64,000 bases of DNA, from the NCBI RefSeq assembly GCF_016806835.2, contig NZ_CP086111.1:4271471-4335470 (forward strand). Direction: 5' to 3'. The position numbers were made by a program, and so were the translations under genes. The notes below the pieces were generated by a model that was not told where the DNA came from, ran no database searches, and saw only the letters and a list, made by a program, of their open reading frames with translations. Below, one piece after another: positions 1-64,000 of the stretch; within the stretch, counting starts at the first letter, position 1; every line of letters starts with the position of its first letter. Source of the DNA: Skermanella rosea. GTDB taxonomy: Bacteria > Pseudomonadota > Alphaproteobacteria > Azospirillales > Azospirillaceae.

Positions 1-383
1 CGCGGCGCTATCTGGCGCCCCTGTTCGCGGACAAGGACGCCGGCTCCAGGCCGGATACCCTGGTGCTGGGCTGCACCCATTTCCCGCTTCTGAGTCCCGT
101 GCTGGAGACGGTGGTCGGCCCCGGCGTGGCCCTGGTGGACAGCGCCCGCACAACCGCCGACAGGGTCGCCCTGATGCTGGAGCGCGCAGGGGTCGCCTCC
201 CGCAGCTTGCATTTCCCGGCGGAGATCCGCCTGCTGGCGACCGACGCTCCCGACCGCTTCGCCCGCGTCGCCGCGAACTTCCTGCCCTTCCCGATCACGC
301 CGGCCATGGTGGAGCTGGTCGACCTGCAGCAGGCTTCCCCAATGACCGGACCTGCCCTGCCGTCCCGGCCGCTGGAAGTTTGA
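1..383 (+). CDS. murI: Glutamate racemase, C-terminal part (truncated by window edge)
   Basis: The open frame enters from the left edge (first full codon at base 3) and ends with TGA at 381-383. The visible 126 residues carry the racemase signature LGCTHFPLL, which holds the second catalytic cysteine and histidine, followed by the helical C-terminal part with [11 protein letters not shown]. Glutamate racemase interconverts L- and D-glutamate in the cytoplasm for peptidoglycan synthesis. The last 20 or so residues, after the MVELVDLQQ segment, look like a non-conserved tail. The N-terminal half with the first catalytic cysteine is outside the window. No start can be judged. Confidence 0.9.
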
Positions 384-401
384 TTTCGGGGTCCCCTCGG
401 C

Positions 402-430
402 TTGACTTCTCCGGATGGCCTGCCTATAAA
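402..430 (+). promoter_or_regulatory. Sigma-70 type promoter of rpmB
   Basis: TTGACT at 402-407 and TATAAA at 425-430 are separated by exactly 17 bases, close to the housekeeping consensus. The expected transcription start near 437 leaves a leader of about 60 bases before rpmB. The site lies just downstream of the murI stop codon, so rpmB is probably transcribed independently. Confidence 0.7.
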
Positions 431-499
431 CCCGCTTCCGCCGGGCGGAGGTGCCGTCCGGACCTGGTTTTTGTGTTCACAGAGTTAAGGACCTGTCCG

Positions 500-799
500 A
501 TGGCACGACGTTGCGCCGTGACCGGCAAGGGCGTGATGTTTGGCAACAACGTCAGCCACGCCAACAACAAGAATCGCCGCCGCTTTCATCCGAACCTGCA
601 GGAAACCTCGCTGCTGAGCGACGCTCTGGGCAGCATGGTCCGCCTGCGCCTGTCGACCAACGCGATCCGCACGATCGAGCACAAGGGCGGCCTCGACGCC
701 TTCCTGCTCGACACCAAGGACGCGACCCTGAGCCTCGAAGCGCGCCGCATCAAGCGCCGCATCGCTGCCAAGGTCGAGCAGCAGCAGACCGCCGCCTGA
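500..799 (+). CDS. rpmB: 50S ribosomal protein L28
   Basis: This 99-residue protein starts [11 protein letters not shown] and contains [15 protein letters not shown], the typical N-terminal block of alphaproteobacterial L28, followed by a basic C-terminal helix. L28 is a structural protein of the large ribosomal subunit. The ATG at 500 was chosen because the protein then begins exactly as in the family; the frame is open further upstream but that stretch overlaps the promoter. The gene is monocistronic, with its own promoter at 402-430 and a hairpin terminator at 865-901. Length is normal for the alphaproteobacterial form. Confidence 0.97.
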
Positions 800-864
800 C
801 CGGCCGGACGGTTCCCCGGCGAGGGAGCCGGCACCGGGATCGGCAGCATTGAGTTCGTTGGATT

Positions 865-901
865 GGAGCCGGCCGCGCAAGCGTGCCGGCTCCAGTCTTT
901 T
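865..901 (+). terminator. Rho-independent terminator after rpmB
   Basis: A perfect 9-bp stem (865-873 with 885-893, GGAGCCGGC/GCCGGCTCC) with an 11-base loop is followed by AGTCTTTT. It lies about 65 bases past the rpmB stop and before upp, separating the two transcription units. Confidence 0.7.
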
Positions 902-1035
902 CCGGCCCGTGGCGTCCGGGACTTCGCCGGCCGCGACCCAGCCCATAACCGCCCTTTCTCGCTCCGTTTCCGCGCGCTATTCTGCCGCAGTCCATTTGAC
1001 CGATTCGTTCCAACAGCTTCGGAAAAGCCCGCCCC

Positions 1036-1686
1036 ATGCAGACACATCCCGACTTTCCGAACCTGTTCATCCTGAGCCATCCGCTGATCCAGCATAAACT
1101 CAGCCATATGCGCGACCGGAACCGCTCGACCATGGGGTTCCGTGCCCTCCTGAAGGAGATCGCGCTGCTGATGGGTTATGAGATCACCCGCGACCTGCCC
1201 ATGACGACGGAGCGGATCGAGACTCCGCTGGCGCCGATGGATGCCCCGGTGCTGGCCGGCAAGAAGCTCGCCATCGTGCCGATCCTGCGCGCCGGCCTGG
1301 GCATGGCCCAGGGCCTGCACGAGTTGGTGCCGTCCGCGCGCGAGGGCCATATCGGCCTTTACCGCGACCACGAGACGAAGCAGCCGGTGGAGTATCTGGT
1401 CAAGCTGCCGGAGCCCGAGGGCCGCATCTTCGTCCTGGTCGACCCCATGCTGGCGACCGGCAACTCCGCCGCCTATGCCTGCGACGTGCTGAACCGCCAC
1501 GGCGTCGAGGACCGCAACATCCGCTTCATGGCCCTGGTCGCGGCGCCGGAAGGCGTGCGCGTGTTCCAGAAGTCGCACCCCGACGTGGCGGTCTTCACCG
1601 CGGCGCTCGACAGCCACCTGGACGAGAACGCCTATATCGTCCCTGGCCTGGGCGACGCCGGCGACCGGATGTTCGGCACCAAGTAG
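1036..1686 (+). CDS. upp: Uracil phosphoribosyltransferase
   Basis: This 216-residue protein converts uracil and PRPP to UMP in pyrimidine salvage. Diagnostic segments are the RAGLGM loop near residue 90, the PRPP-binding loop [10 protein letters not shown] near residue 135, and the uracil-binding C terminus [16 protein letters not shown]. Length and ending are as expected for bacterial Upp. The ATG at 1036 gives the usual start ([14 protein letters not shown]); a GGAAAAG stretch upstream is only a weak ribosome-binding site. No pyrimidine genes adjoin it, although an NCS2 nucleobase permease that could supply uracil lies far away at 57.4-58.8 kb. Confidence 0.96.
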
Positions 1687-1704
1687 CCCCGCTCCCGGCG
1701 CGGA

Positions 1705-1725
1705 CCTGCCCCGAACCGGGGCGGG
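1705..1725 (+). terminator. Possible hairpin terminator after upp
   Basis: GCCCCG and CGGGGC flank a 3-base loop, and the stem can extend to 9 pairs with one wobble. It sits 20 bases after the upp stop. There is no clear T tract, so termination is uncertain. Confidence 0.35.
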
Positions 1726-1740
1726 TGCGTCGATCTTGTC

Positions 1741-1757
1741 ATTGCGACTTATTAGCA
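1741..1757. promoter_or_regulatory. Possible Fur-type iron box upstream of the iron permease
   Basis: ATTGCGACTTATTAGCA resembles alphaproteobacterial Fur-box variants (on the other strand TGCTAATAAGTCGCAAT). It lies 56 bases before an iron-type ABC permease gene, which fits iron repression. The match is imperfect and judged by eye only. Confidence 0.3.
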
Positions 1758-1812
1758 GCATATGGAACGATAGCGGTTTCCCGGTGAACCCCGTTCCAGC
1801 GAAGTCGAATCC

Positions 1813-3498
1813 TTGACCCTCAACGCCCTGAGCACCGCCGCCGACCGAGTCCGCCATCGCCTGCTGCCGAGCGGCTGGACGGCCGCCACCCTGCTGATCG
1901 CCTGCCTTGTGGCCCTTCCGGTGGTGGTGGTGGTGAGTCGTATCTTCATCCCGACCGACGGCGTATGGTCCCACCTCGCCTCAACGGTGCTGCCCTATTA
2001 CCTGGGCAACACGGTGAAGCTGGTCCTGGGCGTCGGGGCCGGCACGCTGGTGATCGGCGTCGGAACGGCCTGGCTGGTAACCATGTGCCGGTTTCCCGGC
2101 AGCCGCGTGCTGGAATGGGCGCTCCTGCTGCCCATGGCGGTTCCGGCCTATGTCATGGCCTATGTCTATACCGACCTGCTGCAGTTCGTAGGACCGGTGC
2201 AGACGACGCTGCGCGAGCTGACCGGCTGGACCCGCCACGACTACTGGTTCCCCAACATCCGATCGCTGGGTGGCGCCGTCGCGATGCTGACGCTGGTGCT
2301 GTACCCCTACGTCTATCTGCTGTCGCGCGCCGCCTTCCTGGAACAGTCGGTCTGCGTGCTGGAGGTCAGCCGGACCCTGGGGCGAGGCCCCTACCGCAGC
2401 TTCTTCGGCGTGGCGCTGCCCCTGGCGCGGCCGGCCATCGTCGCGGGGCTGGCGCTGGTCCTGATGGAAGTGCTGGCCGACTTCGGCACGGTACAGTACT
2501 TCGCCGTGGACACCTTCACCACCGGCATCTACCGGACCTGGTTCGCCATGGGCCAGCCGGTCGCGGCGGCGCAGCTCGCCTCCGTGCTGATGCTGTTCGT
2601 GCTGGTGCTGATGCTGATGGAGCGCTGGTCGCGGGGGGCCGCCAAGTTCCACCACACCACCAGCCGGTACCGCCGCCTGCCCAGCTATCGCCTGCGCGGC
2701 CTGCGTGGCGCCGCGGCGCTGGCGGCCTGCACGCTGCCGCTGCTGCTGGGCTTCTTCGTGCCCGCGGCGGCGCTGCTGGACTTCACCTTCGAGGAAGGCG
2801 ACGCGCTGCTGGGGCGGATGTTCTGGACCCTGGCGACCAACAGCATCGTGCTGGCGGCGCTGACCTCCGTCCTGGCGGTCACCCTGGCCGTCGTCCTCGC
2901 CTACGGGCTGCGGCTCCGCCCCTCCCCCGTCCTGAAAGGCGCCGTGCGGGTCGCCTCGATGGGCTACGCGGTGCCGGGCTCGGTGATCGCCATCGGCGTG
3001 CTGATCCCGTTCGCCCGGCTGGACAACGCGCTCGACGCCTTCATGGTGGAGCATTTCGGCATCTCCACCGGCCTGCTGCTGAGCGGCACGATCGCGGCGC
3101 TGGTGTTCGCCTATCTGGTCCGCTTCCTGGCCGTGTCGTTCAACACGATCGAGGCCAGCCTGGGCAAGATCCGGCCCAACATGGACCAGGCCTCCCGCGT
3201 GCTGGGCCAGACCCCGTCGCGCACGCTGGTCAAGGTCCACGCGCCGCTGATGCTGGGCAGCCTGCTGACGGCGGGCCTGCTGGTGTTCGTCGACGTGATG
3301 AAGGAGCTGCCCGCGACCCTGATCGTCCGCCCCTTCAACTTCGACACGCTGGCGGTGCGCACATACCAGTTGGCCGCCGACGAGCGCCTGGCCGAAGCGT
3401 CGGCCCCGGCGCTGGCGATCGTCGCCGTCGGCATCCTGCCGGTGATCCTGCTGAGCATCGCCATCACCCGCTCGCGGCCCGGCCACGCGGAGGATTGA
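1813..3498 (+). CDS. Ferric iron ABC transporter permease (FbpB/AfuB type, duplicated)
   Basis: This 561-residue, very hydrophobic protein has about twelve membrane segments in two tandem binding-protein-dependent permease units. Each unit carries an EAA-type loop (for example the EVSRTLGRGPYRSFFGVALP region near residue 190, and QASRVLGQTPSRTLVKVHAP near residue 465). Fused double permeases of this kind serve Fe(III) importers and move iron across the inner membrane with a periplasmic binding protein and an ATPase. Neither partner is next to it, so it must work with subunits encoded elsewhere. The start is TTG at 1813, which gives a normal N terminus; no better start or ribosome-binding site is evident. 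Thiamine or putrescine transport is a less likely alternative. Confidence 0.85.
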   Translation: MTLNALSTAADRVRHRLLPSGWTAATLLIACLVALPVVVVVSRIFIPTDGVWSHLASTVLPYYLGNTVKLVLGVGAGTLVIGVGTAWLVTMCRFPGSRVLEWALLLPMAVPAYVMAYVYTDLLQFVGPVQTTLRELTGWTRHDYWFPNIRSLGGAVAMLTLVLYPYVYLLSRAAFLEQSVCVLEVSRTLGRGPYRSFFGVALPLARPAIVAGLALVLMEVLADFGTVQYFAVDTFTTGIYRTWFAMGQPVAAAQLASVLMLFVLVLMLMERWSRGAAKFHHTTSRYRRLPSYRLRGLRGAAALAACTLPLLLGFFVPAAALLDFTFEEGDALLGRMFWTLATNSIVLAALTSVLAVTLAVVLAYGLRLRPSPVLKGAVRVASMGYAVPGSVIAIGVLIPFARLDNALDAFMVEHFGISTGLLLSGTIAALVFAYLVRFLAVSFNTIEASLGKIRPNMDQASRVLGQTPSRTLVKVHAPLMLGSLLTAGLLVFVDVMKELPATLIVRPFNFDTLAVRTYQLAADERLAEASAPALAIVAVGILPVILLSIAITRSRPGHAED

Positions 3499-3517
3499 GG
3501 CGGATCGGAACGCCCCT

Positions 3518-4432
3518 TCAATAAATCCCCGGCACCCACCGCTGATCCGACTTCGCCGGGCGCTTGTATCCCGTGTCCTCCTGCCGCGGCGGCAGTTCCA
3601 GCGCTTCGGGCAGCAGGTCCTTGTAGGGGATCTGGCGGAGCAGGTGGGCGATGCAGTTCAGGCGGGCGCGCTTCTTGTTGTCGGCGTCGACGATGTACCA
3701 GGGCGTGCGCTTCAGGTCGGTGTGCTTCAGCATGACGTCCTTGGCCTGGGAGTACTCGACCCAGTGCTTGCGCGACTCCAGGTCCATCGGGCTCAGCTTC
3801 CAGCGCTTGATCGGGTTGGTGGTGCGCTCGATGAAGCGGCGCTCCTGCTCCTCGTCGCTGACCGAGAACCAGTACTTGATCAGGATGATGCCGGACTCCA
3901 CCAGCATCTCCTCGAACAGCGGGCAGGAGCGCAGGAACTCCTTGTATTCGTCGTCGGTGCAGAAGCCCATCACCTTCTCGACGCCGGCGCGGTTGTACCA
4001 GCTGCGGTCGAACAGGACGATCTCTCCCTTGGCGGGCAGCTGGGCGGCGTAGCGCTGGAAGTACCATTGCCCCCGCTCCTTCTCGGTCGGGGTGCCCAGC
4101 GCCACGATTCGGCAGACGCGCGGGTTCAGACTCTCGGCGATGCGCTTGATCACGCCGCCCTTGCCGGCCGCGTCGCGTCCCTCGAAGATGATGCAGACCT
4201 TCAGCCCCTCGACCCGCACCCATTCCTGGAGCTTGATCAGCTCGAACTGCAGCTTCGCCAGCTCGTCGACGTACTTGTACTTCTTCACCGGTTTGCCCGG
4301 CACGTGACCGGTCGCCATGTCGTGCCAGTGGGCCTCGACCGCGGCGACCTCCCGGGCGTCGCGCAGCACCTCCCCCGCCAGTTCCAGGACCGCCTTCTTC
4401 TTTTTCTTCCCGCCCGTCTTCACGTCGCCCAT
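3518..4432 (-). CDS. ppk2: Polyphosphate kinase 2 (PPK2 family)
   Basis: PPK2 transfers phosphate between polyphosphate and nucleoside diphosphates. The Walker A motif FEGRDAAGKGG, the lid and Walker B segment LFDRSWYNRAGVE, and the single-domain length identify a one-domain class I type enzyme. The frame is open to a GTG at 4510 (330 residues), but the ATG at 4432 (304 residues, starting MGDVKTGGKKKKK) is preceded by GGGTGGAT and matches the family length, so I chose it. The lysine-rich N terminus is typical. It ends just past the converging iron permease gene and has no operon partner. Confidence 0.92.
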   Translation of the reverse strand: MGDVKTGGKKKKKAVLELAGEVLRDAREVAAVEAHWHDMATGHVPGKPVKKYKYVDELAKLQFELIKLQEWVRVEGLKVCIIFEGRDAAGKGGVIKRIAESLNPRVCRIVALGTPTEKERGQWYFQRYAAQLPAKGEIVLFDRSWYNRAGVEKVMGFCTDDEYKEFLRSCPLFEEMLVESGIILIKYWFSVSDEEQERRFIERTTNPIKRWKLSPMDLESRKHWVEYSQAKDVMLKHTDLKRTPWYIVDADNKKRARLNCIAHLLRQIPYKDLLPEALELPPRQEDTGYKRPAKSDQRWVPGIY

Positions 4433-4621
4433 GGCCGCATCCACCCGGTGGCTGGTTCCAATCATGTCAACAGTATTACAACCGAATCGACTGACGGGAG
4501 GATGGGACACATTACCGCTGCCGCGGAACAGCGGGCGGCATGGCGCTAAAAGGTATCTTTACCGTTACCGGGATATACCCCGCTCATCGGTTATGGGGTG
4601 CCTGGGAACTTCGCTGTGATC

Positions 4622-4969
4622 ATGAACGTGCTGGAAGTCGCGGTTTTCGCGATGGTCGCCCTGGGTCCACACCAGCAGCCCTTCACCTGCGAAGTCTCGA
4701 TCGGCGGCGTCCGGTGCTCGCACGGGATCGCCGCCTTCCGCGACGGCGCCAACGACATCATCATGTCCGACGGCGTCAAGGTGGCGAAGTCGCCCAAGGG
4801 CGAGCTTCTGTTCTCCAACGGGATCCAGGCCCACATGGACTCGCTCGGCTGGGTCCAGTTCTCCAACGGAACCGCGGTGCGGCGCGAAGGGACGGAGAAG
4901 TTCCGCTTCAGCACCGGCATGGTCTGCCGCTACACGGCGGTGGGCCGGGTCAGCTGCGCCCGGGAATGA
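4622..4969 (+). CDS. Hypothetical small protein
   Basis: The frame codes for about 115 residues from ATG 4622; a GTG at 4598 would add eight. It begins with a short hydrophobic stretch (MNVLEVAVFAMVALG) that may be a weak signal or anchor. A polar region with three cysteines and repeated short phrases follows (FSNGIQAHMDSLG, FSNGTAVRREG, FSTGMVCRY). The near-repeats of F-S-N/T-G every 20 or so residues suggest a small beta-strand repeat fold. I do not recognise a family. Its last 20 bases overlap the 3' end of selO on the other strand. Confidence 0.6.
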   Translation: MNVLEVAVFAMVALGPHQQPFTCEVSIGGVRCSHGIAAFRDGANDIIMSDGVKVAKSPKGELLFSNGIQAHMDSLGWVQFSNGTAVRREGTEKFRFSTGMVCRYTAVGRVSCARE

Positions 4970-6389
4970 GGGTGCCGAAGGCATCCGCCGCGGTCGCGAT
5001 CTCCCGCAGCTTGGCGTGCCATGCGGACCAGTCGTCCGCCTCGGCGATCGGCGCCCATAGGGCTTCGATCTCCTCGATCAGAAGCGTGCAGGGCTCGCCC
5101 CTGAAGTAGGGATGCGACAGGTTGGCGGCCGGCGTCGGCCGCCGTTCCACCAGGCCGGCGCGGACCGGGGCGAAATCGTCCCCGGCATAGAGTTCGGCGA
5201 CCGGGCTTTCCCCGGCGCGCCGCTCGCTCTCCGGGCCGCCGCGCCAGTCGAAGAAGAAGCGTTCGAACGGCACCCGGCTCGACGCCATGAAGCCGTACAG
5301 CGCACTGACGAAATCAAGGTCCGCGGCAGGCTCGCCGTGCTCCAGCGCCAGCCGGTCCAGGGTCGCCCGGGCCAGCGCCCCGGCGAACAGGGCGTCGAAT
5401 CCGTTGACCGCGAGTTCCAGCTTGGCCGGCGACGTGAAGGGAAGCAGGCATTCGGCCAGCCGGCACAGGTTCCAGCGCAGCGCGTTGGGCTGGCGGCCGA
5501 AGGCGTACAGCCCGGCCTGATCGAAATAGGCCGCGACGAATTTGGGATCGTACACCGGCAGGAAACGGTAGGGACCATAGTCGAAGCTCTCGCCCGTCAT
5601 GGTCACGTTGTCGGTGTTGATGACACCGTGGACGAAACCGGCGGCGGTCCATTCCGCGCCCATGCGGGCGACGTTCGCGCAGGCGCGCTCGAAGAAGGCC
5701 AGGGTCCGCGCGCCCTCGTCCTCGCTCCAGGCGTCCGGCATGTAATGACGGATGCCATGGTCCACCAGCCGCCGCAGGCTGGTCTGGTCGCCCAGATAGG
5801 CCAGGCGCTGGAAGGTGCCGATCCGGAGGTGGGAATGGCTGAGCCGGACTAGCACGGACGAGCGGGTCGGTGACGGCTCGTCGCCCCGGAACAGGTTCTC
5901 GCCGGTCTCGATCAGGCTGAAGCTTTTGGAGGTGTTGACGCCGCGGGCCTCCAGCAGCTCGGTCGCCAGGACCTCCCGGATGCCGCCCTTCAGCGTCAGG
6001 CGGCCGTCCGCCCCGCGCGACCACGGCGTCTCGCCGCTGCCCTTGGTGCCGAGGTCGAGCAGGCGTCCGTCCACCGGGTCGCGGAGCTGGGCGAACAGGA
6101 AGCCCCGGCCGTCGCCGAGCTGCGGATTGTAGTTGCGGAACTGATGGCCGTGGTAGCGCAGCGCCAGCGGCCGTTCCAGGCTGCCGGGCAGCGGTTCGAA
6201 GCGGCCGAAATGCGCGATCCACTCGGTCTCGGTCAGATTTCCCAGTCCGACCCGGTCGGCCCAGCGGTCGTTGCGCCAGCGCAGGACATGCTTGGGGAAA
6301 TCCGCGGGCTCCACCGCGTCGAAGAAGGCGTCCCCCAACTCCTCGTGGTGACGGGCGGGAAGAAATCCGGCTGGGTCCGGTTCGGCCAT
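4950..6389 (-). CDS. selO: SelO/YdiU family protein adenylyltransferase
   Basis: SelO is a pseudokinase-fold enzyme that attaches AMP to protein hydroxyl groups; in bacteria it is linked to redox stress. The 479-residue product has the family blocks LDLGTKGSGETPWSRGADG (nucleotide-binding loop region), the HGVINTDNVT segment with the metal-binding Asn/Asp, and the FDYGPYRFLPVYDP block. The open frame extends to 6587, but the ATG at 6389 (MAEPDPAGF) begins where family members begin; the extra upstream stretch is AT-richer and not conserved-looking. It is divergent from the unknown pair starting at 6603, and its 3' end overlaps the gene at 4622 by 20 bases. Confidence 0.92.
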   Translation of the reverse strand: MAEPDPAGFLPARHHEELGDAFFDAVEPADFPKHVLRWRNDRWADRVGLGNLTETEWIAHFGRFEPLPGSLERPLALRYHGHQFRNYNPQLGDGRGFLFAQLRDPVDGRLLDLGTKGSGETPWSRGADGRLTLKGGIREVLATELLEARGVNTSKSFSLIETGENLFRGDEPSPTRSSVLVRLSHSHLRIGTFQRLAYLGDQTSLRRLVDHGIRHYMPDAWSEDEGARTLAFFERACANVARMGAEWTAAGFVHGVINTDNVTMTGESFDYGPYRFLPVYDPKFVAAYFDQAGLYAFGRQPNALRWNLCRLAECLLPFTSPAKLELAVNGFDALFAGALARATLDRLALEHGEPAADLDFVSALYGFMASSRVPFERFFFDWRGGPESERRAGESPVAELYAGDDFAPVRAGLVERRPTPAANLSHPYFRGEPCTLLIEEIEALWAPIAEADDWSAWHAKLREIATAADAFGTLIPGRS

Positions 6390-6602
6390 GGGTGATCCCC
6401 GATCAGAATGGTTTCGCCAAGGTGCCGCAACGATACGGCACCGGCACCTGTACCAAGGCCAACATGCGCCACGGATAACCATCACGATACGCCGGTTCCG
6501 CGGACAAGTAATAAAATCCAATCCATTCCAGTGATATATTGCATTAACGCCGATGTGATATTCGGAAAGGCGTCGAGCGTCGCCCACCTGGAGAGCTTCT
6601 GA

Positions 6603-7733
6603 ATGAGTTCGGCCGATCTAATCGGACAGATCATGGAAAAACCGGCGGAGTTCGCTCCGTCCACCTTCGCCCAGCGGGGGGTGGCGGTCGACTTCACCAC
6701 GCCGTTGCTCGTCCAGGCGCGCATCAGGCAGGCGAACGGCGACGCCGTGGAACTTATCCTGCCGAATCTCGCCGGGGGCCGGGGCTCTTATATATTGGCT
6801 TGGCGCTCCCTGGTGCAGTTCGCCACGATCACCATGCACGACCACGCGCTCTACGAGTCCGTGCTGCGCGTCGAGCGGATCGATCCCGCCACCGTGCGCA
6901 CCGCGACGCTCGGAGTCGCGGCGGAAGGGCTGGCCGGCCGTGACGCCATGCGCCGCGCCCAGGCCCTTCTCGGCCAGGAGAAGGAGGAGGCGCTGCTGAC
7001 CAACTTCCTGCTGGTCGTCGACCTGCTCAAGCTGGCCGGCATCTCGGCCCAGGAACTCATGACGGGCCGTCCCGGCGAGGATACCGAAGCCCGCATGAAG
7101 CGGGCGATCTTCCAGGTCTCGGGGGCGCTCAACATCTCGCCGGAGATCCTCTACCAGCGGATCGAGAGCCTGACCCGGTCGACCTTCTCGGTCGGGCTGC
7201 CCTGGGCGCCGGCGCCCGGCCGGCTTCGGCGCCTGCTGCTCGACCTGGACTCGTTCCAGGAGACCGTGTCCCAATGGCAGAGCCGGGACATCTCCGGCGC
7301 CGCCGAGGTGGGCCGGTTCGCCGTCCAGGTCGCGATCCACACCACCACGATGGCGCGACTCGCCCTGGTGGAAACGGACGCGATGCTCCGCAACGTGCTG
7401 AGCATCATGCGCAACTGGGACCGCGATTCCAAGATAGTCAGCGGCCAGATGTCGCGCCTCGCGTGGCTGCTGGACGGGTGGTCCTACATCGTATCATTGT
7501 GGAGTTCGGTCGCGAACGAGCCGCACGAGCGGCAGCGCGACGTTATCCTGGACCTCGCGAGGCTCATCCCGGTGATGCCCAAGGAGGTTTCGGAATGGAG
7601 CGAAAGCGGGCTCGAGCAGGAAGCCCGGACGATCCAGCGCAAGTGGGTGCGGCTGAACCAGGATTGGCGCACCGGCAGGAACCTCCGTGACCAGGTCGTC
7701 CGGAACGAGTTGCTGAAGGGAGCCATGCGATGA
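6603..7733 (+). CDS. Conserved hypothetical protein, first of a coupled pair
   Basis: This 376-residue, soluble, mostly helical protein has no signal peptide or transmembrane segment and no family I can name. The N-terminal 100 residues look like a mixed alpha/beta domain (VDFTTPLLVQARIRQ, VELILPNLAGG). The rest is helical with conserved-looking tryptophans near the end. The stop codon overlaps the start of the next gene (ATGA at 7730-7733), so the two are translationally coupled and probably form a complex. The promoter region 6480-6602 is AT-rich, with several TATA-like stretches, and is shared divergently with selO. Confidence 0.75.
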   Translation: MSSADLIGQIMEKPAEFAPSTFAQRGVAVDFTTPLLVQARIRQANGDAVELILPNLAGGRGSYILAWRSLVQFATITMHDHALYESVLRVERIDPATVRTATLGVAAEGLAGRDAMRRAQALLGQEKEEALLTNFLLVVDLLKLAGISAQELMTGRPGEDTEARMKRAIFQVSGALNISPEILYQRIESLTRSTFSVGLPWAPAPGRLRRLLLDLDSFQETVSQWQSRDISGAAEVGRFAVQVAIHTTTMARLALVETDAMLRNVLSIMRNWDRDSKIVSGQMSRLAWLLDGWSYIVSLWSSVANEPHERQRDVILDLARLIPVMPKEVSEWSESGLEQEARTIQRKWVRLNQDWRTGRNLRDQVVRNELLKGAMR

Positions 7734-9064
7734 CGCTGAACTGGGCCGAACTGCAGCAACTGAGCGTCGCGATCGCCCAGGCGTCGGACGAGAAGCTGGT
7801 CCAGATCGTCAGGATGGTGGACACGCTGCCGGAACGGACGCAGCTGGACGACGCGATCGCCAAGGTCCGCCACCGGCTCTTCTGGCTGAAGCCCCCGCGC
7901 CCGCTGTCCATGGCCCGGATCCTGTTCTCCCCGGTGGAGGACCTGCTGGACACGCCGCTCCGCTACCGGCGCGGCACCCGGCGGTTCAACCGCGCCATCA
8001 TCCGCCCGGTGGTCGACCTGGTCGAAGGCGGCCTGGGCGCCCAGAAGGCCGCCGCGATCAGGGCCGAGCTGACGGGCAAGACGACCCTGGACACGACCTT
8101 CATGCTGGCCCTGGGGGAGCGCCTGTGGCCGGTGGCGGCCGGGATCCTGGCGGATTTCGTCAAGCGGGCCCAGCTCGACGGGCGCCTCCGGATCGAACGG
8201 ATCGGGCGCGACGACGACGTGCTGGTGCAGATCGCCGAGATGAGCGGCTTCCTGCAGCTCGGCGCGCAGATCGAGCGCATGAAGGCCGATCTGCCGCCCA
8301 AGCCGTTCGACGACCTCCAGGCACACCATGTCCAGCTGATCGAGGAAGCCTTCGTCACCCTGCCGACCCCCGAGGACGTCTCGCTGCTGACCCGCATCCT
8401 GCTGTCCCTGTCGGGAGAGCCGGCGAAGATCCTGGAGCTTCTGGAGCGGGTGAAGCTCCAGGCGACCCAGCGGCAGCGCGACATGCTGGTCGGCGACCTG
8501 ACCCAGTCGGTGATCGACCGGCTGGGCGACGATGCGGAACGGCTGATCGACATCCCGGAGACCGACATCCAGGTGGCGGCCAAGGTCGCCAGCCGGCTGG
8601 TCAGCAGTCTGGACAGCCTGGGCCGCAAGCGCCAGTGGGGAACGGCCAACATCGACAACCGCACGCTCGACCGGACGCGCCGGGCGATCGGAGACTTCGT
8701 GATGGACAACCTGGACCGCACCGCCGGAAAAGCGGCGGCCTCCCGCGCGGCGGTCGCGACCAATCCCGGCACCTCCAGCGACGCCGAGGTGGCGGAGGCC
8801 GAGGACCGCGCCTCGGCGCTCCGCCAGTTCAGGGACCTGTCGCGCTCGCTCAAGATCGAGCACCAGACCAAGGCCAAGTTCGACTCCATCACCAGATCGA
8901 TGGAGGCGGAGGCGATCGAGCAGATCCGGTCCGCGGTCAGGTGCGGACTGCCCCGCGCCGATATCAACCAGATCATCGTGGATCGGCTGCGGCTGTGCGA
9001 CATCGTCGAAGGCTACGATCGAGTGAAGGAGCTGAAGGCCAAGCTGCTCGCCGCCGCGGGGTGA
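7730..9064 (+). CDS. Conserved hypothetical protein, second of a coupled pair
   Basis: This 444-residue helical protein is rich in Asp/Arg and overlaps the preceding stop by four bases. No catalytic motif, nucleotide-binding loop or membrane segment is visible. Repeated helical stretches of similar length (for example around residues 130-260) suggest an alpha-solenoid or scaffold. A small basic Pro/Arg patch occurs near residue 60 (FWLKPPRPLSMARI). I do not recognise the family. The strict coupling with the gene before it is the best functional clue. It is followed after 18 bases by the converging glycosylase gene. Confidence 0.75.
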   Translation: MTLNWAELQQLSVAIAQASDEKLVQIVRMVDTLPERTQLDDAIAKVRHRLFWLKPPRPLSMARILFSPVEDLLDTPLRYRRGTRRFNRAIIRPVVDLVEGGLGAQKAAAIRAELTGKTTLDTTFMLALGERLWPVAAGILADFVKRAQLDGRLRIERIGRDDDVLVQIAEMSGFLQLGAQIERMKADLPPKPFDDLQAHHVQLIEEAFVTLPTPEDVSLLTRILLSLSGEPAKILELLERVKLQATQRQRDMLVGDLTQSVIDRLGDDAERLIDIPETDIQVAAKVASRLVSSLDSLGRKRQWGTANIDNRTLDRTRRAIGDFVMDNLDRTAGKAAASRAAVATNPGTSSDAEVAEAEDRASALRQFRDLSRSLKIEHQTKAKFDSITRSMEAEAIEQIRSAVRCGLPRADINQIIVDRLRLCDIVEGYDRVKELKAKLLAAAG

Positions 9065-9082
9065 GCCGGCCCCGATGCCCCG

Positions 9083-9820
9083 TCACGCGGTCGGCCGCTC
9101 CGCCTCGGCGTCCGCGCGCGGCGCCTGCTTCCGCTGCCCGGTCGGACAGAGGTCGAGCAGGACGCAGCGGCCGCAGGCCGGATTCCGGAAATAGCAGCAG
9201 CGCTGGCCGTGCAGCATCATGACTTCGTGGTTATCGTAGATCTGCTGCGCGGTCCATTCCTCCGGCAGTTGGGCAGACAGGACGGCATGGGCGGGACCGA
9301 CGGCGAGGGTGGCCGGGATCATGCCGGTGCGGACGGCGACCCGATGATGATGGCTGTCCACCGGCAGGGCCGGCCGCCGCAGCGTGCTGAAGCTAAGCAC
9401 GGCGGCGCTGGTCTTGGGACCGACGCCGGACAGGGCCTCCAGCCAGGCTCTCGCCTCGGTGACCGGCAGGTCCGCCAGGAAGTCGAGCGACAGCTCGCCC
9501 CCTCGCCGCTCGGTGATTCCGCGCAGGATCTGCTGCAGGCGCGGAGCCTTCTGTTCCGGCCAGGTCACTCCGGAGATCACCTGCTGGATCTCGTCCGTCG
9601 GCGCATCGCGCACCGCCGTCCAGTCCGGATAGGCCGCCCGCAGCGCCTTGAAGGCCCGGCCCGAATCGGCATTGCGGGTCCGATGGGACAGCAGGGACGA
9701 CACCAGCTCGCTGAGCGGGTCCAGGCTGTGGAAATAGGCCACCGGACAGTCGTAGGCGACGCAGAGCCTGTGGTGGATCTCCAGCACCTTCGCGGTCAGA
9801 TCGTCCAGCTTCCCGGTCAT
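9083..9820 (-). CDS. Endonuclease III-like DNA glycosylase (HhH-GPD, 4Fe-4S)
   Basis: This 245-residue base-excision-repair glycosylase shows the helix-hairpin-helix LSGVGPKTSAAVLS with the catalytic lysine, and the downstream aspartate in PVDSHHHRV. A C-terminal iron-sulfur cluster motif C-x6-C-x2-C-x5-C is present (CCYFRNPACGRC then C). It differs from classical Nth in being divergent outside these blocks, so substrate range may differ. The ATG at 9820 is set by an excellent AGGAGG ribosome-binding site; the frame is open another 20 codons upstream. A MutY role is unlikely because the C-terminal 8-oxoG domain is absent. Confidence 0.88.
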   Translation of the reverse strand: MTGKLDDLTAKVLEIHHRLCVAYDCPVAYFHSLDPLSELVSSLLSHRTRNADSGRAFKALRAAYPDWTAVRDAPTDEIQQVISGVTWPEQKAPRLQQILRGITERRGGELSLDFLADLPVTEARAWLEALSGVGPKTSAAVLSFSTLRRPALPVDSHHHRVAVRTGMIPATLAVGPAHAVLSAQLPEEWTAQQIYDNHEVMMLHGQRCCYFRNPACGRCVLLDLCPTGQRKQAPRADAEAERPTA

Positions 9821-9866
9821 CGGCAACCTCCTGTCGCAGAAACAGTGACTTAGGACGAACGGCTTC

Positions 9867-10343
9867 TCAGAAAAGCCCATGCAGCAGGGTCCGGCGGGAA
9901 CGCCGGACCGTCACAACCAGTCCGGCGGCCCGACGCTGGATGTCCTGGCAACGGAAAGGATCGGCGCGGCGACCCGATTCGGCGAAGTCGCCGCCGCTGA
10001 CCGCCTCGAACAGGCCGATCAGGTCGGCGTCCGCGTCGAACCGGAACACCCAGCTCTCGCGGTCGAGCAGGTCGAGCCACAGCTCGATCCGGCGCTGCAG
10101 GCCGAGGATCTCGGCGCGCAGGCGGACCCCCTCGACGCCCAGTTCGGCGGCCGGCAGGCTCCAGGTGCGTACGCCGGCCTCGGCGAAGCGCTCGATGTCG
10201 CGGCAGAGATCGTCGATCCGCGCCGACAGGTCGCCGCTGCGCAGGCCCATGCGGTTCAATGCGGTATTGGTCAGCGCCGTCAGCATCGCGCCGCCCAGCG
10301 CGCCGCCGAGGAGGCTGCCCAGGAACGCCTTGTCCTCCCACAT
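9867..10343 (-). CDS. Hypothetical protein with N-terminal membrane segment
   Basis: This 158-residue protein starts MWEDKAFLGSLLGGALGG and has one Gly/Ala-rich hydrophobic helix (residues about 7-28). A charged helical domain follows, with a tryptophan-rich centre (LWLDLLDRESWVFRFD) and a basic C terminus. The ATG at 10343 follows a GGGGG ribosome-binding site; the frame is open to 10421. It lies downstream of, and on the same strand as, the STAS-like gene at 10447-10776, with a gap of about 100 bases, so the two may act together. No family recognised. Confidence 0.6.
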   Translation of the reverse strand: MWEDKAFLGSLLGGALGGAMLTALTNTALNRMGLRSGDLSARIDDLCRDIERFAEAGVRTWSLPAAELGVEGVRLRAEILGLQRRIELWLDLLDRESWVFRFDADADLIGLFEAVSGGDFAESGRRADPFRCQDIQRRAAGLVVTVRRSRRTLLHGLF

Positions 10344-10446
10344 GGATTCGCCCCCGAGCCATAGTTTGCAAACGGATGTTCTATGTTTGTTCACTATAAC
10401 CGCGAGTTGGTCCGGAGCCAAGGGGCGGCTCGACGGTCGGAGGACT

Positions 10447-10776
10447 TTATTCCAGGGAGTCGGAGGGCAGCGGCAGCCCGAGGATGTAGGATTCGATCGC
10501 CAGCTTCGTGCGGCGATACTCCCCGTCCGCTTCTATGACGATACGGCGGGCGAGGTCTTCGCGCGAAAAACCTGCGGTGTCGAGAGTAGCGAAAACCTCC
10601 TGGAGCCACGCCATGGAATAGGACGGACCACCTATTCTCACCACCACCGTGTCCCCCCGCCGCAGGGCCGGGACCAGCAGGTCGTCGCGGAACGCCTCGG
10701 CGCTATGGGGGCCGCCGCTGCGATGGCGGCCGCCCGTGACCAGGGAAAAATCCCTGCCGATGTCGATCAAGGTCAT
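10447..10776 (-). CDS. STAS-like domain protein (DUF4325)
   Basis: The 109-residue protein matches the pattern of the STAS-like DUF4325 family: a glycine-rich N terminus (GGRHRSGGPHSAEAFRDD), a strand-turn RRGDTVVVRIGG, then a SMAWLQEVFATL helix and a GFSREDLARRIVI block. STAS folds usually act as regulatory or docking domains in sensory pathways; the function of this family is not established. A GGAGGA ribosome-binding site precedes ATG 10776. It is followed on the same strand by a small membrane protein gene. Confidence 0.7.
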   Translation of the reverse strand: MTLIDIGRDFSLVTGGRHRSGGPHSAEAFRDDLLVPALRRGDTVVVRIGGPSYSMAWLQEVFATLDTAGFSREDLARRIVIEADGEYRRTKLAIESYILGLPLPSDSLE

Positions 10777-10856
10777 CGCGTCCTCCGGCGTGGCGGCGAT
10801 CGATCCGCGCCGGTGACATTAGCGAAAATTTCCGGATTCTTCGAGGGGCGTCTTGC

Positions 10857-11051
10857 TCAGGACCCGGTCAGGCCGCAGCTCCATTTGCGGACACGGTACT
10901 TGGGATGGGCTTCGGCCCACTGCACGGCGAGCCGCTGGCCCTCGAACATGCAGGCGTGCATGCTCATCTGGCTCGATTCGAAGGGAGGCCATTCCTTGTG
11001 GCACTTGGTCGGGTCGGACGCGAGGCAGACGAGCAGAACCAACTCAATCAT
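10857..11051 (-). CDS. Small conserved cysteine-containing protein
   Basis: This 64-residue protein begins MIELVLLVCLASDPTKC and ends KYRVRKWSCG, with four cysteines and a WAEAHPKYRV segment. Similar short proteins of unknown function are common in alphaproteobacteria; the cysteine spacing suggests one or two disulfides and a possible non-cleaved export signal. A GGAGAGAG ribosome-binding site precedes ATG 11051. It shares the 500-base intergenic region with xoxF, transcribed away from it. Confidence 0.65.
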   Translation of the reverse strand: MIELVLLVCLASDPTKCHKEWPPFESSQMSMHACMFEGQRLAVQWAEAHPKYRVRKWSCGLTGS

Positions 11052-11566
11052 TTGAATCTCTCTCCACTTGGCTCTTTACGCGATAGCCGGACCTTGATCC
11101 CGTGCTGGGGATCATCGGCGGGGCAGCCTGATGAAACTGTCAACGGTTTCGCGGATTGCCAGTGCCACCCGATTCGATCGACTTCCTCTGCCGATTCGCC
11201 CTGGACATTTTGTTTCTCGCAACAGTTTTCATGTTGCGTCGCCGAAGAATAATGCTGCACCGCCGCGGAAACGTTTCAGTAAATTTGCTAAAACTTAGTT
11301 TCATTCGCCTTTTAGTACGAACTAATGTGTCGGCAACCCATCAAAAGATCTTACGCCAGAGCGATAGGTGCACGCAGTTTCAACGCTTTAGGGTCATTCC
11401 GACTGGTGCCTTCTAAAGTCTTATTGTCCGCCTCCGGGAGAGGCGTTACGGTGATCTTCTAAAAATCTGCCCATTACCACGGAGGCGGAAAAACGGTCGG
11501 CAAGGGAACGCCGATCGATCACAAAGTCGGTTGCGTCAGAGAAAACGAACTCGGGAGGAGACAGAT
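11052..11566. promoter_or_regulatory. Gene-free control region upstream of xoxF with dyads
   Basis: These 515 bases contain no convincing gene. They hold a perfect 7-7 inverted repeat CGCAACA-N7-TGTTGCG (11218-11238), a short palindrome AAACT-T-AGTTT (11291-11301), and TTAGT-ACGA-ACTAA (11312-11325). Near the gene is a hairpin CGCCTC-CGGGA-GAGGCG (11429-11445). Its left arm (CCGCCTCC, 11428-11435) could alternatively pair with GGAGGCGG at 11481-11488. These are candidate operators and a candidate leader switch for xoxF; none is proven. Confidence 0.5.
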
Positions 11567-13378
11567 ATGCGGCGGATGAGAATCCTGCTGACCACGGTTG
11601 CCCTTATCACCGCGGGAACGGCATACGCCAACGACGAAGTGATGAAGCTGCAGAAGGACCCGAACAACTGGGCAATGCAGCTCGGCGACTACTCTGGCAA
11701 GCGCTACAGCCCGCTCGACCAGATCAATACCCAGAACGTCAAGAACCTGCGGGTCGACTGGAGCTTCTCCACCGGCGTCCTGCGCGGCCACGAGGGCGGC
11801 CCGCTGGTCATCGGCGACGTCATGTACGTCCACACCCCCTTCCCCAACATCGTCTATGCCCTCTCCATTCCCGAGAAAGGCAAGATCCTGTGGAAGTACG
11901 AGCCGCGCCAGGATCCCAACGTGATTCCGGTGATGTGCTGCGACACGGTCAACCGCGGCGTGACCTATGCCGACGGCAAGATCTTCCTGGCCCAGGCCGA
12001 CAACACGCTGGTGGCACTCGATGCCAAGACCGGCGAGGAAGTCTGGAAGGTCAAGAACGGTGACCACACCAAGGGCGAGACCCTCACCGCCAACCCCGTG
12101 GTCGTCAAGGACAAGATCTTCGTCGGCATCTCCGGCGGCGAGTTCGGCGTCCGCGGCCACCTGACCGCCTACAACATCAAGGACGGCAAGCAGATCTGGC
12201 GGGCCTACTCGACCGGTCCCGACGCCGACGTCAAGATCGACCCCCAGAAGACCACCATGCTCGGCAAGCCGATCGGCGACCGCGACCTGGGCGTGTCGAC
12301 CTGGAACGGCGACGAGTGGAAGATCGGCGGCGGCACCACCTGGGGCTGGTACACCTACGATCCCGAGCTGAACCTCATATATTACGGCACCGGCAACCCG
12401 GGCACCTGGAATCCGGCCCAGCGCGCCAAGGACGGCAAGCGGGAAGGCAGCGACAACAAGTGGTCGATGTCGATCTTCGCCCGCGACGCGGACACCGGCG
12501 AAGTCAAGTGGGTGTTCCAGAAGACCCCGTTCGACGAGTGGGACTATGACGGCGTCAACGAGAACATCCTCGCGGACATCACCGTCAAGGGCAAGCCCGT
12601 CAAGGCCCTGGTCAACTTCGACCGCAACGGCTTCGTCTACACGCTCGACCGCGTGACCGGCGAACTGCTCGTCGCCGAGAAGTACGACCCGACCGTCAAC
12701 TGGGCGACCCACGTCGACATGAAGACCGGCCGCCCGGCCGTGAACGAGAAGTACAGCACCTTCGCCAACGGTCCGGACACCAACTCCGAAGGCATCTGCC
12801 CGGCGGCGCTGGGGACCAAGGACCAGCAGCCGGCGTCGTTCTCGCCGGACACCGGCCTGTTCTACGTGCCGACCAACCACATCTGCATGGACTACGAGCC
12901 GTTCGAGGTCGCCTACAGCGCCGGCCAGCCCTACGTGGGTGCCACGCTGTCGATGTACCCGGCCCCGAACTCGCACGGCGGCATGGGCAACTTCATCGCC
13001 TATGACGCGGCCCAGGGCAAGATCGTCTGGTCGAAGCCCGAGGCGTTCGCGGTGTGGAGCGGCGCGCTGACCACCAAGGGCGGCGTCGCCTTCTACGGCA
13101 CGCTCGAAGGCTTCCTGGTGGCGGTCGACATGAAGGACGGCAAGGAGCTGTACCGCTTCAAGACCCCGTCCGGCATCATCGGCAACGTCAACACCTTCGT
13201 GGCGAACGGCAAGCAGCACATCGCGGTGCTGTCGGGCATCGGCGGCTGGGCCGGCATCGGTCTGGCGGCGGGCTTGAACGACCCGCACGCCGGTCTGGGC
13301 GCCGTCGGCGCGCACGCCTCCCTCGGCCAGTACACCAACCTGGGCGGCGTGCTGACCGTCTTCACGCTGCCGGACTGA
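11567..13378 (+). CDS. xoxF: PQQ-dependent methanol dehydrogenase, lanthanide type XoxF
   Basis: XoxF is a periplasmic eight-bladed quinoprotein that oxidises methanol and other primary alcohols using PQQ and a lanthanide. The 603-residue precursor has a signal peptide ending TAYAN. It carries the adjacent disulfide cysteines C124-C125 (VMCCDTV), metal ligands E192 and N277, the catalytic base D326, and the extra acidic residue D328 in DEWDYDG. MxaF, the calcium enzyme, has a small residue at that last position, so lanthanide use is strongly indicated. The ATG at 11567 follows GGAGGAG. It leads an operon with xoxG, xoxJ and a rhodanese-like gene. No pqq synthesis genes are in view. Confidence 0.95.
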
Positions 13379-13419
13379 TCGGTCCCCAGGCACTGAGAAC
13401 TAAGTACCGATAAATACTC

Positions 13420-13455
13420 CCGGTGTTTCCGCTCCGCGAGGGGCGGAAACACCGG
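13420..13455 (+). terminator. Strong intercistronic hairpin between xoxF and xoxG
   Basis: A perfect 13-bp stem (13420-13432 with 13443-13455) encloses a 10-base loop and is followed by CTCGTTT. It lies 41 bases after the xoxF stop and before xoxG. It may be a partial terminator or an RNA-stabilising structure that keeps xoxF message in excess. Confidence 0.65.
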
Positions 13456-13480
13456 CTCGTTTCACTGGAAATCGAACGCC

Positions 13481-13921
13481 ATGAATCTGTCTTTCCTGAC
13501 GCGGGTCGCGACTGCCGGCGCCGCTTTCTTTTTCCTCGCAGCCGGAACTCCACACGCCCAGGACGCCGAAACGGATCCCTACGAGAAGCCCTATATCGTC
13601 GAGGACGGCAAGGTCGATCAGGGAACCTACAACGGGTTTCGGCGCTATCACTCCTCCTGCCACGTCTGCCACGGCCCCGACGGCCTGGGCGGCTCCTTCG
13701 CGCCGGCCCTGGTGGACTCGGTCAAGAGGCTGGACTACGACCAGTTCGCCGAGATCATCGCGAACGGCAAGCAGGAGTCCGGCGCCTCGGGGCAGCGGGT
13801 CATGCCGTCGTTCGGGACCGATCAGAACGTCATGCTCTACGTCGCCGACATCTACGGGTACCTGAAGGCCCGGTCCGACGGGAAGATCGACCGCGGCCGC
13901 CCCGAACGTATCAAGAAGTAA
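13481..13921 (+). CDS. xoxG: Cytochrome c, electron acceptor of XoxF (XoxG)
   Basis: This 146-residue periplasmic c-type cytochrome has a signal peptide (about 1-25, ending PHAQ), one haem attachment site SCHVCHG and a distal methionine in VMPSFG. Genes in this position after xoxF encode the dedicated electron acceptor of the dehydrogenase, which passes electrons to the terminal oxidases. The conserved opening PYIVEDGKVDQGTYNGFRRY is typical of XoxG. It starts 102 bases after xoxF, past the hairpin, and is followed after 53 bases by xoxJ. Confidence 0.93.
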   Translation: MNLSFLTRVATAGAAFFFLAAGTPHAQDAETDPYEKPYIVEDGKVDQGTYNGFRRYHSSCHVCHGPDGLGGSFAPALVDSVKRLDYDQFAEIIANGKQESGASGQRVMPSFGTDQNVMLYVADIYGYLKARSDGKIDRGRPERIKK

Positions 13922-13974
13922 CGGATCGGCAAACAACGCACCGGGAAGTGACGCTGCCGTCACGGAGATCTGAC

Positions 13975-14790
13975 ATGCTGGCACGAATCTCGATGCTGGT
14001 CGCCGCCGCCCTGCTGGCGGCCGGCACGGCCTCGGCGGTCGAACTGCCGAAGCGCGACGCGCTTCGGGTCTGCGCCGACCCGAACCTCCTGCCCTTCTCC
14101 AACGACAAGCTGGAAGGGTTCGAGAACAAGATCGCCGCCATGATCGGCGAGGAACTGGGCGTCCCCGTAGTCTATACGTGGTGGCCCCAGACCATCGGCT
14201 TCGTCCGCAACACGCTCCGCGCCCGCAAATGCGACATCGTCATGGGAGCGGCATCGGGCGAGGGGCTGATGCAGAACACCAACCCCTATTACCGCTCGGT
14301 CTACTCCCTGGTGTACCGCGAAAATTCCGGGTCGAAGATCACGGCCATGAACGATCCGGCCCTGCGCGACATGCGCATGGGCGTCGTCGCCCAGACGCCG
14401 GGCGCCACGCTCGCCACCATGAACCGGATCAACAACCTGGAGCCCTACCAGCTCGACGTCGATACCCGGGTCGACAACCCGGCGCGCCGCGCGGTGGAGG
14501 ACGTCGCGTCCGGCAAGATCGACGCGACGGTGCTCTGGGGGCCGATCGCGGGCTACTTCGCCGCCCAGCAGCCGACCAAGCTGACGGTCGTGCCGCTGGT
14601 CGGCGATCAGGGAACCCGCGTCGAGTTTCCGATCACCATGGGCATCCGCGTGGAAGAACCGGAATGGAAGCACTGGCTGAACGACTTCATCCAGCGCCGC
14701 CAGCGCGACATCGACGCCGTGCTGGCCCAGTACCACGTTCCGCTGCTGACCTCGAACGGTCAGCTCCAGTCCGCCGCCGTCGCCCGGTGA
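13975..14790 (+). CDS. xoxJ: Periplasmic binding protein-like XoxJ
   Basis: This 271-residue protein has a signal peptide (ending TASAV) and a type II solute-binding fold, with LRVCADPNLLPFSNDK at the start of the mature protein and the long WWPQTIGFVRNTL block. Proteins of this type (MoxJ/XoxJ, quinoprotein-dehydrogenase-associated binding proteins) are required for or assist activation of methanol dehydrogenase rather than transport. The ATG at 13975 follows CGGAGATCTGAC. The stop overlaps the next gene's GTG start, so the two are translationally coupled. Confidence 0.92.
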   Translation: MLARISMLVAAALLAAGTASAVELPKRDALRVCADPNLLPFSNDKLEGFENKIAAMIGEELGVPVVYTWWPQTIGFVRNTLRARKCDIVMGAASGEGLMQNTNPYYRSVYSLVYRENSGSKITAMNDPALRDMRMGVVAQTPGATLATMNRINNLEPYQLDVDTRVDNPARRAVEDVASGKIDATVLWGPIAGYFAAQQPTKLTVVPLVGDQGTRVEFPITMGIRVEEPEWKHWLNDFIQRRQRDIDAVLAQYHVPLLTSNGQLQSAAVAR

Positions 14791-15362
14791 TCAGGCGGAC
14801 CGTCGCCGCCGCGCTGGTCGCGGCGGCGATGCTTTCTCCGCCGGTCGCCGCGGCGGATCCCAAGGCGGCGGATTTCAGGATGTCCGACTACCGGGCACCG
14901 ACGCCCGACTCCGTTCCCGGCGCCGCCACGGTCGGCACCGGACGGGTCCAGGAGATGGCGAAATCCGGCGAGGCCGTGCTGATCGACGTCTACCCCGCCC
15001 CGCCCCGCCCGGCCACTCTCCCCGCCGACGCGGTCTGGATGCCCAAGGCCAGGCGCACCGTCCCCGGCGCGGTCTGGCTGCCCAATGTCGGGTACGGCGC
15101 CCTGGCCGACGACATGGACCGCCATTTCCGGGACAGCCTGGAACGCCTGACCGGAGGGGACCCCGGCCGGCCGATCGTGTTCTTCTGCGAGCCGGACTGC
15201 TGGATGTCCTGGAACGCGGCGCTCCGCGCCGTCGGGTACGGCTACGGAGCCGTGCATTACTACCCCGAGGGGGCCGGCGGCTGGGCCTTGGCGGGATTGC
15301 CGCTGGAACCGGTCCAGCCCGAGCCCGGACCTGCCCCGGCAGGGTCCGGCGGCTCCCCGTAG
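14787..15362 (+). CDS. Rhodanese-like PQQ-associated CxxxCW protein
   Basis: The 191-residue secreted protein has a signal peptide (ending VAAAD), a rhodanese-like fold (VLIDVYPAP, AVWLPNVGYG) and the motif FFCEPDCWMSWNAA. Rhodanese-like proteins with a C-x2/3-CW motif are a recurrent partner of PQQ-dependent alcohol oxidation loci, probably in thiol chemistry or maturation in the periplasm. The start is the GTG at 14787 overlapping the xoxJ stop. The C terminus is proline-rich and low in complexity (PVQPEPGPAPAGSGG). It is the last gene of the xox operon. Confidence 0.82.
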   Translation: MIRRTVAAALVAAAMLSPPVAAADPKAADFRMSDYRAPTPDSVPGAATVGTGRVQEMAKSGEAVLIDVYPAPPRPATLPADAVWMPKARRTVPGAVWLPNVGYGALADDMDRHFRDSLERLTGGDPGRPIVFFCEPDCWMSWNAALRAVGYGYGAVHYYPEGAGGWALAGLPLEPVQPEPGPAPAGSGGSP

Positions 15363-15369
15363 GGTGGCA

Positions 15370-16014
15370 TCACTCCATATGGTTGGCGATGGTCCGGGCC
15401 AGCTGGCCCACCCGCCGCTCGACGATGGCGGGCTGCTCGCACAGGGCGCCCAGCGAGCGGTGCCGCTCCTCGATGATCCGGCGTTGCCACGCCAGTTGCT
15501 CGCCGAGCTCGCGGATGCGCGCCTCGTCGCGAGGCTCCGCCGCACGAGCCTTGTCGAGCTCGCCGACCGTCTTCGTCATGTTGGCGAGCATGCCCTTCTG
15601 TGCCCGGTCGAACTTGCGGATGGCATCGACCGCCCTGCTCCGCATGCGGTTCGCTTCGTCGAAGACGCCCGCGAACAGGAGCGTCAGCGTCTCGTTCCGG
15701 TCGCCCTGGATGCTCCCGGCGAACCGGTCGATCGCCGCGTTGGCTTCGTCGTCGGGAACCGCGCGGGAGACGACCCGGGTCGCGAGCGAGGCGATCTCGC
15801 GGTTGTCCGGCCATGCCTTCAGGTAATCCTCGACCGGCGGACCGGCCCAGATCGTCGCGGCGGAGAGGGTCGGCACGAAGACCTGGACGCACGGCCAGTC
15901 GGGAGGGGTATCGACCCGCGGCTGGGCGTGCGCCGAGGCCGCGGACATCGCGGCGAGACCCGCCCCGAGCAGCGCGGCTTTCAGGCTCATCTGTACGGAA
16001 TTCCGGAAACGCAT
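15370..16014 (-). CDS. Secreted hypothetical protein of the quinoprotein locus
   Basis: This 214-residue protein has a clear signal peptide (MSLKAALLGAGLAAMSAASAHAQ). A short N-terminal part with one cysteine (DWPCVQVFVP) leads into a long charged helical region likely to form a coiled coil (residues about 130-200). The start at ATG 16014 gives the signal peptide; a longer open frame to 16134 is not supported. It converges on the xox operon and is divergent from the gene at 16071. The family is unknown to me; position suggests a periplasmic accessory of alcohol oxidation. Confidence 0.7.
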   Translation of the reverse strand: MRFRNSVQMSLKAALLGAGLAAMSAASAHAQPRVDTPPDWPCVQVFVPTLSAATIWAGPPVEDYLKAWPDNREIASLATRVVSRAVPDDEANAAIDRFAGSIQGDRNETLTLLFAGVFDEANRMRSRAVDAIRKFDRAQKGMLANMTKTVGELDKARAAEPRDEARIRELGEQLAWQRRIIEERHRSLGALCEQPAIVERRVGQLARTIANHME

Positions 16015-16070
16015 GTCTCTCCCTCTGGTCGCTCTTCGTTCTTGATCGTTTTCAAAGGAAGCATACACCG

Positions 16071-16574
16071 ATGTCACGGCTGATTCCGCTGCTGATCGCA
16101 CTCCTGACGGCGGCCATGCCGGCCGTCGCGGCACCCTTGCCCGCCGCGGTCTTCGAGTTCGAGCTGGTCGATACCAGCGGCGAAGGACGATCGCCGGCCC
16201 AGGAGCAGCGGATCGTTGCCACGACCGAGGCGCTGCGCCGCGAACTTGCCGAGACCGGCCTCTATGCTCCGCTGGACCTCGCTCCCGCGGCCGGCCGGAT
16301 CGACGATCACCTGTCCTGCGAACAGTGCCTGCTGGATATCGCGCGGGACATGGGCGGCCAAGTGGCGGTCATCGGCAAGGTCAACAAGATCAGCACGCTG
16401 ATCCTCAGCATGGACATCGTCGTGCGCGACCTCGCGGACGGCAAGGTGATCGCCCGCGGCACCGCGGACATCCGGGGTGACAACGACCGCGCTTGGCTGC
16501 GCGGCATGCAATGGCTGGTGGAGCACAGGATCGCCCCCCAAGGGGCCGTCGGGGAGGAGCGTGCGCCCCGATGA
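16071..16574 (+). CDS. Secreted DUF2380/DUF3280-like protein
   Basis: The 167-residue precursor has a signal peptide (ending VAAPLP). The mature part opens AVFEFELVDTSGEG, contains two cysteines in SCEQCLLDIARDMG, and continues with VAVIGKVNKISTLIL and VVRDLADGKVIARG. This pattern resembles secreted DUF2380/DUF3280 proteins, which often sit in PQQ dehydrogenase loci, and has a TolB-N-like alpha/beta look. AAAGGAA precedes the ATG at 16071. Function is unknown; the CxxC pair may be redox active or bind a metal. Confidence 0.68.
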   Translation: MSRLIPLLIALLTAAMPAVAAPLPAAVFEFELVDTSGEGRSPAQEQRIVATTEALRRELAETGLYAPLDLAPAAGRIDDHLSCEQCLLDIARDMGGQVAVIGKVNKISTLILSMDIVVRDLADGKVIARGTADIRGDNDRAWLRGMQWLVEHRIAPQGAVGEERAPR

Positions 16575-16600
16575 GGTCGGGGCGCAGCCGGATCCTCGGA

Positions 16601-16951
16601 CTACTGCTTGGCTCCCCCCTGGGGGGTCGCTTCCGGCGGACGCTCCTGGGATCCGATGGCACCCTGGCGCTGGGCCGCGAGCGAGTTGGAATCGGCATCC
16701 TTCGGACCGAACTGGAGGCTGCCTTCGGTGCCGCCCCCGGTCGCCGCCTTGGCCTCGCTCTCGGCTCCGCTGCCCGACAGGTTGCCGGACTGGTCGGCGG
16801 GCTTCGCGGGCTGCTGCTGGTTGCCCATGGCGCCCTGCCGTTCCTGCATCAGGGTTCCGTTGGGATTGGTCTGCTGAGCGACCGCTACGGATGCGCTCCC
16901 CAGGGCCAGCGCCAGAACGGCGGCGACCGTGGAAACCTTCGTCACTTCCAT
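16601..16951 (-). CDS. Secreted low-complexity hypothetical protein
   Basis: This 116-residue protein has a signal peptide (ending SVAVAQQ). The mature part is disordered and rich in Gln, Gly, Pro and Ala, with two similar phrases, ERQGAMGNQQQP and AQRQGAIGSQERP. The ATG at 16951 is preferred over one at 16957 because GGAGG lies seven bases before it. No family recognised. It is on the opposite strand to its neighbours inside the quinoprotein region. Confidence 0.6.
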   Translation of the reverse strand: MEVTKVSTVAAVLALALGSASVAVAQQTNPNGTLMQERQGAMGNQQQPAKPADQSGNLSGSGAESEAKAATGGGTEGSLQFGPKDADSNSLAAQRQGAIGSQERPPEATPQGGAKQ

Positions 16952-17103
16952 GAACATCCTCCAGTCTTATTGTTGATTCACGATGGGTCCACCACCGTCG
17001 AAAACCATCAACACTGGACGGATCGTTTCATCACGAACGGACGACTGCGCCGACGGTGCCGGTACTGGTATAACCGCGGCAGATAAAGAGGGAGGACCAT
17101 CAG

Positions 17104-17478
17104 ATGAAGGCTGCGATCATCGTGCTGGCGACGGCACTTTCCATCGGCGGCGCCAACGCCCAGACGGCCGATTCCGCCGCCGGCGCCACCACCGATCCCC
17201 ATGACTACCCGACCTCCGCGCGGGTCGATTACGTGATCGGGTGCATGGCGACCAACGGGCAGACCCAGGAGGTCATGGAGCGCTGCTCGTGCAGCATCGA
17301 CCACATCGCCCGGACGATCCCCTACAACAGCTTCGTCCAGCTGGAGACCATCCGCAGGATGCAGGACCAGCCGGGCGAGCGGGCGATGCTGTTCCGCGGC
17401 GTCGGATGGGTCAAGGACCTGCAGGAACGCTTCCGGCTGACCCAGGTGGAAGCCGACCTGGAATGCTTCCCGCAGTGA
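17104..17478 (+). CDS. Secreted cysteine-containing protein of the quinoprotein locus
   Basis: The 124-residue precursor has a signal peptide (ending GANAQT). The mature domain has cysteines in VIGCMATNG, the CSCSID motif and the terminal ECFPQ. Four cysteines in so small a periplasmic protein imply disulfides or metal binding. GGGAGGACC lies before the ATG. Comparable small secreted proteins occur in alcohol dehydrogenase clusters, so an accessory role is inferred from context; the biochemical function is unknown. Confidence 0.7.
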   Translation: MKAAIIVLATALSIGGANAQTADSAAGATTDPHDYPTSARVDYVIGCMATNGQTQEVMERCSCSIDHIARTIPYNSFVQLETIRRMQDQPGERAMLFRGVGWVKDLQERFRLTQVEADLECFPQ

Positions 17479-17499
17479 GCCGGCCGGCGGACCGGACGC

Positions 17500-18348
17500 T
17501 CAGCTCGCCGGCTGCGGCGTGACCTGCCAATCCCCGGTATAGACCTGGTCCTTGCTGTCGGTCACCCTGACGTCCAGTTCCCCGGGCCCCTTCGGCTGGA
17601 ACGTGAAGTGCAGGCTCGGGTCCTCGCTCAGCGAGATGTCGGTCTCCACGTCCATCACGGGCTTGCCGTCATAGCTGACCTTGATCGACCGGACGAAATA
17701 GGGCGGCACGTAGGTGCGCGAGATCTGGTCGAACTGCATGCCGCTGTGGTTCGGATGGCTGACCAGGAGCTGAGCCGTCACCGGCGAGTCCGCCGGGACC
17801 GACTGCGGCAGGTTCAGCTTCATCCTGCCCAGCCGGGCCAGCGCCTGCTGGGGGTCCTTCATGGCCGGAGCCGAGCAGCCCCCCGCCGCCTTGACGTAGC
17901 GTTCCGCGCTCAGCAGGCGGCCGTCGCTGGTCTCGGCCACGGCATGGATCAGGGTGTATTCGTTGACCCGGACCCGCGTGCTGATCTCCAGCGCCTTGCG
18001 GTCGTCGTACAGGTGGAACTTGCCGGCCAGCGGCACGGGGTTGCCGTCGATCAGCAGGGTCAGCGTCCGGATCGACCAGCCGGCATCCTCCGGGATCGAA
18101 GCCTTCATGGTGATCGGGACGAGCGCCGCGTCCTGCGCCCGGTACGGCGCCTCCAGCGACAGGAACGCGCTGCCGTCCTCGATCTTACGGTCGGGAAAAT
18201 AGACTTCCCTCACGCTCTCCCAGCGGGCGTAATCGTCGGGCTTGGCGTCGCTCGGCCGGGTTTGCGCCGGCACCGGGCCGACGGTGATCAGCAGGGCGGC
18301 CAGGGACGACCCCAGCAGGGTTGCCAGACGCGAAGCTCGTGCGGACAT
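17500..18348 (-). CDS. SoxYZ-like carrier protein of the quinoprotein relay
   Basis: This 282-residue secreted protein joins a SoxY-like domain and a SoxZ-like domain. The signal peptide ends VPAQ. The SoxY-like part ends in a glycine-cysteine motif AAGGCSAP (around residue 155), corresponding to the carrier cysteine of SoxY. The SoxZ-like part starts near VTAQLLVSHPNHSG and ends as a beta-sandwich. Fused SoxYZ proteins next to PQQ dehydrogenases are a known but poorly understood group. The next gene downstream in the operon order (18373, upstream in transcription) encodes the matching metallohydrolase, 24 bases away. Confidence 0.82.
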   Translation of the reverse strand: MSARASRLATLLGSSLAALLITVGPVPAQTRPSDAKPDDYARWESVREVYFPDRKIEDGSAFLSLEAPYRAQDAALVPITMKASIPEDAGWSIRTLTLLIDGNPVPLAGKFHLYDDRKALEISTRVRVNEYTLIHAVAETSDGRLLSAERYVKAAGGCSAPAMKDPQQALARLGRMKLNLPQSVPADSPVTAQLLVSHPNHSGMQFDQISRTYVPPYFVRSIKVSYDGKPVMDVETDISLSEDPSLHFTFQPKGPGELDVRVTDSKDQVYTGDWQVTPQPAS

Positions 18349-18372
18349 GATGCGATCCTCCGATCAGGTTTC

Positions 18373-19293
18373 CTATTCCCACTCCAGCTCGGCGAACACG
18401 GTCACCGCATTCCGGGGGTTGTCCTCGTCGAACAGGCTCCAGCGCCCGCGTTCCGACGCGGCGGCATCGGCCGACGCCCGGTCGATGGTGCCGCCGTCCT
18501 TCTGGATGGCGCGGATGTCCCCGACCAGCGTGGTCAGGTAGCGGCGGGTGTCTTCCGCACCCTCCGGCCAGGAGGCAGACGCCGGCCCGTGGCCCGGCAC
18601 GACCCGCCGGGCCGGCACCTGGACCAGGGCGTCGATCACCCGGAGCCATCCGAGCCCGCTGCCGTCGACCGTGGGCAGCCTCTCCTGGAACACCAGGTCG
18701 CCCGCGAACAGCGTGCCGGTCGCGCCATCGAACACCGTCAGGTCGTTGTTGGTATGGGCGGTCGGGTGGGCCGTCAGCTCCAGGGTGCGGCCTCCCAGGT
18801 CGATCCGGTGAGTGGATTCGACCGTGACGGTCGGAGGGACCAGGACGGCACGGACCGCCTCCTCCGCGCCGAATTCCTCCTCCAGGCGCCGCTGGTAGGT
18901 GTCGGCACGGGCCATCAGGGCGCCCTGGAAATCGGCATGGGCGACGAAGTCCGGGCGGTCGTCGAGGAAGGCGCCGTTGCCGAACACGTGGTCCGGATGC
19001 ATGTGGGTGTTGATCACGTACCGGATCGGCAGGTCCGTCCGCTGCCGGATCGCCTCGCGCAGGTCCCGGCCCAGGGCGGGCGTATTGCCGGTATCGATCA
19101 CCGCGACCGCCTGCGTCCCGACGACGAACGCCATGTTGGCCACGTCGCCGCCGTTCGACCGGCCGGCATATTCCGGCAGTCCGGCATGGACGAAGATCCC
19201 GGCGGCCACCTCCTCCACGCGCAAGGGATCGGCGACCGCGGGTCCGGTGCCGGACAGGCATAGCAGCAGGATGGCCGCCTTCGATACCTTCAT
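18373..19293 (-). CDS. Quinoprotein relay zinc metallohydrolase (metallo-beta-lactamase fold)
   Basis: The 306-residue secreted protein has the zinc-binding motif INTHMHPDHVFGN, a second histidine in HPTAHTNNDL and a later one in VVPGHGP, all standard for the metallo-beta-lactamase fold. The ATG at 19293 gives a signal peptide (MKVSKAAILLLCLSG...VADP); the open frame to 19332 lacks a ribosome-binding site. SoxH-like hydrolases of this kind co-occur with fused SoxYZ carriers and PQQ alcohol dehydrogenases. The substrate is unknown; hydrolysis of a carrier-bound thioester is a reasonable inference. It is transcribed before, and with, the SoxYZ-like gene. Confidence 0.85.
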   Translation of the reverse strand: MKVSKAAILLLCLSGTGPAVADPLRVEEVAAGIFVHAGLPEYAGRSNGGDVANMAFVVGTQAVAVIDTGNTPALGRDLREAIRQRTDLPIRYVINTHMHPDHVFGNGAFLDDRPDFVAHADFQGALMARADTYQRRLEEEFGAEEAVRAVLVPPTVTVESTHRIDLGGRTLELTAHPTAHTNNDLTVFDGATGTLFAGDLVFQERLPTVDGSGLGWLRVIDALVQVPARRVVPGHGPASASWPEGAEDTRRYLTTLVGDIRAIQKDGGTIDRASADAAASERGRWSLFDEDNPRNAVTVFAELEWE

Positions 19294-19372
19294 GACAAAC
19301 AGGATAGTGGATCCCGGCCCCGCGAGAAACATCTCGATGGTCGAAAAGATCAGGCGGCTACGCCCCTCCGCC

Positions 19373-20056
19373 TCAGATGCCGTCCGCCCGCACGATCACC
19401 GCGATGGTGCGCCGGAGTATCGCCATGTCCTGCCGGAACGACCTTCCCTCCACATAGGCGAGATCGAGCCGGATGCGGTCCTCGAAAGTCGTGCGGTGAC
19501 GCCCGGATACCTGCCACAGCCCGGTGATCCCGGGTTTGACGCGGGCGATCGCGGCGCGGGCTCCCGGATGAGCCGCCAGTTCGCTGGGCATATAGGGGCG
19601 CGGGCCGACCAGGCTCATGTCGCCTGCCAGCACGTTCCAGAGCTGCGGCAGCTCGTCCAGGCTGGTCCGGCGGAGCAGGCGGCCGACCCGGGTCACCCGA
19701 GGATCGTGATGCAGCTTGTGATGCCGCAGGTACTCGCTCCTCAGGACCGGATCCGCCGCCAGCAGCCTGTCCAGGCGGGCTTCCGCATCGACATGCATGG
19801 TGCGGAACTTCAGCGCGCTGAAGATTCCCGTCCCGGCACCGCAGCGCCGCTGCCGGAACAGGGCCGGGCCCCGCGTCTCCAGCCTCACCGCCAGCCCGAT
19901 CAGCAGCAGCAACGGCGCCAGCAGGCCCAGCAGCATCGCCGCGACCGCGATGTCCAGCAGGCGCTTCGCCGGACCGCATCCCGCCGACCGCCGGGCGGCA
20001 ATCGGCACCGTCGCGGGCATCGCCGCATCCCGATCCCCGGCTTCCATCACGGACAT
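19373..20056 (-). CDS. Exopolysaccharide sugar transferase (ExoY/WcaJ C-terminal type)
   Basis: This 227-residue polyprenyl-phosphate sugar-1-phosphate transferase starts polysaccharide repeat-unit synthesis at the inner membrane. It has one hydrophobic re-entrant helix (residues about 34-57) and the conserved blocks [31 protein letters not shown] and [13 protein letters not shown]. It is the short form without the N-terminal membrane domain. No other polysaccharide genes adjoin it. The donor sugar (galactose or glucose) cannot be told from sequence. Confidence 0.9.
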
Positions 20057-20294
20057 TGAGGCCTCCCCGTCGAGCGTCGTTCCGGACTTGTCGACGGGAC
20101 GTTAGCCGGCCGGGCCGCGCGGCGCTGTGAGCCGGATTACAAACGGACGCCCCTGGCAAGACGCGCGGCCCGGAGCAATCTTGTTCTCCGCGGCCGTGGA
20201 TCGTTCCGCGGCGGCCCGCGTTCCCCTCCATGCTTTCCGGACGGCAGCCGGACCTCCGGAACCCTGCCCCTGCGAGACCCCAAGGAGCTTGTCC

Positions 20295-20879
20295 ATGACC
20301 GAACAACAGACGCCGCTGCGTATCGTCGGGATTTCCGGCAGTCTGCGCAAGGCTTCCCTCAACTCCGCCGCCCTGCGCGCCGCGCGCGATCTCGCCCCGC
20401 CCGGCGTGACGATCGAGATCTTCGACATCGCGGACATCCCGCTCTACAACGACGATATCAGGACCGAGAACGGATACCCGGCACCGGTCCAGGCCCTGCG
20501 AGATGCCCTGAAGGGCGCGGACGGCATCCTGTTCTCGACTCCGGAGTATAATTACTCGGTGCCCGGGGTGCTGAAGAACGCGATCGACTGGGCCTCGCGG
20601 CCGCCGGAACAGCCGTTCGACGCGAAGCCGATCGCGATGATGGGCGCCAGTCCCGGCGTTCTCGGCACCGTGCGCGCGCAGACCCACCTGCGCCAGTTCT
20701 TCACGTACCTGAACGGATTCGTGCTGAATCGCCCCGAGGTGATGATCGGGCAGGCCAATTCCAAGTTCGATCCGGAGGGACGGCTGACCGATCAGGGCAC
20801 AATCGACTTCCTCAAGGGCTTCCTGGCCTCCTTCGCCGATCACATTCGTTACCACCAACGTGCTAAATCAAGGCATTAG
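20295..20879 (+). CDS. NAD(P)H-dependent FMN reductase family protein
   Basis: The 194-residue flavodoxin-like reductase shows the FMN phosphate loop GISGSLRKASLNSAAL and the flavin-binding segment PEYNYSVPGVLKNAIDW. Relatives reduce FMN, quinones, azo dyes or chromate in the cytoplasm. AAGGAG lies eight bases before ATG 20295; the frame is open much further upstream, but that stretch is not protein-like. The next gene, frmA, starts 85 bases downstream and may be cotranscribed. Confidence 0.88.
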   Translation: MTEQQTPLRIVGISGSLRKASLNSAALRAARDLAPPGVTIEIFDIADIPLYNDDIRTENGYPAPVQALRDALKGADGILFSTPEYNYSVPGVLKNAIDWASRPPEQPFDAKPIAMMGASPGVLGTVRAQTHLRQFFTYLNGFVLNRPEVMIGQANSKFDPEGRLTDQGTIDFLKGFLASFADHIRYHQRAKSRH

Positions 20880-20964
20880 ACGGTTGGACGATTGACCTCA
20901 CCGGACGAATGGTCAACGATCGCGGCACAAGGGAAGAAATGTCTCGGTTGGGAGGGATTTTGTA

Positions 20965-22074
20965 ATGGACGTACGTGCTGCCGTAGCCTTCGAGGCCGGC
21001 AAACCACTCAGCATTGAGACAGTACAGTTGGAAGGCCCCCGGGCCGGCGAAGTGCTGGTCGAGATCAAGGCCACCGGCGTCTGTCACACCGACGCCTACA
21101 CGCTCTCGGGCGCCGACAGCGAGGGCAAGTTTCCCTGCATCCTGGGCCACGAAGGTGCCGGCGTCGTGGTCGACGTGGGGCCGGGGGTCACCAGCCTGAA
21201 GAAGGGCGACCACGTCATTCCGCTCTACACGCCGGAATGCCGCCAGTGCGAATACTGCCTGAGCCAGCGGACCAACCTGTGCCAGGCGATCCGCGAAACC
21301 CAGGGCCGCGGCGTGATGCCGGACGGAACCAGCCGGTTCTCGCTGAACGGCAAGCCGATCTGGCACTACATGGGCACCTCGACCTTCGCCAACTACACCG
21401 TGGCGCCCGAGATCGCGCTGGCCAAGATCCGCGAGGACGCCCCGTTCGACAAGGTCTGCTACATCGGCTGCGGCGTCACGACCGGCCTCGGCGCCGTGAT
21501 CTGGACCGCCAAGGTCCATCCCGGCGCCAACGTGGTCGTGTTCGGCCTGGGCGGCATCGGGTTGAACGTGATCCAGGGTGCCCGGATGGTCGGGGCCAAC
21601 ATGATCGTCGGCGTCGACATCAACCCGTCGCGCCGCGAGATGGCCGAGAAGTTCGGGATGACCCATTTCGTCAACCCGAAGGAAGTCGAAGGGGACCTCG
21701 TCCCCTACCTGGTCAACCTGACCAAGGGCGGGGCCGACTACAGCTTCGAATGCATCGGCAACATCAATACGATGCGCCAGGCATTGGAATGCTGCCACAA
21801 GGGCTGGGGCATCTCGACCATCATCGGCGTCGCCCCGTCCGGTGCCGAGATCTCGACCCGGCCGTTCCAGCTGGTGACCGGCCGCGTGTGGAAGGGCAGC
21901 GCCTTCGGCGGTGCGCGCGGGCGGACCGACGTGCCGAAGATCGTCGATTGGTACATGGACGGCAAGATCAACATCGACGACCTGATCACCCATGTCGTGC
22001 CGCTGGAGCAGATCAACGACACCTTCGACCTGATGCACGAAGGCAAGTCGATCCGTTCGGTCGTCACCTTCTGA
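20965..22074 (+). CDS. frmA: S-(hydroxymethyl)glutathione dehydrogenase (class III alcohol dehydrogenase)
   Basis: The 369-residue zinc enzyme oxidises the formaldehyde-glutathione adduct with NAD. It has the catalytic zinc ligands (GVCHTDAY, GHEGAGVV), all four structural-zinc cysteines (PECRQCEYCLSQRTNLC), and the NAD loop GLGGIGLNVIQG. The DAYTLSG segment is characteristic of class III. The start follows GGGAGGGATTTTGTA. It is the logical cytoplasmic detoxification step for formaldehyde made by XoxF, 9 kb upstream. A bidirectional terminator follows. Confidence 0.95.
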   Translation: MDVRAAVAFEAGKPLSIETVQLEGPRAGEVLVEIKATGVCHTDAYTLSGADSEGKFPCILGHEGAGVVVDVGPGVTSLKKGDHVIPLYTPECRQCEYCLSQRTNLCQAIRETQGRGVMPDGTSRFSLNGKPIWHYMGTSTFANYTVAPEIALAKIREDAPFDKVCYIGCGVTTGLGAVIWTAKVHPGANVVVFGLGGIGLNVIQGARMVGANMIVGVDINPSRREMAEKFGMTHFVNPKEVEGDLVPYLVNLTKGGADYSFECIGNINTMRQALECCHKGWGISTIIGVAPSGAEISTRPFQLVTGRVWKGSAFGGARGRTDVPKIVDWYMDGKINIDDLITHVVPLEQINDTFDLMHEGKSIRSVVTF

Positions 22075-22096
22075 CGTCCTGCCGGATATCCTAAAA

Positions 22097-22134
22097 AAGA
22101 ACGCCCGCGCGTGGCTTCAAGCGCGGGCGTTCTT
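22097..22134. terminator. Bidirectional terminator between frmA and the converging gene
   Basis: A perfect 14-bp stem (22097-22110 with 22121-22134, core AACGCCCGCGC/GCGCGGGCGTT) has a 10-base loop. It has an A run on the left and TCTTGTT on the right, so it can terminate transcripts from both sides. Confidence 0.85.
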
Positions 22135-22165
22135 GTTCGATATGCAAGGTTTCGGCAGGCGGGTC

Positions 22166-22504
22166 TCAGTAGCCGGAGCGTCCGGGCCGGCCACGGGGCG
22201 GGAAGCGGCTCGACGTCGACCGGATTTCCTGCCGGGCGCCGCCGTCCTCGTCATCGTCGGGATTGCGCGCGGACTGCCTTTCCCGCTTGTTCTCGGCCTC
22301 CGCGCTGGCGATGGTCGCCTCCATTTCCCTGATGCGCTCCTTCAGGGGGGCGATCACCGAGCCGTCCGGTTTGCGGGCGATGAACTGTGCGAGATCGTGC
22401 TTCAATCTGGCGAGCTGGCTCTTCAAAAGCGGCACGTTGGGCTTGGCGTTGGGATTGGGCTTCCCACCGCCGACACGGTAGGCTTGCTCCTCGTATTTGC
22501 TCAC
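22166..22504 (-). CDS. Hypothetical charged coiled-coil protein
   Basis: The 112-residue product starts at GTG 22504, set by a strong AGGAGGG ribosome-binding site (the frame is open to 22639). After YRVGGGKPNPNAKPNVP comes a helical region (LLKSQLARLKHDLAQF ... LKERIREMEATIASAEAENK) that should form a coiled coil, and then a disordered Arg/Gly tail ending GRPGRSGY. No family recognised. It lies alone between frmA and the Tim44-like gene. Confidence 0.6.
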   Translation of the reverse strand: MSKYEEQAYRVGGGKPNPNAKPNVPLLKSQLARLKHDLAQFIARKPDGSVIAPLKERIREMEATIASAEAENKRERQSARNPDDDEDGGARQEIRSTSSRFPPRGRPGRSGY

Positions 22505-22659
22505 GACTTCCCTCCTGGTTCGACCCACAATACACGGGGACCGTCCGGTGTACCCATGGGACCGGCGTGGAGTACCGTAAGGTGCTTTGCCCCCGGGGTC
22601 ACGCGGTTTAGGCCGCCGGCGTCTCGACCGGCGGCCCAAAGGCGAATGAAAGCCGAACC

Positions 22660-23670
22660 TTAGGCCTGCTGTATCGCCGAGAGAACCCAGCCGCCGCCGG
22701 CCGGGCGCCGGAAGGTCCAGACCTCGACGGCCTCGGTCGGCTTGGTGCGGTCGCCGTCCACCACGGAATCGCCGACCCGATCGACCGTGTAGTCCACCAG
22801 CGAATAGCGCATCGCGACCGTGGCGTAGTCCACGGCTCCCTCGCGCCAGGCCTCGGACAGGTCACCCTGGAGCAGGCGGACATCCTCGATCCGGTTGACG
22901 ACGCCGCGCGCCGCGTTGGCGTCCAGTTCCTCGGCGAAGTAGGAGGCCATCTCCGGCGTGGTCAGCGAGCGCAGGGCCGCCCGGTCCTCACGTCCGTAAC
23001 CGGTCTGGATATCGCGCAGCAACCGCTCGAACGCCTCGTAGTCGGCCGGTCCGATTCCGATGCCGTCGACTCCCTTGGGCGTCTTGGGCGTCTTGGCCGT
23101 CCGGGCTCCACCGCCGAGGCCCGCGCCGGTCCGGGCATATCCGCCCGGCGCCGCGTTCCGGTTCAACGGCCCCTGGCCCAGCGGGCCGCGGCCGCCGGAA
23201 TTGCCGGCCCCGGCATAGGCCGGCTGGTTGCGGCTCCTGAAAAAGCGGATCGCCAGCCAGATCAGTCCGCCGATCAGCGCCACCTGGAGCAGGAATCCGA
23301 GGATCGACGCGAAGCCGCCCAAACCGCCGAAGAAGCCGCCCCCGAGGAGCATGCCGATCAGGCCGGCCCCGAGCAGACCGCCGGCGAGGCCGCCGAAGAA
23401 GCCGCGGTTGGCGGGCGTTGCCGGACGCTGAAGCCCGGCGGCCGCGCCGGGCTGCCCCGCGGTCGGGCGTTCGGTCGCCGAGCGCTCCAGCGGGGCGGCG
23501 GTGCGCGGGGCCGTGTTGGTCGGTGCGGGAGCTTCGTAGGTGCGGGCACCCCGGCTGCCTAGGTTGCTACTCCGCCCAGGGCGGGCGTCGACCGATGTCG
23601 CGACGAGCGTCAGGACGGCGGCAAGGGCGATGAGCGCCTGGGTTCGCCTGGGCTTTCTGTTCTGGGTCAT
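22660..23670 (-). CDS. Tim44-like domain membrane protein
   Basis: This 336-residue protein has a signal-like N terminus and a disordered Pro/Ala/Thr region. Glycine-rich membrane segments follow (GFFGGLAGGLLGAGLIGMLLGGG and a second at LLQVALIGGLIWLAIRFF). The soluble C-terminal Tim44 domain starts near residue 210 (YEAFERLLRDIQTGYG ... VEVWTFRRP). Bacterial Tim44-like proteins are inner-membrane proteins of unclear role, thought to bind membranes or lipids. Length and layout are typical of the alphaproteobacterial form. Confidence 0.85.
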   Translation of the reverse strand: MTQNRKPRRTQALIALAAVLTLVATSVDARPGRSSNLGSRGARTYEAPAPTNTAPRTAAPLERSATERPTAGQPGAAAGLQRPATPANRGFFGGLAGGLLGAGLIGMLLGGGFFGGLGGFASILGFLLQVALIGGLIWLAIRFFRSRNQPAYAGAGNSGGRGPLGQGPLNRNAAPGGYARTGAGLGGGARTAKTPKTPKGVDGIGIGPADYEAFERLLRDIQTGYGREDRAALRSLTTPEMASYFAEELDANAARGVVNRIEDVRLLQGDLSEAWREGAVDYATVAMRYSLVDYTVDRVGDSVVDGDRTKPTEAVEVWTFRRPAGGGWVLSAIQQA

Positions 23671-23732
23671 GACCTGCTTCTTTGGGCCTGTTTCTTTTGC
23701 TTTCCTCCATATGGGAGGTCATGACCGGAATT

Positions 23733-24074
23733 TCAGCGACTCTCGGAAGCGGGGCCGGCGGTATCGGCCCGGCCCAGGGGATCGCGCATCTGGCGCAGCC
23801 GGTCGGACCGCCATTCCCAGTAGTTTGCGCCGACGTCGGCGATCTCGCCATATCCTCGCGCGGGGCGGACCCGCTCGGAGAAAGGATCGGACGGCGGCAG
23901 CGACGATCCCAGGAGCTGCCGGTCGTCCGGCAGGGGCGTCAGATTGCCGGAATGGTTCGGCGAACCGTAGGCGTCGCGATAGGTATCGTAAGGCACCACG
24001 CCCTGCGCCAGCGCGATGCCCGGGGCCAGCAGCAGGATCGCCCAGGGAACGGCATGGCGCAGGGGGAAGGGCAT
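23733..24074 (-). CDS. Secreted hypothetical protein
   Basis: The 113-residue protein has a clear signal peptide (MPFPLRHAVPWAILLLAPGIALAQ) and a proline- and tyrosine-containing mature part without cysteines. The C terminus contains ANYWEWRSDRLRQMRDP. Nothing identifies a family. It probably is a small periplasmic protein; it lies 62 bases upstream of the Tim44-like gene in the same orientation. Confidence 0.55.
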   Translation of the reverse strand: MPFPLRHAVPWAILLLAPGIALAQGVVPYDTYRDAYGSPNHSGNLTPLPDDRQLLGSSLPPSDPFSERVRPARGYGEIADVGANYWEWRSDRLRQMRDPLGRADTAGPASESR

Positions 24075-24194
24075 GGCGGCGGCTCCGGTTGCTCCGCCGA
24101 AGGTTAGCCGGAGACCGCTCCGCTCCCCATGCTTCCGGCCGGGGTAAGGCCCATGTTCCCGCCGTCCCCGGTCGGCCGCCCGGAAGGTCGGATC

Positions 24195-24437
24195 CTAGCG
24201 CGGATAGATGATCCGGTCGTCTTCCAGCAGGTTGAAGTCCCCGTTCGCCGCGGTCGACCGTGCCAGGACGATGCTGACCCCCCGGCTGCGGAGCACATCC
24301 AGGATCCGGTCGGCGTCCCTGGTATCGACGCCGTCTATCGGGAGCAGCCTGTCCAGTTCCGCGATCGTAACGTTGCCGTGCCGGTTTCCGATATCCAGCA
24401 GCCGCAAGACAGGAAAGCTATGATCGACAGTAGCCAC
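24195..24437 (-). CDS. Small protein resembling sigma-70 region 1.1
   Basis: The 80-residue protein has a winged-helix-like core, VTIAELDRLLPIDGVDTRDADRILDVL followed by SRGVSIV. This resembles region 1.1 of housekeeping sigma factors, where a similar helix-strand order ends in a short acidic segment. No other sigma regions are present. A stand-alone region 1.1 could modulate RNA polymerase or sigma factor binding, but this is inferred from pattern only. The gene stands alone between the secreted protein and the GntP permease. Confidence 0.5.
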   Translation of the reverse strand: MATVDHSFPVLRLLDIGNRHGNVTIAELDRLLPIDGVDTRDADRILDVLRSRGVSIVLARSTAANGDFNLLEDDRIIYPR

Positions 24438-24653
24438 AGCCGGCCCTCCACCAACGTTATTGCGCTATGGTCCAACATTCCGTCCGGCGAATCGTTACTC
24501 CGGCCCGCCTGGTCCGCCCTCTTGCGGCGGTATGAAAAACAATCCCTTTGGATAAGCGCTCGCCAAATGATCAAAAGCCGGGCTTCGGTGTTGTTTGCTT
24601 TGCTGCACCGCACCGGTTAGAAACGCCAAAAATCTTCATGTGAGGAAACCGCC

Positions 24654-26081
24654 ATGGTAGGCCTTTTCGGCATCATACTATCTCTTGTATTGCTTATGTA
24701 TCTGGCATACAGAGGCATCACGGTTCTCGTGCTTGCGCCTTTGCTTGCCGCCATGGCCGTTCTTTTCGCCGGCGATCTGCCGCTTCTGGCCACATATACG
24801 CAGGTCTTCATGACCGCGGCGGGCCGTTTCGTCACCACCTATTTCCCGCTGTTCCTGCTCGGCGCCCTGTTCGGCAAGCTGATGGACGACAGCGGGTCCG
24901 CCCGGACCATCGCGCACTGGATCGTCGAGAAACTGGGAGCCGAGCGCTCCATCCTGGCCGTGGTCCTGGCTTGCGGGATCCTGACCTATGGCGGCGTCTC
25001 GCTGTTCGTCGTCGCCTTCGCCGTCTATCCGATCGCCGTGGCCCTGTTCCGCGAGGCGCAGATCCCCAAGCGCCTGATCCCCGGTGCCATCGCGCTGGGT
25101 TCCTTCACCTTCACCATGACGGCGCTGCCCGGCACCCCGGCGATCCAAAACCTGATCCCGATGCCCTATTTCGGCACCGACGCCTTCGCCGCCCCCGGCC
25201 TCGGCCTGCTGGCCGCCGCGATCATGCTGGTCGGCGGCACCGCTTGGCTGACCTGGCGCCACCACCGCGCCCATGCCGCCGGCGAGGGGTACGGCACCCA
25301 TCCCGACGATCCCCGCCCGGAACCGCGCGCCCGCTCGGTCGGCGCCATGGCGCTCGACCGGGACGAGGTCGCGGCGCCCGGCATCCTGGTCGCCGTGCTG
25401 CCGATCGTGCTAGTCATCGCGCTGAACTATGCCTTCACGAACTTCCTGATCCCGACCTGGGAAACCGGCTACCTGGCCGAACCCAAGTACGGTTCGACCA
25501 CCGTCGCCAAGGTCCAGGGCACCTGGGCGATCATCATCGCCCTGATCGTCAGCAGCGTCGCCGTCGTCGCGCTCAACTGGCGCGTCCTGCGCGACCGGGT
25601 CGTCGCCTCGATCAACGAGGGCAGCCTGGGCTCCCTGCTGCCGATCTTCAACACGGCGTCGGAAGTGGGCTACGGCGCCGTCATCGCCTCCCTGGCCGCC
25701 TTCACCATCCTGCGCGACTTCGTGCTCAACCTGTCGCCCGACAACCCGCTGATCTCGCTGGCGGTCGCGGTCAACGTGCTGGCCGGCGTCACCGGATCGG
25801 CCTCGGGCGGCATGAGCATCGCGCTGGAGACGCTCGGCAGCACCTATGCCCAACTCGGACAGGCGGCGGGCATCAGCCCGGAACTGCTGCACCGTATCAC
25901 CGCCATATCGTCGGGCGGGTTCGACGCCCTGCCCCATAACGGCGCCGTCATCACGCTGCTGGCGATCTGCAAGCTGACCCATCGGCAGTCCTACGTGGAC
26001 ATCCTGATGGTCGCGGTCGCCATCCCGGTGACGTCGCTGATCATCATCATCGCCCTGGGCACGATGTTCGGTTCGTTCTGA
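24654..26081 (+). CDS. GntP family organic acid permease
   Basis: This 475-residue inner-membrane protein has about twelve hydrophobic segments and the GntP-family phrases LLGALFGKLMDDSGSA, ALPGTPAIQNLIP and SASGGMSIALETLG. GntP proteins import gluconate, hydroxybutyrate or related hydroxy acids with protons. TGAGGAAA precedes ATG 24654. The converging neighbour is a sigma-54 activator. The substrate cannot be fixed; a hydroxybutyrate-type acid would suit the storage-carbon genes elsewhere in the window. Confidence 0.85.
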   Translation: MVGLFGIILSLVLLMYLAYRGITVLVLAPLLAAMAVLFAGDLPLLATYTQVFMTAAGRFVTTYFPLFLLGALFGKLMDDSGSARTIAHWIVEKLGAERSILAVVLACGILTYGGVSLFVVAFAVYPIAVALFREAQIPKRLIPGAIALGSFTFTMTALPGTPAIQNLIPMPYFGTDAFAAPGLGLLAAAIMLVGGTAWLTWRHHRAHAAGEGYGTHPDDPRPEPRARSVGAMALDRDEVAAPGILVAVLPIVLVIALNYAFTNFLIPTWETGYLAEPKYGSTTVAKVQGTWAIIIALIVSSVAVVALNWRVLRDRVVASINEGSLGSLLPIFNTASEVGYGAVIASLAAFTILRDFVLNLSPDNPLISLAVAVNVLAGVTGSASGGMSIALETLGSTYAQLGQAAGISPELLHRITAISSGGFDALPHNGAVITLLAICKLTHRQSYVDILMVAVAIPVTSLIIIIALGTMFGSF

Positions 26082-26091
26082 ACCCGCCCGC

Positions 26092-27927
26092 TCAGCGATT
26101 CCGAAGCTTCTTGTAGACCGTGTTGCGGGTGATGCCCAGGCGGCGGGCGGTTTCGGCGACGTTGCCGCCGGTCTGCTCCCAAGTCGCGACGACACGGTCG
26201 ATCACCGCCCGCTCCAGCGTCGAGGGTGACGGCGCGGGACGGGTCCGGGGCGCCCCGACATGGTCGGCATCGATCAGGCCCCGCTCTCCGACCGCGATGG
26301 CGAGCCGGGTCAGCGCCCCGCGCAGTTCGCGGATGTTGCCGGGCCAGGGTCGCCCGGCCAGCGCCTCCAGCGCCGCGTCCGTGATGGTGCAGCCGGGATC
26401 GATCGCCCGCAGCAGGTGGCGGGCGATGGCCGCGAAATCGGACCGGCCGGCCAGGGGCGGCAGTTCCACCGCCACCATGTCGAGCCGGTAGAACAGGTCG
26501 GCCCGGAAGCGCCCGGCACCCACCGCCTCCGCCAGATCCACGTTGGTCGCGGCGACGAGCTGGAGATCCACCTTCCTGCGCGTCCCGCCGCCGACCGGAC
26601 GGACCGTCCAGTCGTCGAGCAGCCGCAGCAGGCTTCCCTGCACCGGCAGCGGCATGTCCCCGATCTCGTCCAGGAACAGGGTGCCGCCGTCCGCCTCGAC
26701 GACCAGTCCCCGGGCGCCGCCCCGGCGGGCCCCCGTGAAGGCGCCCTCTGCATGGCCGAACAGTTCGGCCTCCACCAGGCTCTCCGGCAGCGCCGCGCAG
26801 TTCACCGGCACGAAGGCGCCGGAACGGCCGCTGGCGGCATGGGCGTGGCGGGCCATCAGTTCCTTGCCGGTCCCGGTGGCACCCCGGATCAGGATCGGCA
26901 CCCCCCGCGCCGCGGCACCGGACACCTGCCGCATCGCCGCCCTGACGGCAGGGTCCTCGGCGATGAAGCCGGGCTTGGCGCCGGGCGTCCCCCGGTCCTT
27001 GCGCGCGTGGATCGGGCAGGCATGGCGCAGGTTGTCGATCGCCACGACGTAGCTGCTGCCCTCGTGGTCCTCCAATCGCACACGGTCCCGGCGATGCCCC
27101 TCGTCCAGGAACCGGTGGAAGCCGGTCCGGAACAGCTCCGCGAAATGGTGTCCGGGTCGGGCCGGCAGCCCCTGGAGGAAGAACTGCGCCTGCCGGTTGG
27201 CGGCCAGGACCCTGCCCTCCCCGTCCACCGCCAGCAGGCCGGCGCTCAGCGTGCGCAGATATTCGGCCCTCGTGTGGAAGATCAGGACGAGATGGTCCCG
27301 GTACGCTTCGCGGAACAGCCCGTTCTCGATCTGGCGGACCGACATCTTGACCAGCGCCATGGTGTGCCGCTGGCGGGATCGGCAGTCGCTCGACGCGTCC
27401 AGCACGGCGGCGATCTCTCCGGTCGGGCCGAAGATCGGCGCCGCGTTGCAGGTCAATCCGCCATAGGTGGTGAAGAAATGCTCCGGGCCATGGACCGTCA
27501 CCGGCGCCCGCATGGCCGCCGCCAGCCCGAGGGCGTTGGTGCCCTGGTGCAGCTCGCCCCACAACCCGCCGGCCCGGATGTTCTTGGCGTCGGCCGTGGT
27601 GCGGAAGGTGTCGTCCGTGATCGTGTCCAGCACCATGCCCCCGGGGTCGCCCAACGCGATCATGAAGTTCGAGCCGGAGATCTGATGATAGAGGTTGTGC
27701 ATCTCGGCCAACGCCAGCCGTCGGGTCAGCTCGTGCCGCTCCCGCGCCTCCTCCAGCAGGGTGCCGGCGGCGTATAGAAGCTCCGGCGAGCGGTTGGGCT
27801 CAAGCCCGGCCTCCAGGCAGCGGTCCCAGGATTGCCGGATCTCCGGGGCGAGCAGGTCCGGCGAGGCGATGCCCCGGTCCTGGAGCACGATGCGCGCCTG
27901 CCTCAGGCGCTCCGCGGGCGAGAGCAT
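26092..27927 (-). CDS. Sigma-54-dependent activator, AcoR type (GAF, AAA+, Fis)
   Basis: The 611-residue regulator has an N-terminal GAF-like sensor region (about 60-200). A PAS-like part follows (about 215-300), then a sigma-54 AAA+ domain (about 320-550) with Walker A GATGTGKE, the sigma-54 contact loop GAFTGA and the Walker B segment GGTLFLDEIGD. A Fis-type helix-turn-helix (VAETARRLGITRNTVYKKL) ends the protein. AcoR-type proteins activate alcohol, acetoin and alkane genes on sensing substrate or product. It is divergent from the alcohol dehydrogenase operon, which has a perfect sigma-54 promoter at 28060-28075, so it is the likely activator of that operon. GGGGAGGAA precedes the start. 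Confidence 0.93.
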   Translation of the reverse strand: MLSPAERLRQARIVLQDRGIASPDLLAPEIRQSWDRCLEAGLEPNRSPELLYAAGTLLEEARERHELTRRLALAEMHNLYHQISGSNFMIALGDPGGMVLDTITDDTFRTTADAKNIRAGGLWGELHQGTNALGLAAAMRAPVTVHGPEHFFTTYGGLTCNAAPIFGPTGEIAAVLDASSDCRSRQRHTMALVKMSVRQIENGLFREAYRDHLVLIFHTRAEYLRTLSAGLLAVDGEGRVLAANRQAQFFLQGLPARPGHHFAELFRTGFHRFLDEGHRRDRVRLEDHEGSSYVVAIDNLRHACPIHARKDRGTPGAKPGFIAEDPAVRAAMRQVSGAAARGVPILIRGATGTGKELMARHAHAASGRSGAFVPVNCAALPESLVEAELFGHAEGAFTGARRGGARGLVVEADGGTLFLDEIGDMPLPVQGSLLRLLDDWTVRPVGGGTRRKVDLQLVAATNVDLAEAVGAGRFRADLFYRLDMVAVELPPLAGRSDFAAIARHLLRAIDPGCTITDAALEALAGRPWPGNIRELRGALTRLAIAVGERGLIDADHVGAPRTRPAPSPSTLERAVIDRVVATWEQTGGNVAETARRLGITRNTVYKKLRNR

Positions 27928-28059
27928 GTCCCGTTCCTCCCCTGACGACCTGTTATGTTCAAGTCTTGCACAGCCAAGGTGTGAGCAGGCGTTGATTATG
28001 TAAACACGCCATTCGGGTCAATTCCGGAGAATGCCGCGGATTCCCGCCGCTCCCGTTCC

Positions 28060-28075
28060 TGGCACGCCCATTGCG
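28060..28075 (+). promoter_or_regulatory. Sigma-54 promoter of the alcohol dehydrogenase operon
   Basis: TGGCAC (28060-28065), five bases, then TTGC (28071-28074) is a perfect -24/-12 element, with GG and GC ten bases apart. It is 65 bases upstream of the dehydrogenase ATG. About 80 bases further upstream is a partial dyad, CACAGCCAAGGTGTG (27969-27983), which could bind the divergent AcoR-type activator. Confidence 0.85.
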
Positions 28076-28139
28076 TCCAGAGTGCCGGTTCCAACGAGGA
28101 CCGGAACACCGACCGAATCACAAACGGGGAGGCTCATCC

Positions 28140-29183
28140 ATGAAGGCGGCCGTGCTCTACGAATTCGACCCGTCGCTCACCAGCCCGCAGTTCGTCCGGT
28201 ACGAGGAGGTCCCCGATCCGAAGATCGAGAAGACCACCGACGTGATCGTGCGCATCGGCGGCGCCGGCGTCTGCCGGACCGACCTGCACATCGTGGAAGG
28301 TATCTGGCGCAGCAAGGTCGATGTCCAGCTTCCCTACATCATGGGCCATGAGAACGCAGGATGGGTCGAGGAGGTCGGCAAGGGCGTCGAGGGCATCAAG
28401 GTCGGCGACCCCGTTATCTGCCACCCGCTGGTGACCAGCGGCCACTGCCTTGCCTGCCGGCGCGGCGACGACATGCACGCGACCGACAGCAAGTTCCCCG
28501 GCATCAACGCCAACGGCGGCTATGCCGAGTACCTGCTGACCGGCGTCCGATCCCTGATCAAGCTGCCGTCCAGCCTGACGCCCAAGGACGTCGCTCCCTA
28601 TACCGACGCGGGCCTGACCGCCTACCGGGCCGCCAAGAAGGCGTCGCGCCACCTGCTGCCCGGCGAATACGCCGTCGTGATCGGCGTCGGCGGGCTGGGC
28701 CATATCGGCGTCCAGGTGCTGGCCGCCCTGTGCGCCGCCGAGATCATCGCGGTGGACCGCTCGGACATGGCGCTTGGCCTCGCGAAGGAGTGCGGCGCGC
28801 ATCATCTGGTGAAGTCCGACGGCACCGAGGTCGAGCAGATCCTGGCCCTGACCGGTGGCCGAGGGGCCGAGGCGGTGATCGACTTCGTCGGCGAGGGCGA
28901 CGCGGTCGAGAAGGGTCTCGCCATGACCCGCAACGCCGGCTTCTATTACATCGTCGGCTATGGCGGGAAGGTGGAGATCCCGACGATCGAGATGATCACG
29001 TCGGAGAAGACCATCGTCGGCAACCTGGTCGGGACATATCCCGAACTGGTCGAACTGATGGCCCTGGCCGACCGCGGCCTGGTCAAGCTGGCGACCCGCG
29101 AGTACCGGCTGGAGCAGGCCAACGAGGCGCTGCACGACCTGCACCACGGCAAGGTCAAGGGCCGTGCCGTCCTAATACCCTGA
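28140..29183 (+). CDS. Zinc-type NAD(P)-dependent alcohol dehydrogenase, probably for propanol
   Basis: The 347-residue medium-chain dehydrogenase keeps the catalytic zinc ligands (GVCRTDLH, GHENAG) and the nucleotide loop GVGGLGHIGVQVL. The structural-zinc lobe is unusual: where relatives have four cysteines it reads TSGHCLACRRGDDMHA, so two of the four are gone. The ATG at 28140 follows GGGGAGG. Dehydrogenases of this group accompany propane monooxygenases and oxidise the resulting alcohol (2-propanol to acetone, or 1-propanol). The gene leads an operon with the CDGSH gene and two small genes, behind a sigma-54 promoter. Confidence 0.88.
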   Translation: MKAAVLYEFDPSLTSPQFVRYEEVPDPKIEKTTDVIVRIGGAGVCRTDLHIVEGIWRSKVDVQLPYIMGHENAGWVEEVGKGVEGIKVGDPVICHPLVTSGHCLACRRGDDMHATDSKFPGINANGGYAEYLLTGVRSLIKLPSSLTPKDVAPYTDAGLTAYRAAKKASRHLLPGEYAVVIGVGGLGHIGVQVLAALCAAEIIAVDRSDMALGLAKECGAHHLVKSDGTEVEQILALTGGRGAEAVIDFVGEGDAVEKGLAMTRNAGFYYIVGYGGKVEIPTIEMITSEKTIVGNLVGTYPELVELMALADRGLVKLATREYRLEQANEALHDLHHGKVKGRAVLIP

Positions 29184-29209
29184 GGCCCGGATACCGGAAG
29201 GACATCGCC

Positions 29210-29452
29210 ATGGGTTTCGAACCCGAGGTCGCCCAGGCCGGCCCGTACGAGTGGGAGGTCGAGGAAGGCGATCTGGTCTTCTGGTGCCGCTGCGGGCGCA
29301 GCGCCACCCAGCCGATCTGCGACGGCTCCCACGCCGGCACGGGGATCAGCCCGATGGGGTGGAGGGCGCCCGGCACCGGGACGGTCTTCCTGTGCGGCTG
29401 CAAGCGCACCGCCAACCCACCGCTCTGCGACGGCCATCACAATGACCTCTGA
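29210..29452 (+). CDS. Double CDGSH iron-sulfur protein
   Basis: This 80-residue protein has two CDGSH-type 2Fe-2S sites: CRCGRSATQPICDGSH and CGCKRTANPPLCDGHH, each with the C-x-C, C and H ligands. Bacterial double-CDGSH proteins are small electron carriers or cluster donors. The gene starts 26 bases after the alcohol dehydrogenase and overlaps the next gene by 11 bases. Its place in a sigma-54-controlled propanol operon suggests a role in electron transfer or in iron-sulfur supply to the monooxygenase reductase; this is inference. Confidence 0.9.
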   Translation: MGFEPEVAQAGPYEWEVEEGDLVFWCRCGRSATQPICDGSHAGTGISPMGWRAPGTGTVFLCGCKRTANPPLCDGHHNDL

Positions 29453-29744
29453 CGATGCGTTCCAGACCCTGATGGCCGAGCGCTACGCCATCGTCGCCAA
29501 GCTGACCGAGCTGAACTCGGCCCAGCTCACGCGGGAGGGCCGGCGCGCCGGGGTGGAGTTCGAGCTGTCCCGCTGCCGCCAGGACCTGGCGGCGGCGCCC
29601 ACTCCCGAACTGTCGGCCCGGCTGGCCGAGCTGGAACGGGAACACCGCGACGCCATCGAGCAGACGAAGAAGATCGAGGCCGAACGCGAGGCGCTGATCC
29701 TCAAGCTGGAAGACATCGTCCATCGATTGAACGAACCGCACTGA
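29442..29744 (+). CDS. Small coiled-coil protein of the dehydrogenase operon
   Basis: The 100-residue protein is almost entirely charged helix (LAELEREHRDAIEQTKKIEA, then EREALILKLEDIVHRL), predicted to form a coiled coil with a break at AAAPTPE. It has one cysteine and no membrane segment. It overlaps the CDGSH gene by 11 bases, so translation is probably coupled. No family recognised; a scaffold or adaptor role is possible. Confidence 0.65.
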   Translation: MTSDDAFQTLMAERYAIVAKLTELNSAQLTREGRRAGVEFELSRCRQDLAAAPTPELSARLAELEREHRDAIEQTKKIEAEREALILKLEDIVHRLNEPH

Positions 29745-29779
29745 ACGCTGGACCGAACGAAAACCGGAGGCCCGACACC

Positions 29780-29962
29780 ATGAGCACTTCAGCGGCATCG
29801 GCCGAGGATGCATCCAAGGACGAGTTCTTCAAGCGGCTCGCCGATCTATCACAGGAGATGATCGCCGCCCATGGAGAAGACTTCACCATGGGCGCCCTGA
29901 TCCTGGGCGCCCGCTATATCGCGGAGAAAAAGGCGAAGCCGGAGGAGACGGCGAAGAAGTAA
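29780..29962 (+). CDS. Very small hypothetical protein
   Basis: This 60-residue protein has an Ala/Ser/Glu-rich start, a helix FFKRLADLSQEMIAAHG, a conserved-looking centre FTMGALILGARYIAEKK and a lysine-rich end. CGGAGGCCC stands before the ATG. It is the last gene of the dehydrogenase operon, 35 bases after the coiled-coil gene. No family recognised. Confidence 0.6.
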   Translation: MSTSAASAEDASKDEFFKRLADLSQEMIAAHGEDFTMGALILGARYIAEKKAKPEETAKK

Positions 29963-29970
29963 CGCCGCGG

Positions 29971-30270
29971 TCAGTGGCTGGGCATGGCGAAGCGCATCAG
30001 GCTGTAGACGGTCACGACCAGCCCCGTCAGCGCGACATACATGTGCCAGTAGCTCGGCAGATGCTTCATCGACAGCTGGACCTCCAGGACGCCCTTGCCC
30101 ATGGTCTTCATCTCGGACTTGATCTCACCGACATCCTTCTCGAGTGCCGAGATGCGCGTATCCATCTGCTCGAAGCGGCGATCCATGCGCCCTCCGAGTT
30201 CATGGATGGCGGCGAGGATTGCTTCACGCTCGCTGCTGGGAATCTTGCCGAAGGTTCCGCCAGTCATCAT
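29971..30270 (-). CDS. Hypothetical coiled-coil protein with C-terminal membrane anchor
   Basis: About 99 residues from ATG 30270 (frame open to 30324). A helix with heptad spacing (MDRRFEQMDTRISALEKDVG, then EIKSEMKTMGKGVLEV) leads to a C-terminal hydrophobic segment (WHMYVALTGLVVTVYSLMRF). The layout recalls small XhlA-like or tail-anchored proteins, but no other phage gene is present. It converges on the dehydrogenase operon and is divergent from prmA. Confidence 0.6.
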   Translation of the reverse strand: MMTGGTFGKIPSSEREAILAAIHELGGRMDRRFEQMDTRISALEKDVGEIKSEMKTMGKGVLEVQLSMKHLPSYWHMYVALTGLVVTVYSLMRFAMPSH

Positions 30271-30810
30271 CAACCCCGCCGTCCGTCTCAAGCCCGGCAC
30301 TGCTGCCGACCTGAAAAATAGCATGGTGTGCCGAAGCGCTCCAGAAAACTCTCGGGACCACCGGGCAGGTCATACTGTCGCATGACGCGAGTGGGACCAA
30401 TCTTCACAACCGTCCACACCGGCCCGTTTTGAAACACTCCTGCAAGCCTGGACGTTCCACAAGTAAACAATGACCACAGACCAGATCAGGAAAAAGCCTC
30501 GCAAGGCAGCGATTACAAGACTTTGCAGGCCACTCAAGAGTTGGCACAGCGTTTGCTGACTATCGCAAGCACAACAAAGCACCGCCCATGACGCAGTGCA
30601 ATAAACAAGGAAGTAGTGCGGGGAAACGGCCATGACAGCAGCACGGCGGAAAGTTTCTGCATCCTGAGCGCAAGCAGCGCTCCGGAACATCATGGATCGC
30701 CATCCCGGACTGAACTCAAGCCGGCCCGAAGAGCCGGCCAAGGCGGAAACCTGTCGTTACACGAAATGTCGGCAACGAGATTCCAGCCAACGAATTCCAG
30801 GGAGTAAACC
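30271..30810. promoter_or_regulatory. Gene-free control region upstream of prmA
   Basis: These 540 bases contain no convincing gene. They hold the sigma-54 promoter (30542-30557), a leader of about 240 bases, and a TTGCACTGC-type element (as GCAGTGCAA at 30593-30601) just downstream of the expected start. Upstream of the promoter are a direct repeat GGGACCA (30354-30360 and 30393-30399) and inverted CGTCCA/TGGACG (30411-30416, 30449-30454), which are candidate activator sites. Confidence 0.55.
30542..30557 (+). promoter_or_regulatory. Sigma-54 promoter of the propane monooxygenase operon
   Basis: TGGCAC (30542-30547), AGCGT, TTGC (30553-30556) gives a perfect -24/-12 element with GG and GC ten bases apart. 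The expected start is near 30568. It matches the presence of AcoR-type sigma-54 activators at 26.1-27.9 kb and 39.0-40.9 kb. Confidence 0.85.
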
Positions 30811-32475
30811 ATGCCTGACGGTTTGACGCTCAACAAGATCATCGCTCAGAAGGGCATCAGCATCGGCGAGGCGGCGCGCCGGGTCGCGGACTTGGGCTGG
30901 ACGCCCTCCTATGTCCAGGAAGCCATGACCTTCCCGACCGACTACAAGATCTCCAAGGCGCCCAAGGACCCCATGAAGCAGGTCCTGCGGTCTTACTTCC
31001 CCATGCAGGAAGAGAAGGACAACCGGGTCTACGGCGCGCTCGACGCGGCGTTGCGCGGCGACATGTTCCGCAACGTGGAGCCCCGCTGGGTCGAATGGAT
31101 GAAGCTGTTCCTGGCGATCATCCCCTTCCCCGAGATTTCCGCCGCGCGCTCCATGGCGATGGTCGGCCGGCTGGCGCCGGGCGATGACCTGCGCACCGGG
31201 TTCACCATGCAGATGGTCGACGAGTTCCGGCACTCGACCATCCAGATGAACCTGAAGAAGTGGTACATGGAGAACTACATCGACCCGGCCGGGTTCGACA
31301 TCACCGAAGCGGCGTTCGGCAAGTGCTACGCCACCACCATCGGCCGGCAGTTCGGCGAAGCCTTCGTGACCGGCGACGCGATCACCGCCGCCAACATCTA
31401 CCTGACCGTCGTCGCCGAGACGGCCTTCACCAACACCCTGTTCGTCGCGATGCCGTCGGAAGCGGCGCGGAACGGCGACTACGCCCTGCCGACCGTGTTC
31501 CTGTCGGTCCAGTCGGACGAGAGCCGGCACATCGGCAACGGCCACTCGCTGCTGATGTCGATCCTCAACAATCCGGACAACCACCAGCTCCTGGAACGCG
31601 ACCTGAAATATGCGTTCTGGCAGAACCACGCGATCGTCGACGCCGCCATCGGCACCATCATCGAGTACGGCACGACCAACCGCGACAAGAACAAGGAGAG
31701 CTACGCGGAGCTGTGGCACCGCTGGATCTTCGAGGACTATTACCGGACCTACATGCTGCCGCTGGAGAAGTACGGCATCAAGATCCACCATGACGACGTC
31801 CACGAAGCCTTCGACCGGATCGTCAAGAAGAACTACGTCCACAAGGTCGCCCAGTTCTTCTCCGCCGGCTGGTGGGCCAACTTCTGGCGCATCGAGGCCA
31901 TGACCGAGCGGGACTTCGAGTGGTTCGAGCACAAGTATCCCGGCTGGTATGACGAGTTCGGCGCCTGGTGGGAGAACTACGCCAAGCTCAGCAAGCCCGG
32001 CAACCCGCCGATCACCTTCGTCGACACCGGCTATGTCTATCCGCACCGCTGCTGGTCCAACCTGGTGCCCTGCCTGATCCGCGAGGACATGGTCGTGGAC
32101 GAGGTGGACGGCCAGATCTACACCTACGGCCACGAGGTGGACCGCTGGACCCACAAGGTCGCCTTCCAGGGCGAGTACGAGGGCCGGCCGACCCCCGCCA
32201 TGGGCCGTTTCAGCGGTCATCGCGAATGGGAAAGCATGTACCATGGCTGGGACCTGGCCGACGCGATCAAGGACATGGGCTTCGTCCGTCCCGACGGTAA
32301 GACCCTGATCGCCCAGCCCCACCTGTCGTTCGAGGAGAAGGACATGTGGACCCTGGACCATGTGCGCGGCTACGAGATCAAGAGCCCCCTGATCACGCTC
32401 CGCGAGATGACCCCCGAACAGCGCGAGAAGCACGTCGCCGAGTACAAGAAGGGCTTCAAGGTCCATCGGATCTGA
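30811..32475 (+). CDS. prmA: Propane monooxygenase hydroxylase large subunit
   Basis: The 554-residue alpha subunit carries the diiron centre that hydroxylates propane or related substrates. All six ligands can be placed: E108, E138 and H141 (DEFRH), E203, E237 and H240 (DESRH). The 30- and 34-residue spacings are the same as in soluble methane monooxygenase. AGGGAG precedes ATG 30811. Similarity in length and layout is to the PrmA/MimA group rather than methane or toluene enzymes. The product acts with PrmC (small subunit), PrmB (reductase) and PrmD (coupling protein) encoded next to it. Phenol or acetone as substrate is possible. Confidence 0.93.
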   Translation: MPDGLTLNKIIAQKGISIGEAARRVADLGWTPSYVQEAMTFPTDYKISKAPKDPMKQVLRSYFPMQEEKDNRVYGALDAALRGDMFRNVEPRWVEWMKLFLAIIPFPEISAARSMAMVGRLAPGDDLRTGFTMQMVDEFRHSTIQMNLKKWYMENYIDPAGFDITEAAFGKCYATTIGRQFGEAFVTGDAITAANIYLTVVAETAFTNTLFVAMPSEAARNGDYALPTVFLSVQSDESRHIGNGHSLLMSILNNPDNHQLLERDLKYAFWQNHAIVDAAIGTIIEYGTTNRDKNKESYAELWHRWIFEDYYRTYMLPLEKYGIKIHHDDVHEAFDRIVKKNYVHKVAQFFSAGWWANFWRIEAMTERDFEWFEHKYPGWYDEFGAWWENYAKLSKPGNPPITFVDTGYVYPHRCWSNLVPCLIREDMVVDEVDGQIYTYGHEVDRWTHKVAFQGEYEGRPTPAMGRFSGHREWESMYHGWDLADAIKDMGFVRPDGKTLIAQPHLSFEEKDMWTLDHVRGYEIKSPLITLREMTPEQREKHVAEYKKGFKVHRI

Positions 32476-32491
32476 CGCCCGGCCGGAAACA

Positions 32492-32516
32492 GGGGAGCGC
32501 CGCCGAGGCGCTCCCC
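32492..32516 (+). terminator. Perfect intercistronic hairpin between prmA and prmB
   Basis: A 10-bp perfect stem (32492-32501 with 32507-32516, GGGGAGCGCC/GGCGCTCCCC) has a 5-base loop and no T tract. It lies 17 bases after the prmA stop. It resembles the xoxF-xoxG hairpin in position and may adjust the ratio of hydroxylase to reductase. Confidence 0.6.
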
Positions 32517-32561
32517 GACTTCCGCCGCAAGCCGCCAGATCTTCGTCCAGGGGAATTCCAC

Positions 32562-33620
32562 ATGACCCAGAACCCGTTGGCCGCCCGCGCGGTCCACACG
32601 GTCCTGTTGCAGCCCGCCGGCATCGAAATGGAAGTCGAGGAAGGGGAAACCGTTCTCGATGCGGCGTTCCGCCAAGGCATCTCGCTGATGCACGGCTGCA
32701 AGGAAGGACAATGCTCCAGCTGCAAATCGGTGCTGATCGACGGTGACGTCGAACTGCTGAAATACTCCACCTTCGCGCTGTCCGAGATGGACCGCGACAC
32801 CAACCACATCCTGCTCTGCCGCACGCTGGCCTACAGCGACATAGAAGTCGAGCTACTGAACTATGACGAGGACCTGCTGTCCCGCTCGATCGCGGTGAAG
32901 GACTTCGCGGCCCGGCTGACCGCCATCGTCCCGCTGACCCACGACATCTTCCGCCTGGAACTGGAGATCGAGCAGCCGCTGAAGTTCTGGGCCGGCCAGT
33001 ACGTGGACATCACCATCCCGGGCAAGGGCATCACGCGCTCCTTTTCCATGGCGAACCCGCCGAGCGACCCGCACCGCCCCCATTTCATCATCAGGAAATA
33101 CCCCCAGGGCGCCTTCTCGGCCCAGCTCGACGGCAGCCTGAAGGCGGGAGACAGCCTGATGCTGCGCGGCCCCTTCGGCACCTGCCTGCGGCGCGAGAAC
33201 CGCTCCGGCCCGATGGTGCTGGTGGGCGGCGGCTCGGGCATGTCGCCGCTGTGGTCGATCCTCCAGGACCAGATCGGCTGCGGCGAGCCCGCCCGGCCGA
33301 TCCGCTTCTTCTACGGCGCCCGGCAGGCCCGCGACCTCTTCTACCTGGACCGTTTCGTCGAGCTGACCGAACGCCTGCCCGACTTCCGCTTCATCCCGGC
33401 GCTGTCCGACGCGGCGCCCGACGACGGCTGGACGGGCGAGACCGGCTTCATCCACGAGGTGGTGCGCCGGCATCTCGGCACCCTCGGCGACGCCTCCGAC
33501 ATCGACGTCTACTCCTGCGGCCCGCCGCCGATGATCGACGCCCTGCTGCCGGTGCTCCAGATCGGCGGCGTCGAACCGGACCGCATCTATTTCGACAAGT
33601 TCACGCCGGCCCTTCGGTAA
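32562..33620 (+). CDS. prmB: Propane monooxygenase reductase
   Basis: The 352-residue flavo-iron-sulfur reductase passes electrons from NADH to the hydroxylase. It has an N-terminal plant-type 2Fe-2S ferredoxin domain (C46, C51, C54, C86), an FAD-binding domain with RSFSMANPP (about residue 165) and an NAD domain with VGGGSGMSPL and CGPPPMIDA. The ATG at 32562 opens the ferredoxin domain at the usual distance. It is second in the operon, after an 86-base gap holding the hairpin. Confidence 0.93.
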   Translation: MTQNPLAARAVHTVLLQPAGIEMEVEEGETVLDAAFRQGISLMHGCKEGQCSSCKSVLIDGDVELLKYSTFALSEMDRDTNHILLCRTLAYSDIEVELLNYDEDLLSRSIAVKDFAARLTAIVPLTHDIFRLELEIEQPLKFWAGQYVDITIPGKGITRSFSMANPPSDPHRPHFIIRKYPQGAFSAQLDGSLKAGDSLMLRGPFGTCLRRENRSGPMVLVGGGSGMSPLWSILQDQIGCGEPARPIRFFYGARQARDLFYLDRFVELTERLPDFRFIPALSDAAPDDGWTGETGFIHEVVRRHLGTLGDASDIDVYSCGPPPMIDALLPVLQIGGVEPDRIYFDKFTPALR

Positions 33621-33661
33621 GGACCGACCGCCAACCTTTGCAAACGGGGAGGAAAACAAAA

Positions 33662-34783
33662 ATGACGGCACAGGTTCAGGAAACGGAAGTCAAGTCCGGC
33701 GCCGCCGGCGCGAAGAAATTCCCGGGATGGGATAGCCGCAAGTACAATTACTACGAACCGAAGGGCCGCAAGGCGACCCATTACGAGGACATGACGGTAG
33801 ACGTCCAGCCCGATCCGGAACGCTACCTGCTCCAGAACTGGATCATCTCCTTCGCCGACGGGACGCCGACCTACTACAAGGGCTGGACCAAGCTCCAGTC
33901 GTCGGACTGGCACAAGTTCCGCGCGCCCGACCAGGAATGGGAGCGGACCCATTACCAGCGCCAGTCCACCATCGAAGGCATGATCAAGAACGTCGTGGAC
34001 AATGCCCGCAAGTCGGGCGCTCCGTCGCGCTTCGATCCCCGCTGGGTCAAGATCCTCCAGGACCATGTCGGCGCCTACAAGCATGCGGAGTACGGATTGG
34101 GCAAGGCGACCATGCATGCCCAGCGCTACGGCTACACGCAGATGGTCAACAATGCCATCCTGACCAACTCGTCCTACAAGCTGCGCTTCGCCCAGGACCT
34201 GACGCTGTACCTGAGCGAGATCGGCATGGACCTGCCCGTGTTCGACGCGACGGCCGGCAAGACCCACTGGCTCGAGGACCCGGTCTGGCAGGGCGTGCGC
34301 GAGGCGACCGAGGCCGTCATGGGCGCCGAGGATTACCTGGAGCAGTATTTCGCGACCAACGTCGTGTTCGAGCCGCTGGTCGCCGAGCTGTTCCGCAGCG
34401 GCTTCGTCATGCAGCTTGCCGCCGCCCAGAACGACTTCGCCACCCCGGCCGTGGTGTCGGCGGCCGAGGCCGACTACGAGCAGAACCTCGCAAACACGGT
34501 CGAGCTGTTCCACCTGCTGGCCCAGGATCCGGAGCATGGCGAGGCGAACCGCAAGGTCATGGAAGGCTGGCTGGAGAAGCACGGCGCCCTATGCGTCAAG
34601 GCGGCGAACCAGTTGCAGCCGGTCTGGTCGCAGCCGCGCGTCAAGGCGGCCCAGTTCACCGACGCCTTCGCGGCCTCGTCCAACCGCCTGAGGGCCATCT
34701 GCGCCGAGATCGGCATCGAAGTGCCCGCCGCCGTCGCGATCGCGCCGGCCGCCGCCCCGGCCCAGCCGGCCGCCGACGCCTGA
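33662..34783 (+). CDS. prmC: Propane monooxygenase hydroxylase small subunit
   Basis: The 373-residue beta subunit has the ferritin-like helical fold of diiron hydroxylases but no iron ligands. Family phrases include GRKATHYEDMTVDVQPDP near the start and YGLGKATMHAQRYGYTQM and LTLYLSEIGMDL in the middle. It pairs with PrmA in the hydroxylase dimer. GGGGAGG precedes ATG 33662. The C terminus is an Ala/Pro-rich tail (AIAPAAAPAQPAADA), probably disordered. Forty-one bases separate it from prmB. Confidence 0.92.
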   Translation: MTAQVQETEVKSGAAGAKKFPGWDSRKYNYYEPKGRKATHYEDMTVDVQPDPERYLLQNWIISFADGTPTYYKGWTKLQSSDWHKFRAPDQEWERTHYQRQSTIEGMIKNVVDNARKSGAPSRFDPRWVKILQDHVGAYKHAEYGLGKATMHAQRYGYTQMVNNAILTNSSYKLRFAQDLTLYLSEIGMDLPVFDATAGKTHWLEDPVWQGVREATEAVMGAEDYLEQYFATNVVFEPLVAELFRSGFVMQLAAAQNDFATPAVVSAAEADYEQNLANTVELFHLLAQDPEHGEANRKVMEGWLEKHGALCVKAANQLQPVWSQPRVKAAQFTDAFAASSNRLRAICAEIGIEVPAAVAIAPAAAPAQPAADA

Positions 34784-34814
34784 AAACCCCGGATCGAGAG
34801 AGGAGGAAAGAGCC

Positions 34815-35171
34815 ATGAGCGTCGCCCATGACTTCAACATCTTCAAGCCCATGCAGGACCTGACCTTCGAGCACACGATCTCGCACCAGTGCGGCGTCAC
34901 CATGAACGACAGCGTCGAGGCGCGCTGCATCGCCGAGGTGATGGAGAGCAAGCCGGGCATCAAGGTGACCTACATGCCGGCCATGATCCGAATCGACGGC
35001 GAAGGCAGGATGGAATTCAAGATGGACGAGATCAGCGAGGCGCTGGGTCGCGAGATGACCCCGCACCTGTTCGAGATCTCCACCTCCACCCATTACGGCC
35101 GCATGGTCATGATCGACGACAACACGGTCATGCTGTTCGGCAACATGGACGACGCACTCGAATACACCTGA
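34815..35171 (+). CDS. prmD: Propane monooxygenase coupling protein
   Basis: The 118-residue effector protein has the MmoB/DmpM-type fold, with CGVTMNDSVEARCIAEVM near residue 30 and the ending FGNMDDALEYT. Such proteins hold no cofactor; they bind the hydroxylase and tune substrate and oxygen access. AGAGGAGG precedes the ATG. It follows prmC by 31 bases and completes the four monooxygenase components. Confidence 0.92.
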   Translation: MSVAHDFNIFKPMQDLTFEHTISHQCGVTMNDSVEARCIAEVMESKPGIKVTYMPAMIRIDGEGRMEFKMDEISEALGREMTPHLFEISTSTHYGRMVMIDDNTVMLFGNMDDALEYT

Positions 35172-35212
35172 CCCGACAAGATCCAATCAAGAATCGATCG
35201 GCGGAGGAAACG

Positions 35213-36271
35213 ATGTTCAAGACGGCGGAAGGCGAGGAAATCTTCATCATCGACGGCCACACCCACCTGTGGGACGGCAGCAAGGAGAACCAGAAGAACG
35301 TCCACGGCGCGCAGTTCATCGACTGTTTCTACGGCTATCATACCGCGCTCAGCCCCAAGGAGTATGTCTGGCCCAAGGAGAAGTTCGACAAGTACGGCGC
35401 CGAGACCATGTACAACGACCTGTTCGTCGAAGGCTACGACGACATGGCGATCTTCCAGCCGACATACCTGAAGGACTTCTACGTAAACGGCTTCAACACG
35501 ACGGAGCAGAACGCCGTCCTGAAGGAAAAACATCCCGACCGCTTCATCCTCAACGGCGCCTGGGACCCGCGCGACGGCGAAGCGGGAATCGAGGCGCTGC
35601 ACGAGTTGGTCGAGAAGTACAAGATCAAGGGCGTCAAGCTCTACACCGCGGAGTGGAAGGGTGCCAGCAAGGGCTGGAAGCTGACCGACGAGTGGGCCCA
35701 GCGCTACATGGCCGAGTGCGTCAAGCTGGGCGTGAAGAACATCCACGTCCACAAGGGCCCGACCATCCTGCCCCTGAACCGCGACGCCTTCGACGTGGCC
35801 GACATCGACGACGCGGCGACCAGCTTCCCCGAGCTGAACTTCATCGTCGAGCACTGCGGCCTGCCGCGCCTGGACGATTTCTGCTGGATCGCGGTGCAGG
35901 AGCCGAACGTCTATGGCGGGCTGGCGGTGGCCCTGCCCTTCATCCACAGCCGGCCCGACTACTTCAACCAGGTGATCTCCGAGCTGCTGTTCTGGCTCGG
36001 CCCCGACCGGCTGCTCTACGGCAGCGACTACGCGATCTGGTCGCCCAAGTGGATGGTCGAGAAGTTCATGGCGCACGAGCTTCCCGACACTATCAAGAAA
36101 GACAAGGGCGTCGATCTGAACCTGGATGCCAAGCGCAAGATCCTGGGGCTCAACGCCGCGAAGCTCTACGACATCGACGTGCCGGCCCACAAGGCTAGGT
36201 TGAGCGGAACGGCACCGGCCCATGCCGGGGAACAGACCATGGCGCAGGTCGCCGAAGTCCTGGGAGACTGA
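35213..36271 (+). CDS. Amidohydrolase family protein of the prm operon
   Basis: This 352-residue TIM-barrel metal hydrolase belongs to the amidohydrolase-2 group. It has H16 and H18 (DGHTHLWD), a further histidine in IHVHKGP, one in VEHCGLP and an aspartate in YGSDYAIWSP. GGAGGAAA precedes ATG 35213. A gene of this type follows the coupling-protein gene in actinobacterial propane and acetone monooxygenase clusters, so the link to the monooxygenase is conserved, but the reaction is not established. The C-terminal tail after residue 325 looks disordered. Confidence 0.88.
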   Translation: MFKTAEGEEIFIIDGHTHLWDGSKENQKNVHGAQFIDCFYGYHTALSPKEYVWPKEKFDKYGAETMYNDLFVEGYDDMAIFQPTYLKDFYVNGFNTTEQNAVLKEKHPDRFILNGAWDPRDGEAGIEALHELVEKYKIKGVKLYTAEWKGASKGWKLTDEWAQRYMAECVKLGVKNIHVHKGPTILPLNRDAFDVADIDDAATSFPELNFIVEHCGLPRLDDFCWIAVQEPNVYGGLAVALPFIHSRPDYFNQVISELLFWLGPDRLLYGSDYAIWSPKWMVEKFMAHELPDTIKKDKGVDLNLDAKRKILGLNAAKLYDIDVPAHKARLSGTAPAHAGEQTMAQVAEVLGD

Positions 36272-36276
36272 CGCCC

Positions 36277-37092
36277 ATGACACCCCACGTCACCTCGGGC
36301 GACCCCCGCGTGGCGGAGGTGTGGGCGAGCCTGGCAGCGGTGACGGACCCCGAACTCGACGAGTCCGTGACGGAGCTCCGCTTCGTCACGGAGGTCGACG
36401 TGGACGCGGAGGACCGCGTCCATATCGGGTTCCGATTGCCGACATACTGGTGCGCCGCCAACTTCGCCTTCCTCATGGCCGATGACATGCGCGTCGCCGT
36501 TTCCTCCCTCCCCTGGGTCCGGCAGGTCCTGGTCGACCTGCGCGACCATATGTATTCCGACACGATCAACGAGGGGCTGGCCCAGGGCCGATCGTTCAAA
36601 TCCACCTTCAGCGATGAGGCGGTGGACGAGGACCTGGACGACCTGCGCCGGACCTTCCGGATCAAGGCGTTCCAGCGCCGGCAGGAGGCGGTGATCCGTT
36701 ACCTGCTCGACCGGGACTGGTCGGTCCAGGCGATCCTCGACCTCGACTGCCCGCACTTGGCGACGCTGGCGATCGACGATGCCGAGGCCGCCCGCCAGCG
36801 CGGCCGCTACCTGGAAATCCGCCGGGAGTTCGGCGGCCCCGGCGACACCGCCTTCACGACGGCGCAGGGCGAGCCGATCGATCCCCGCAACTTCGCCGAA
36901 TACCTGTCGCTGCTGCGCCGGGTCCGGATCAACACGGAGTTCAACGGGCATCTCTGCCGGGGCCTGCTCCAGGCCCGCTACGACGACCCCGCGCCAGACG
37001 GGGAACCCACCCTGGCCGACTTCATCGCCGGCCGGGTGGCAACCCAGGTGGCAAAAAGCAACACGGGAGGGAATGACGGATGCCGAAAATGA
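36277..37092 (+). CDS. MIP18/PaaD-like (DUF59) protein of the prm operon
   Basis: The 271-residue protein starts with an iron-sulfur-assembly type DUF59 domain (about residues 8-100): DPELDESVTELRFVTEV, then TYWCAANFAFLMADD with the cysteine of this family. A C-terminal region of about 170 residues of unknown fold follows, predicted helical. It starts 5 bases after the amidohydrolase stop and overlaps the chaperonin gene by 13 bases. PaaD/MIP18 proteins help insert iron or iron-sulfur clusters into targets. A role in maturing the diiron hydroxylase or the reductase is a fair inference. Confidence 0.8.
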   Translation: MTPHVTSGDPRVAEVWASLAAVTDPELDESVTELRFVTEVDVDAEDRVHIGFRLPTYWCAANFAFLMADDMRVAVSSLPWVRQVLVDLRDHMYSDTINEGLAQGRSFKSTFSDEAVDEDLDDLRRTFRIKAFQRRQEAVIRYLLDRDWSVQAILDLDCPHLATLAIDDAEAARQRGRYLEIRREFGGPGDTAFTTAQGEPIDPRNFAEYLSLLRRVRINTEFNGHLCRGLLQARYDDPAPDGEPTLADFIAGRVATQVAKSNTGGNDGCRK

Positions 37093-38717
37093 TGCTCCAC
37101 CGCGCGGAGGCGCGCGCCGCCCTCGGCCGGGGCGTCGAGAAGCTGACCCTGGCGGTCCAGGGCACCCTCGGCCCCAAGGGCATGAACGCGATCATCGACC
37201 GGCCCATCGGCACGCCGATCGTCTCCCGGGACGGGGTCAGCATCGCCGATGAGGTCGAGCTGGAATGCCGGTTCGAGAACATGGGCGCCCAGGTGGTGCG
37301 GGAGGTGTCCAAGCAGACCAACGAGATCGCCGGCGACGGGACCACCACCGCCACCGTGCTGGCCAACGCGCTGATCCAGGGCGGGCTTAAAGTCCTGGAG
37401 AACCAGGGCAGCCCGGTGGACCTGGTCGCCGGCATCGACCGGGCAGCGGGAGCGGTCATCGAAGCGCTGCGGAAGTCCGCCAAGCCGCTCTCCGGCCACA
37501 CGCAGCTGGAAGCGGTCGCCACCATCGCCGCGACCGATCCGGCCCTGGGGCATCTGGTCGCCGAGGCGCTCCGCAGGGTCGGAAGCGACGGAATCGTCGA
37601 GGTGACCTTCGGCCCGGGCATCGAGACGACCCTGGAAGTGGTCGAAGGCATGTCGTTCGACCGGGGCTACATCTCCCACCACATGGTCACCGACGTGGAG
37701 ACCATGCGGGCCGTCCTGGACGATCCACACATCCTGATCACCGACCAGCGGATCGCCTCGCCCGACCAGATCGCTCATATCCTGACGGAGGTCTCCGCTA
37801 CCGGCCATCCCTTGCTGATCATCGCCGACGAACTGGCCCCGGAGGTCGTCGTGACCCTGATGGGCATGCGCCGCAACGGCGCGGGGCTGGCGGTCGCGGT
37901 CAACCCGCCGGAATTCGGCCACTGGCGGAAGGCCATGCTGGAGGACATCGCGATCCTGACCGGCGGACGGGTGATCGCCCGCGATCTCGGCGGCCGGCTG
38001 GAACAGGTCACCCTGGAAGACCTGGGAAGCGCCGACCAGGTCCGGGTCGGCCAGAGCTTCACGTCCCTGATCCGCGGCCACGGCGATCCCGAGCTGATCC
38101 GCGCCCGCCGCGCCCAGGTGCAGCGCCAGTTCGACGCGGCTCCCCCCAACATCGAGCGGGACAAGTATACAGAACGGCTCGCCAAGCTGACCGGCGGCAC
38201 CGCCACCATCCTGGCCGGCGGGGCCACCCCGGCGGAGCAGAAGCGCCGGGTCCAGCTGCTCGACGACAGCCTCAACGCCGCCCGCGCCGCCATGGAGGAA
38301 GGCGTCGTGCCCGGCGGCGGCACGGCGCTGATCCAGGCGGCCCCTGCCCTGGACACGCTGGCCGACCAGACCTCCGGCGGGGTCCGCGACGGGATCCGGC
38401 TGTTCCAGCGCGCGCTTGCGGCACCGCTCGGCTGCATCGCCGAGAACTGCGGCCTCGCGGCGAACGACATCGCGGCCCGTGCGGCGGAGGCGCCCAGGGG
38501 CACCGGGTTCGACGCGCGGACCGGCCAGTTCACCGACCTGATCGAGGCCGGCATCACCGACCCGGTCAAGGTCACCACGACGGCGGTGCGCAACGCCTCC
38601 TCCGCCGCTTGCCTGATCCTGAACACGCACACGCTGATCGCGGACAAGCCCGACATGTCCGATCCCACGGCCGGACCGGCGCTCGGCGCCGGAGCGGAGA
38701 AGCTTGGACGCGAATAG
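37080..38717 (+). CDS. groL: GroEL-type chaperonin dedicated to the monooxygenase
   Basis: The 545-residue 60-kDa chaperonin has the ATP motif AGDGTTTATVLA (D86), the hinge and lower ATP-site segments (DDSLNAARAAMEEGVVPGGG) and a full apical domain. It is divergent from housekeeping GroEL and lacks the C-terminal Gly-Gly-Met tail, ending GAGAEKLGRE. No groES lies next to it. In mycobacteria a GroEL-like protein (MimG) encoded in the same place is needed to fold the hydroxylase, so this is probably its counterpart. It overlaps the preceding gene by 13 bases. Confidence 0.92.
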   Translation: MPKMMLHRAEARAALGRGVEKLTLAVQGTLGPKGMNAIIDRPIGTPIVSRDGVSIADEVELECRFENMGAQVVREVSKQTNEIAGDGTTTATVLANALIQGGLKVLENQGSPVDLVAGIDRAAGAVIEALRKSAKPLSGHTQLEAVATIAATDPALGHLVAEALRRVGSDGIVEVTFGPGIETTLEVVEGMSFDRGYISHHMVTDVETMRAVLDDPHILITDQRIASPDQIAHILTEVSATGHPLLIIADELAPEVVVTLMGMRRNGAGLAVAVNPPEFGHWRKAMLEDIAILTGGRVIARDLGGRLEQVTLEDLGSADQVRVGQSFTSLIRGHGDPELIRARRAQVQRQFDAAPPNIERDKYTERLAKLTGGTATILAGGATPAEQKRRVQLLDDSLNAARAAMEEGVVPGGGTALIQAAPALDTLADQTSGGVRDGIRLFQRALAAPLGCIAENCGLAANDIAARAAEAPRGTGFDARTGQFTDLIEAGITDPVKVTTTAVRNASSAACLILNTHTLIADKPDMSDPTAGPALGAGAEKLGRE

Positions 38718-38950
38718 GCTTGGTTGGCAGTGAGATCCGCCGCTACCTGCCGGCCGGGGGTGCGACGCACGGGGCTGACCGCCGGTCCCGTGCGTCAATC
38801 TCGCCCTGGACGGCAAAACCGAAGGAGAACGCAAGAAGACATCACCCGAACTTTATCGTTACCCAAAGACTGTACGCAGTGTAAACTCCATGTTCCGGAC
38901 CGCGCCGTCTGAGCACTAATAATAGGATCCGGGCGAGGGAGTGTGAATAC

Positions 38951-40888
38951 ATGCCCAAGACGGGAATCGGGGCGACGATGCCGCCCCGTGCCGCTGCCCA
39001 TGCCGATGAAGCGTCGATCATGCGCGCGTGGGAGGATTTCCTGGCCGGCGTCGATCACCATCCACCGGTCCGGAACGTGGTCATCAATTCCTGGCGGCGG
39101 AGCCTCGAAAGCGGCGTCAACGCCCACGGCTCGAGCGCTCCCCTGGCGGTCCGGGACGACGGGCTGCACCATCTCCGCATCCGGAACCGCGACCTGCTGA
39201 CGGCGGCGGCCGGTACCCTTGCCGAGGCGATCGACCTGTTCATCGGCACCGGGTCGATCATGCTGGTCACCGACCCCGAAGGCGTCGTCCTGACCACCGT
39301 CGGCGACCGCGCGACCCTGGAGGCCGGCCGCGAGATCCACCTGGAGCCCGGCGGGGCGTGGCACGAATCGGCGGCCGGGACCAACGGCATCGGAACCGCG
39401 CTGGTCACCCGGCAGCCGGTCCTGGTCCATGCGACCGAGCATTTCTGCGCCGGGGTCAAGACCTGGACCTGCGCCGCGGCGCCCATCCGCGACCCGATCG
39501 ACGGCTCGCTGGTCGGACTGCTCGATATTTCCGGGCCGCGCCAGACCTTCCAGCGCCACAACCTCGCCCTGGCCGTCGTCGCCGCCCGCCAGGTCGAATG
39601 GGCCATGGCCGACCAGGCGCGGCAGGAGCGCGTGAAGCTGCTGGAGGCCTGCGTCGCCAAGCTGCCGACCTGGGTCGAGGACGGCATCATCGCGGTGGAC
39701 CGAAAGGGCCGCGTCCTGCACATGAGCGAACGCGCCCGCGGCTTGCTGGAACACGGCACCGGCCCCGCCCGGGTGGTGCTCGACAAGGAGTCCAGGGTCG
39801 CCAGCCTCGACCCGTCGTGCTGGCCGGCCGAGTGGACCAAGCCGCTTACGGTCGACGGCGAAACCCTGGGCGCCCTCCTGGTCATCCCGGCGAAGCCCCG
39901 GCGCACCGCCAGATCGGCGGGGCCGCGCCACGAGGGCGACGCCCGGCGCGGCAGCTTCGCCGCCATCGTCGGCTCCAGTCCCTCCGTCCGCGGCGCCATC
40001 GACCGGGCCCGCAGGCTGGCGGGCCGGCGGGCGCCGGTGCTGATCGAAGGCGAGACCGGCACCGGCAAGGAACTGTTCGCCCGCGCCATCCACGGCGAGG
40101 GCGCCGCGTCCCCGTCGGATCCCTTCGTCGCGTTCAACTGCGGCGCCGTTTCCAAGGAACTGGTCGCCAGCGAGCTGTTCGGCTATGTCCGCGGCGCCTT
40201 CACCGGGGCGGCCAACGAAGGGCGCCTCGGCCGGTTCGAACTGGCGAACGGCGGGACCCTGTGCCTGGACGAGATCGGCGAGTTGCCGCTCGACCTCCAG
40301 CCCTACCTGCTGCGCGTCCTGGAGGAAGGCATCGTCTACCGCGTCGGCGACAGCGAGCCGCGGCACGTCGATGTCCGCCTGATCGCGATGACCAACCGGA
40401 ACCTGCGCGACGAGGTCGCCGCGGGGCGGTTCCGGCAGGATCTCTATTACCGGATCAGCGTGACGACGGTCCGGATCCCGCCGCTCCGCGACCGCGCCGG
40501 CGACACCGACCTTCTGGTGCCCCATTTCAACGACCTGCTCGCCCGCCGCCACGACTTGGCGCCCAAGCGGTTCGAGCCGGCCGTGATGGACGCGCTGCGC
40601 CGCCACTCCTGGCCGGGCAACGTGCGCGAGCTGCGGAACGTGGTCGAAAGCCTCCTGCTGATGAGCGACGAGGAGACCGTCACCCTGGCCGATCTGCCGC
40701 CCGACATCGTGCCGGCCCCGGCCGAACCCACGATCCCCCACCGGCTCGACCAGCTGGAACGCCAGGCGATCGAGGCCACCATCGCCGCCCACACCGGCAA
40801 CCTGACCAGCGCCGCCCGCGAGCTGGGCATTTCCCGGACGACCCTGTACCGCAAGATGGAGCAGTACGGGCTGGAGCGGTATCAGTAA
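38951..40888 (+). CDS. Sigma-54-dependent activator, AcoR/MimR type
   Basis: The 645-residue regulator has a GAF-like sensor domain (about 75-220, with WHESAAGTNGIGTAL typical of AcoR proteins). A linker and PAS-like part follow, then an AAA+ domain with Walker A GETGTGKE, the sigma-54 loop GAFTGA and GGTLCLDEIGE. The protein ends with a Fis helix-turn-helix (LTSAARELGISRTTLYRKM). It lies 233 bases after the chaperonin gene, on the same strand, and is the likely activator of the prm promoter at 30542-30557. Its last 7 bases overlap the converging YicG-type gene. Confidence 0.93.
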   Translation: MPKTGIGATMPPRAAAHADEASIMRAWEDFLAGVDHHPPVRNVVINSWRRSLESGVNAHGSSAPLAVRDDGLHHLRIRNRDLLTAAAGTLAEAIDLFIGTGSIMLVTDPEGVVLTTVGDRATLEAGREIHLEPGGAWHESAAGTNGIGTALVTRQPVLVHATEHFCAGVKTWTCAAAPIRDPIDGSLVGLLDISGPRQTFQRHNLALAVVAARQVEWAMADQARQERVKLLEACVAKLPTWVEDGIIAVDRKGRVLHMSERARGLLEHGTGPARVVLDKESRVASLDPSCWPAEWTKPLTVDGETLGALLVIPAKPRRTARSAGPRHEGDARRGSFAAIVGSSPSVRGAIDRARRLAGRRAPVLIEGETGTGKELFARAIHGEGAASPSDPFVAFNCGAVSKELVASELFGYVRGAFTGAANEGRLGRFELANGGTLCLDEIGELPLDLQPYLLRVLEEGIVYRVGDSEPRHVDVRLIAMTNRNLRDEVAAGRFRQDLYYRISVTTVRIPPLRDRAGDTDLLVPHFNDLLARRHDLAPKRFEPAVMDALRRHSWPGNVRELRNVVESLLLMSDEETVTLADLPPDIVPAPAEPTIPHRLDQLERQAIEATIAAHTGNLTSAARELGISRTTLYRKMEQYGLERYQ

Positions 40889-41508
40889 TCCCGGCCGGGG
40901 CGCGCCCGGTAGACCGGCAGCGAGACCCCGAAGGCGATGCCGATGGCGCGGATTCCGAAGGCGGCGAGGAAGCCCGCTCCCTGGGACCACAGGGCACCGA
41001 CCCCCGCCAGGACCAGCAGAAGATAGACCAGGGCGCCAGCCGCCGCGGCAGTCGCGTAGATCTCCTTGCGCAGGATCAGCGGCACCTCGGCGCACAGCAC
41101 GTCGCGGATGATGCCGCCGAAGGTGGCCGTCATGACGCCCAGGATCACGGCGACCGGCAGCGGCGCTCCGGCACCCAGCGCCTTTTCCGCCCCGGTCACG
41201 CAGAACAGCGCCAGCCCGGCGGCATCGGCCCAGAGCAGGGCCTTGTAGCGCGATTCGAGATAGGGCGCCGTGAAGAACAGCAGCACGCCGACGCCGATGC
41301 AGGTCATCACGTATTCCGGCGCCGAGATCCAGTAGACCGCCCCCTGCCCCAGCAGAAGGTCGCGCATGGTGCCGCCGCCGATGCCTGTCACGGTGGCGAT
41401 CAGGCAGAACCCGACGACATCCATCTGCTTGCGCGACGCCGTCAGCGCGCCGCTGGCCGCGAAGACGGCGACGCCGCAGAGGTCGAGCCAGGCGATCCAT
41501 TGATCCAA
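40882..41508 (-). CDS. UPF0126/YicG (TRIC-like) membrane protein
   Basis: This 208-residue protein has about seven membrane segments and two repeated units, each with a glycine motif (GIGGGTMRDLLL and ATFGGIIRDVLC). This layout defines the bacterial YicG/TRIC cation or glycine channel group. The start is TTG 41508, set by GGGAG seven bases upstream and by the family length of about 205; the frame is open far upstream to 41871. Its end overlaps the regulator gene on the other strand by 7 bases. Confidence 0.85.
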   Translation of the reverse strand: MDQWIAWLDLCGVAVFAASGALTASRKQMDVVGFCLIATVTGIGGGTMRDLLLGQGAVYWISAPEYVMTCIGVGVLLFFTAPYLESRYKALLWADAAGLALFCVTGAEKALGAGAPLPVAVILGVMTATFGGIIRDVLCAEVPLILRKEIYATAAAAGALVYLLLVLAGVGALWSQGAGFLAAFGIRAIGIAFGVSLPVYRARPGRDY

Positions 41509-41608
41509 CGCGAGTCTCCCATGCCGATGGTTGGGGCTCCACCTTCTATACAGGCACGCCCAAGGGTGCGAAGCTGGGCGGACATATCCCCGCGACGCAG
41601 AAGACTCA

Positions 41609-42811
41609 ATGACATCGCTGTCCGCAGGACGGGCCAGGCCCGTCAATCCCCATTGGCTCGCAATCGTCCTCAGCTCCTTGATGGCGTTCGCCCCGCTGGC
41701 CATCGACATGTATCTCCCGGCACTGCCGGAGATCGGCCGTAGCCTCGCCGCCTCCCCGGCATCGGTCCAGCTTTCGCTGTCCAGCTTCTTCCTGGGCTTC
41801 GGCTCCGGGCAGCTGGTATGGGGACCGCTGGGCGACCGGTTCGGCCGGCGCGGGCCGATCACCGTCGGCATCCTGATCTACATCGCCGCCAGCTTCGGCT
41901 GTGCGCTGACCACCGACGCCGACCATCTGGTACTGTGGCGGTTCGCCCAGGCGTTCGGCGCCTGCGCCGCTCCCGTCCTGGCCCGCGCCATGGTGCGCGA
42001 CCTGTTCCCCCAGGACCAGGCGGCGCGCATGCTGTCGCTGATGATGCTGATCATGGGCGTGGCGCCGATGGTGGCGCCGCTGCTGGGCGGCCAGGTTCTC
42101 GTGCTCCTTGGCTGGCGCGCGATCTTCTGGGGGCTGGCCGCCTTCGGGCTCGTGGTGCTGCTGGCGCTTTTCTCGATACCGGAAAGCTTGGCGCCGGCGG
42201 CGCGCCGGCAGGTCGGCATCGGCGCCATGCTGTCGGGTTACCTGCGCCTGCTGGGCAACCGGTCATACCTGGCCTATTCGCTGGCCGGCGCCTTCTTCAC
42301 CGGCGGGATGTTCAGCTACATCGCCGGGACGCCGTACGTCTATATCGAGTATTTCGGGATATCGCCGCAGTCCTATGGCCTGTTGTTCGGCGTCAATGTC
42401 GTCGGCATGATGATCTTCAACCTGGTGAACCGCCGGCTGGTCCTGGCGGTCGGGTCGGACCGCGCGCTGCTCTACGGAGCCCTGGGCTGCGCCGCGTCTG
42501 GCATCGTCCTGGCGGCGCTGGGCGCCACCGGAAGCTTCGGGCTGGCCGGTATCGCCGTGCCGCTGTTCTTCTATCTCGCCATGCTGGGTCTGGTCGGCGC
42601 CAACTCCATGGCGGGCGCCATGTCGGTCGTGCCCGGCATGGCCGGCGCGGCGTCGGGCCTTGCCGGAACGATACAGTTCGGCGTGGGAGCGGCGGCGAGC
42701 GCCCTGGTCGGCTGGCTGTCGGACGGAACGCCCGGGCCCATGGTCCTGGTGATCGGGGCCATGGGCATCTGCTGCGCCCTGGCGGCGCTGGCGCTTCCGG
42801 CGCGGCCTTGA
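41609..42811 (+). CDS. MFS drug efflux transporter, Bcr/CflA type
   Basis: The 400-residue transporter has twelve membrane segments and the DHA1 signatures: AIDMYLPALPEIGRSL in the first helix region and WGPLGDRFGRRGP in the loop between helices 2 and 3. The fifth helix region reads GVAPMVAPLLGG. Bcr/CflA proteins expel drugs such as bicyclomycin or chloramphenicol with protons. It is divergent from the YicG-type gene. The substrate is not predictable. Confidence 0.9.
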   Translation: MTSLSAGRARPVNPHWLAIVLSSLMAFAPLAIDMYLPALPEIGRSLAASPASVQLSLSSFFLGFGSGQLVWGPLGDRFGRRGPITVGILIYIAASFGCALTTDADHLVLWRFAQAFGACAAPVLARAMVRDLFPQDQAARMLSLMMLIMGVAPMVAPLLGGQVLVLLGWRAIFWGLAAFGLVVLLALFSIPESLAPAARRQVGIGAMLSGYLRLLGNRSYLAYSLAGAFFTGGMFSYIAGTPYVYIEYFGISPQSYGLLFGVNVVGMMIFNLVNRRLVLAVGSDRALLYGALGCAASGIVLAALGATGSFGLAGIAVPLFFYLAMLGLVGANSMAGAMSVVPGMAGAASGLAGTIQFGVGAAASALVGWLSDGTPGPMVLVIGAMGICCALAALALPARP

Positions 42812-42817
42812 TGACGA

Positions 42818-43765
42818 TCAGTGGAGATGATCTTCCGGGAAGACGGCATCGAGCGACTCGGCCGTCAGGGAACGCCTCAGCACCTGATCAAGCTGATCGT
42901 GGGGTGTGCGCCGAAGACTGTTCTCCACCGCCGCCGGAATCGGCCCGAAACGGGTTTCGAGCGTCATGCGGATGCTTTCCAGCTTCCCCTCCGCTTTGCC
43001 GCCGACCCATCCCTCGGCGCGACCCTCGTCCAGCCATTGCTGCGCAGCGAGCGATACCATGTCCTGCTCCCGGTCCGGCCTGACCCTGCCGTTCACCGTC
43101 CGCATCATGTCGACGGAGATCCGCGGGTACATATCGAGCATATAATACAGCACTTTCTGTGCCAGGGGCGAGCCCTCGCGCAGGCCCGACAGCACCGCCT
43201 CCAGCAGCATTTCCGGATCGGGCTGGCGGTAGACGTATTTCAGCGGCAGCAGCGCCGCCCGGACCTCCGGGTCGGAGGAGAGCTGGTCGTCGGGAATGGG
43301 GACGATGTTGCAGACGACGTAGCGGAAGTCGCGCAGGCCCTCGTCGGCACCGATGGCGTCGATGACGGAGGTCGGCACCGTCCACGGTCCCCTCCCGTGA
43401 TAGAACACCAGAGGGACGATCGGCGGCAGCCGGCGCATCCGGGAAGCGTCGTCGCCGACGAAGCTCTCCCAGATGTCGACCAGATAGCCCAGCACCTGGA
43501 GCGGGGTCCGGGGATCGGGGTGGCTCTTGTGCTCCAGCAGCACGTAGATCAGCAGCGTGCCGCCGTCGCGCAGGCGGACCGAGAACAGGCGGTCGACCCA
43601 GCTGGGGGTCAGCGTCCAGTCGACGAAGCTCCCGTCCAGCGGCACCGGCGGCTCGTCGCCCAGGCGGGCGGCGATGTCGGCCGGCAGGTAGTCGCGGATC
43701 AGGATGCCGGCCCGGACCGGATCGTCCAGCAGGGCCCGGAACAGAAGGTCGTGCTGCTGGCCCAT
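42818..43765 (-). CDS. Rpn/Transposase_31 family nuclease
   Basis: This 315-residue protein belongs to the Rpn group of PD-(D/E)XK nucleases. It has HDLLFRALLDDP and IRDYLPADIAARL at the start, GSFVDWTLTPSWVDRLFSV, then the active-site block IYVLLEHKSHPD and PLVFYHGRGPW. Relatives promote recombination when overexpressed and are often abundant, mobile single genes, some with alternative internal starts. The chosen start, ATG 43765, begins the conserved motif. The gene is solitary. It converges with the MFS gene, with 6 bases between the stops. Confidence 0.85.
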   Translation of the reverse strand: MGQQHDLLFRALLDDPVRAGILIRDYLPADIAARLGDEPPVPLDGSFVDWTLTPSWVDRLFSVRLRDGGTLLIYVLLEHKSHPDPRTPLQVLGYLVDIWESFVGDDASRMRRLPPIVPLVFYHGRGPWTVPTSVIDAIGADEGLRDFRYVVCNIVPIPDDQLSSDPEVRAALLPLKYVYRQPDPEMLLEAVLSGLREGSPLAQKVLYYMLDMYPRISVDMMRTVNGRVRPDREQDMVSLAAQQWLDEGRAEGWVGGKAEGKLESIRMTLETRFGPIPAAVENSLRRTPHDQLDQVLRRSLTAESLDAVFPEDHLH

Positions 43766-43852
43766 CGGAAGGCGACCGTCCGCATGCGGTGGAATGACGG
43801 CGCCAATTGAGGGCGCCCGCATCCAACCGGCAATGCGGCATGTCGCCCTGCG

Positions 43853-44041
43853 TCAGGCGGCCTTGCGGACGCTGTCGTTGGCGGGCTGGCCGTTGAAGTT
43901 CGCGCTGCCGACACCCTTGACGCCGCCCTCGGCCAGTTCGTCGCGGGTCAGCTTGCGCGCGATCACGGCGGTCACGGCGAAATGGACGATGGCGATCAGG
44001 GCGAGCAGGGTCACGATGTTGGCGGTGGCTTCGGTGAGCAT
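43853..44041 (-). CDS. Small single-span membrane protein
   Basis: The 62-residue protein has one hydrophobic segment (NIVTLLALIAIVHFAVTAVIA), then a charged tail (RKLTRDELAEGG) ending NDSVRKAA. AGGAAC lies eight bases before ATG 44041. The frame is open to 44122, but that part is not protein-like. No family recognised; it may share a transcript with the Rpn gene 88 bases downstream. Confidence 0.6.
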   Translation of the reverse strand: MLTEATANIVTLLALIAIVHFAVTAVIARKLTRDELAEGGVKGVGSANFNGQPANDSVRKAA

Positions 44042-44348
44042 TGGATAGTTCCTGTCTTGGATGTCCGTTTGTGCGGTGCACCAAATATGGTCCCTGAACA
44101 CCCCGCATGTCAAATGCGGCATGCCGTATTTTGTATACCAGCACCGCGAGGCAGCCTTGCGTTTCGCGGATAGGTAAGGATAACCCGGCGCAAACTATCA
44201 TCTGAGCCTGATCGCGGATACCCGCTGAGCACCCTTCGCACCTTTCACGGGCTTCTTCTGTTACTCATTCGCCTCTTGAAACAATGTGACGCACCGCAGC
44301 ATAAGACAGCCATTTCCTTGCCCGGGGGTATCGATTGACATGGTTTCG
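44042..44348. other. Gene-free interval
   Basis: This 307-base stretch between the small membrane protein and the esterase gene has lower GC than its surroundings. It shows no open frame worth reporting, no strong hairpin and no clear promoter beyond AT-rich patches such as GCCGTATTTTGTATACC. Confidence 0.5.
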
Positions 44349-45347
44349 TTACCCGCTGGAAGAGTGCTGCCGGGTCCAGCGTCCGGGGCGCCGCTTCGAC
44401 AGGCCCCAGAACCACGCGATATGGTCCACGCAGGCTATGCCCATGTCGAAGACATAGGGGGCGGTCAGGACCGACCGCGCGCCGCTGCCGGCCCGCACCG
44501 GGGTGCCGTGCGCCATGCCCTTGACGACATATTCCTCGACGACCGCCTCGCCGGCCCGGTTCAGCCAGGCGCGCCGCATGTGCCCGTTGACCTTGTCCAC
44601 CGTGCCGGGGCCGCGGGGCAGCCGGTGGACGCCGACCCATTGCTTGACGATCTCCGCGCCATTGGCGGGATTGACGGTGCGGTCCGAGTCGCCATGCCAG
44701 ACCGAAACCCGCGGCCACCGGCCCCGGTGGGCCGAGGCGGCACGGACGAGCCCCGCCCAGACGATGGACGGCCTGGCCCGGCCATGGACCATGGCATTGA
44801 GCGCGTCCATCCTGCCATAGGCCGCCTTGTAAGGCATGCCGGCGATGACGGCCCCACCTGCGAAGACATCCGGATAGGTGGCGAGCAGAGTCGATGTCAT
44901 CGCGCCGCCGGCCGACAGGCCGGTCACATAGATGCGCCCGGGGTCGATCCGATGTTCGGCGACCATCCGGTCGACCATCTGGCGAATCGACAGGGGCTCG
45001 CCCTGGTCCCGCTCCATGTCGCCCGGCGAGAACCAACCGAAACACCGGTTGAAGTTGTTCGCCCGCTTCTGCTCCGGCAGAAGCAGCGCGAAGCCCAGGC
45101 GGGCGGCCAGTCTCGACCAGGCTATGCCGTGGTCGAGACTGGCCGCCGTCTGCCCGCAGCCATGCAGGGCCACCACCAGCGGAGCGTTCCTGGACAACCG
45201 CGGCGGCACGAACTTGTACATCCGGAGATTCCCGGGATTGGAGCCGAACTCCTCCACCTCCAAGATGTCGGGCCGCCATGACGGTGCGGCATCGACCGAA
45301 CGCGGATTGCGGAATGCCGTCGCAGCCCTGCCTGTCGCTCGGGCCAT
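44349..45347 (-). CDS. PHB depolymerase-type alpha/beta hydrolase
   Basis: The 332-residue hydrolase matches the extracellular poly(3-hydroxybutyrate) depolymerase/feruloyl esterase family. It has LVVALHGCGQTAASLD (oxyanion region), the nucleophile motif GLSAGGAMTS, an aspartate in WHGDSDRTVNPAN, and the catalytic histidine in KGMAHGTPV. The ATG at 45347 is preferred; the frame is open to 45464. A signal peptide is not obvious, so it may act in the cytoplasm on storage polymer or oligomers. The candidate MmgR-type RNA gene lies about 240 bases upstream, on the same strand. Confidence 0.82.
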   Translation of the reverse strand: MARATGRAATAFRNPRSVDAAPSWRPDILEVEEFGSNPGNLRMYKFVPPRLSRNAPLVVALHGCGQTAASLDHGIAWSRLAARLGFALLLPEQKRANNFNRCFGWFSPGDMERDQGEPLSIRQMVDRMVAEHRIDPGRIYVTGLSAGGAMTSTLLATYPDVFAGGAVIAGMPYKAAYGRMDALNAMVHGRARPSIVWAGLVRAASAHRGRWPRVSVWHGDSDRTVNPANGAEIVKQWVGVHRLPRGPGTVDKVNGHMRRAWLNRAGEAVVEEYVVKGMAHGTPVRAGSGARSVLTAPYVFDMGIACVDHIAWFWGLSKRRPGRWTRQHSSSG

Positions 45348-45585
45348 AGTCCTGCCTGTCGAAACGATTGGAAACGCCGGGGAAAGCCTGCCATCGGCCG
45401 GCCGCCACCGGGAATGAACCCGCCACCGAAGCGACTCGTTCCTTCGCGGGTGCGATATGATCACGGGGAACCGGACGTGCCTGGATTTGCGGCAACAGCG
45501 ATTGCCTAATTTTTCGGCACAGTTACAAAAAAAGGATATAAGAAAGTTTGCGCATTAAGCAGTTGGCAAGCGCTTCGTTTTGTGC

Positions 45586-45672
45586 AAAAAAAAGGCCGCC
45601 CCGAAAGGCGGCCTGAGTCTAGGGAGGAAACGCCCAAAGAGGCGTATGCAGCATCACTGCTGCGATATCGAA
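45586..45672 (-). ncRNA. mmgR: Candidate MmgR/alpha-r8 family small RNA
   Basis: Read on the minus strand, a hairpin GCAGCA-GTGA-TGCTGC is followed by ACGCC-TCTTTG-GGCGT, then a single-stranded core TTTCCTCCCT (45621-45630). A terminator stem AGGCCGCC/GGCGGCCT with a six-base loop and eight T (45586-45593) ends it. The 10-base core and the terminator match my recollection of the alphaproteobacterial MmgR (alpha-r8) family, which limits polyhydroxybutyrate accumulation in Sinorhizobium. The core could pair with GGGAGG-type ribosome-binding sites. The 5' end is estimated. The neighbouring PHB-depolymerase-type gene fits the theme. Confidence 0.72.
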
Positions 45673-46096
45673 GTTATCCGAATCCGGATTTCGATCAATG
45701 GGAAAGGCAGGTCGTCAGATCTGCCCTTCGCCATTTGCATGGCCATGCGCCATTTCCCGGCCGCGCGGAAGACGCCCCGGCCAGCGCCCTCCCCCTTGTG
45801 GAAAACACGACCTCGGTGCGGGTCACCCCGAACCGCCCCTCCTTCGGGTCGCGCCCTCCCCCGCCCGGCATGCGCCGAACCATCGTCAGACCAGCGGTTC
45901 TCTGCCCGCCTATGCCGTTCGCACGATGAACGCCGGGCGGATACACCGGTCTATCCCTAAAATTCTATTAATTTCCCCTTTATATTGGGCATTTTTTAGA
46001 CCATTCTTAGTCTCAAGAAGATCACAACCCGAAAACGACTTACCAACCGGCCCCCTCGTCTAGCTGCGCAACAGCAATTCATAGGAACCCATAGTC
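45673..46096. other. Gene-free interval before the LuxR gene
   Basis: No convincing protein gene lies in these 424 bases; short open frames here have skewed Pro/Arg composition. The last 130 bases are AT-rich (CTAAAATTCTATTAATTTCC at 45958 onward) and probably hold the promoter of the LuxR gene. The region right of 45680 should hold the promoter of the small RNA on the minus strand. Confidence 0.45.
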
Positions 46097-46789
46097 ATGA
46101 ACGCCAACGGTCGCACGATCCTCGTTGAATCCAATCGTCTTTTTCGTGAAGGGCTGAAGCATCTGCTGGCGGGCACCCGCTTCGAAGTCGGTGCGGAGTT
46201 CAACACCATGGAGCAGGCGATCGCCCATGCCGGCGCCCGGGAAGGTTCGGGCCAGGACGCCGAGCCGGGCCTGGTGATCACCGGACAGGCCGTCAAGGCC
46301 GCCGCCGACCTGCAGCAGCTCCGGGATACCTATCCCGCGGCCCGGATCGTCGTGCTGGCCGACGACATGTCGGTGGACATGCTGCGCGAGGCGATGGGCG
46401 GCGGCGCCGACGGGTTCCTGATCAAGAACGTCTCGCCGGAGGCGCTGATCCAGTCGCTTCAGCTCATCATGCTGGGCGAGAAGGTGTTCCCGACCAATCT
46501 CGCGGCGATGCTGCTCGACATCAACGCGCCCTCGCCCCAGAACTCGATCCGCGGCCTGTCGCCCCGCGAGCAGGAGATCCTGCAGTCCCTGGTCACCGGG
46601 GCCAGCAACAAGATGATCGCGATCCGGCTCGGCATCACCGAGGCGACCGTCAAGGTCCACCTGAAGACGCTGCTGCGCAAGATCGACGTCAACAACCGCA
46701 CCCAGGCGGCGATCTGGGCCATGAACAACGGCTTCTCGGCGGAAGGCGCCGGCACGCCGACCCGCGGCCTCCAGGCGGTTTCCGCCTGA
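46097..46789 (+). CDS. LuxR/NarL-type regulator with degenerate receiver
   Basis: The 230-residue protein has a receiver-like domain (about 5-125) and a LuxR DNA-binding domain (about 150-215, LSPREQEILQSLVTGASNKMIAIRLGITEATVKVHL). The receiver lacks key residues. The N-terminal acidic pair is ESN, and the phospho-acceptor position near residue 63 is glycine (PGLVITGQA), while the conserved lysine in LIKNVSPEAL remains. It should therefore not be controlled by standard phosphorylation. The gene is monocistronic or leads into the small gene at 46855. Confidence 0.88.
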   Translation: MNANGRTILVESNRLFREGLKHLLAGTRFEVGAEFNTMEQAIAHAGAREGSGQDAEPGLVITGQAVKAAADLQQLRDTYPAARIVVLADDMSVDMLREAMGGGADGFLIKNVSPEALIQSLQLIMLGEKVFPTNLAAMLLDINAPSPQNSIRGLSPREQEILQSLVTGASNKMIAIRLGITEATVKVHLKTLLRKIDVNNRTQAAIWAMNNGFSAEGAGTPTRGLQAVSA

Positions 46790-46854
46790 GGCCGGGCATC
46801 CGGGGTCACGACAGGAACCAGGACGGCGACAACAGGCTGCAGACGGGGCTTCCC

Positions 46855-47073
46855 ATGAACGATCATTCCAAACTTCACACCATTCCGGTCAAGCTGGGCC
46901 TCAGCGAACACTATCTCGTGGGCCGCATGCTGATGCTCAGGGAGAGGCTCACCCCGCAGCAGTGGAACGTCTACGATCGCAGCGCGGAGGCGATCTGCAA
47001 CCAGATCCTCAGCCGTCTGCCCGCCGACAATCCCGACTCCGCCAAGTGGGACAACCGCCGCAAGCGGGGCTGA
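46855..47073 (+). CDS. Small hypothetical protein
   Basis: The 72-residue soluble protein (LGLSEHYLVGRMLMLRERLTP ... AICNQILSRLPADN) is probably all helical. It follows the LuxR-type gene by 65 bases and precedes a hairpin at 47107-47142, so it may be part of that transcript. No family recognised. Confidence 0.6.
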   Translation: MNDHSKLHTIPVKLGLSEHYLVGRMLMLRERLTPQQWNVYDRSAEAICNQILSRLPADNPDSAKWDNRRKRG

Positions 47074-47106
47074 GACACCCGCCCGAAGCCGAAACCGAGA
47101 AGGCCC

Positions 47107-47142
47107 GAACGGCCGCGTCCCAGGTATGGGGCGCGGCCGTTC
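47107..47142 (+). terminator. Hairpin after the small gene at 46855
   Basis: An 11-bp perfect stem (47107-47117 with 47132-47142, GAACGGCCGCG/CGCGGCCGTTC) can extend inward through CCCA/TGGG. There is no T tract. It separates this unit from glgC. Confidence 0.5.
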
Positions 47143-47244
47143 GCCGTTCACGGCAGTTCAAGTGACTACCTGGAACTGTTCTTAATTCAGTCTGAAAAAC
47201 ATAGTAAACGAGGAGGGATTAATCCTCTGGACAAAAGCATCACC

Positions 47245-47253
47245 GCAGTGCAA
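47245..47253. promoter_or_regulatory. TTGCACTGC element upstream of glgC
   Basis: GCAGTGCAA (reverse complement TTGCACTGC) lies 105 bases before the glgC start in the context CCGCAGTGCAACAAGG. The same 9-mer occurs at 30593, 53606 and 53663. The TGC/GCA arrangement resembles operators of the PHB regulator PhaR. Confidence 0.4.
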
Positions 47254-47357
47254 CAAGGCTACCTTTTCCCGCATCGGCTGTTACTCTGATACCGAAGTGC
47301 GAAAGCCATATCCAAGAGCGTCAATCCCCAACAGACGCCAATAGAAGGAACAGCTTG

Positions 47358-50310
<2,953 letters not shown>

Positions 50311-50319
50311 CCGGCGGCC

Positions 50320-50348
50320 GGGGCCGCCCGAAGGGGCGGCCCCCCCCT
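50320..50348. terminator. Terminator between pgm and the converging regulator gene
   Basis: A 10-bp perfect stem (50320-50329 with 50334-50343, GGGGCCGCCC/GGGCGGCCCC) has a GAAG loop and is followed by CCCCCTTT. It sits between two converging genes. Confidence 0.6.
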
Positions 50349-50349
50349 T

Positions 50350-50748
50350 TCACACGGCGGGACTGCTTCCCGTTTCGGGGCCCAGCATCGCCTTCAGCGT
50401 GCGCAGCATGCCGGCAAGGTCGAGCGGCTTGGTGAAGATCTCGATCGGGCCGTCGATCTCGACCCGCAGCCGGTGTTCGACCGCCTCCGACAGGTAGCCG
50501 CTGGCCACGATCACCGGCAGGCGCGGCGCCGCCACCCTCAGGCGGGCGGCCAGTTCGTCACCTGTCATGCGCGGCATCTTCAGATCGGTCACGACCGCGT
50601 CTGCCCCGTCGCGCTGCCAGATGTCCCAGGCTTCCTGTCCGTCACCCGCCCGACTGACCCGGAACCCCCGCCGCTGAAGCACATGCTCCATCGCCATCGC
50701 GGCGAGCACCTCGTCATCGACGACAAGGATGTGGCGCTGGTCCGACAT
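50350..50748 (-). CDS. Single-domain response regulator
   Basis: The 132-residue receiver has the acidic pair VVDDEV, the phospho-acceptor in VVTDLKMPRMTG, a serine in VIVASGYLSE and the lysine in IFTKPLD. It has no output domain, so it works through protein contacts, for example as the partner of the sensor kinase gene 72 bases upstream. GGGGGAGC precedes ATG 50748; the frame is open to 50799. Confidence 0.9.
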   Translation of the reverse strand: MSDQRHILVVDDEVLAAMAMEHVLQRRGFRVSRAGDGQEAWDIWQRDGADAVVTDLKMPRMTGDELAARLRVAAPRLPVIVASGYLSEAVEHRLRVEIDGPIEIFTKPLDLAGMLRTLKAMLGPETGSSPAV

Positions 50749-50820
50749 TGTCTGCTCCCCCTCAACCGTATAGACCCATTGAACACCGGAACCGGGCATT
50801 TAGCACTTCCGAATTTGTGC

Positions 50821-52662
50821 TTATTCCACAAGCGGCAGCCGGACCTCGAAACGGGCGCCGGTCACCGTGCCGTCCGCCACGACATTGGCGGCGGTGATGC
50901 GGCCCGCCAGCGCCTCGACGATCCGGAAGCTGATGGCGAGGCCCAGGCCGGTCCCGCGCCCGGCCTCCTTGACCGTGAAGAAGGGATCGAAGATGCGGGC
51001 CATGTCGCGCGGCTTGATGCCGGTGCCGGTATCGGAAACGCAGATCACCAGGGTGCCGGCCGCCGGGTCGGTCCGGACCGCGACGTCGATCCGGCTGTCC
51101 CGGTCGGGCGCGACCGCGACCCTGTCCTGGACGGCGTCGCGGGCATTCGTCAGCAGGTTCAGCACGACTTGTTCGAGTTGGAGCGGGCGGCCCCGTGCCT
51201 GGGCCGGCTCCTCGGGCAGAGCGAGCGCCACGGTGACGCCCTCCGCCGCGAACTGCCGTTCGACCAGCTGGACCGCGACCTTCAGGCTGTCCCGCACGTC
51301 GAAGACCTCGGTCGTGCCGGTGTCGCGGCGGCTGAAGACGCGCATGTGGTCGACGATCGCGCGCAGGCGCTGCGCCTGCTCGACCGCCACCTTCATGACC
51401 TGCTTCATGTGGTCCCTGTCGAACTCGCCGTCCTCCATGGCCAGCAGCGCGTCCTCGCTCCACAGCGAGATCGCGTTGAGCGGCTGGCTCATTTCATGGG
51501 CTATGCCGGCGGCCATGGTTCCCAGCGTGGCGAGGCGCGACGTCTGGTCCAGTTCCTCCTCCAGCCGCAGGCGTTCGGTCAGGTCGCGGAAAGTCAGGAC
51601 GATCCCGGCCACCGCGGGCTGGTGCAGCAGGTTGGTCGCGATCACCTCCAGGGTCCGGTAGCCGCCTTCGGGCAGTTCCGTCCTTACCGTCCGGCTGACG
51701 CTTTCGCCCGGCTTGGCCGCCGAGTCGGAGACCAGTTCGGCGATGTTCCCGCCGTCTCCCTCGACGACCTCCGCGGCGAGGCGTCCCAGCAGCGCGGTTT
51801 CGGACCGGCCGAAAATCCGATCGACGGGGCCGCTGGCGAAGCCGATGGTCCCGGCATGGTCGGTCAGCAGCATGGCATCCGACGCATTCTGCACCAGCGC
51901 CCGGAAACGCAGTTCGCTGGAACGCAGCATGCCGGCTTCCCGCCGGGCCAGCCGACGGTCGATCATCGCCGAGGCCAGGGCCATGGAAAGCAGCACGAAG
52001 CTGACCACCGTCACCAGGGTGCCGACCACGGTCTGGTCCAGCCCGTCGCCGCTCGGGGCCGGCAGGTCCGCATCCATCACCAAGGTCGCGGCCGCCATGC
52101 CGGTATAGTGCATGCCGACGACGGCGAGCCCCATGACGCCCGCGGCGGCGAACCGCTGGAGCCCCGAACCGGTGCGGAACGCCAGCCGCAACGCCGCGAC
52201 AGAGGCGACGATGGCGATCAGCACCGACACCGCGACCAGCACGGGATCATAGTCCAGCCGGGCCTGCATCCTCATGCCGGACATGCCGAGATAATGCATG
52301 GAGACGATGCCGGCTCCCATCAGGGTGCCGGCGGCCAGGGTCCGTCCGGTGGAGGATGCGTCGGCATTGACGACGAACAGGCCGATGCCGGTGACGACGA
52401 TGGGAAGCAGCAGCGATGCGACGGTGATGCCGGAGTCATAAGCGACCGGCATCGGCATCATCCAGGCCAGCATGCCGACGAAATGCATCGCCCAGATGCC
52501 GCCGCCCATCGCGACGGCGGCGGCGGCGATCCAGGCCCTGGCGCCCGTTCCATCGGTGGTGCGGACGCGGGTGGCCAAGTCGAGGGCGGTGAACGAGGCG
52601 AAGACGGCGATGGCGTAGGACAGCAGCACGAGCGCGGTGCTGTAATGCCCGCTCATTCCCAT
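50821..52662 (-). CDS. MHYT-domain sensor histidine kinase
   Basis: The 613-residue membrane kinase has an N-terminal MHYT sensor with seven or so membrane segments and three copies of the motif (MHFVGM at 59-64, then MHYLGM and MHYTGM). This sensor type is proposed to bind copper and sense diatomic gases. A PAS domain follows (about 260-370). The phospho-acceptor box is AHEMSQPLNAIS, and the ATPase domain has NLLTNARDAV, DTGTGI and GTGLGLAIS. It lies upstream of the single-domain response regulator on the same strand and is its likely partner. Confidence 0.93.
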   Translation of the reverse strand: MGMSGHYSTALVLLSYAIAVFASFTALDLATRVRTTDGTGARAWIAAAAVAMGGGIWAMHFVGMLAWMMPMPVAYDSGITVASLLLPIVVTGIGLFVVNADASSTGRTLAAGTLMGAGIVSMHYLGMSGMRMQARLDYDPVLVAVSVLIAIVASVAALRLAFRTGSGLQRFAAAGVMGLAVVGMHYTGMAAATLVMDADLPAPSGDGLDQTVVGTLVTVVSFVLLSMALASAMIDRRLARREAGMLRSSELRFRALVQNASDAMLLTDHAGTIGFASGPVDRIFGRSETALLGRLAAEVVEGDGGNIAELVSDSAAKPGESVSRTVRTELPEGGYRTLEVIATNLLHQPAVAGIVLTFRDLTERLRLEEELDQTSRLATLGTMAAGIAHEMSQPLNAISLWSEDALLAMEDGEFDRDHMKQVMKVAVEQAQRLRAIVDHMRVFSRRDTGTTEVFDVRDSLKVAVQLVERQFAAEGVTVALALPEEPAQARGRPLQLEQVVLNLLTNARDAVQDRVAVAPDRDSRIDVAVRTDPAAGTLVICVSDTGTGIKPRDMARIFDPFFTVKEAGRGTGLGLAISFRIVEALAGRITAANVVADGTVTGARFEVRLPLVE

Positions 52663-52811
52663 GGTCGTCCCGTCAATTTACAGCCTCCCTTAGGTTGCGA
52701 GGAGGCTTATACGACGGTCCAGGCCCGCCCGCACCTGACCTTTCGGCCCTTCCCTGTTCCGGATAGAAGGGATGTATGCCCAAAGGCCGGGCGGCCGTCA
52801 GGTCCTAGGCA

Positions 52812-53135
52812 TCACCTGACGTCGAACCGCCACCATACGCTGGGCGGCGGCGGGCGATGATAGTGCGGCGGGGCCTGCCAGTGGCGCCGGCCGAAGTCGT
52901 CCTGGCGCCAGACGCGCTCGCGGCGCGCCGCCCGGCGCTCCCCGATGATCTCGCCCAACTCGACGCAGGCGCGGCGGTTGCCGAAATCGCAGGCCCGTTT
53001 CAGGCTGTGGGACTGGTACGGATTGGAATGCAGTTGCCTGCCCCAACGGTCCCCATGCCGGTCCCAATCGGCCTGCGCCGGGAGAGCGGACAATAGGAGC
53101 AGGGACGCTGATGCGAGCAGGGTACGGATACCCAT
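52812..53135 (-). CDS. Secreted basic hypothetical protein
   Basis: The 107-residue protein has a signal peptide (ending PAQADW). The mature part is rich in Arg, His, Trp and Pro, with two cysteines (RACDFGNRRACVELG). ATG 53135 is preceded by AAGGTGA. The His/Pro-rich end (HWQAPPHYHRPPPPSVWW) could bind metal. No family recognised. Confidence 0.6.
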   Translation of the reverse strand: MGIRTLLASASLLLLSALPAQADWDRHGDRWGRQLHSNPYQSHSLKRACDFGNRRACVELGEIIGERRAARRERVWRQDDFGRRHWQAPPHYHRPPPPSVWWRFDVR

Positions 53136-53246
53136 GGGGGTCACCTTGCAGGTTCGTGTGCAAGGATCAACAGCCGCACCGGGGGGTTATTCCGACCCGG
53201 GCGGAGGAAGCGGCCGGGATGCCGCTCCCTGCCCGGATGGTCGCGG

Positions 53247-53591
53247 TCAGAGACCGGTCGCGGCGGTCCGGGTCGCGGAGTCGACGCGCAGCTTGTCGCC
53301 GTCGCGGGTCAGCACGAGGCGGGCGGCGGGCGTACCCTCGTCACCGGCCAGCTCGATCACGGCCGACTGGCCGGCGGCCAGGTCGTGGGTGAAACGCAGG
53401 GCCGGCGACCGGTCGTCCGCGACGACGGTGGTGACGACTTCGAACTTGTCCGAGGAATTGGTGAAATAGACCACGGCGGAACCGTCGCGCAGGGAGACGG
53501 TACGGGCCTGATCGGCGCTCACGACGTCGGCGGCCGAAGCGACCGAGGGAACCAGGAGGGCCAGGGCGGCAGCGGCGATGATGCGACGCAT
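53247..53591 (-). CDS. Secreted hypothetical protein
   Basis: The 114-residue protein has a clear signal peptide (ending ASAAD) and a beta-rich mature domain of about 90 residues without cysteines (SAVVYFTNSSDKFEVVTTVV). AAAGGA precedes the ATG. The upstream region holds a pair of TTGCACTGC elements in inverted orientation (53606 and 53663) flanking a TATA-rich stretch. Function unknown. Confidence 0.65.
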   Translation of the reverse strand: MRRIIAAAALALLVPSVASAADVVSADQARTVSLRDGSAVVYFTNSSDKFEVVTTVVADDRSPALRFTHDLAAGQSAVIELAGDEGTPAARLVLTRDGDKLRVDSATRTAATGL

Positions 53592-53605
53592 TGTGAAGTC
53601 CTTTC

Positions 53606-53671
53606 GCAGTGCAACAAACTGCGAGGATATATAATAGACCTTGGTTAGGAAAACATGAATTTTTGCACTGC
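53606..53671. repeat. Inverted pair of TTGCACTGC elements
   Basis: GCAGTGCAA (53606-53614) and its reverse complement TTGCACTGC (53663-53671) flank an AT-rich stretch with ATATATAATAG, directly upstream of the secreted-protein gene. A related GCAGTGCG occurs near 54055, upstream of the small gene at 53820. The arrangement suits operator sites of a dimeric regulator such as PhaR. Confidence 0.5.
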
Positions 53672-53819
53672 AAAAAAGCTATAGGTGGTTTGCATCCATC
53701 GTATTGGCCCGATCGGGACGCGGTGCGGCGCATTCGGGATGGACATACTCGCGCCGATTGCCGGATCAGGTTGACAGCACCTGCGGAAGATGCCGATCAA
53801 CCTGTCCTGGAAGTCCCTG

Positions 53820-54014
53820 TTACTTGCGATCTCGCGGCGGCGTCAGCATGGGCATCCAGAACTGCATGGACATACGGATCCAGTTCTGGATGAACTCCTG
53901 CTGCTGACGCTGGATTTCGGCGTTCCAGGCGCCGCGCATCATACCGGCCGAGGAGTTGAAGGCCGAGAGCCAGACGCTCATGAAGGGGTTCTTGGCGGTA
54001 TAAAGGTTCTGCAC
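53820..54014 (-). CDS. Small aromatic-rich protein, possibly granule-associated
   Basis: The 64-residue protein (NPFMSVWLSAFNSSAGMMRG ... FIQNWIRMSMQFWMPML) is rich in Phe, Trp, Met and Gln and should form amphipathic helices. This composition recalls phasin-like PHA-granule proteins, but I cannot assign a family. The start is GTG 54014, set by a strong AGGAGG ribosome-binding site. A TTGCACTGC-related site lies about 40 bases upstream. Confidence 0.6.
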   Translation of the reverse strand: MQNLYTAKNPFMSVWLSAFNSSAGMMRGAWNAEIQRQQQEFIQNWIRMSMQFWMPMLTPPRDRK

Positions 54015-54123
54015 GGAAGCCTCCTGTCGTGGGTGCGTGAAGACTCAACATCCCGCAGTGCGAAACGGCACCACGGGACGTTCATCGACCGACCGGCAGG
54101 AGGCTGCGGCGCCGCAGCCTGCG

Positions 54124-54669
54124 TCACGTTGAAGCGGCGAGCCCCGGAAGCGCGGGAGCCGGCGGCGTCCTGCGCGGGCGACGAAGCCCCAGTTCTGTCC
54201 GGAGGCGCCAGAGATTGCTGACGAAGCACATGGTGTCCGATGCCAGCCCGAACGGCGAGCCCACCACCATGTTGTGCGTCGCCCAACCCATGGAGCAAAG
54301 GATGAAGAAGCCGCGCAGCTTGAAGGTGTCGGTCTGCCAGCGGCCCAGCGTCGCCATCGCCATGCCGAACGCGGCGCCGGCCGAAGCGAGCCCGTTCCAG
54401 GTCAGGACGGTCAGCAGGGCGATCATCGGGACCGTGGACCAGAACAGGATCGTGGTCGCGCGGTTGCGGCGCTCGGGCAGCGAGGCCACCGCCTGGACCA
54501 GGGTCACGGCGCACATGGCCGAGCCGCTCCAGGCGCCGAGCAGTCCGTAATGGATGCCGAACATGACGGTGGCGAAGGCCTGGACCGCGAGAATGGCGCG
54601 GCGGTCCTTGAGGAAACCCCAGGACGAACCGGCAACGACGCCGGTGATGCCAAAAATTTCGGCGAGCAT
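54124..54669 (-). CDS. YgjV family inner-membrane protein
   Basis: The 181-residue protein has about six short membrane segments with the YgjV layout: FGITGVVAGSSWGFLKDRRAI at the start, TILFWSTVPMIALLTVL in the middle, and the end block GWATHNMVVGSPFGLASD plus a SNLWRLR ending. ATG 54669 begins where the family begins; the frame is open to 54795. Function of the family is unknown. Confidence 0.7.
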   Translation of the reverse strand: MLAEIFGITGVVAGSSWGFLKDRRAILAVQAFATVMFGIHYGLLGAWSGSAMCAVTLVQAVASLPERRNRATTILFWSTVPMIALLTVLTWNGLASAGAAFGMAMATLGRWQTDTFKLRGFFILCSMGWATHNMVVGSPFGLASDTMCFVSNLWRLRTELGLRRPRRTPPAPALPGLAAST

Positions 54670-55215
54670 GGCTCTGGACAGCACTGCATGGGAGGGAGGG
54701 GAAAAGACCGTATTGTATATACCTCGACCGATGATCGGGCTGTCGTGCGATGTTCGCTGGTGAGCCATGCGGAAACTGTGCCCTCGATAGCGCACTTGTC
54801 ACATGCCGGACACACCCGCATTATCGGATGACACCATTCCGAATGGAGCGGCCGGGAGGAAGAGCCGACTCGCCGGCGGTCCCCAGGCCGGCTGGGACAG
54901 GCCGGCCGCCGGAGTCCGGGTGCATTCGCCGTCTGTCCGCCGGCTTTAAGATTTCGTTACCGAGCCTTTCCGCATACGCCAGGAACGAAGTTCCGAACAA
55001 AGTTAGATAGTTCAGGGTCGTTAACGACTTTGAACATATGACCTATCTCACAGACGCGGCTTCGCTGCAAAATTCCATGGATTTTCCTTGTATTGCAAAG
55101 GGATGGCAAAATTGGTTTCGCATCTAACTCCTGCGAATTGGGTAATCATTCATTAACTTAACGAGCCGTATTTCAGATCCCAGCAAGATCACGCTGCGTA
55201 TGGAGCACGTCGACC
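54670..55215. other. Gene-free interval with AT-rich promoter region
   Basis: These 546 bases hold no convincing gene. The left part is GC-rich with imperfect CCGGC repeats. The right part (54945-55200) is unusually AT-rich for the window, with TAACGACTTTGAACATATG and TAATCATTCATTAAC, and probably holds the promoter and leader of the gene at 55216. Confidence 0.5.
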
Positions 55216-55797
55216 ATGAAGGACGATCAGAATTCCGGTAAGGACAACGGTTCCTACCTGCTCGGACAGGCCCTCACGGGTCGGCACCTGCTGGATTCTC
55301 CCGGTCCTTCGAGCGGCATCGACACTGGCGGCGCGAAGCGGCCCGACGGCGACACCTACCTGCGGGGTCCCCGCCCCCTGCCCCGCCGGCCCAACCGGCG
55401 CATCGACCCGCGCGGCTTGGGCGACCGCCCGACGGTGACGGACCGCACCGTCGGCGTTCCCGATCGCACCGCCGCCGAGCGGATCTCGGCCGCCGCGTCC
55501 GCCATGCAGGCCGACAACGACTTCGAACTGGACGACGACGATTCCGACGACCTGAACTCGAACGGCCTGATCTCCCGCTCCGGCTGCCCGCGCGGATGGC
55601 TGATCAGCGAAGCCGAACTGGCGCGCCGTTTCGCCCGCATGGGCGGCCGGTTCGAGGACGTCGAGGTGGACACCGAGCTGGACCGGCCCGCCGCCCCCGC
55701 CAAGCCCGCCCAACCCGCCCCGCGGGACGCCGCGCACGCCTCCTCCTACACCTCCCTGTTCGACCTGCCCCGCCGTCCTCCCGCTTCGAAGCGCTGA
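55216..55797 (+). CDS. Hypothetical disordered protein
   Basis: This 193-residue protein is rich in Pro, Arg, Gly and Asp and likely disordered, with an acidic stretch (DFELDDDDSDDLNS, about residue 102) and a short ordered-looking segment ISRSGCPRGWLISEAELARR. The C terminus is Pro/Ala-rich. No family recognised. Lack of a signal peptide suggests a cytoplasmic protein. The strong AT-rich upstream region argues that the gene is expressed. Confidence 0.6.
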   Translation: MKDDQNSGKDNGSYLLGQALTGRHLLDSPGPSSGIDTGGAKRPDGDTYLRGPRPLPRRPNRRIDPRGLGDRPTVTDRTVGVPDRTAAERISAAASAMQADNDFELDDDDSDDLNSNGLISRSGCPRGWLISEAELARRFARMGGRFEDVEVDTELDRPAAPAKPAQPAPRDAAHASSYTSLFDLPRRPPASKR

Positions 55798-55887
55798 CCG
55801 GACGCCCTGCGCGCGAGGGCTTGAAACTTCCCGCCGCCGACGTGTTTCCTTCCCGGGGAATAGGCCCCACGGGAAGAGGAAATGGAT

Positions 55888-56727
55888 ATGTCGAACCACC
55901 CTGCCCTGGCACCCGGCCGCGTCGCCGTCGTCACCGGGGCGGCCAGCGGCATCGGCCTTGCCGCGGCACGTCGCTTCGCGGCGCTCGGCATGAAGGTCTG
56001 CATGGCCGACATCGATGCGGACACCCTGGAAACAGCCGCATCCCAGCTTGGCGGCACCACCGAGACCCTGGCGGTCCCGACCGACGTCTCCGATCGCGCC
56101 CAGGTCGAGCGCCTCCGGGACAAGGTCCTGGACCGCTTCGGCGAAGTCGCCGTCCTGATGAACAATGCCGGCCGCGAGGGCGGCGGCGGGCTGTTCGGCG
56201 ATCCTGCGCGCTGGCGGGCCATCCTGGACACCAACCTGTGGGGCGTCGTCCACGGCGTGCAGGTCTTCGGCCCGGCCATGATCGCCCAGAACACAGCGGC
56301 GGCCATCGTCAACACCGGCTCCAAGCAGGGCATCACCTGCCCGCCCGGCGACACCGCCTACAACGTGACCAAGGCCGGCGTGAAGGTCGTGACCGAAGCG
56401 CTCGCCCACGAGCTGCGCAATACCGAGGGCTGCCAGGTAACCGCCCACCTGCTGATCCCCGGCTTCACCTTCACCGGCTTCACCCGCGTCCGCGTTTCGG
56501 AGAAACCGCCGGGAGCCTGGACGCCCGAGCAGGTCATCGATTTCATGCTGCCCGCCATGGCCGCAGGCGACTTCTATATCCTCTGCCCGGACAACGACGT
56601 GACCCGGGAGATGGACGAGAAGCGCATCCGCTGGGCGGCCGAGGACATCATCCGCAATCGTCCCCCCCTGTCCCGCTGGCATCCGCTGTACAAGGAAGAG
56701 TTCGAGAAGTTCGACCCGAAGGGCTGA
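55888..56727 (+). CDS. Short-chain dehydrogenase/reductase
   Basis: The 279-residue oxidoreductase has the nucleotide loop TGAASGIGLAAA, NNAGREGGGG, and the catalytic Tyr-Lys in YNVTKAG, preceded by a serine in NTGSKQG. ATG 55888 is preferred because AGAGGA is at proper spacing from it; another ATG is six bases upstream. It is 10 bases before the cupin gene, so the two form an operon. Substrate unknown. Confidence 0.88.
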   Translation: MSNHPALAPGRVAVVTGAASGIGLAAARRFAALGMKVCMADIDADTLETAASQLGGTTETLAVPTDVSDRAQVERLRDKVLDRFGEVAVLMNNAGREGGGGLFGDPARWRAILDTNLWGVVHGVQVFGPAMIAQNTAAAIVNTGSKQGITCPPGDTAYNVTKAGVKVVTEALAHELRNTEGCQVTAHLLIPGFTFTGFTRVRVSEKPPGAWTPEQVIDFMLPAMAAGDFYILCPDNDVTREMDEKRIRWAAEDIIRNRPPLSRWHPLYKEEFEKFDPKG

Positions 56728-56737
56728 AAGGGACATC

Positions 56738-57289
56738 ATGACCGCCACAGCGAACGATACCGCCACCGCACGCCAGGACCCCAGCCGGGTCGCCTACCAG
56801 AAGCCGCAGCCTTTCGGCATGATGCCGGACATCTTCTTCGGCGGCGCCCTCGACCTTGGCGACGACGACAGTTCCTGGGTGCCCCAGGCCGACGGCGTCT
56901 GGTTCAAGCCGCTGATCCTCAACGTCAGCCAGGGCTACTATGTCAACCTGCTGAAGGTCCGCCAGTCCGGCGTACTGTCCCGCCACCGCCATTCCGGTCC
57001 GGTCCACGCCTTCACCCTGCGTGGCTCGTGGCACTATCTGGAGCATGACTGGGTCGCCCGCGAGGGCGACTACGCCTTCGAACCGCCGGGCGAGACCCAC
57101 ACGCTGGTCGTGCCGGAGGGCGTGGAGGAGATGGTGACCCTGTTCCACGTGACCGGCGGCTACACCTATGTCGATCCCCAGGGCGAGGCGCTGGGCTACG
57201 AGGACGTCTTCACCAAGCTCGCCAACGCCCGCCGCCACTTCGAGGCGATCGGCCTCGGCGCCGACCACGTCCAACGGCTGGTGCGGTGA
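56738..57289 (+). CDS. Cupin dioxygenase-like protein
   Basis: The 183-residue single-domain cupin resembles the 2,4'-dihydroxyacetophenone dioxygenase group. It has metal ligands in SRHRHSGPVHAFTL, a glutamate and later histidine in the GETHTLVV region, and the FEPPGETH signature. Members cleave carbon-carbon bonds next to carbonyls or are of unknown role. It is the second gene of an operon with a short-chain dehydrogenase. A hairpin terminator follows. Confidence 0.75.
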   Translation: MTATANDTATARQDPSRVAYQKPQPFGMMPDIFFGGALDLGDDDSSWVPQADGVWFKPLILNVSQGYYVNLLKVRQSGVLSRHRHSGPVHAFTLRGSWHYLEHDWVAREGDYAFEPPGETHTLVVPEGVEEMVTLFHVTGGYTYVDPQGEALGYEDVFTKLANARRHFEAIGLGADHVQRLVR

Positions 57290-57317
57290 GGCGGGGAGCC
57301 GGAGCCAAGTTTAGATT

Positions 57318-57357
57318 GCGGCACCCGACACCACCCCGTCCACTTGCCGGGTGCCGC
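57318..57357. terminator. Hairpin terminator between cupin and NCS2 genes
   Basis: A 10-bp perfect stem (57318-57327 with 57348-57357, GCGGCACCCG/CGGGTGCCGC) with a 20-base loop lies between two converging genes. The T tract is weak (TTCGCTCT). Confidence 0.5.
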
Positions 57358-57398
57358 TTCGCTCTACCAGACCCACAATAGGTTGGGTCCCGCCTCCC

Positions 57399-58796
57399 TC
57401 ACACGTGCTCGGCCGCCGCTGCCGCCGCGGAGGCCTCGCCGCGGGCATGCTCCGCGCTCTTCATGCCGTTGAAGAAGGCGTTCAGCGCGACCGCGACGAT
57501 GGCGGCCAGCAGGATGCCGGACTCCAGCAGCGGGTGCAGGGCGTGGGGCAGATTCTTGAAGAAGTTCGGCGCCACCAGCGGGATCATGCCGAAGCCGATG
57601 GAGATCGCGACGATGAACAGGTTGTTCGGGTTGTTGCGGAAATCGACGGCGGTCAGGATCCGGGCGCCGGTCGCCGCGACCATGCCGAACATCACCAGAC
57701 CCGCCCCGCCGAGCACCACCACCGGCACCGCCTCGACCAGCGCCGCCATCTTGGGAAGCAGGCCCAGGATCAGCATGATCACGCCGCCCGCCACCGTGAC
57801 CCAGCGCGAGCGGACGCCGGTGATGCCGACCAGACCGACATTCTGCGAGAACGAGGTGTAGGGGAAGGTGTTGAAGATGCCGCCCAGCAGCGTGCCGACG
57901 CCGTCGGCGCGCAGGCCTCGGGTCAGCGAGGCTTGGTTCACCTCGCGGCCGGTGATGTCGCCCAGCGCCAGGAACATGCCGAGCGACTCGATCATGACGA
58001 CCAGCATCACGATGCACATGGTCAGGATCGGGATCAGGTGGAACTGGGGCATGCCGAAATGGAAGGGCAGCACCAGGTCGAACCACGCCGCGGTCGCGAC
58101 CTTGCCGAAGTGCATCAGGCCCAGCGACGCCGCGAGGACCGACCCGGCGACGATGCCCAGCAGCACCGCGATGTTGGCGACGAACCCCTTGCCCCACTTA
58201 ATCAGCGCCAGGATCACCAGCAGCACGAACAGCGCGATGCCCAGCCCGGCCACCTGCCCGTAATTGGGATTGGGGAAGGCCGCCGGCACGCCGTCCACCA
58301 TCTTGGTCAGCATCGGCAGCCCGCCGCCCGCCCAATTGATCCCGACCCGCATCAGCGAGATGCCGATCACCAGGATGATGGTGCCGGTCACGACCGGCGG
58401 AAAAAGAGGCAGTAATCTGCTGATGAAAGGGGCAACCACGATCCCGAACACACCCGCCGCGATGACCGAGCCGTAGATCCCCAAGAGCCCGATATCAGGC
58501 GCCGCGGCCATGGACAGCATCGGCCCGACGGAGGCGAAGGTCACGCCCATCATGACCGGCAACCGGATGCCGACTCCGGGGAAACCCAGGCACTGCACCA
58601 GCGTCGCCAACCCGCAGGCGAACAGGTCGGCGCTGATCAGGAAGGCGACGTCCTCCGGCGGCAGGCTCAGCGCCCGCCCGATGATCAGCGGCACCGCAAC
58701 CGCACCGGCATACATCACCAGCACGTGCTGCAAGGCCAGGGGTATCAGCCGCGGCAGCGGCAGTCGTTGGTCCACGGGGTGGGTGGTGGTCGCCAT
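57399..58796 (-). CDS. NCS2 nucleobase:cation symporter (xanthine/uracil permease)
   Basis: The 465-residue transporter has about fourteen membrane segments and the NCS2 signature SQNVGLVGITGVRSRWV, with an upstream Gln-rich first helix (LALQHVLVMYAGAVAVP) and the conserved glutamate in MIESLGMFLALG. Members import uracil, xanthine or uric acid with protons or sodium. ATG 58796 is preferred; the frame is open to 58847. Purine versus uracil preference cannot be settled. Confidence 0.9.
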   Translation of the reverse strand: MATTTHPVDQRLPLPRLIPLALQHVLVMYAGAVAVPLIIGRALSLPPEDVAFLISADLFACGLATLVQCLGFPGVGIRLPVMMGVTFASVGPMLSMAAAPDIGLLGIYGSVIAAGVFGIVVAPFISRLLPLFPPVVTGTIILVIGISLMRVGINWAGGGLPMLTKMVDGVPAAFPNPNYGQVAGLGIALFVLLVILALIKWGKGFVANIAVLLGIVAGSVLAASLGLMHFGKVATAAWFDLVLPFHFGMPQFHLIPILTMCIVMLVVMIESLGMFLALGDITGREVNQASLTRGLRADGVGTLLGGIFNTFPYTSFSQNVGLVGITGVRSRWVTVAGGVIMLILGLLPKMAALVEAVPVVVLGGAGLVMFGMVAATGARILTAVDFRNNPNNLFIVAISIGFGMIPLVAPNFFKNLPHALHPLLESGILLAAIVAVALNAFFNGMKSAEHARGEASAAAAAAEHV

Positions 58797-58885
58797 AAGG
58801 GTCCTCTGCGCCAAGAATGCATCCTGAGGCGCAGAGGATTGCAACAATTACGCCATAATTCCACCGATCCGGCGCCCCGCTGCCG

Positions 58886-59416
58886 TCACTGCCCGTAGGC
58901 CAGCACGTGGTCGGGATAATGGACGTCGGCGGCGGGATCGCGCTTGAAGTCGAGCAGTAGGACGACGCGCGTCTCGCCGCTGCGATTCCAGGCCTCGTGC
59001 TCGGTCGTGTCGTCGAACAGCATCAGGCCGCCGGGGGTCCATGACTTGGTCTCCGGCCCGACCCGGATCGCGCAGTCGGGGGGCGTCAGCAGCCCCAGAT
59101 GGGCGCGTAGGACCTCGCTGGTGTAGCCGAAATGCGGCCCGATATAGGTCCCGGGCGCCAGGGAGGAGAAACCGGCGGTCAGCAGTCCGGGAATCCCCTC
59201 GATCGCCTCGGTGGTGCGCGGGCAGAGCGCGCAATGCTCCTCCACCTTCTGGCCGAACTTGTAGAGCGGGAACACCGTCCAGTTCCCGTCATAGATGCTC
59301 TTCTCGGGCCAGGCGATGAAATACTCCTTGGAGAGGGCGAGCAATTCGGCCCGGATATCCATCCAGGCGTCGGAGAGGGCGGCCAGTTCCGGCACCTGCG
59401 CCGGGTCCATGAACAT
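58886..59416 (-). CDS. Aspartyl/asparaginyl beta-hydroxylase-like protein
   Basis: The 176-residue protein has the double-stranded beta-helix of the Asp/Asn hydroxylase family. The iron-binding histidine is in GPHFGYTSEVLRAHLGL, a second is in TTEHEAWNRSG, and the oxoglutarate-binding arginine follows (ETRVVLLLDF). It lies divergent from the siderophore receptor gene. Relatives hydroxylate aspartate in peptides, including siderophores. ATG 59416 is favoured by GAGG at good spacing. Confidence 0.8.
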   Translation of the reverse strand: MFMDPAQVPELAALSDAWMDIRAELLALSKEYFIAWPEKSIYDGNWTVFPLYKFGQKVEEHCALCPRTTEAIEGIPGLLTAGFSSLAPGTYIGPHFGYTSEVLRAHLGLLTPPDCAIRVGPETKSWTPGGLMLFDDTTEHEAWNRSGETRVVLLLDFKRDPAADVHYPDHVLAYGQ

Positions 59417-59583
59417 GATTGAACCTCGTGAATACAATGTAACTCAAAAGAGAAATATAATGGCACAGAATGCTCCGAAGGGGCAATCGCCGCTGCGGTT
59501 TTGAGCTTCAGGTGGCGCCGACTTCACGCCCGCCCAGGCATATCGTCCGCAATCCCCTCGATTGACTACCCCAACCAAAACTA

Positions 59584-59610
59584 TTGCAAGTCACTCGCAT
59601 TATCATTAGC
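59584..59610. promoter_or_regulatory. Fur box upstream of the siderophore operon
   Basis: On the minus strand the stretch reads GCTAATGATAATGCGAGTGA then CTTGCAA, with overlapping GATAATGC-like hexamers as in Fur boxes. It lies about 70 bases before the receptor ATG. Iron repression of the receptor operon is expected. Confidence 0.6.
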
Positions 59611-59678
59611 GTCCCGCAGCACCGTCCCGGCGCCTCCCCGACCGGCCGCCCTGTTCTGTCTTCTGCGGGAAAATCCCC

Positions 59679-61844
59679 ATGCCTTCCGAAACTCGCCCAA
59701 TTCCCCTCCTGGCAAGGCTGCTGGGAACCGCGGCGATCACAATTCTTCCCGTGGCCCTTCCCGCGACCCTTCCCGCCGGGGCTTCCGCCCAGGAGACGGA
59801 CGGCGGCCAGATCGTCCTGCCGCCCATCTCGGTCGAAACCACGGCCCCGACCGGCACCAGCCCGGTGCAGGGCTACGTGGCGCCGGTGACGTCCACCGCT
59901 ACCAAGACCGACACGCCGCTGATCGAGACGCCGCAGTCGATCTCCGTCATCACCCGCGACCAGCTCGACGACCGCGCCGTGCAGTCCATCAGCGAGGCGC
60001 TGGGCTACACCGCCGGCACCTTCTCCGGCACCATCGCCGACCCGCGATTCGACGATCCCAATATCCGCGGGTTCAGCGCCGGCCCCAACCAGTTCCTGGA
60101 CGGGCTGCGCATCCTGCGCACCTTCGGCGCGCCGGCGATCGAGCCCTACGGCCTGGAGCGGGTCGAGGTGCTGCGCGGCCCCTCCTCCGTGCTGTACGGC
60201 CAGTCGGTGCCGGGCGGGCTGGTCAACATGGTCAGCAAGCGCCCGACCGAACAGAGCTTCGGCGAGGTCAACCTCCAGGCCGGCAGCCACGACCGCTACC
60301 AGGGCTCCTTCGACCTGGGCGGACCGCTCGACCAGGAGGGGCAATTCCTCTACCGGCTGACGGCGCTGGGCCGCAAGAGCGACACCCAGATGGACCATGT
60401 GGAGGACGACCGCTGGTTCGTCGCCCCGGCGCTGACCTGGAAGCCCGACGCCGACACCAGGCTGACCCTGCTCGGCCGGTTCCAGCACGACGAGGCGCAG
60501 TCGCCGCCGGGCCTGCCCGCCGTCGGCACCCTCTTCGGCAGCCCGTTCGGCGACATCTCCACCAGCTTCTACCCGGGCGAGCCGACCTTCCGCGACAGCG
60601 AGCTGGAGCTGTCCAGCATCGGCTACGACTTCGAGCACCGCATCGACGACACCTTCACGATCCGGCAGAACGCCCGGTACCTGCATCTCAGTTTCGACTA
60701 CGACACGCTGTTCACGTCGGGCTTGGCCGCCGACCAGCGCACGCTCCAGCGCGGCAGCCTGGTCCAGCGGGAAAGCTCCGACACCGTCAATGTCGACACC
60801 TCGGGACAGGCGAAGTTCGTCACCGGCCCGCTGGGCCACACGGCGTTGCTGGGCGTGGATTACCGCCGCTTCTGGGGCGACACCCAGACGGGATTCGGCG
60901 CCGCCCCGTCGCTCGACCTGCTGAATCCGGTCTACGGGCAGGCGATCGCCCTGCCCCCGATCGGGACCGACCGCGACGACGACCTCAGCCAGCTCGGCGT
61001 CTATGTCCAGGACCAGGTCAGGCTCGACAAGTGGCTGCTGACCCTGGGCGGGCGCCACGACTGGGTCGAGACCGAGCAGCGCAGCCGCATCACCGGCGCG
61101 GAGACCACGCAGGACGACAGCGCCTTCACCGGCCGCGCCGCCCTGATGTACCTGTTCGACAGCGGCTTCGCCCCCTATGTCAGCTACACCACCTCGTTCG
61201 ACCCGGTGATCGGGACCCAGGCGCCCCAGCGCGGCGGCGGCAGTTTCGAGCCGACCGAGGGCGAGCAGTACGAGGTCGGCGTCAAGTACCAGCCGCCCGG
61301 CAGCAACAGCTTCTTCACCGCGGCCCTGTTCGACCTGACCCGGACCAACGTCACCACCACCGACCCCGACTTCCCGACCTTCCAGGTCCAGACCGGCGAG
61401 GCGCGGGTCCGCGGCATCGAGCTGGAGGCGACCGCCAGCCTGATGCAGGGCCTGGACGTCACCGCCGCCTATACCTACCTCGACTCGGAAGTGACCGAGA
61501 GCAACACCGGGACCGAGGGGAACCGGCTCGCCGCCGTGCCCGAGCACCTCGCCAGCCTGTGGGGCGACTACAGCTTCCCCGAGGGCAGCGTGCTGGAAGG
61601 CTTCGGCCTGGGCGCCGGCGTGCGCCATGTCGGCTCCCGCTTCGGCAACGAGGCCAACGACATCAAGGTGCCCGGCGTCACCCTGTTCGACGCCGCGATC
61701 CGGTACGATTTCGACCGTTTCCGCCTCGCCCTCAACGCCAACAACCTGTTCGACAAGGAATACGTGACGTCGTGCGGCAGCGTCGGCGGCTGCTACTACG
61801 GCAACCGCCTCGCGGTGATCTCCACCCTGACATACCGCTGGTAA
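59679..61844 (+). CDS. TonB-dependent siderophore receptor
   Basis: The 721-residue outer-membrane receptor of the ferrichrome/FpvA type has a signal peptide (ending GASAQ) and a plug domain with ETPQSISVITRDQLDDRAV. The plug ends RVEVLRGPSSVLYGQSVPGG. About 22 beta-strands follow, and the C terminus is aromatic (TYRW). The protein imports ferric siderophore using TonB. Two cysteines (SCGSVGGCYYG) near the end are typical. ABC transporter genes follow directly after 6 bases. Confidence 0.92.
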   Translation: MPSETRPIPLLARLLGTAAITILPVALPATLPAGASAQETDGGQIVLPPISVETTAPTGTSPVQGYVAPVTSTATKTDTPLIETPQSISVITRDQLDDRAVQSISEALGYTAGTFSGTIADPRFDDPNIRGFSAGPNQFLDGLRILRTFGAPAIEPYGLERVEVLRGPSSVLYGQSVPGGLVNMVSKRPTEQSFGEVNLQAGSHDRYQGSFDLGGPLDQEGQFLYRLTALGRKSDTQMDHVEDDRWFVAPALTWKPDADTRLTLLGRFQHDEAQSPPGLPAVGTLFGSPFGDISTSFYPGEPTFRDSELELSSIGYDFEHRIDDTFTIRQNARYLHLSFDYDTLFTSGLAADQRTLQRGSLVQRESSDTVNVDTSGQAKFVTGPLGHTALLGVDYRRFWGDTQTGFGAAPSLDLLNPVYGQAIALPPIGTDRDDDLSQLGVYVQDQVRLDKWLLTLGGRHDWVETEQRSRITGAETTQDDSAFTGRAALMYLFDSGFAPYVSYTTSFDPVIGTQAPQRGGGSFEPTEGEQYEVGVKYQPPGSNSFFTAALFDLTRTNVTTTDPDFPTFQVQTGEARVRGIELEATASLMQGLDVTAAYTYLDSEVTESNTGTEGNRLAAVPEHLASLWGDYSFPEGSVLEGFGLGAGVRHVGSRFGNEANDIKVPGVTLFDAAIRYDFDRFRLALNANNLFDKEYVTSCGSVGGCYYGNRLAVISTLTYRW

Positions 61845-61850
61845 CCCGCC

Positions 61851-62630
61851 TTGGACGGAAACCTCTACGAACTCCAGGGCGCCGCCTTCGGCGTGCCCGG
61901 CCGCGACCTGCTCCATCCGCTCGACCTGACCCTGGCCGGACGCCGCATCCACGGGCTGATCGGCCCCAACGGGTCGGGCAAGAGCACGCTGGTCAAGCTG
62001 CTGGCCGGGCAGCAGAAGCCCACCCGGGGCACCGTCCGGTTCGCCGGCCGGCCGGTCGGCGACTGGGCCGGGCGCGCCTTCGCCCGCAAGGTGGCCTACC
62101 TGCCCCAGTTCACCCCGGCCGCCGACGGCATGACCGTGCGCGAGTTGGTGGCGCTCGGCCGCTTCCCCTGGCACGGCGCGCTGGGCCGGGTCACGGCGGC
62201 GGACCGGGCGGCCGTGGAGGAGGCGATCGCGCGCACCGGCATGGCGGGCCTGGCCGGGCGGCTGGTCGATACCCTGTCCGGCGGCGAGCGGCAGCGCGCC
62301 TGGCTCGCCATGATGCTGGCCCAGGACACCGAATGCCTGCTGCTGGACGAGCCGACCTCCGCCCTCGACGTGGCGCACCAGGTCGAGGTGCTGGCCCTCG
62401 TGCGCCGGCTCAGCCTGGAACGGTCGCTGGGCGTCGTCGTCGTCCTGCACGACGTCAACATGGCGGCGCGCTATTGCGACGAGATCCTGGCACTCGGCGG
62501 CGGCCGGCTGGTCGCGCGCGGCTCGCCGGCGGAGATCATGCGGCCGGAGATGCTGGCGCGGATCTACGGCCTGCCCATGGGCGTGCTTCCCCACCCGGCG
62601 ACCGGCCAGCCGATCGGCTACGTCCAATGA
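61851..62630 (+). CDS. Siderophore ABC transporter ATPase (FhuC/FecE type)
   Basis: The 259-residue ATPase has Walker A GPNGSGKS, the signature DTLSGGERQRAWLA and Walker B ECLLLDEPTSALD, with a histidine in VLHDVN. The start is TTG 61851, six bases after the receptor stop. It powers the FecCD-type permease at 63513. Its stop overlaps the binding-protein start (ATGA). Confidence 0.92.
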   Translation: MDGNLYELQGAAFGVPGRDLLHPLDLTLAGRRIHGLIGPNGSGKSTLVKLLAGQQKPTRGTVRFAGRPVGDWAGRAFARKVAYLPQFTPAADGMTVRELVALGRFPWHGALGRVTAADRAAVEEAIARTGMAGLAGRLVDTLSGGERQRAWLAMMLAQDTECLLLDEPTSALDVAHQVEVLALVRRLSLERSLGVVVVLHDVNMAARYCDEILALGGGRLVARGSPAEIMRPEMLARIYGLPMGVLPHPATGQPIGYVQ

Positions 62631-63520
62631 GAGGTAGCGCCGCCCTGTCCCGGCGGGCCTTCTGCGGGGCCGCCGCCCTGCTCGGCCTGCTGCCGTCCGA
62701 CCTCGCCGCGGCGCCCGCACCGTCGCGCGTCGCCGCGGTGGACTGGGCCATGCTGGAGACGGTGCTGGCGCTCGGCCTCGTGCCGGTCGCCGGGACCGAA
62801 CTGGCCCACTACGCTCGCTGGGTCGTGACGCCCCCAGTCCCGGCCCCCGTCGCCGACCTGGGCCTGCGCGGCGCGCCCAACCTGGAGCTGCTGCTGCGGA
62901 CCGCCCCCGACCTGATCCTCAGCTCCCACTTCTACGCCGGCATCCGCCACCGCCTCGGCCGGATCGCGCCGGTGCGGGAATCCTCGATCAACGCCCCGAA
63001 CGGCCGCCCCTATGCCCGCGCGCTGGCCGAAACCGCCGAGCTGGGCGCCTTGCTGGGCCGGGCCGACGCCGCCCGCGACTTGGTCGAAACGACAGAAGCG
63101 GCCATGGACGCCCACCGCCGCCTCCTGGCAGGAACCGACCGGCGCCCCGTCCTGGTGATGAATTTCGGCGACAGCCGCCATATCCGCACCTTCGGCGCCG
63201 ACAGCCTGCTCGGCTCGGTGCTGGAACGGCTGGGCCTGCCCAACGCCTGGACCGACCGGACGCAGTACCGGGCCTCGGCCACCGTCGGCATCGAGCGGCT
63301 GGCGGAGATGCCGGACGCCGTCCTGGTCGTGGTCGAGCCGACGCCTCCCGGGGTCGAGCCGGTGCTGCACTCCAGCCCGCTGTGGCACGCGCTGCCCGGC
63401 GTGCGCGCCGGTTCCCTGGTCCGCCTGCCTGCCGTCAATTCCTTCGGCGCGCTGCCCGCCGCCACCCGCTTCGCGGATCTGCTGGTGCCGCGCCTGACCG
63501 GGGAGCCCGCCGATGGCTGA
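62627..63520 (+). CDS. Siderophore-binding periplasmic protein (FhuD type)
   Basis: The 297-residue protein has a twin-arginine-like signal (SRRAFCGAAALLGLL), suggesting Tat export, and then a class III substrate-binding fold with DWAMLETVLALGLVPVAG, APNLELLLRTAPDLIL and a long backbone helix. It delivers the ferric siderophore to the permease. ATG 62627 overlaps the ATPase stop, and its own stop overlaps the permease start by 8 bases, so the operon is tightly coupled. Confidence 0.9.
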   Translation: MRGSAALSRRAFCGAAALLGLLPSDLAAAPAPSRVAAVDWAMLETVLALGLVPVAGTELAHYARWVVTPPVPAPVADLGLRGAPNLELLLRTAPDLILSSHFYAGIRHRLGRIAPVRESSINAPNGRPYARALAETAELGALLGRADAARDLVETTEAAMDAHRRLLAGTDRRPVLVMNFGDSRHIRTFGADSLLGSVLERLGLPNAWTDRTQYRASATVGIERLAEMPDAVLVVVEPTPPGVEPVLHSSPLWHALPGVRAGSLVRLPAVNSFGALPAATRFADLLVPRLTGEPADG

Positions 63521-64000
63521 CCTCGCCGCCCCCCGCCGCCACACGCCGGCAATGCCGCGCGGCCCGGCCCTGCTGGCCCTGGCGCTGGGCCTGACGGCCG
63601 CCGTCCTGGCGTTCCGGGAACTCCATCTCCTGCTCCCTGTGGCCCGCTGGCCCGGCGCGCTGCTGGCGCCGGACCTGACGGACATGGACCAGGTGCTGTT
63701 CCACTACAGCGCCCTGCCCCGCCTCGCGATGGCGCTGCTGTGCGGGGCGGCGCTCGGGCTGTCCGGCGCGCTGCTCCAGCGGGTGCTGCGCAACCCGATC
63801 GCGGAACCCTCGACGCTCGGCATCTCGACCGGCGCCCAGCTCGCCCTCGGCGCGGCGACGCTGCACGCCCCCGCCCTGATGGAAGCCTCGCGCGAGGCGG
63901 TGGCGCTGGCCGGCGCGGTGGCATCCATGCTGCTGGTCCTGGCGCTGTCGTGGCGCCAGGGCCTCCGCCCGGTCTCCGTCGTGCTGTCCGGCCTGGTGGT
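63513..64000 (+). CDS. FecCD-type siderophore permease, N-terminal part (cut by window edge)
   Basis: The frame runs from ATG 63513 to the right edge without a stop, 162 residues visible. It has membrane segments from residue 18 onward and the FecCD signature LPRLAMALLCGAALGLSGAL followed by RNPIAEPSTLGISTGAQ. It is the inner-membrane channel of the siderophore importer. In FhuB the gene is a fused double permease; whether this one is single or double cannot be seen. The order receptor, ATPase, binding protein, permease matches fhuACDB. Confidence 0.9.
   Translation, partial: MADLAAPRRHTPAMPRGPALLALALGLTAAVLAFRELHLLLPVARWPGALLAPDLTDMDQVLFHYSALPRLAMALLCGAALGLSGALLQRVLRNPIAEPSTLGISTGAQLALGAATLHAPALMEASREAVALAGAVASMLLVLALSWRQGLRPVSVVLSGLV

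Follow-up and report, generated by a model that had tools for sequence, protein, structure and literature searches.

A predicted alpha-r8 small RNA of Skermanella rosea and the division of its sibling copies by promoter box

The minus strand of Skermanella rosea DNA at 45663-45586 of the window, the whole 64,000-nt stretch analysed here, holds a predicted 78-nt RNA gene with three stem-loops, a UUUCCUCCCU core and a terminator. Judged by its sequence and predicted fold, this RNA is a genuine new member of the known alpha-r8 family of small RNAs (sRNAs). We think it probable that it acts in trans as an alpha-r8 (MmgR/SisA) sRNA, one of about 14 siblings in the genome, which would mask the ribosome-binding sites of transporter mRNAs and would receive different inputs through their different promoters. 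On the sequence comparisons made here, the novelty lies in how large the Skermanella sibling set is and in its division by promoter box; among the papers listed in a literature search, none treats alpha-r8 in Skermanella by title or abstract, and an earlier mention is possible.

The original prediction had placed a candidate MmgR/alpha-r8 sRNA on this strand and had proposed a covariance-model search as its check. When this search was run, RF00519 matched at 45650-45579 (minus strand) with 59.8 bits against a gathering score of 41 (E 8.6e-10), which establishes the membership of the window RNA in alpha-r8; no second match at the gathering threshold was found within the 64-kb window. RF00519 is named suhB in Rfam, is described there as Makes More Granules Regulator and corresponds to mmgR, or alpha-r8. 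The family is defined by a single-stranded 10-nt core, UUUCCUCCCU, following a weak hairpin (PMC12559287). Further family criteria are a free small transcript of about 77 nt and association with Hfq. The features of the window copy are as follows.

45586-45663, minus strand: predicted alpha-r8 (MmgR/Sis-type) small RNA, 78 nt, from the RF00519 match and the fold
45648-45663, minus strand: 5' hairpin GCAGCA-GTGA-TGCTGC, 6 bp, from covariation
45630-45645, minus strand: second hairpin ACGCCT-CTTT-GGGCGT, 6 bp, adjoining the core, from the single-sequence fold
45621-45630, minus strand: anti-Shine-Dalgarno core (seed) TTTCCTCCCT, from the sequence and the RF00519 match
45586-45614, minus strand: intrinsic terminator, with its stem at 45614-45593 and then a T run to 45586
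45671-45698, minus strand: possible promoter, TTGATC (45698-45693), 16 nt, TAACTT (45676-45671), putative, by eye

The predicted fold contains three stems at -36.2 kcal/mol (z = -4.52), and none of 200 shuffles was equally stable. The 10-nt core follows a weak hairpin, and the fold pairs its first U, which closes the second hairpin. The terminator is of the Rho-independent kind, with a 9-pair stem, a 4-nt loop and eight T, the first of which lies within the stem; sites of this type as such occur there no less often than chance predicts (one found at the locus versus 0.7 expected). The core and the layout first described for this RNA, with its eight-T terminator, are borne out, except that its two hairpins are three in the fold. 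A promoter scan found none at the window copy, and the by-eye TTGATC/TAACTT candidate fell below the scan thresholds. Upstream of its putative -35 element, at about 45720-45700 (minus strand), lies an inverted repeat, GGCAG-N10-CTGCC; other alpha-r8 copies have different inverted repeats at the equivalent place, which look compensated by eye.

The 5' hairpin was examined in an alignment of 33 copies (32 distinct), in which 99% of its cells were paired. Double-sided changes affected three of its six pairs and amounted to 17 cells, compared with 4.4 in shuffled alignments, none of 500 reaching 17. Two of five measures did not rise above the shuffles, namely the number of pairs with double changes (62 of 500 shuffles) and further pair types (434 of 500). 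Six cells were G-U, as would be expected of a stem in RNA more than of a palindrome in DNA. The covarying hairpin suggests a transcription start at or before 45663, and the 5' end was placed from this hairpin and from a by-eye comparison with Ensifer mmgR; a start at about 45663 would give a 78-nt RNA consisting of the 5' hairpin, a weak second hairpin, the seed and the terminator. The seed TTTCCTCCCT was unchanged across the 33 rows, which had been selected by this core. The RNAalifold consensus of the 33 copies recovered the 5' hairpin and the terminator, but not hairpin 2; in it, the GGG of hairpin 2 is joined to the core's CCC, so that part of the seed would be hidden, and this result counts against an always-open seed. 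Unlike this consensus, the fold of the single sequence and the structure given in Rfam both have an open core, and we did not lean on the consensus because the MAFFT alignment was shifted in the hairpin 2 stem.

RF00519 gave 28 matches in the window's genome at E<=10, 14 at E<=0.001 and 9 over the gathering cut-off. Four other Skermanella genomes contained 10, 12, 13 and 13 matches at E<=0.001. Against the 10-14 copies of the five Skermanella genomes, 18 further members of the family carry 1-7 each (E<=1e-4), and the maximum in 191 other genomes sampled from the class, two of them of the same family, was five matches (E<=1e-4 with stricter filters). By its neighbouring genes, the window locus is common to all five Skermanella genomes, and the core and stems are present in each of the four counterparts (L039, L047, L065 and L071). 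Contig C1 carries nine other copies: for eight of them counterparts exist in three or four other Skermanella genomes, and for the ninth (L025) in two. Among the four copies on C2, C3, C4 and C6, L019 (C3) and L023 (C6) have a counterpart in G002 only, and the remaining two have none within the flanks fetched. The shared neighbouring genes lead us to infer that most of the expansion predates the divergence of these species.

The canonical alpha-r8 locus is reported to adjoin an N-formylglutamate amidohydrolase gene, with paralogues elsewhere (PMC12559287). None of the five PF05013 matches in the genome adjoins a copy, the nearest being about 7 kb away (C4); since paralogues are described as lying elsewhere, lacking this linkage does not exclude membership. 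Three copies that we assigned to class B (L022, L023 and L053) sit on smaller contigs. L023 adjoins a recombinase gene, a homologue of which adjoins L053, and L022 adjoins ORFs with sub-threshold transposase and relaxase matches. L055, about 3 kb from L053 on contig C2 of G002, has a terminator stem without the right arm. A third alpha-r8 type, with CGATTCCTCCCT at the core, carries no PhaR or CtrA box and adjoins a 3-methyladenine glycosylase gene; its loci were found across the family (L027, L044, L057, L070 and L081; L137, L140, L142, L151, L161 and L167).

The promoters were surveyed in 115 copies from 23 genomes, comprising the 14 copies here, 48 of other Skermanella (both at E<=0.001) and 53 of other family members (E<=1e-4). 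In each copy the scan covered a 77-nt stretch, -95 to -18 relative to the core, and 40,000 windows served as background. A PhaR/AniA-like core, YGCRNYGCR, was present upstream of 69 of the 115 copies (6 here, 28 in other Skermanella and 35 in other family members), compared with 4.4% of the background windows and 2.5% of the low-GC ones. A CtrA-like box, TTAACCAT or ATGGTTAA, was present upstream of 19 (4, 12 and 3, respectively), compared with 0.08% of the windows and 0.43% of the low-GC ones; TTAACCAT is described as the ungapped CtrA motif (PMC6180460). Both boxes together were found in none of the 115 copies, the chance of which would be 1.7e-9 if the copies were independent, which they are not; orthologues share their history, so the motif counts exceed the number of separate events behind them.

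The PhaR motif has precedents in related systems. The promoter of S. meliloti mmgR contains a PhaR (AniA) site that is listed as binding PhaR efficiently (PMC12542648), and the Bradyrhizobium PhaR consensus is given as TGCRNYGCASMA (PMC6201568). The window's genome encodes one phaR gene and contains 124 exact sites of this consensus versus 36 of the reversed pattern. At least four of the ten phasin matches carry an exact consensus site no more than about 250 bp ahead of the matched domain, which served as a check that the motif is real in this genome. When PhaR sites were scored with a position weight matrix (PWM), the 1% line was passed by 6 of 14, 16 of 48 and 32 of 53 copies; we preferred the pattern test as the cleaner one, since the PWM background contained true sites and another position was picked in some copies. 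An exact consensus at 24601-24612 (minus strand) precedes, by about 40 nt, the ATG start codon of an ORF at 24654-26078, which has a weak GntP-permease match (24.4 bits versus a cut-off of 22.5) and adjoins a sigma-54 activator gene; this region may be a hydroxybutyrate or sugar-acid uptake cluster.

The window copy itself carries neither the PhaR-like core nor a CtrA-like box upstream. Comparison with its syntenic counterparts revealed one further feature.

45658-45669, minus strand: degenerate PhaR-like box GATATCGCAGCA

The window sequence at the box position is CGATATCGCAGCA, identical in G001 and replaced by CGATGTCGCAGCA in G002. The syntenic counterpart of G004 (TTGCAGTGCAGCA) and that of G003 (CGCAGTGCAGCA) match the PhaR core, and a PhaR-like box is present at the syntenic loci L071 (G004) and L065. 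On the simplest reading, the left half-site would have been lost once, on the branch leading to the three close relatives. The window copy retains the right half-site, and the same bases, which in sister copies complete the PhaR-like operator, form the left arm of the 5' hairpin. With the left half-box lost and the hairpin kept, the window copy, which appears to descend from the PhaR-box type, probably answers another input.

Consistent with the earlier idea that the pyrimidine core can pair with purine-rich ribosome-binding sites, the core is an anti-Shine-Dalgarno sequence. Its exact complement, AGGGAGGAAA, occurs at 30 sites in the genome versus 5 for the reversed control. Half of the 30 sites fall inside alpha-r8 copies or weaker alpha-r8-like matches, and ten of the other 15 directly precede an ATG-started ORF of at least 118 aa. 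The remaining five (L195, L196, L206, L207 and L212) do not lie before an ATG at ribosome-binding-site distance; no CrfA-like sponge was identified among these five, and at L195 and L207 the complement lies ahead of a short candidate ORF, of 60 and 97 aa respectively. From a pool of 69 matches, we scanned 27 genes with AGGGAGGA before the ATG, namely the 10 with a perfect match and 17 others, from 30 loci, whose ORFs are 60 aa or longer. Eight of the 27 encode periplasmic solute-binding proteins (PF13458 and PF03480 three times each, PF09084 and PF13416 once each). In a small control of 24 other genes with strong Shine-Dalgarno sequences, drawn from 121 genes in 17 loci, no solute-binding family was seen among 25 of the 41 matched families (Fisher p 0.005, or 0.026 if one control case was missed). 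The candidate targets look rich in solute-binding proteins; as the seed is an anti-Shine-Dalgarno sequence, a complementary site by itself supports any single target weakly.

In Caulobacter, SisA has the same seed and is reported to repress TonB receptors and other transporters (PMC12559287). The window's genome encodes one hfq gene. Taking together the seed sites before ATG codons, the enrichment of solute-binding proteins, the SisA precedent and the single Hfq, repression of nutrient uptake by pairing at ribosome-binding sites is our best explanation, and masking of these sites is the likeliest mechanism. The U tail of the terminator would be bound by Hfq, and the UUUCCUCCCU seed would pair with Shine-Dalgarno sequences of the AGGGAGGA type and block translation, the main targets presumably being mRNAs for the solute-binding proteins of nutrient transporters. 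Many siblings would be controlled through a PhaR (PHB-sensing) operator and others through the CtrA-like box. Because the siblings have the same seed and different promoters, several signals would feed one output. More tentatively, and at less than even odds in our judgement, up to 14 same-seed copies could form a hub with PhaR, CtrA-like (cell-cycle/motility) and other inputs, in which the window copy would be a natural escape of a promoter from PhaR, perhaps now driven by the divergent LuxR-type regulator. In the PhaR class of such a hub, the operator and the first RNA hairpin share bases, so that the RNA structure would hold half of the operator in place.

The genes around the window copy are arranged as follows.

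44349-45347, minus strand: PHB-depolymerase-family esterase (NF050058 316.7 bits, cut-off 150; TIGR01840; PF10503)
46097-46789, plus strand: LuxR/NarL-type response regulator, divergent from the sRNA, from family match and synteny
43856-44041, minus strand: 62-aa ORF, its ATG preceded at 39 nt by a PhaR-like box, from sequence
44072-44080, no strand assigned: palindromic PhaR-like box TGCGGTGCA / TGCACCGCA, from sequence

The esterase confirms the PHB-depolymerase-type neighbour that had been read from the sequence; in NCBIfam, NF050058 denotes the extracellular type, not the intracellular granule depolymerase. The esterase and the LuxR/NarL-type gene each adjoin the alpha-r8 counterpart in all five Skermanella genomes. 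Homologues of the LuxR-type regulator (69-77% or about 48%) occur in the fetched flanks of other alpha-r8 copies (L055, L076, L078, L020, L160 and L181), also in another genus of the family; an old linkage is possible, as is a regulator of the sRNA. The 62-aa ORF has no Pfam match, and its counterparts in the four other Skermanella genomes have the PhaR-like box at -39 or -40. Homologues of this ORF lie just upstream of alpha-r8 copies in L058, L077 and L017; the box is present in the first two and was not seen in L017 (identity 33%). A PF04754 (Transposase_31, YhgA-like) gene occupies 42818-43822 (minus strand); it is also beside the locus in G001 and G002 and is absent from the fetched flanks of G003 and G004.

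With the esterase and the PhaR-boxed 62-aa ORF nearby, the neighbourhood has a PHB flavour. The window copy could accordingly be imagined as an MmgR dedicated to PHB, repressed by PhaR and limiting PHB through phasin and PHB genes including the adjacent esterase. S. meliloti MmgR, of the same family, is reported to limit PHB (PMC7143759, PMC8401924), sister copies have PhaR-like boxes and the box of the 62-aa ORF recurs in all five genomes. However, the PhaR/AniA operator that would mark a PHB-regulating MmgR is absent from the promoter of the window copy. Duplex energies also give little to this reading. Against a background of 103 genes (mean -13.9 kcal/mol, 5% point -19.6 kcal/mol), and with start codons chosen by a simple rule whose picks were implausible in some genes, phasin L189 pairs at -19.8 kcal/mol, at the 5% point, from its first-ranked (GTG) start, and phaR at -18.6 kcal/mol from a second-ranked start. 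Seven of the ten phasins were examined; the first-ranked starts of the remaining six give -11.5 to -16.3 kcal/mol, near background, and the esterase start pairs poorly, 87% of the background genes being at least as good. Direct PHB targeting was set aside on these energies, which for the phasin, phaR and neighbouring gene starts are mostly near background. A perfect ribosome-binding-site match precedes a 3HB-oligomer hydrolase gene in the window's genome; this candidate was rejected because GGGAGG is missing near the start in the four other Skermanella genomes, the site thus not being conserved. Given about 14 paralogues, the degenerate operator and the poor esterase pairing, PHB control by the window copy is possible, but unproven, and we regard a dedicated PHB role as unlikely.

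Less likely still, the window copy could belong to a dispersed repeat as a paralogue that is silent or in decay. The high copy number, the truncated terminator of L055 in G002, the recombinase gene beside L023 and the sub-threshold transposase and relaxase ORFs beside L022 would fit such a repeat, as would the empty promoter scan at the window copy. The locus is nevertheless syntenic in five of five genomes with core and stems intact in each counterpart, and the hairpin of the family shows compensated changes, which makes decay improbable. Least of all do we credit a leader or attenuator of the esterase mRNA in place of a free RNA: the two share a strand, stay together in five genomes and are separated by about 240 nt from the terminator to the assumed esterase start, but sister copies adjoin unrelated genes in varying orientations, the terminator and seed match a trans-acting family, the esterase was found at the four counterparts only among 101 loci of other genomes searched, and none of 30 scanned flanking ORFs at the other loci of the same genome matched PF10503.

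A trans-acting sibling sRNA that masks ribosome-binding sites, our preferred reading, can be set beside three known systems. The window RNA resembles S. meliloti MmgR in its UUUCCUCCCU core, terminator and hairpins; the Ensifer counterpart (L127) scores 61.3 bits with RF00519 and also has the 5' hairpin by eye. The PhaR/AniA-like operator is shared between S. meliloti mmgR and the promoters of the Skermanella sister copies. The position of the operator differs. In S. meliloti the PhaR site is upstream of the start, listed at 13 nt from it (PMC12542648), and in Ensifer L127 it lies by eye between -35 and -10, whereas in Skermanella the PhaR-like box abuts or overlaps the inferred start and contributes its right half to the RNA hairpin as one arm. 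The two also differ in number, S. meliloti mmgR being described as single-copy (PMC12559287) versus about 14 copies in the Skermanella genome. NtrC control has been reported for S. meliloti MmgR. The Sinorhizobium link from PhaR to alpha-r8 is predicted to extend across the host's own family, outside the rhizobia.

The closest likeness in organisation is to SisA-D of Caulobacter crescentus, several siblings with one seed and different promoters, in which the seed matches Shine-Dalgarno regions of transport genes. SisA-D comprise four copies versus about 14 in Skermanella, where, unlike in SisA-D, many promoters share recognisable PhaR-like or CtrA-like boxes. The Qrr sRNAs of Vibrio are likewise dispersed siblings with overlapping targets (PMC12559287); they are co-regulated and stand outside the alpha-r8 family, whereas the Skermanella siblings differ in their promoter boxes. 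Why bacteria keep many sibling sRNAs is raised as an open question in the Discussion of the SisA-D study (PMC12559287). A single locus that has the box in two genomes and a degenerate one in three makes sibling redundancy versus separate inputs directly testable. Among the genomes sampled, Skermanella is the extreme case of sibling sRNAs, in which the seed is kept and the promoters fall into recognisable operator classes.
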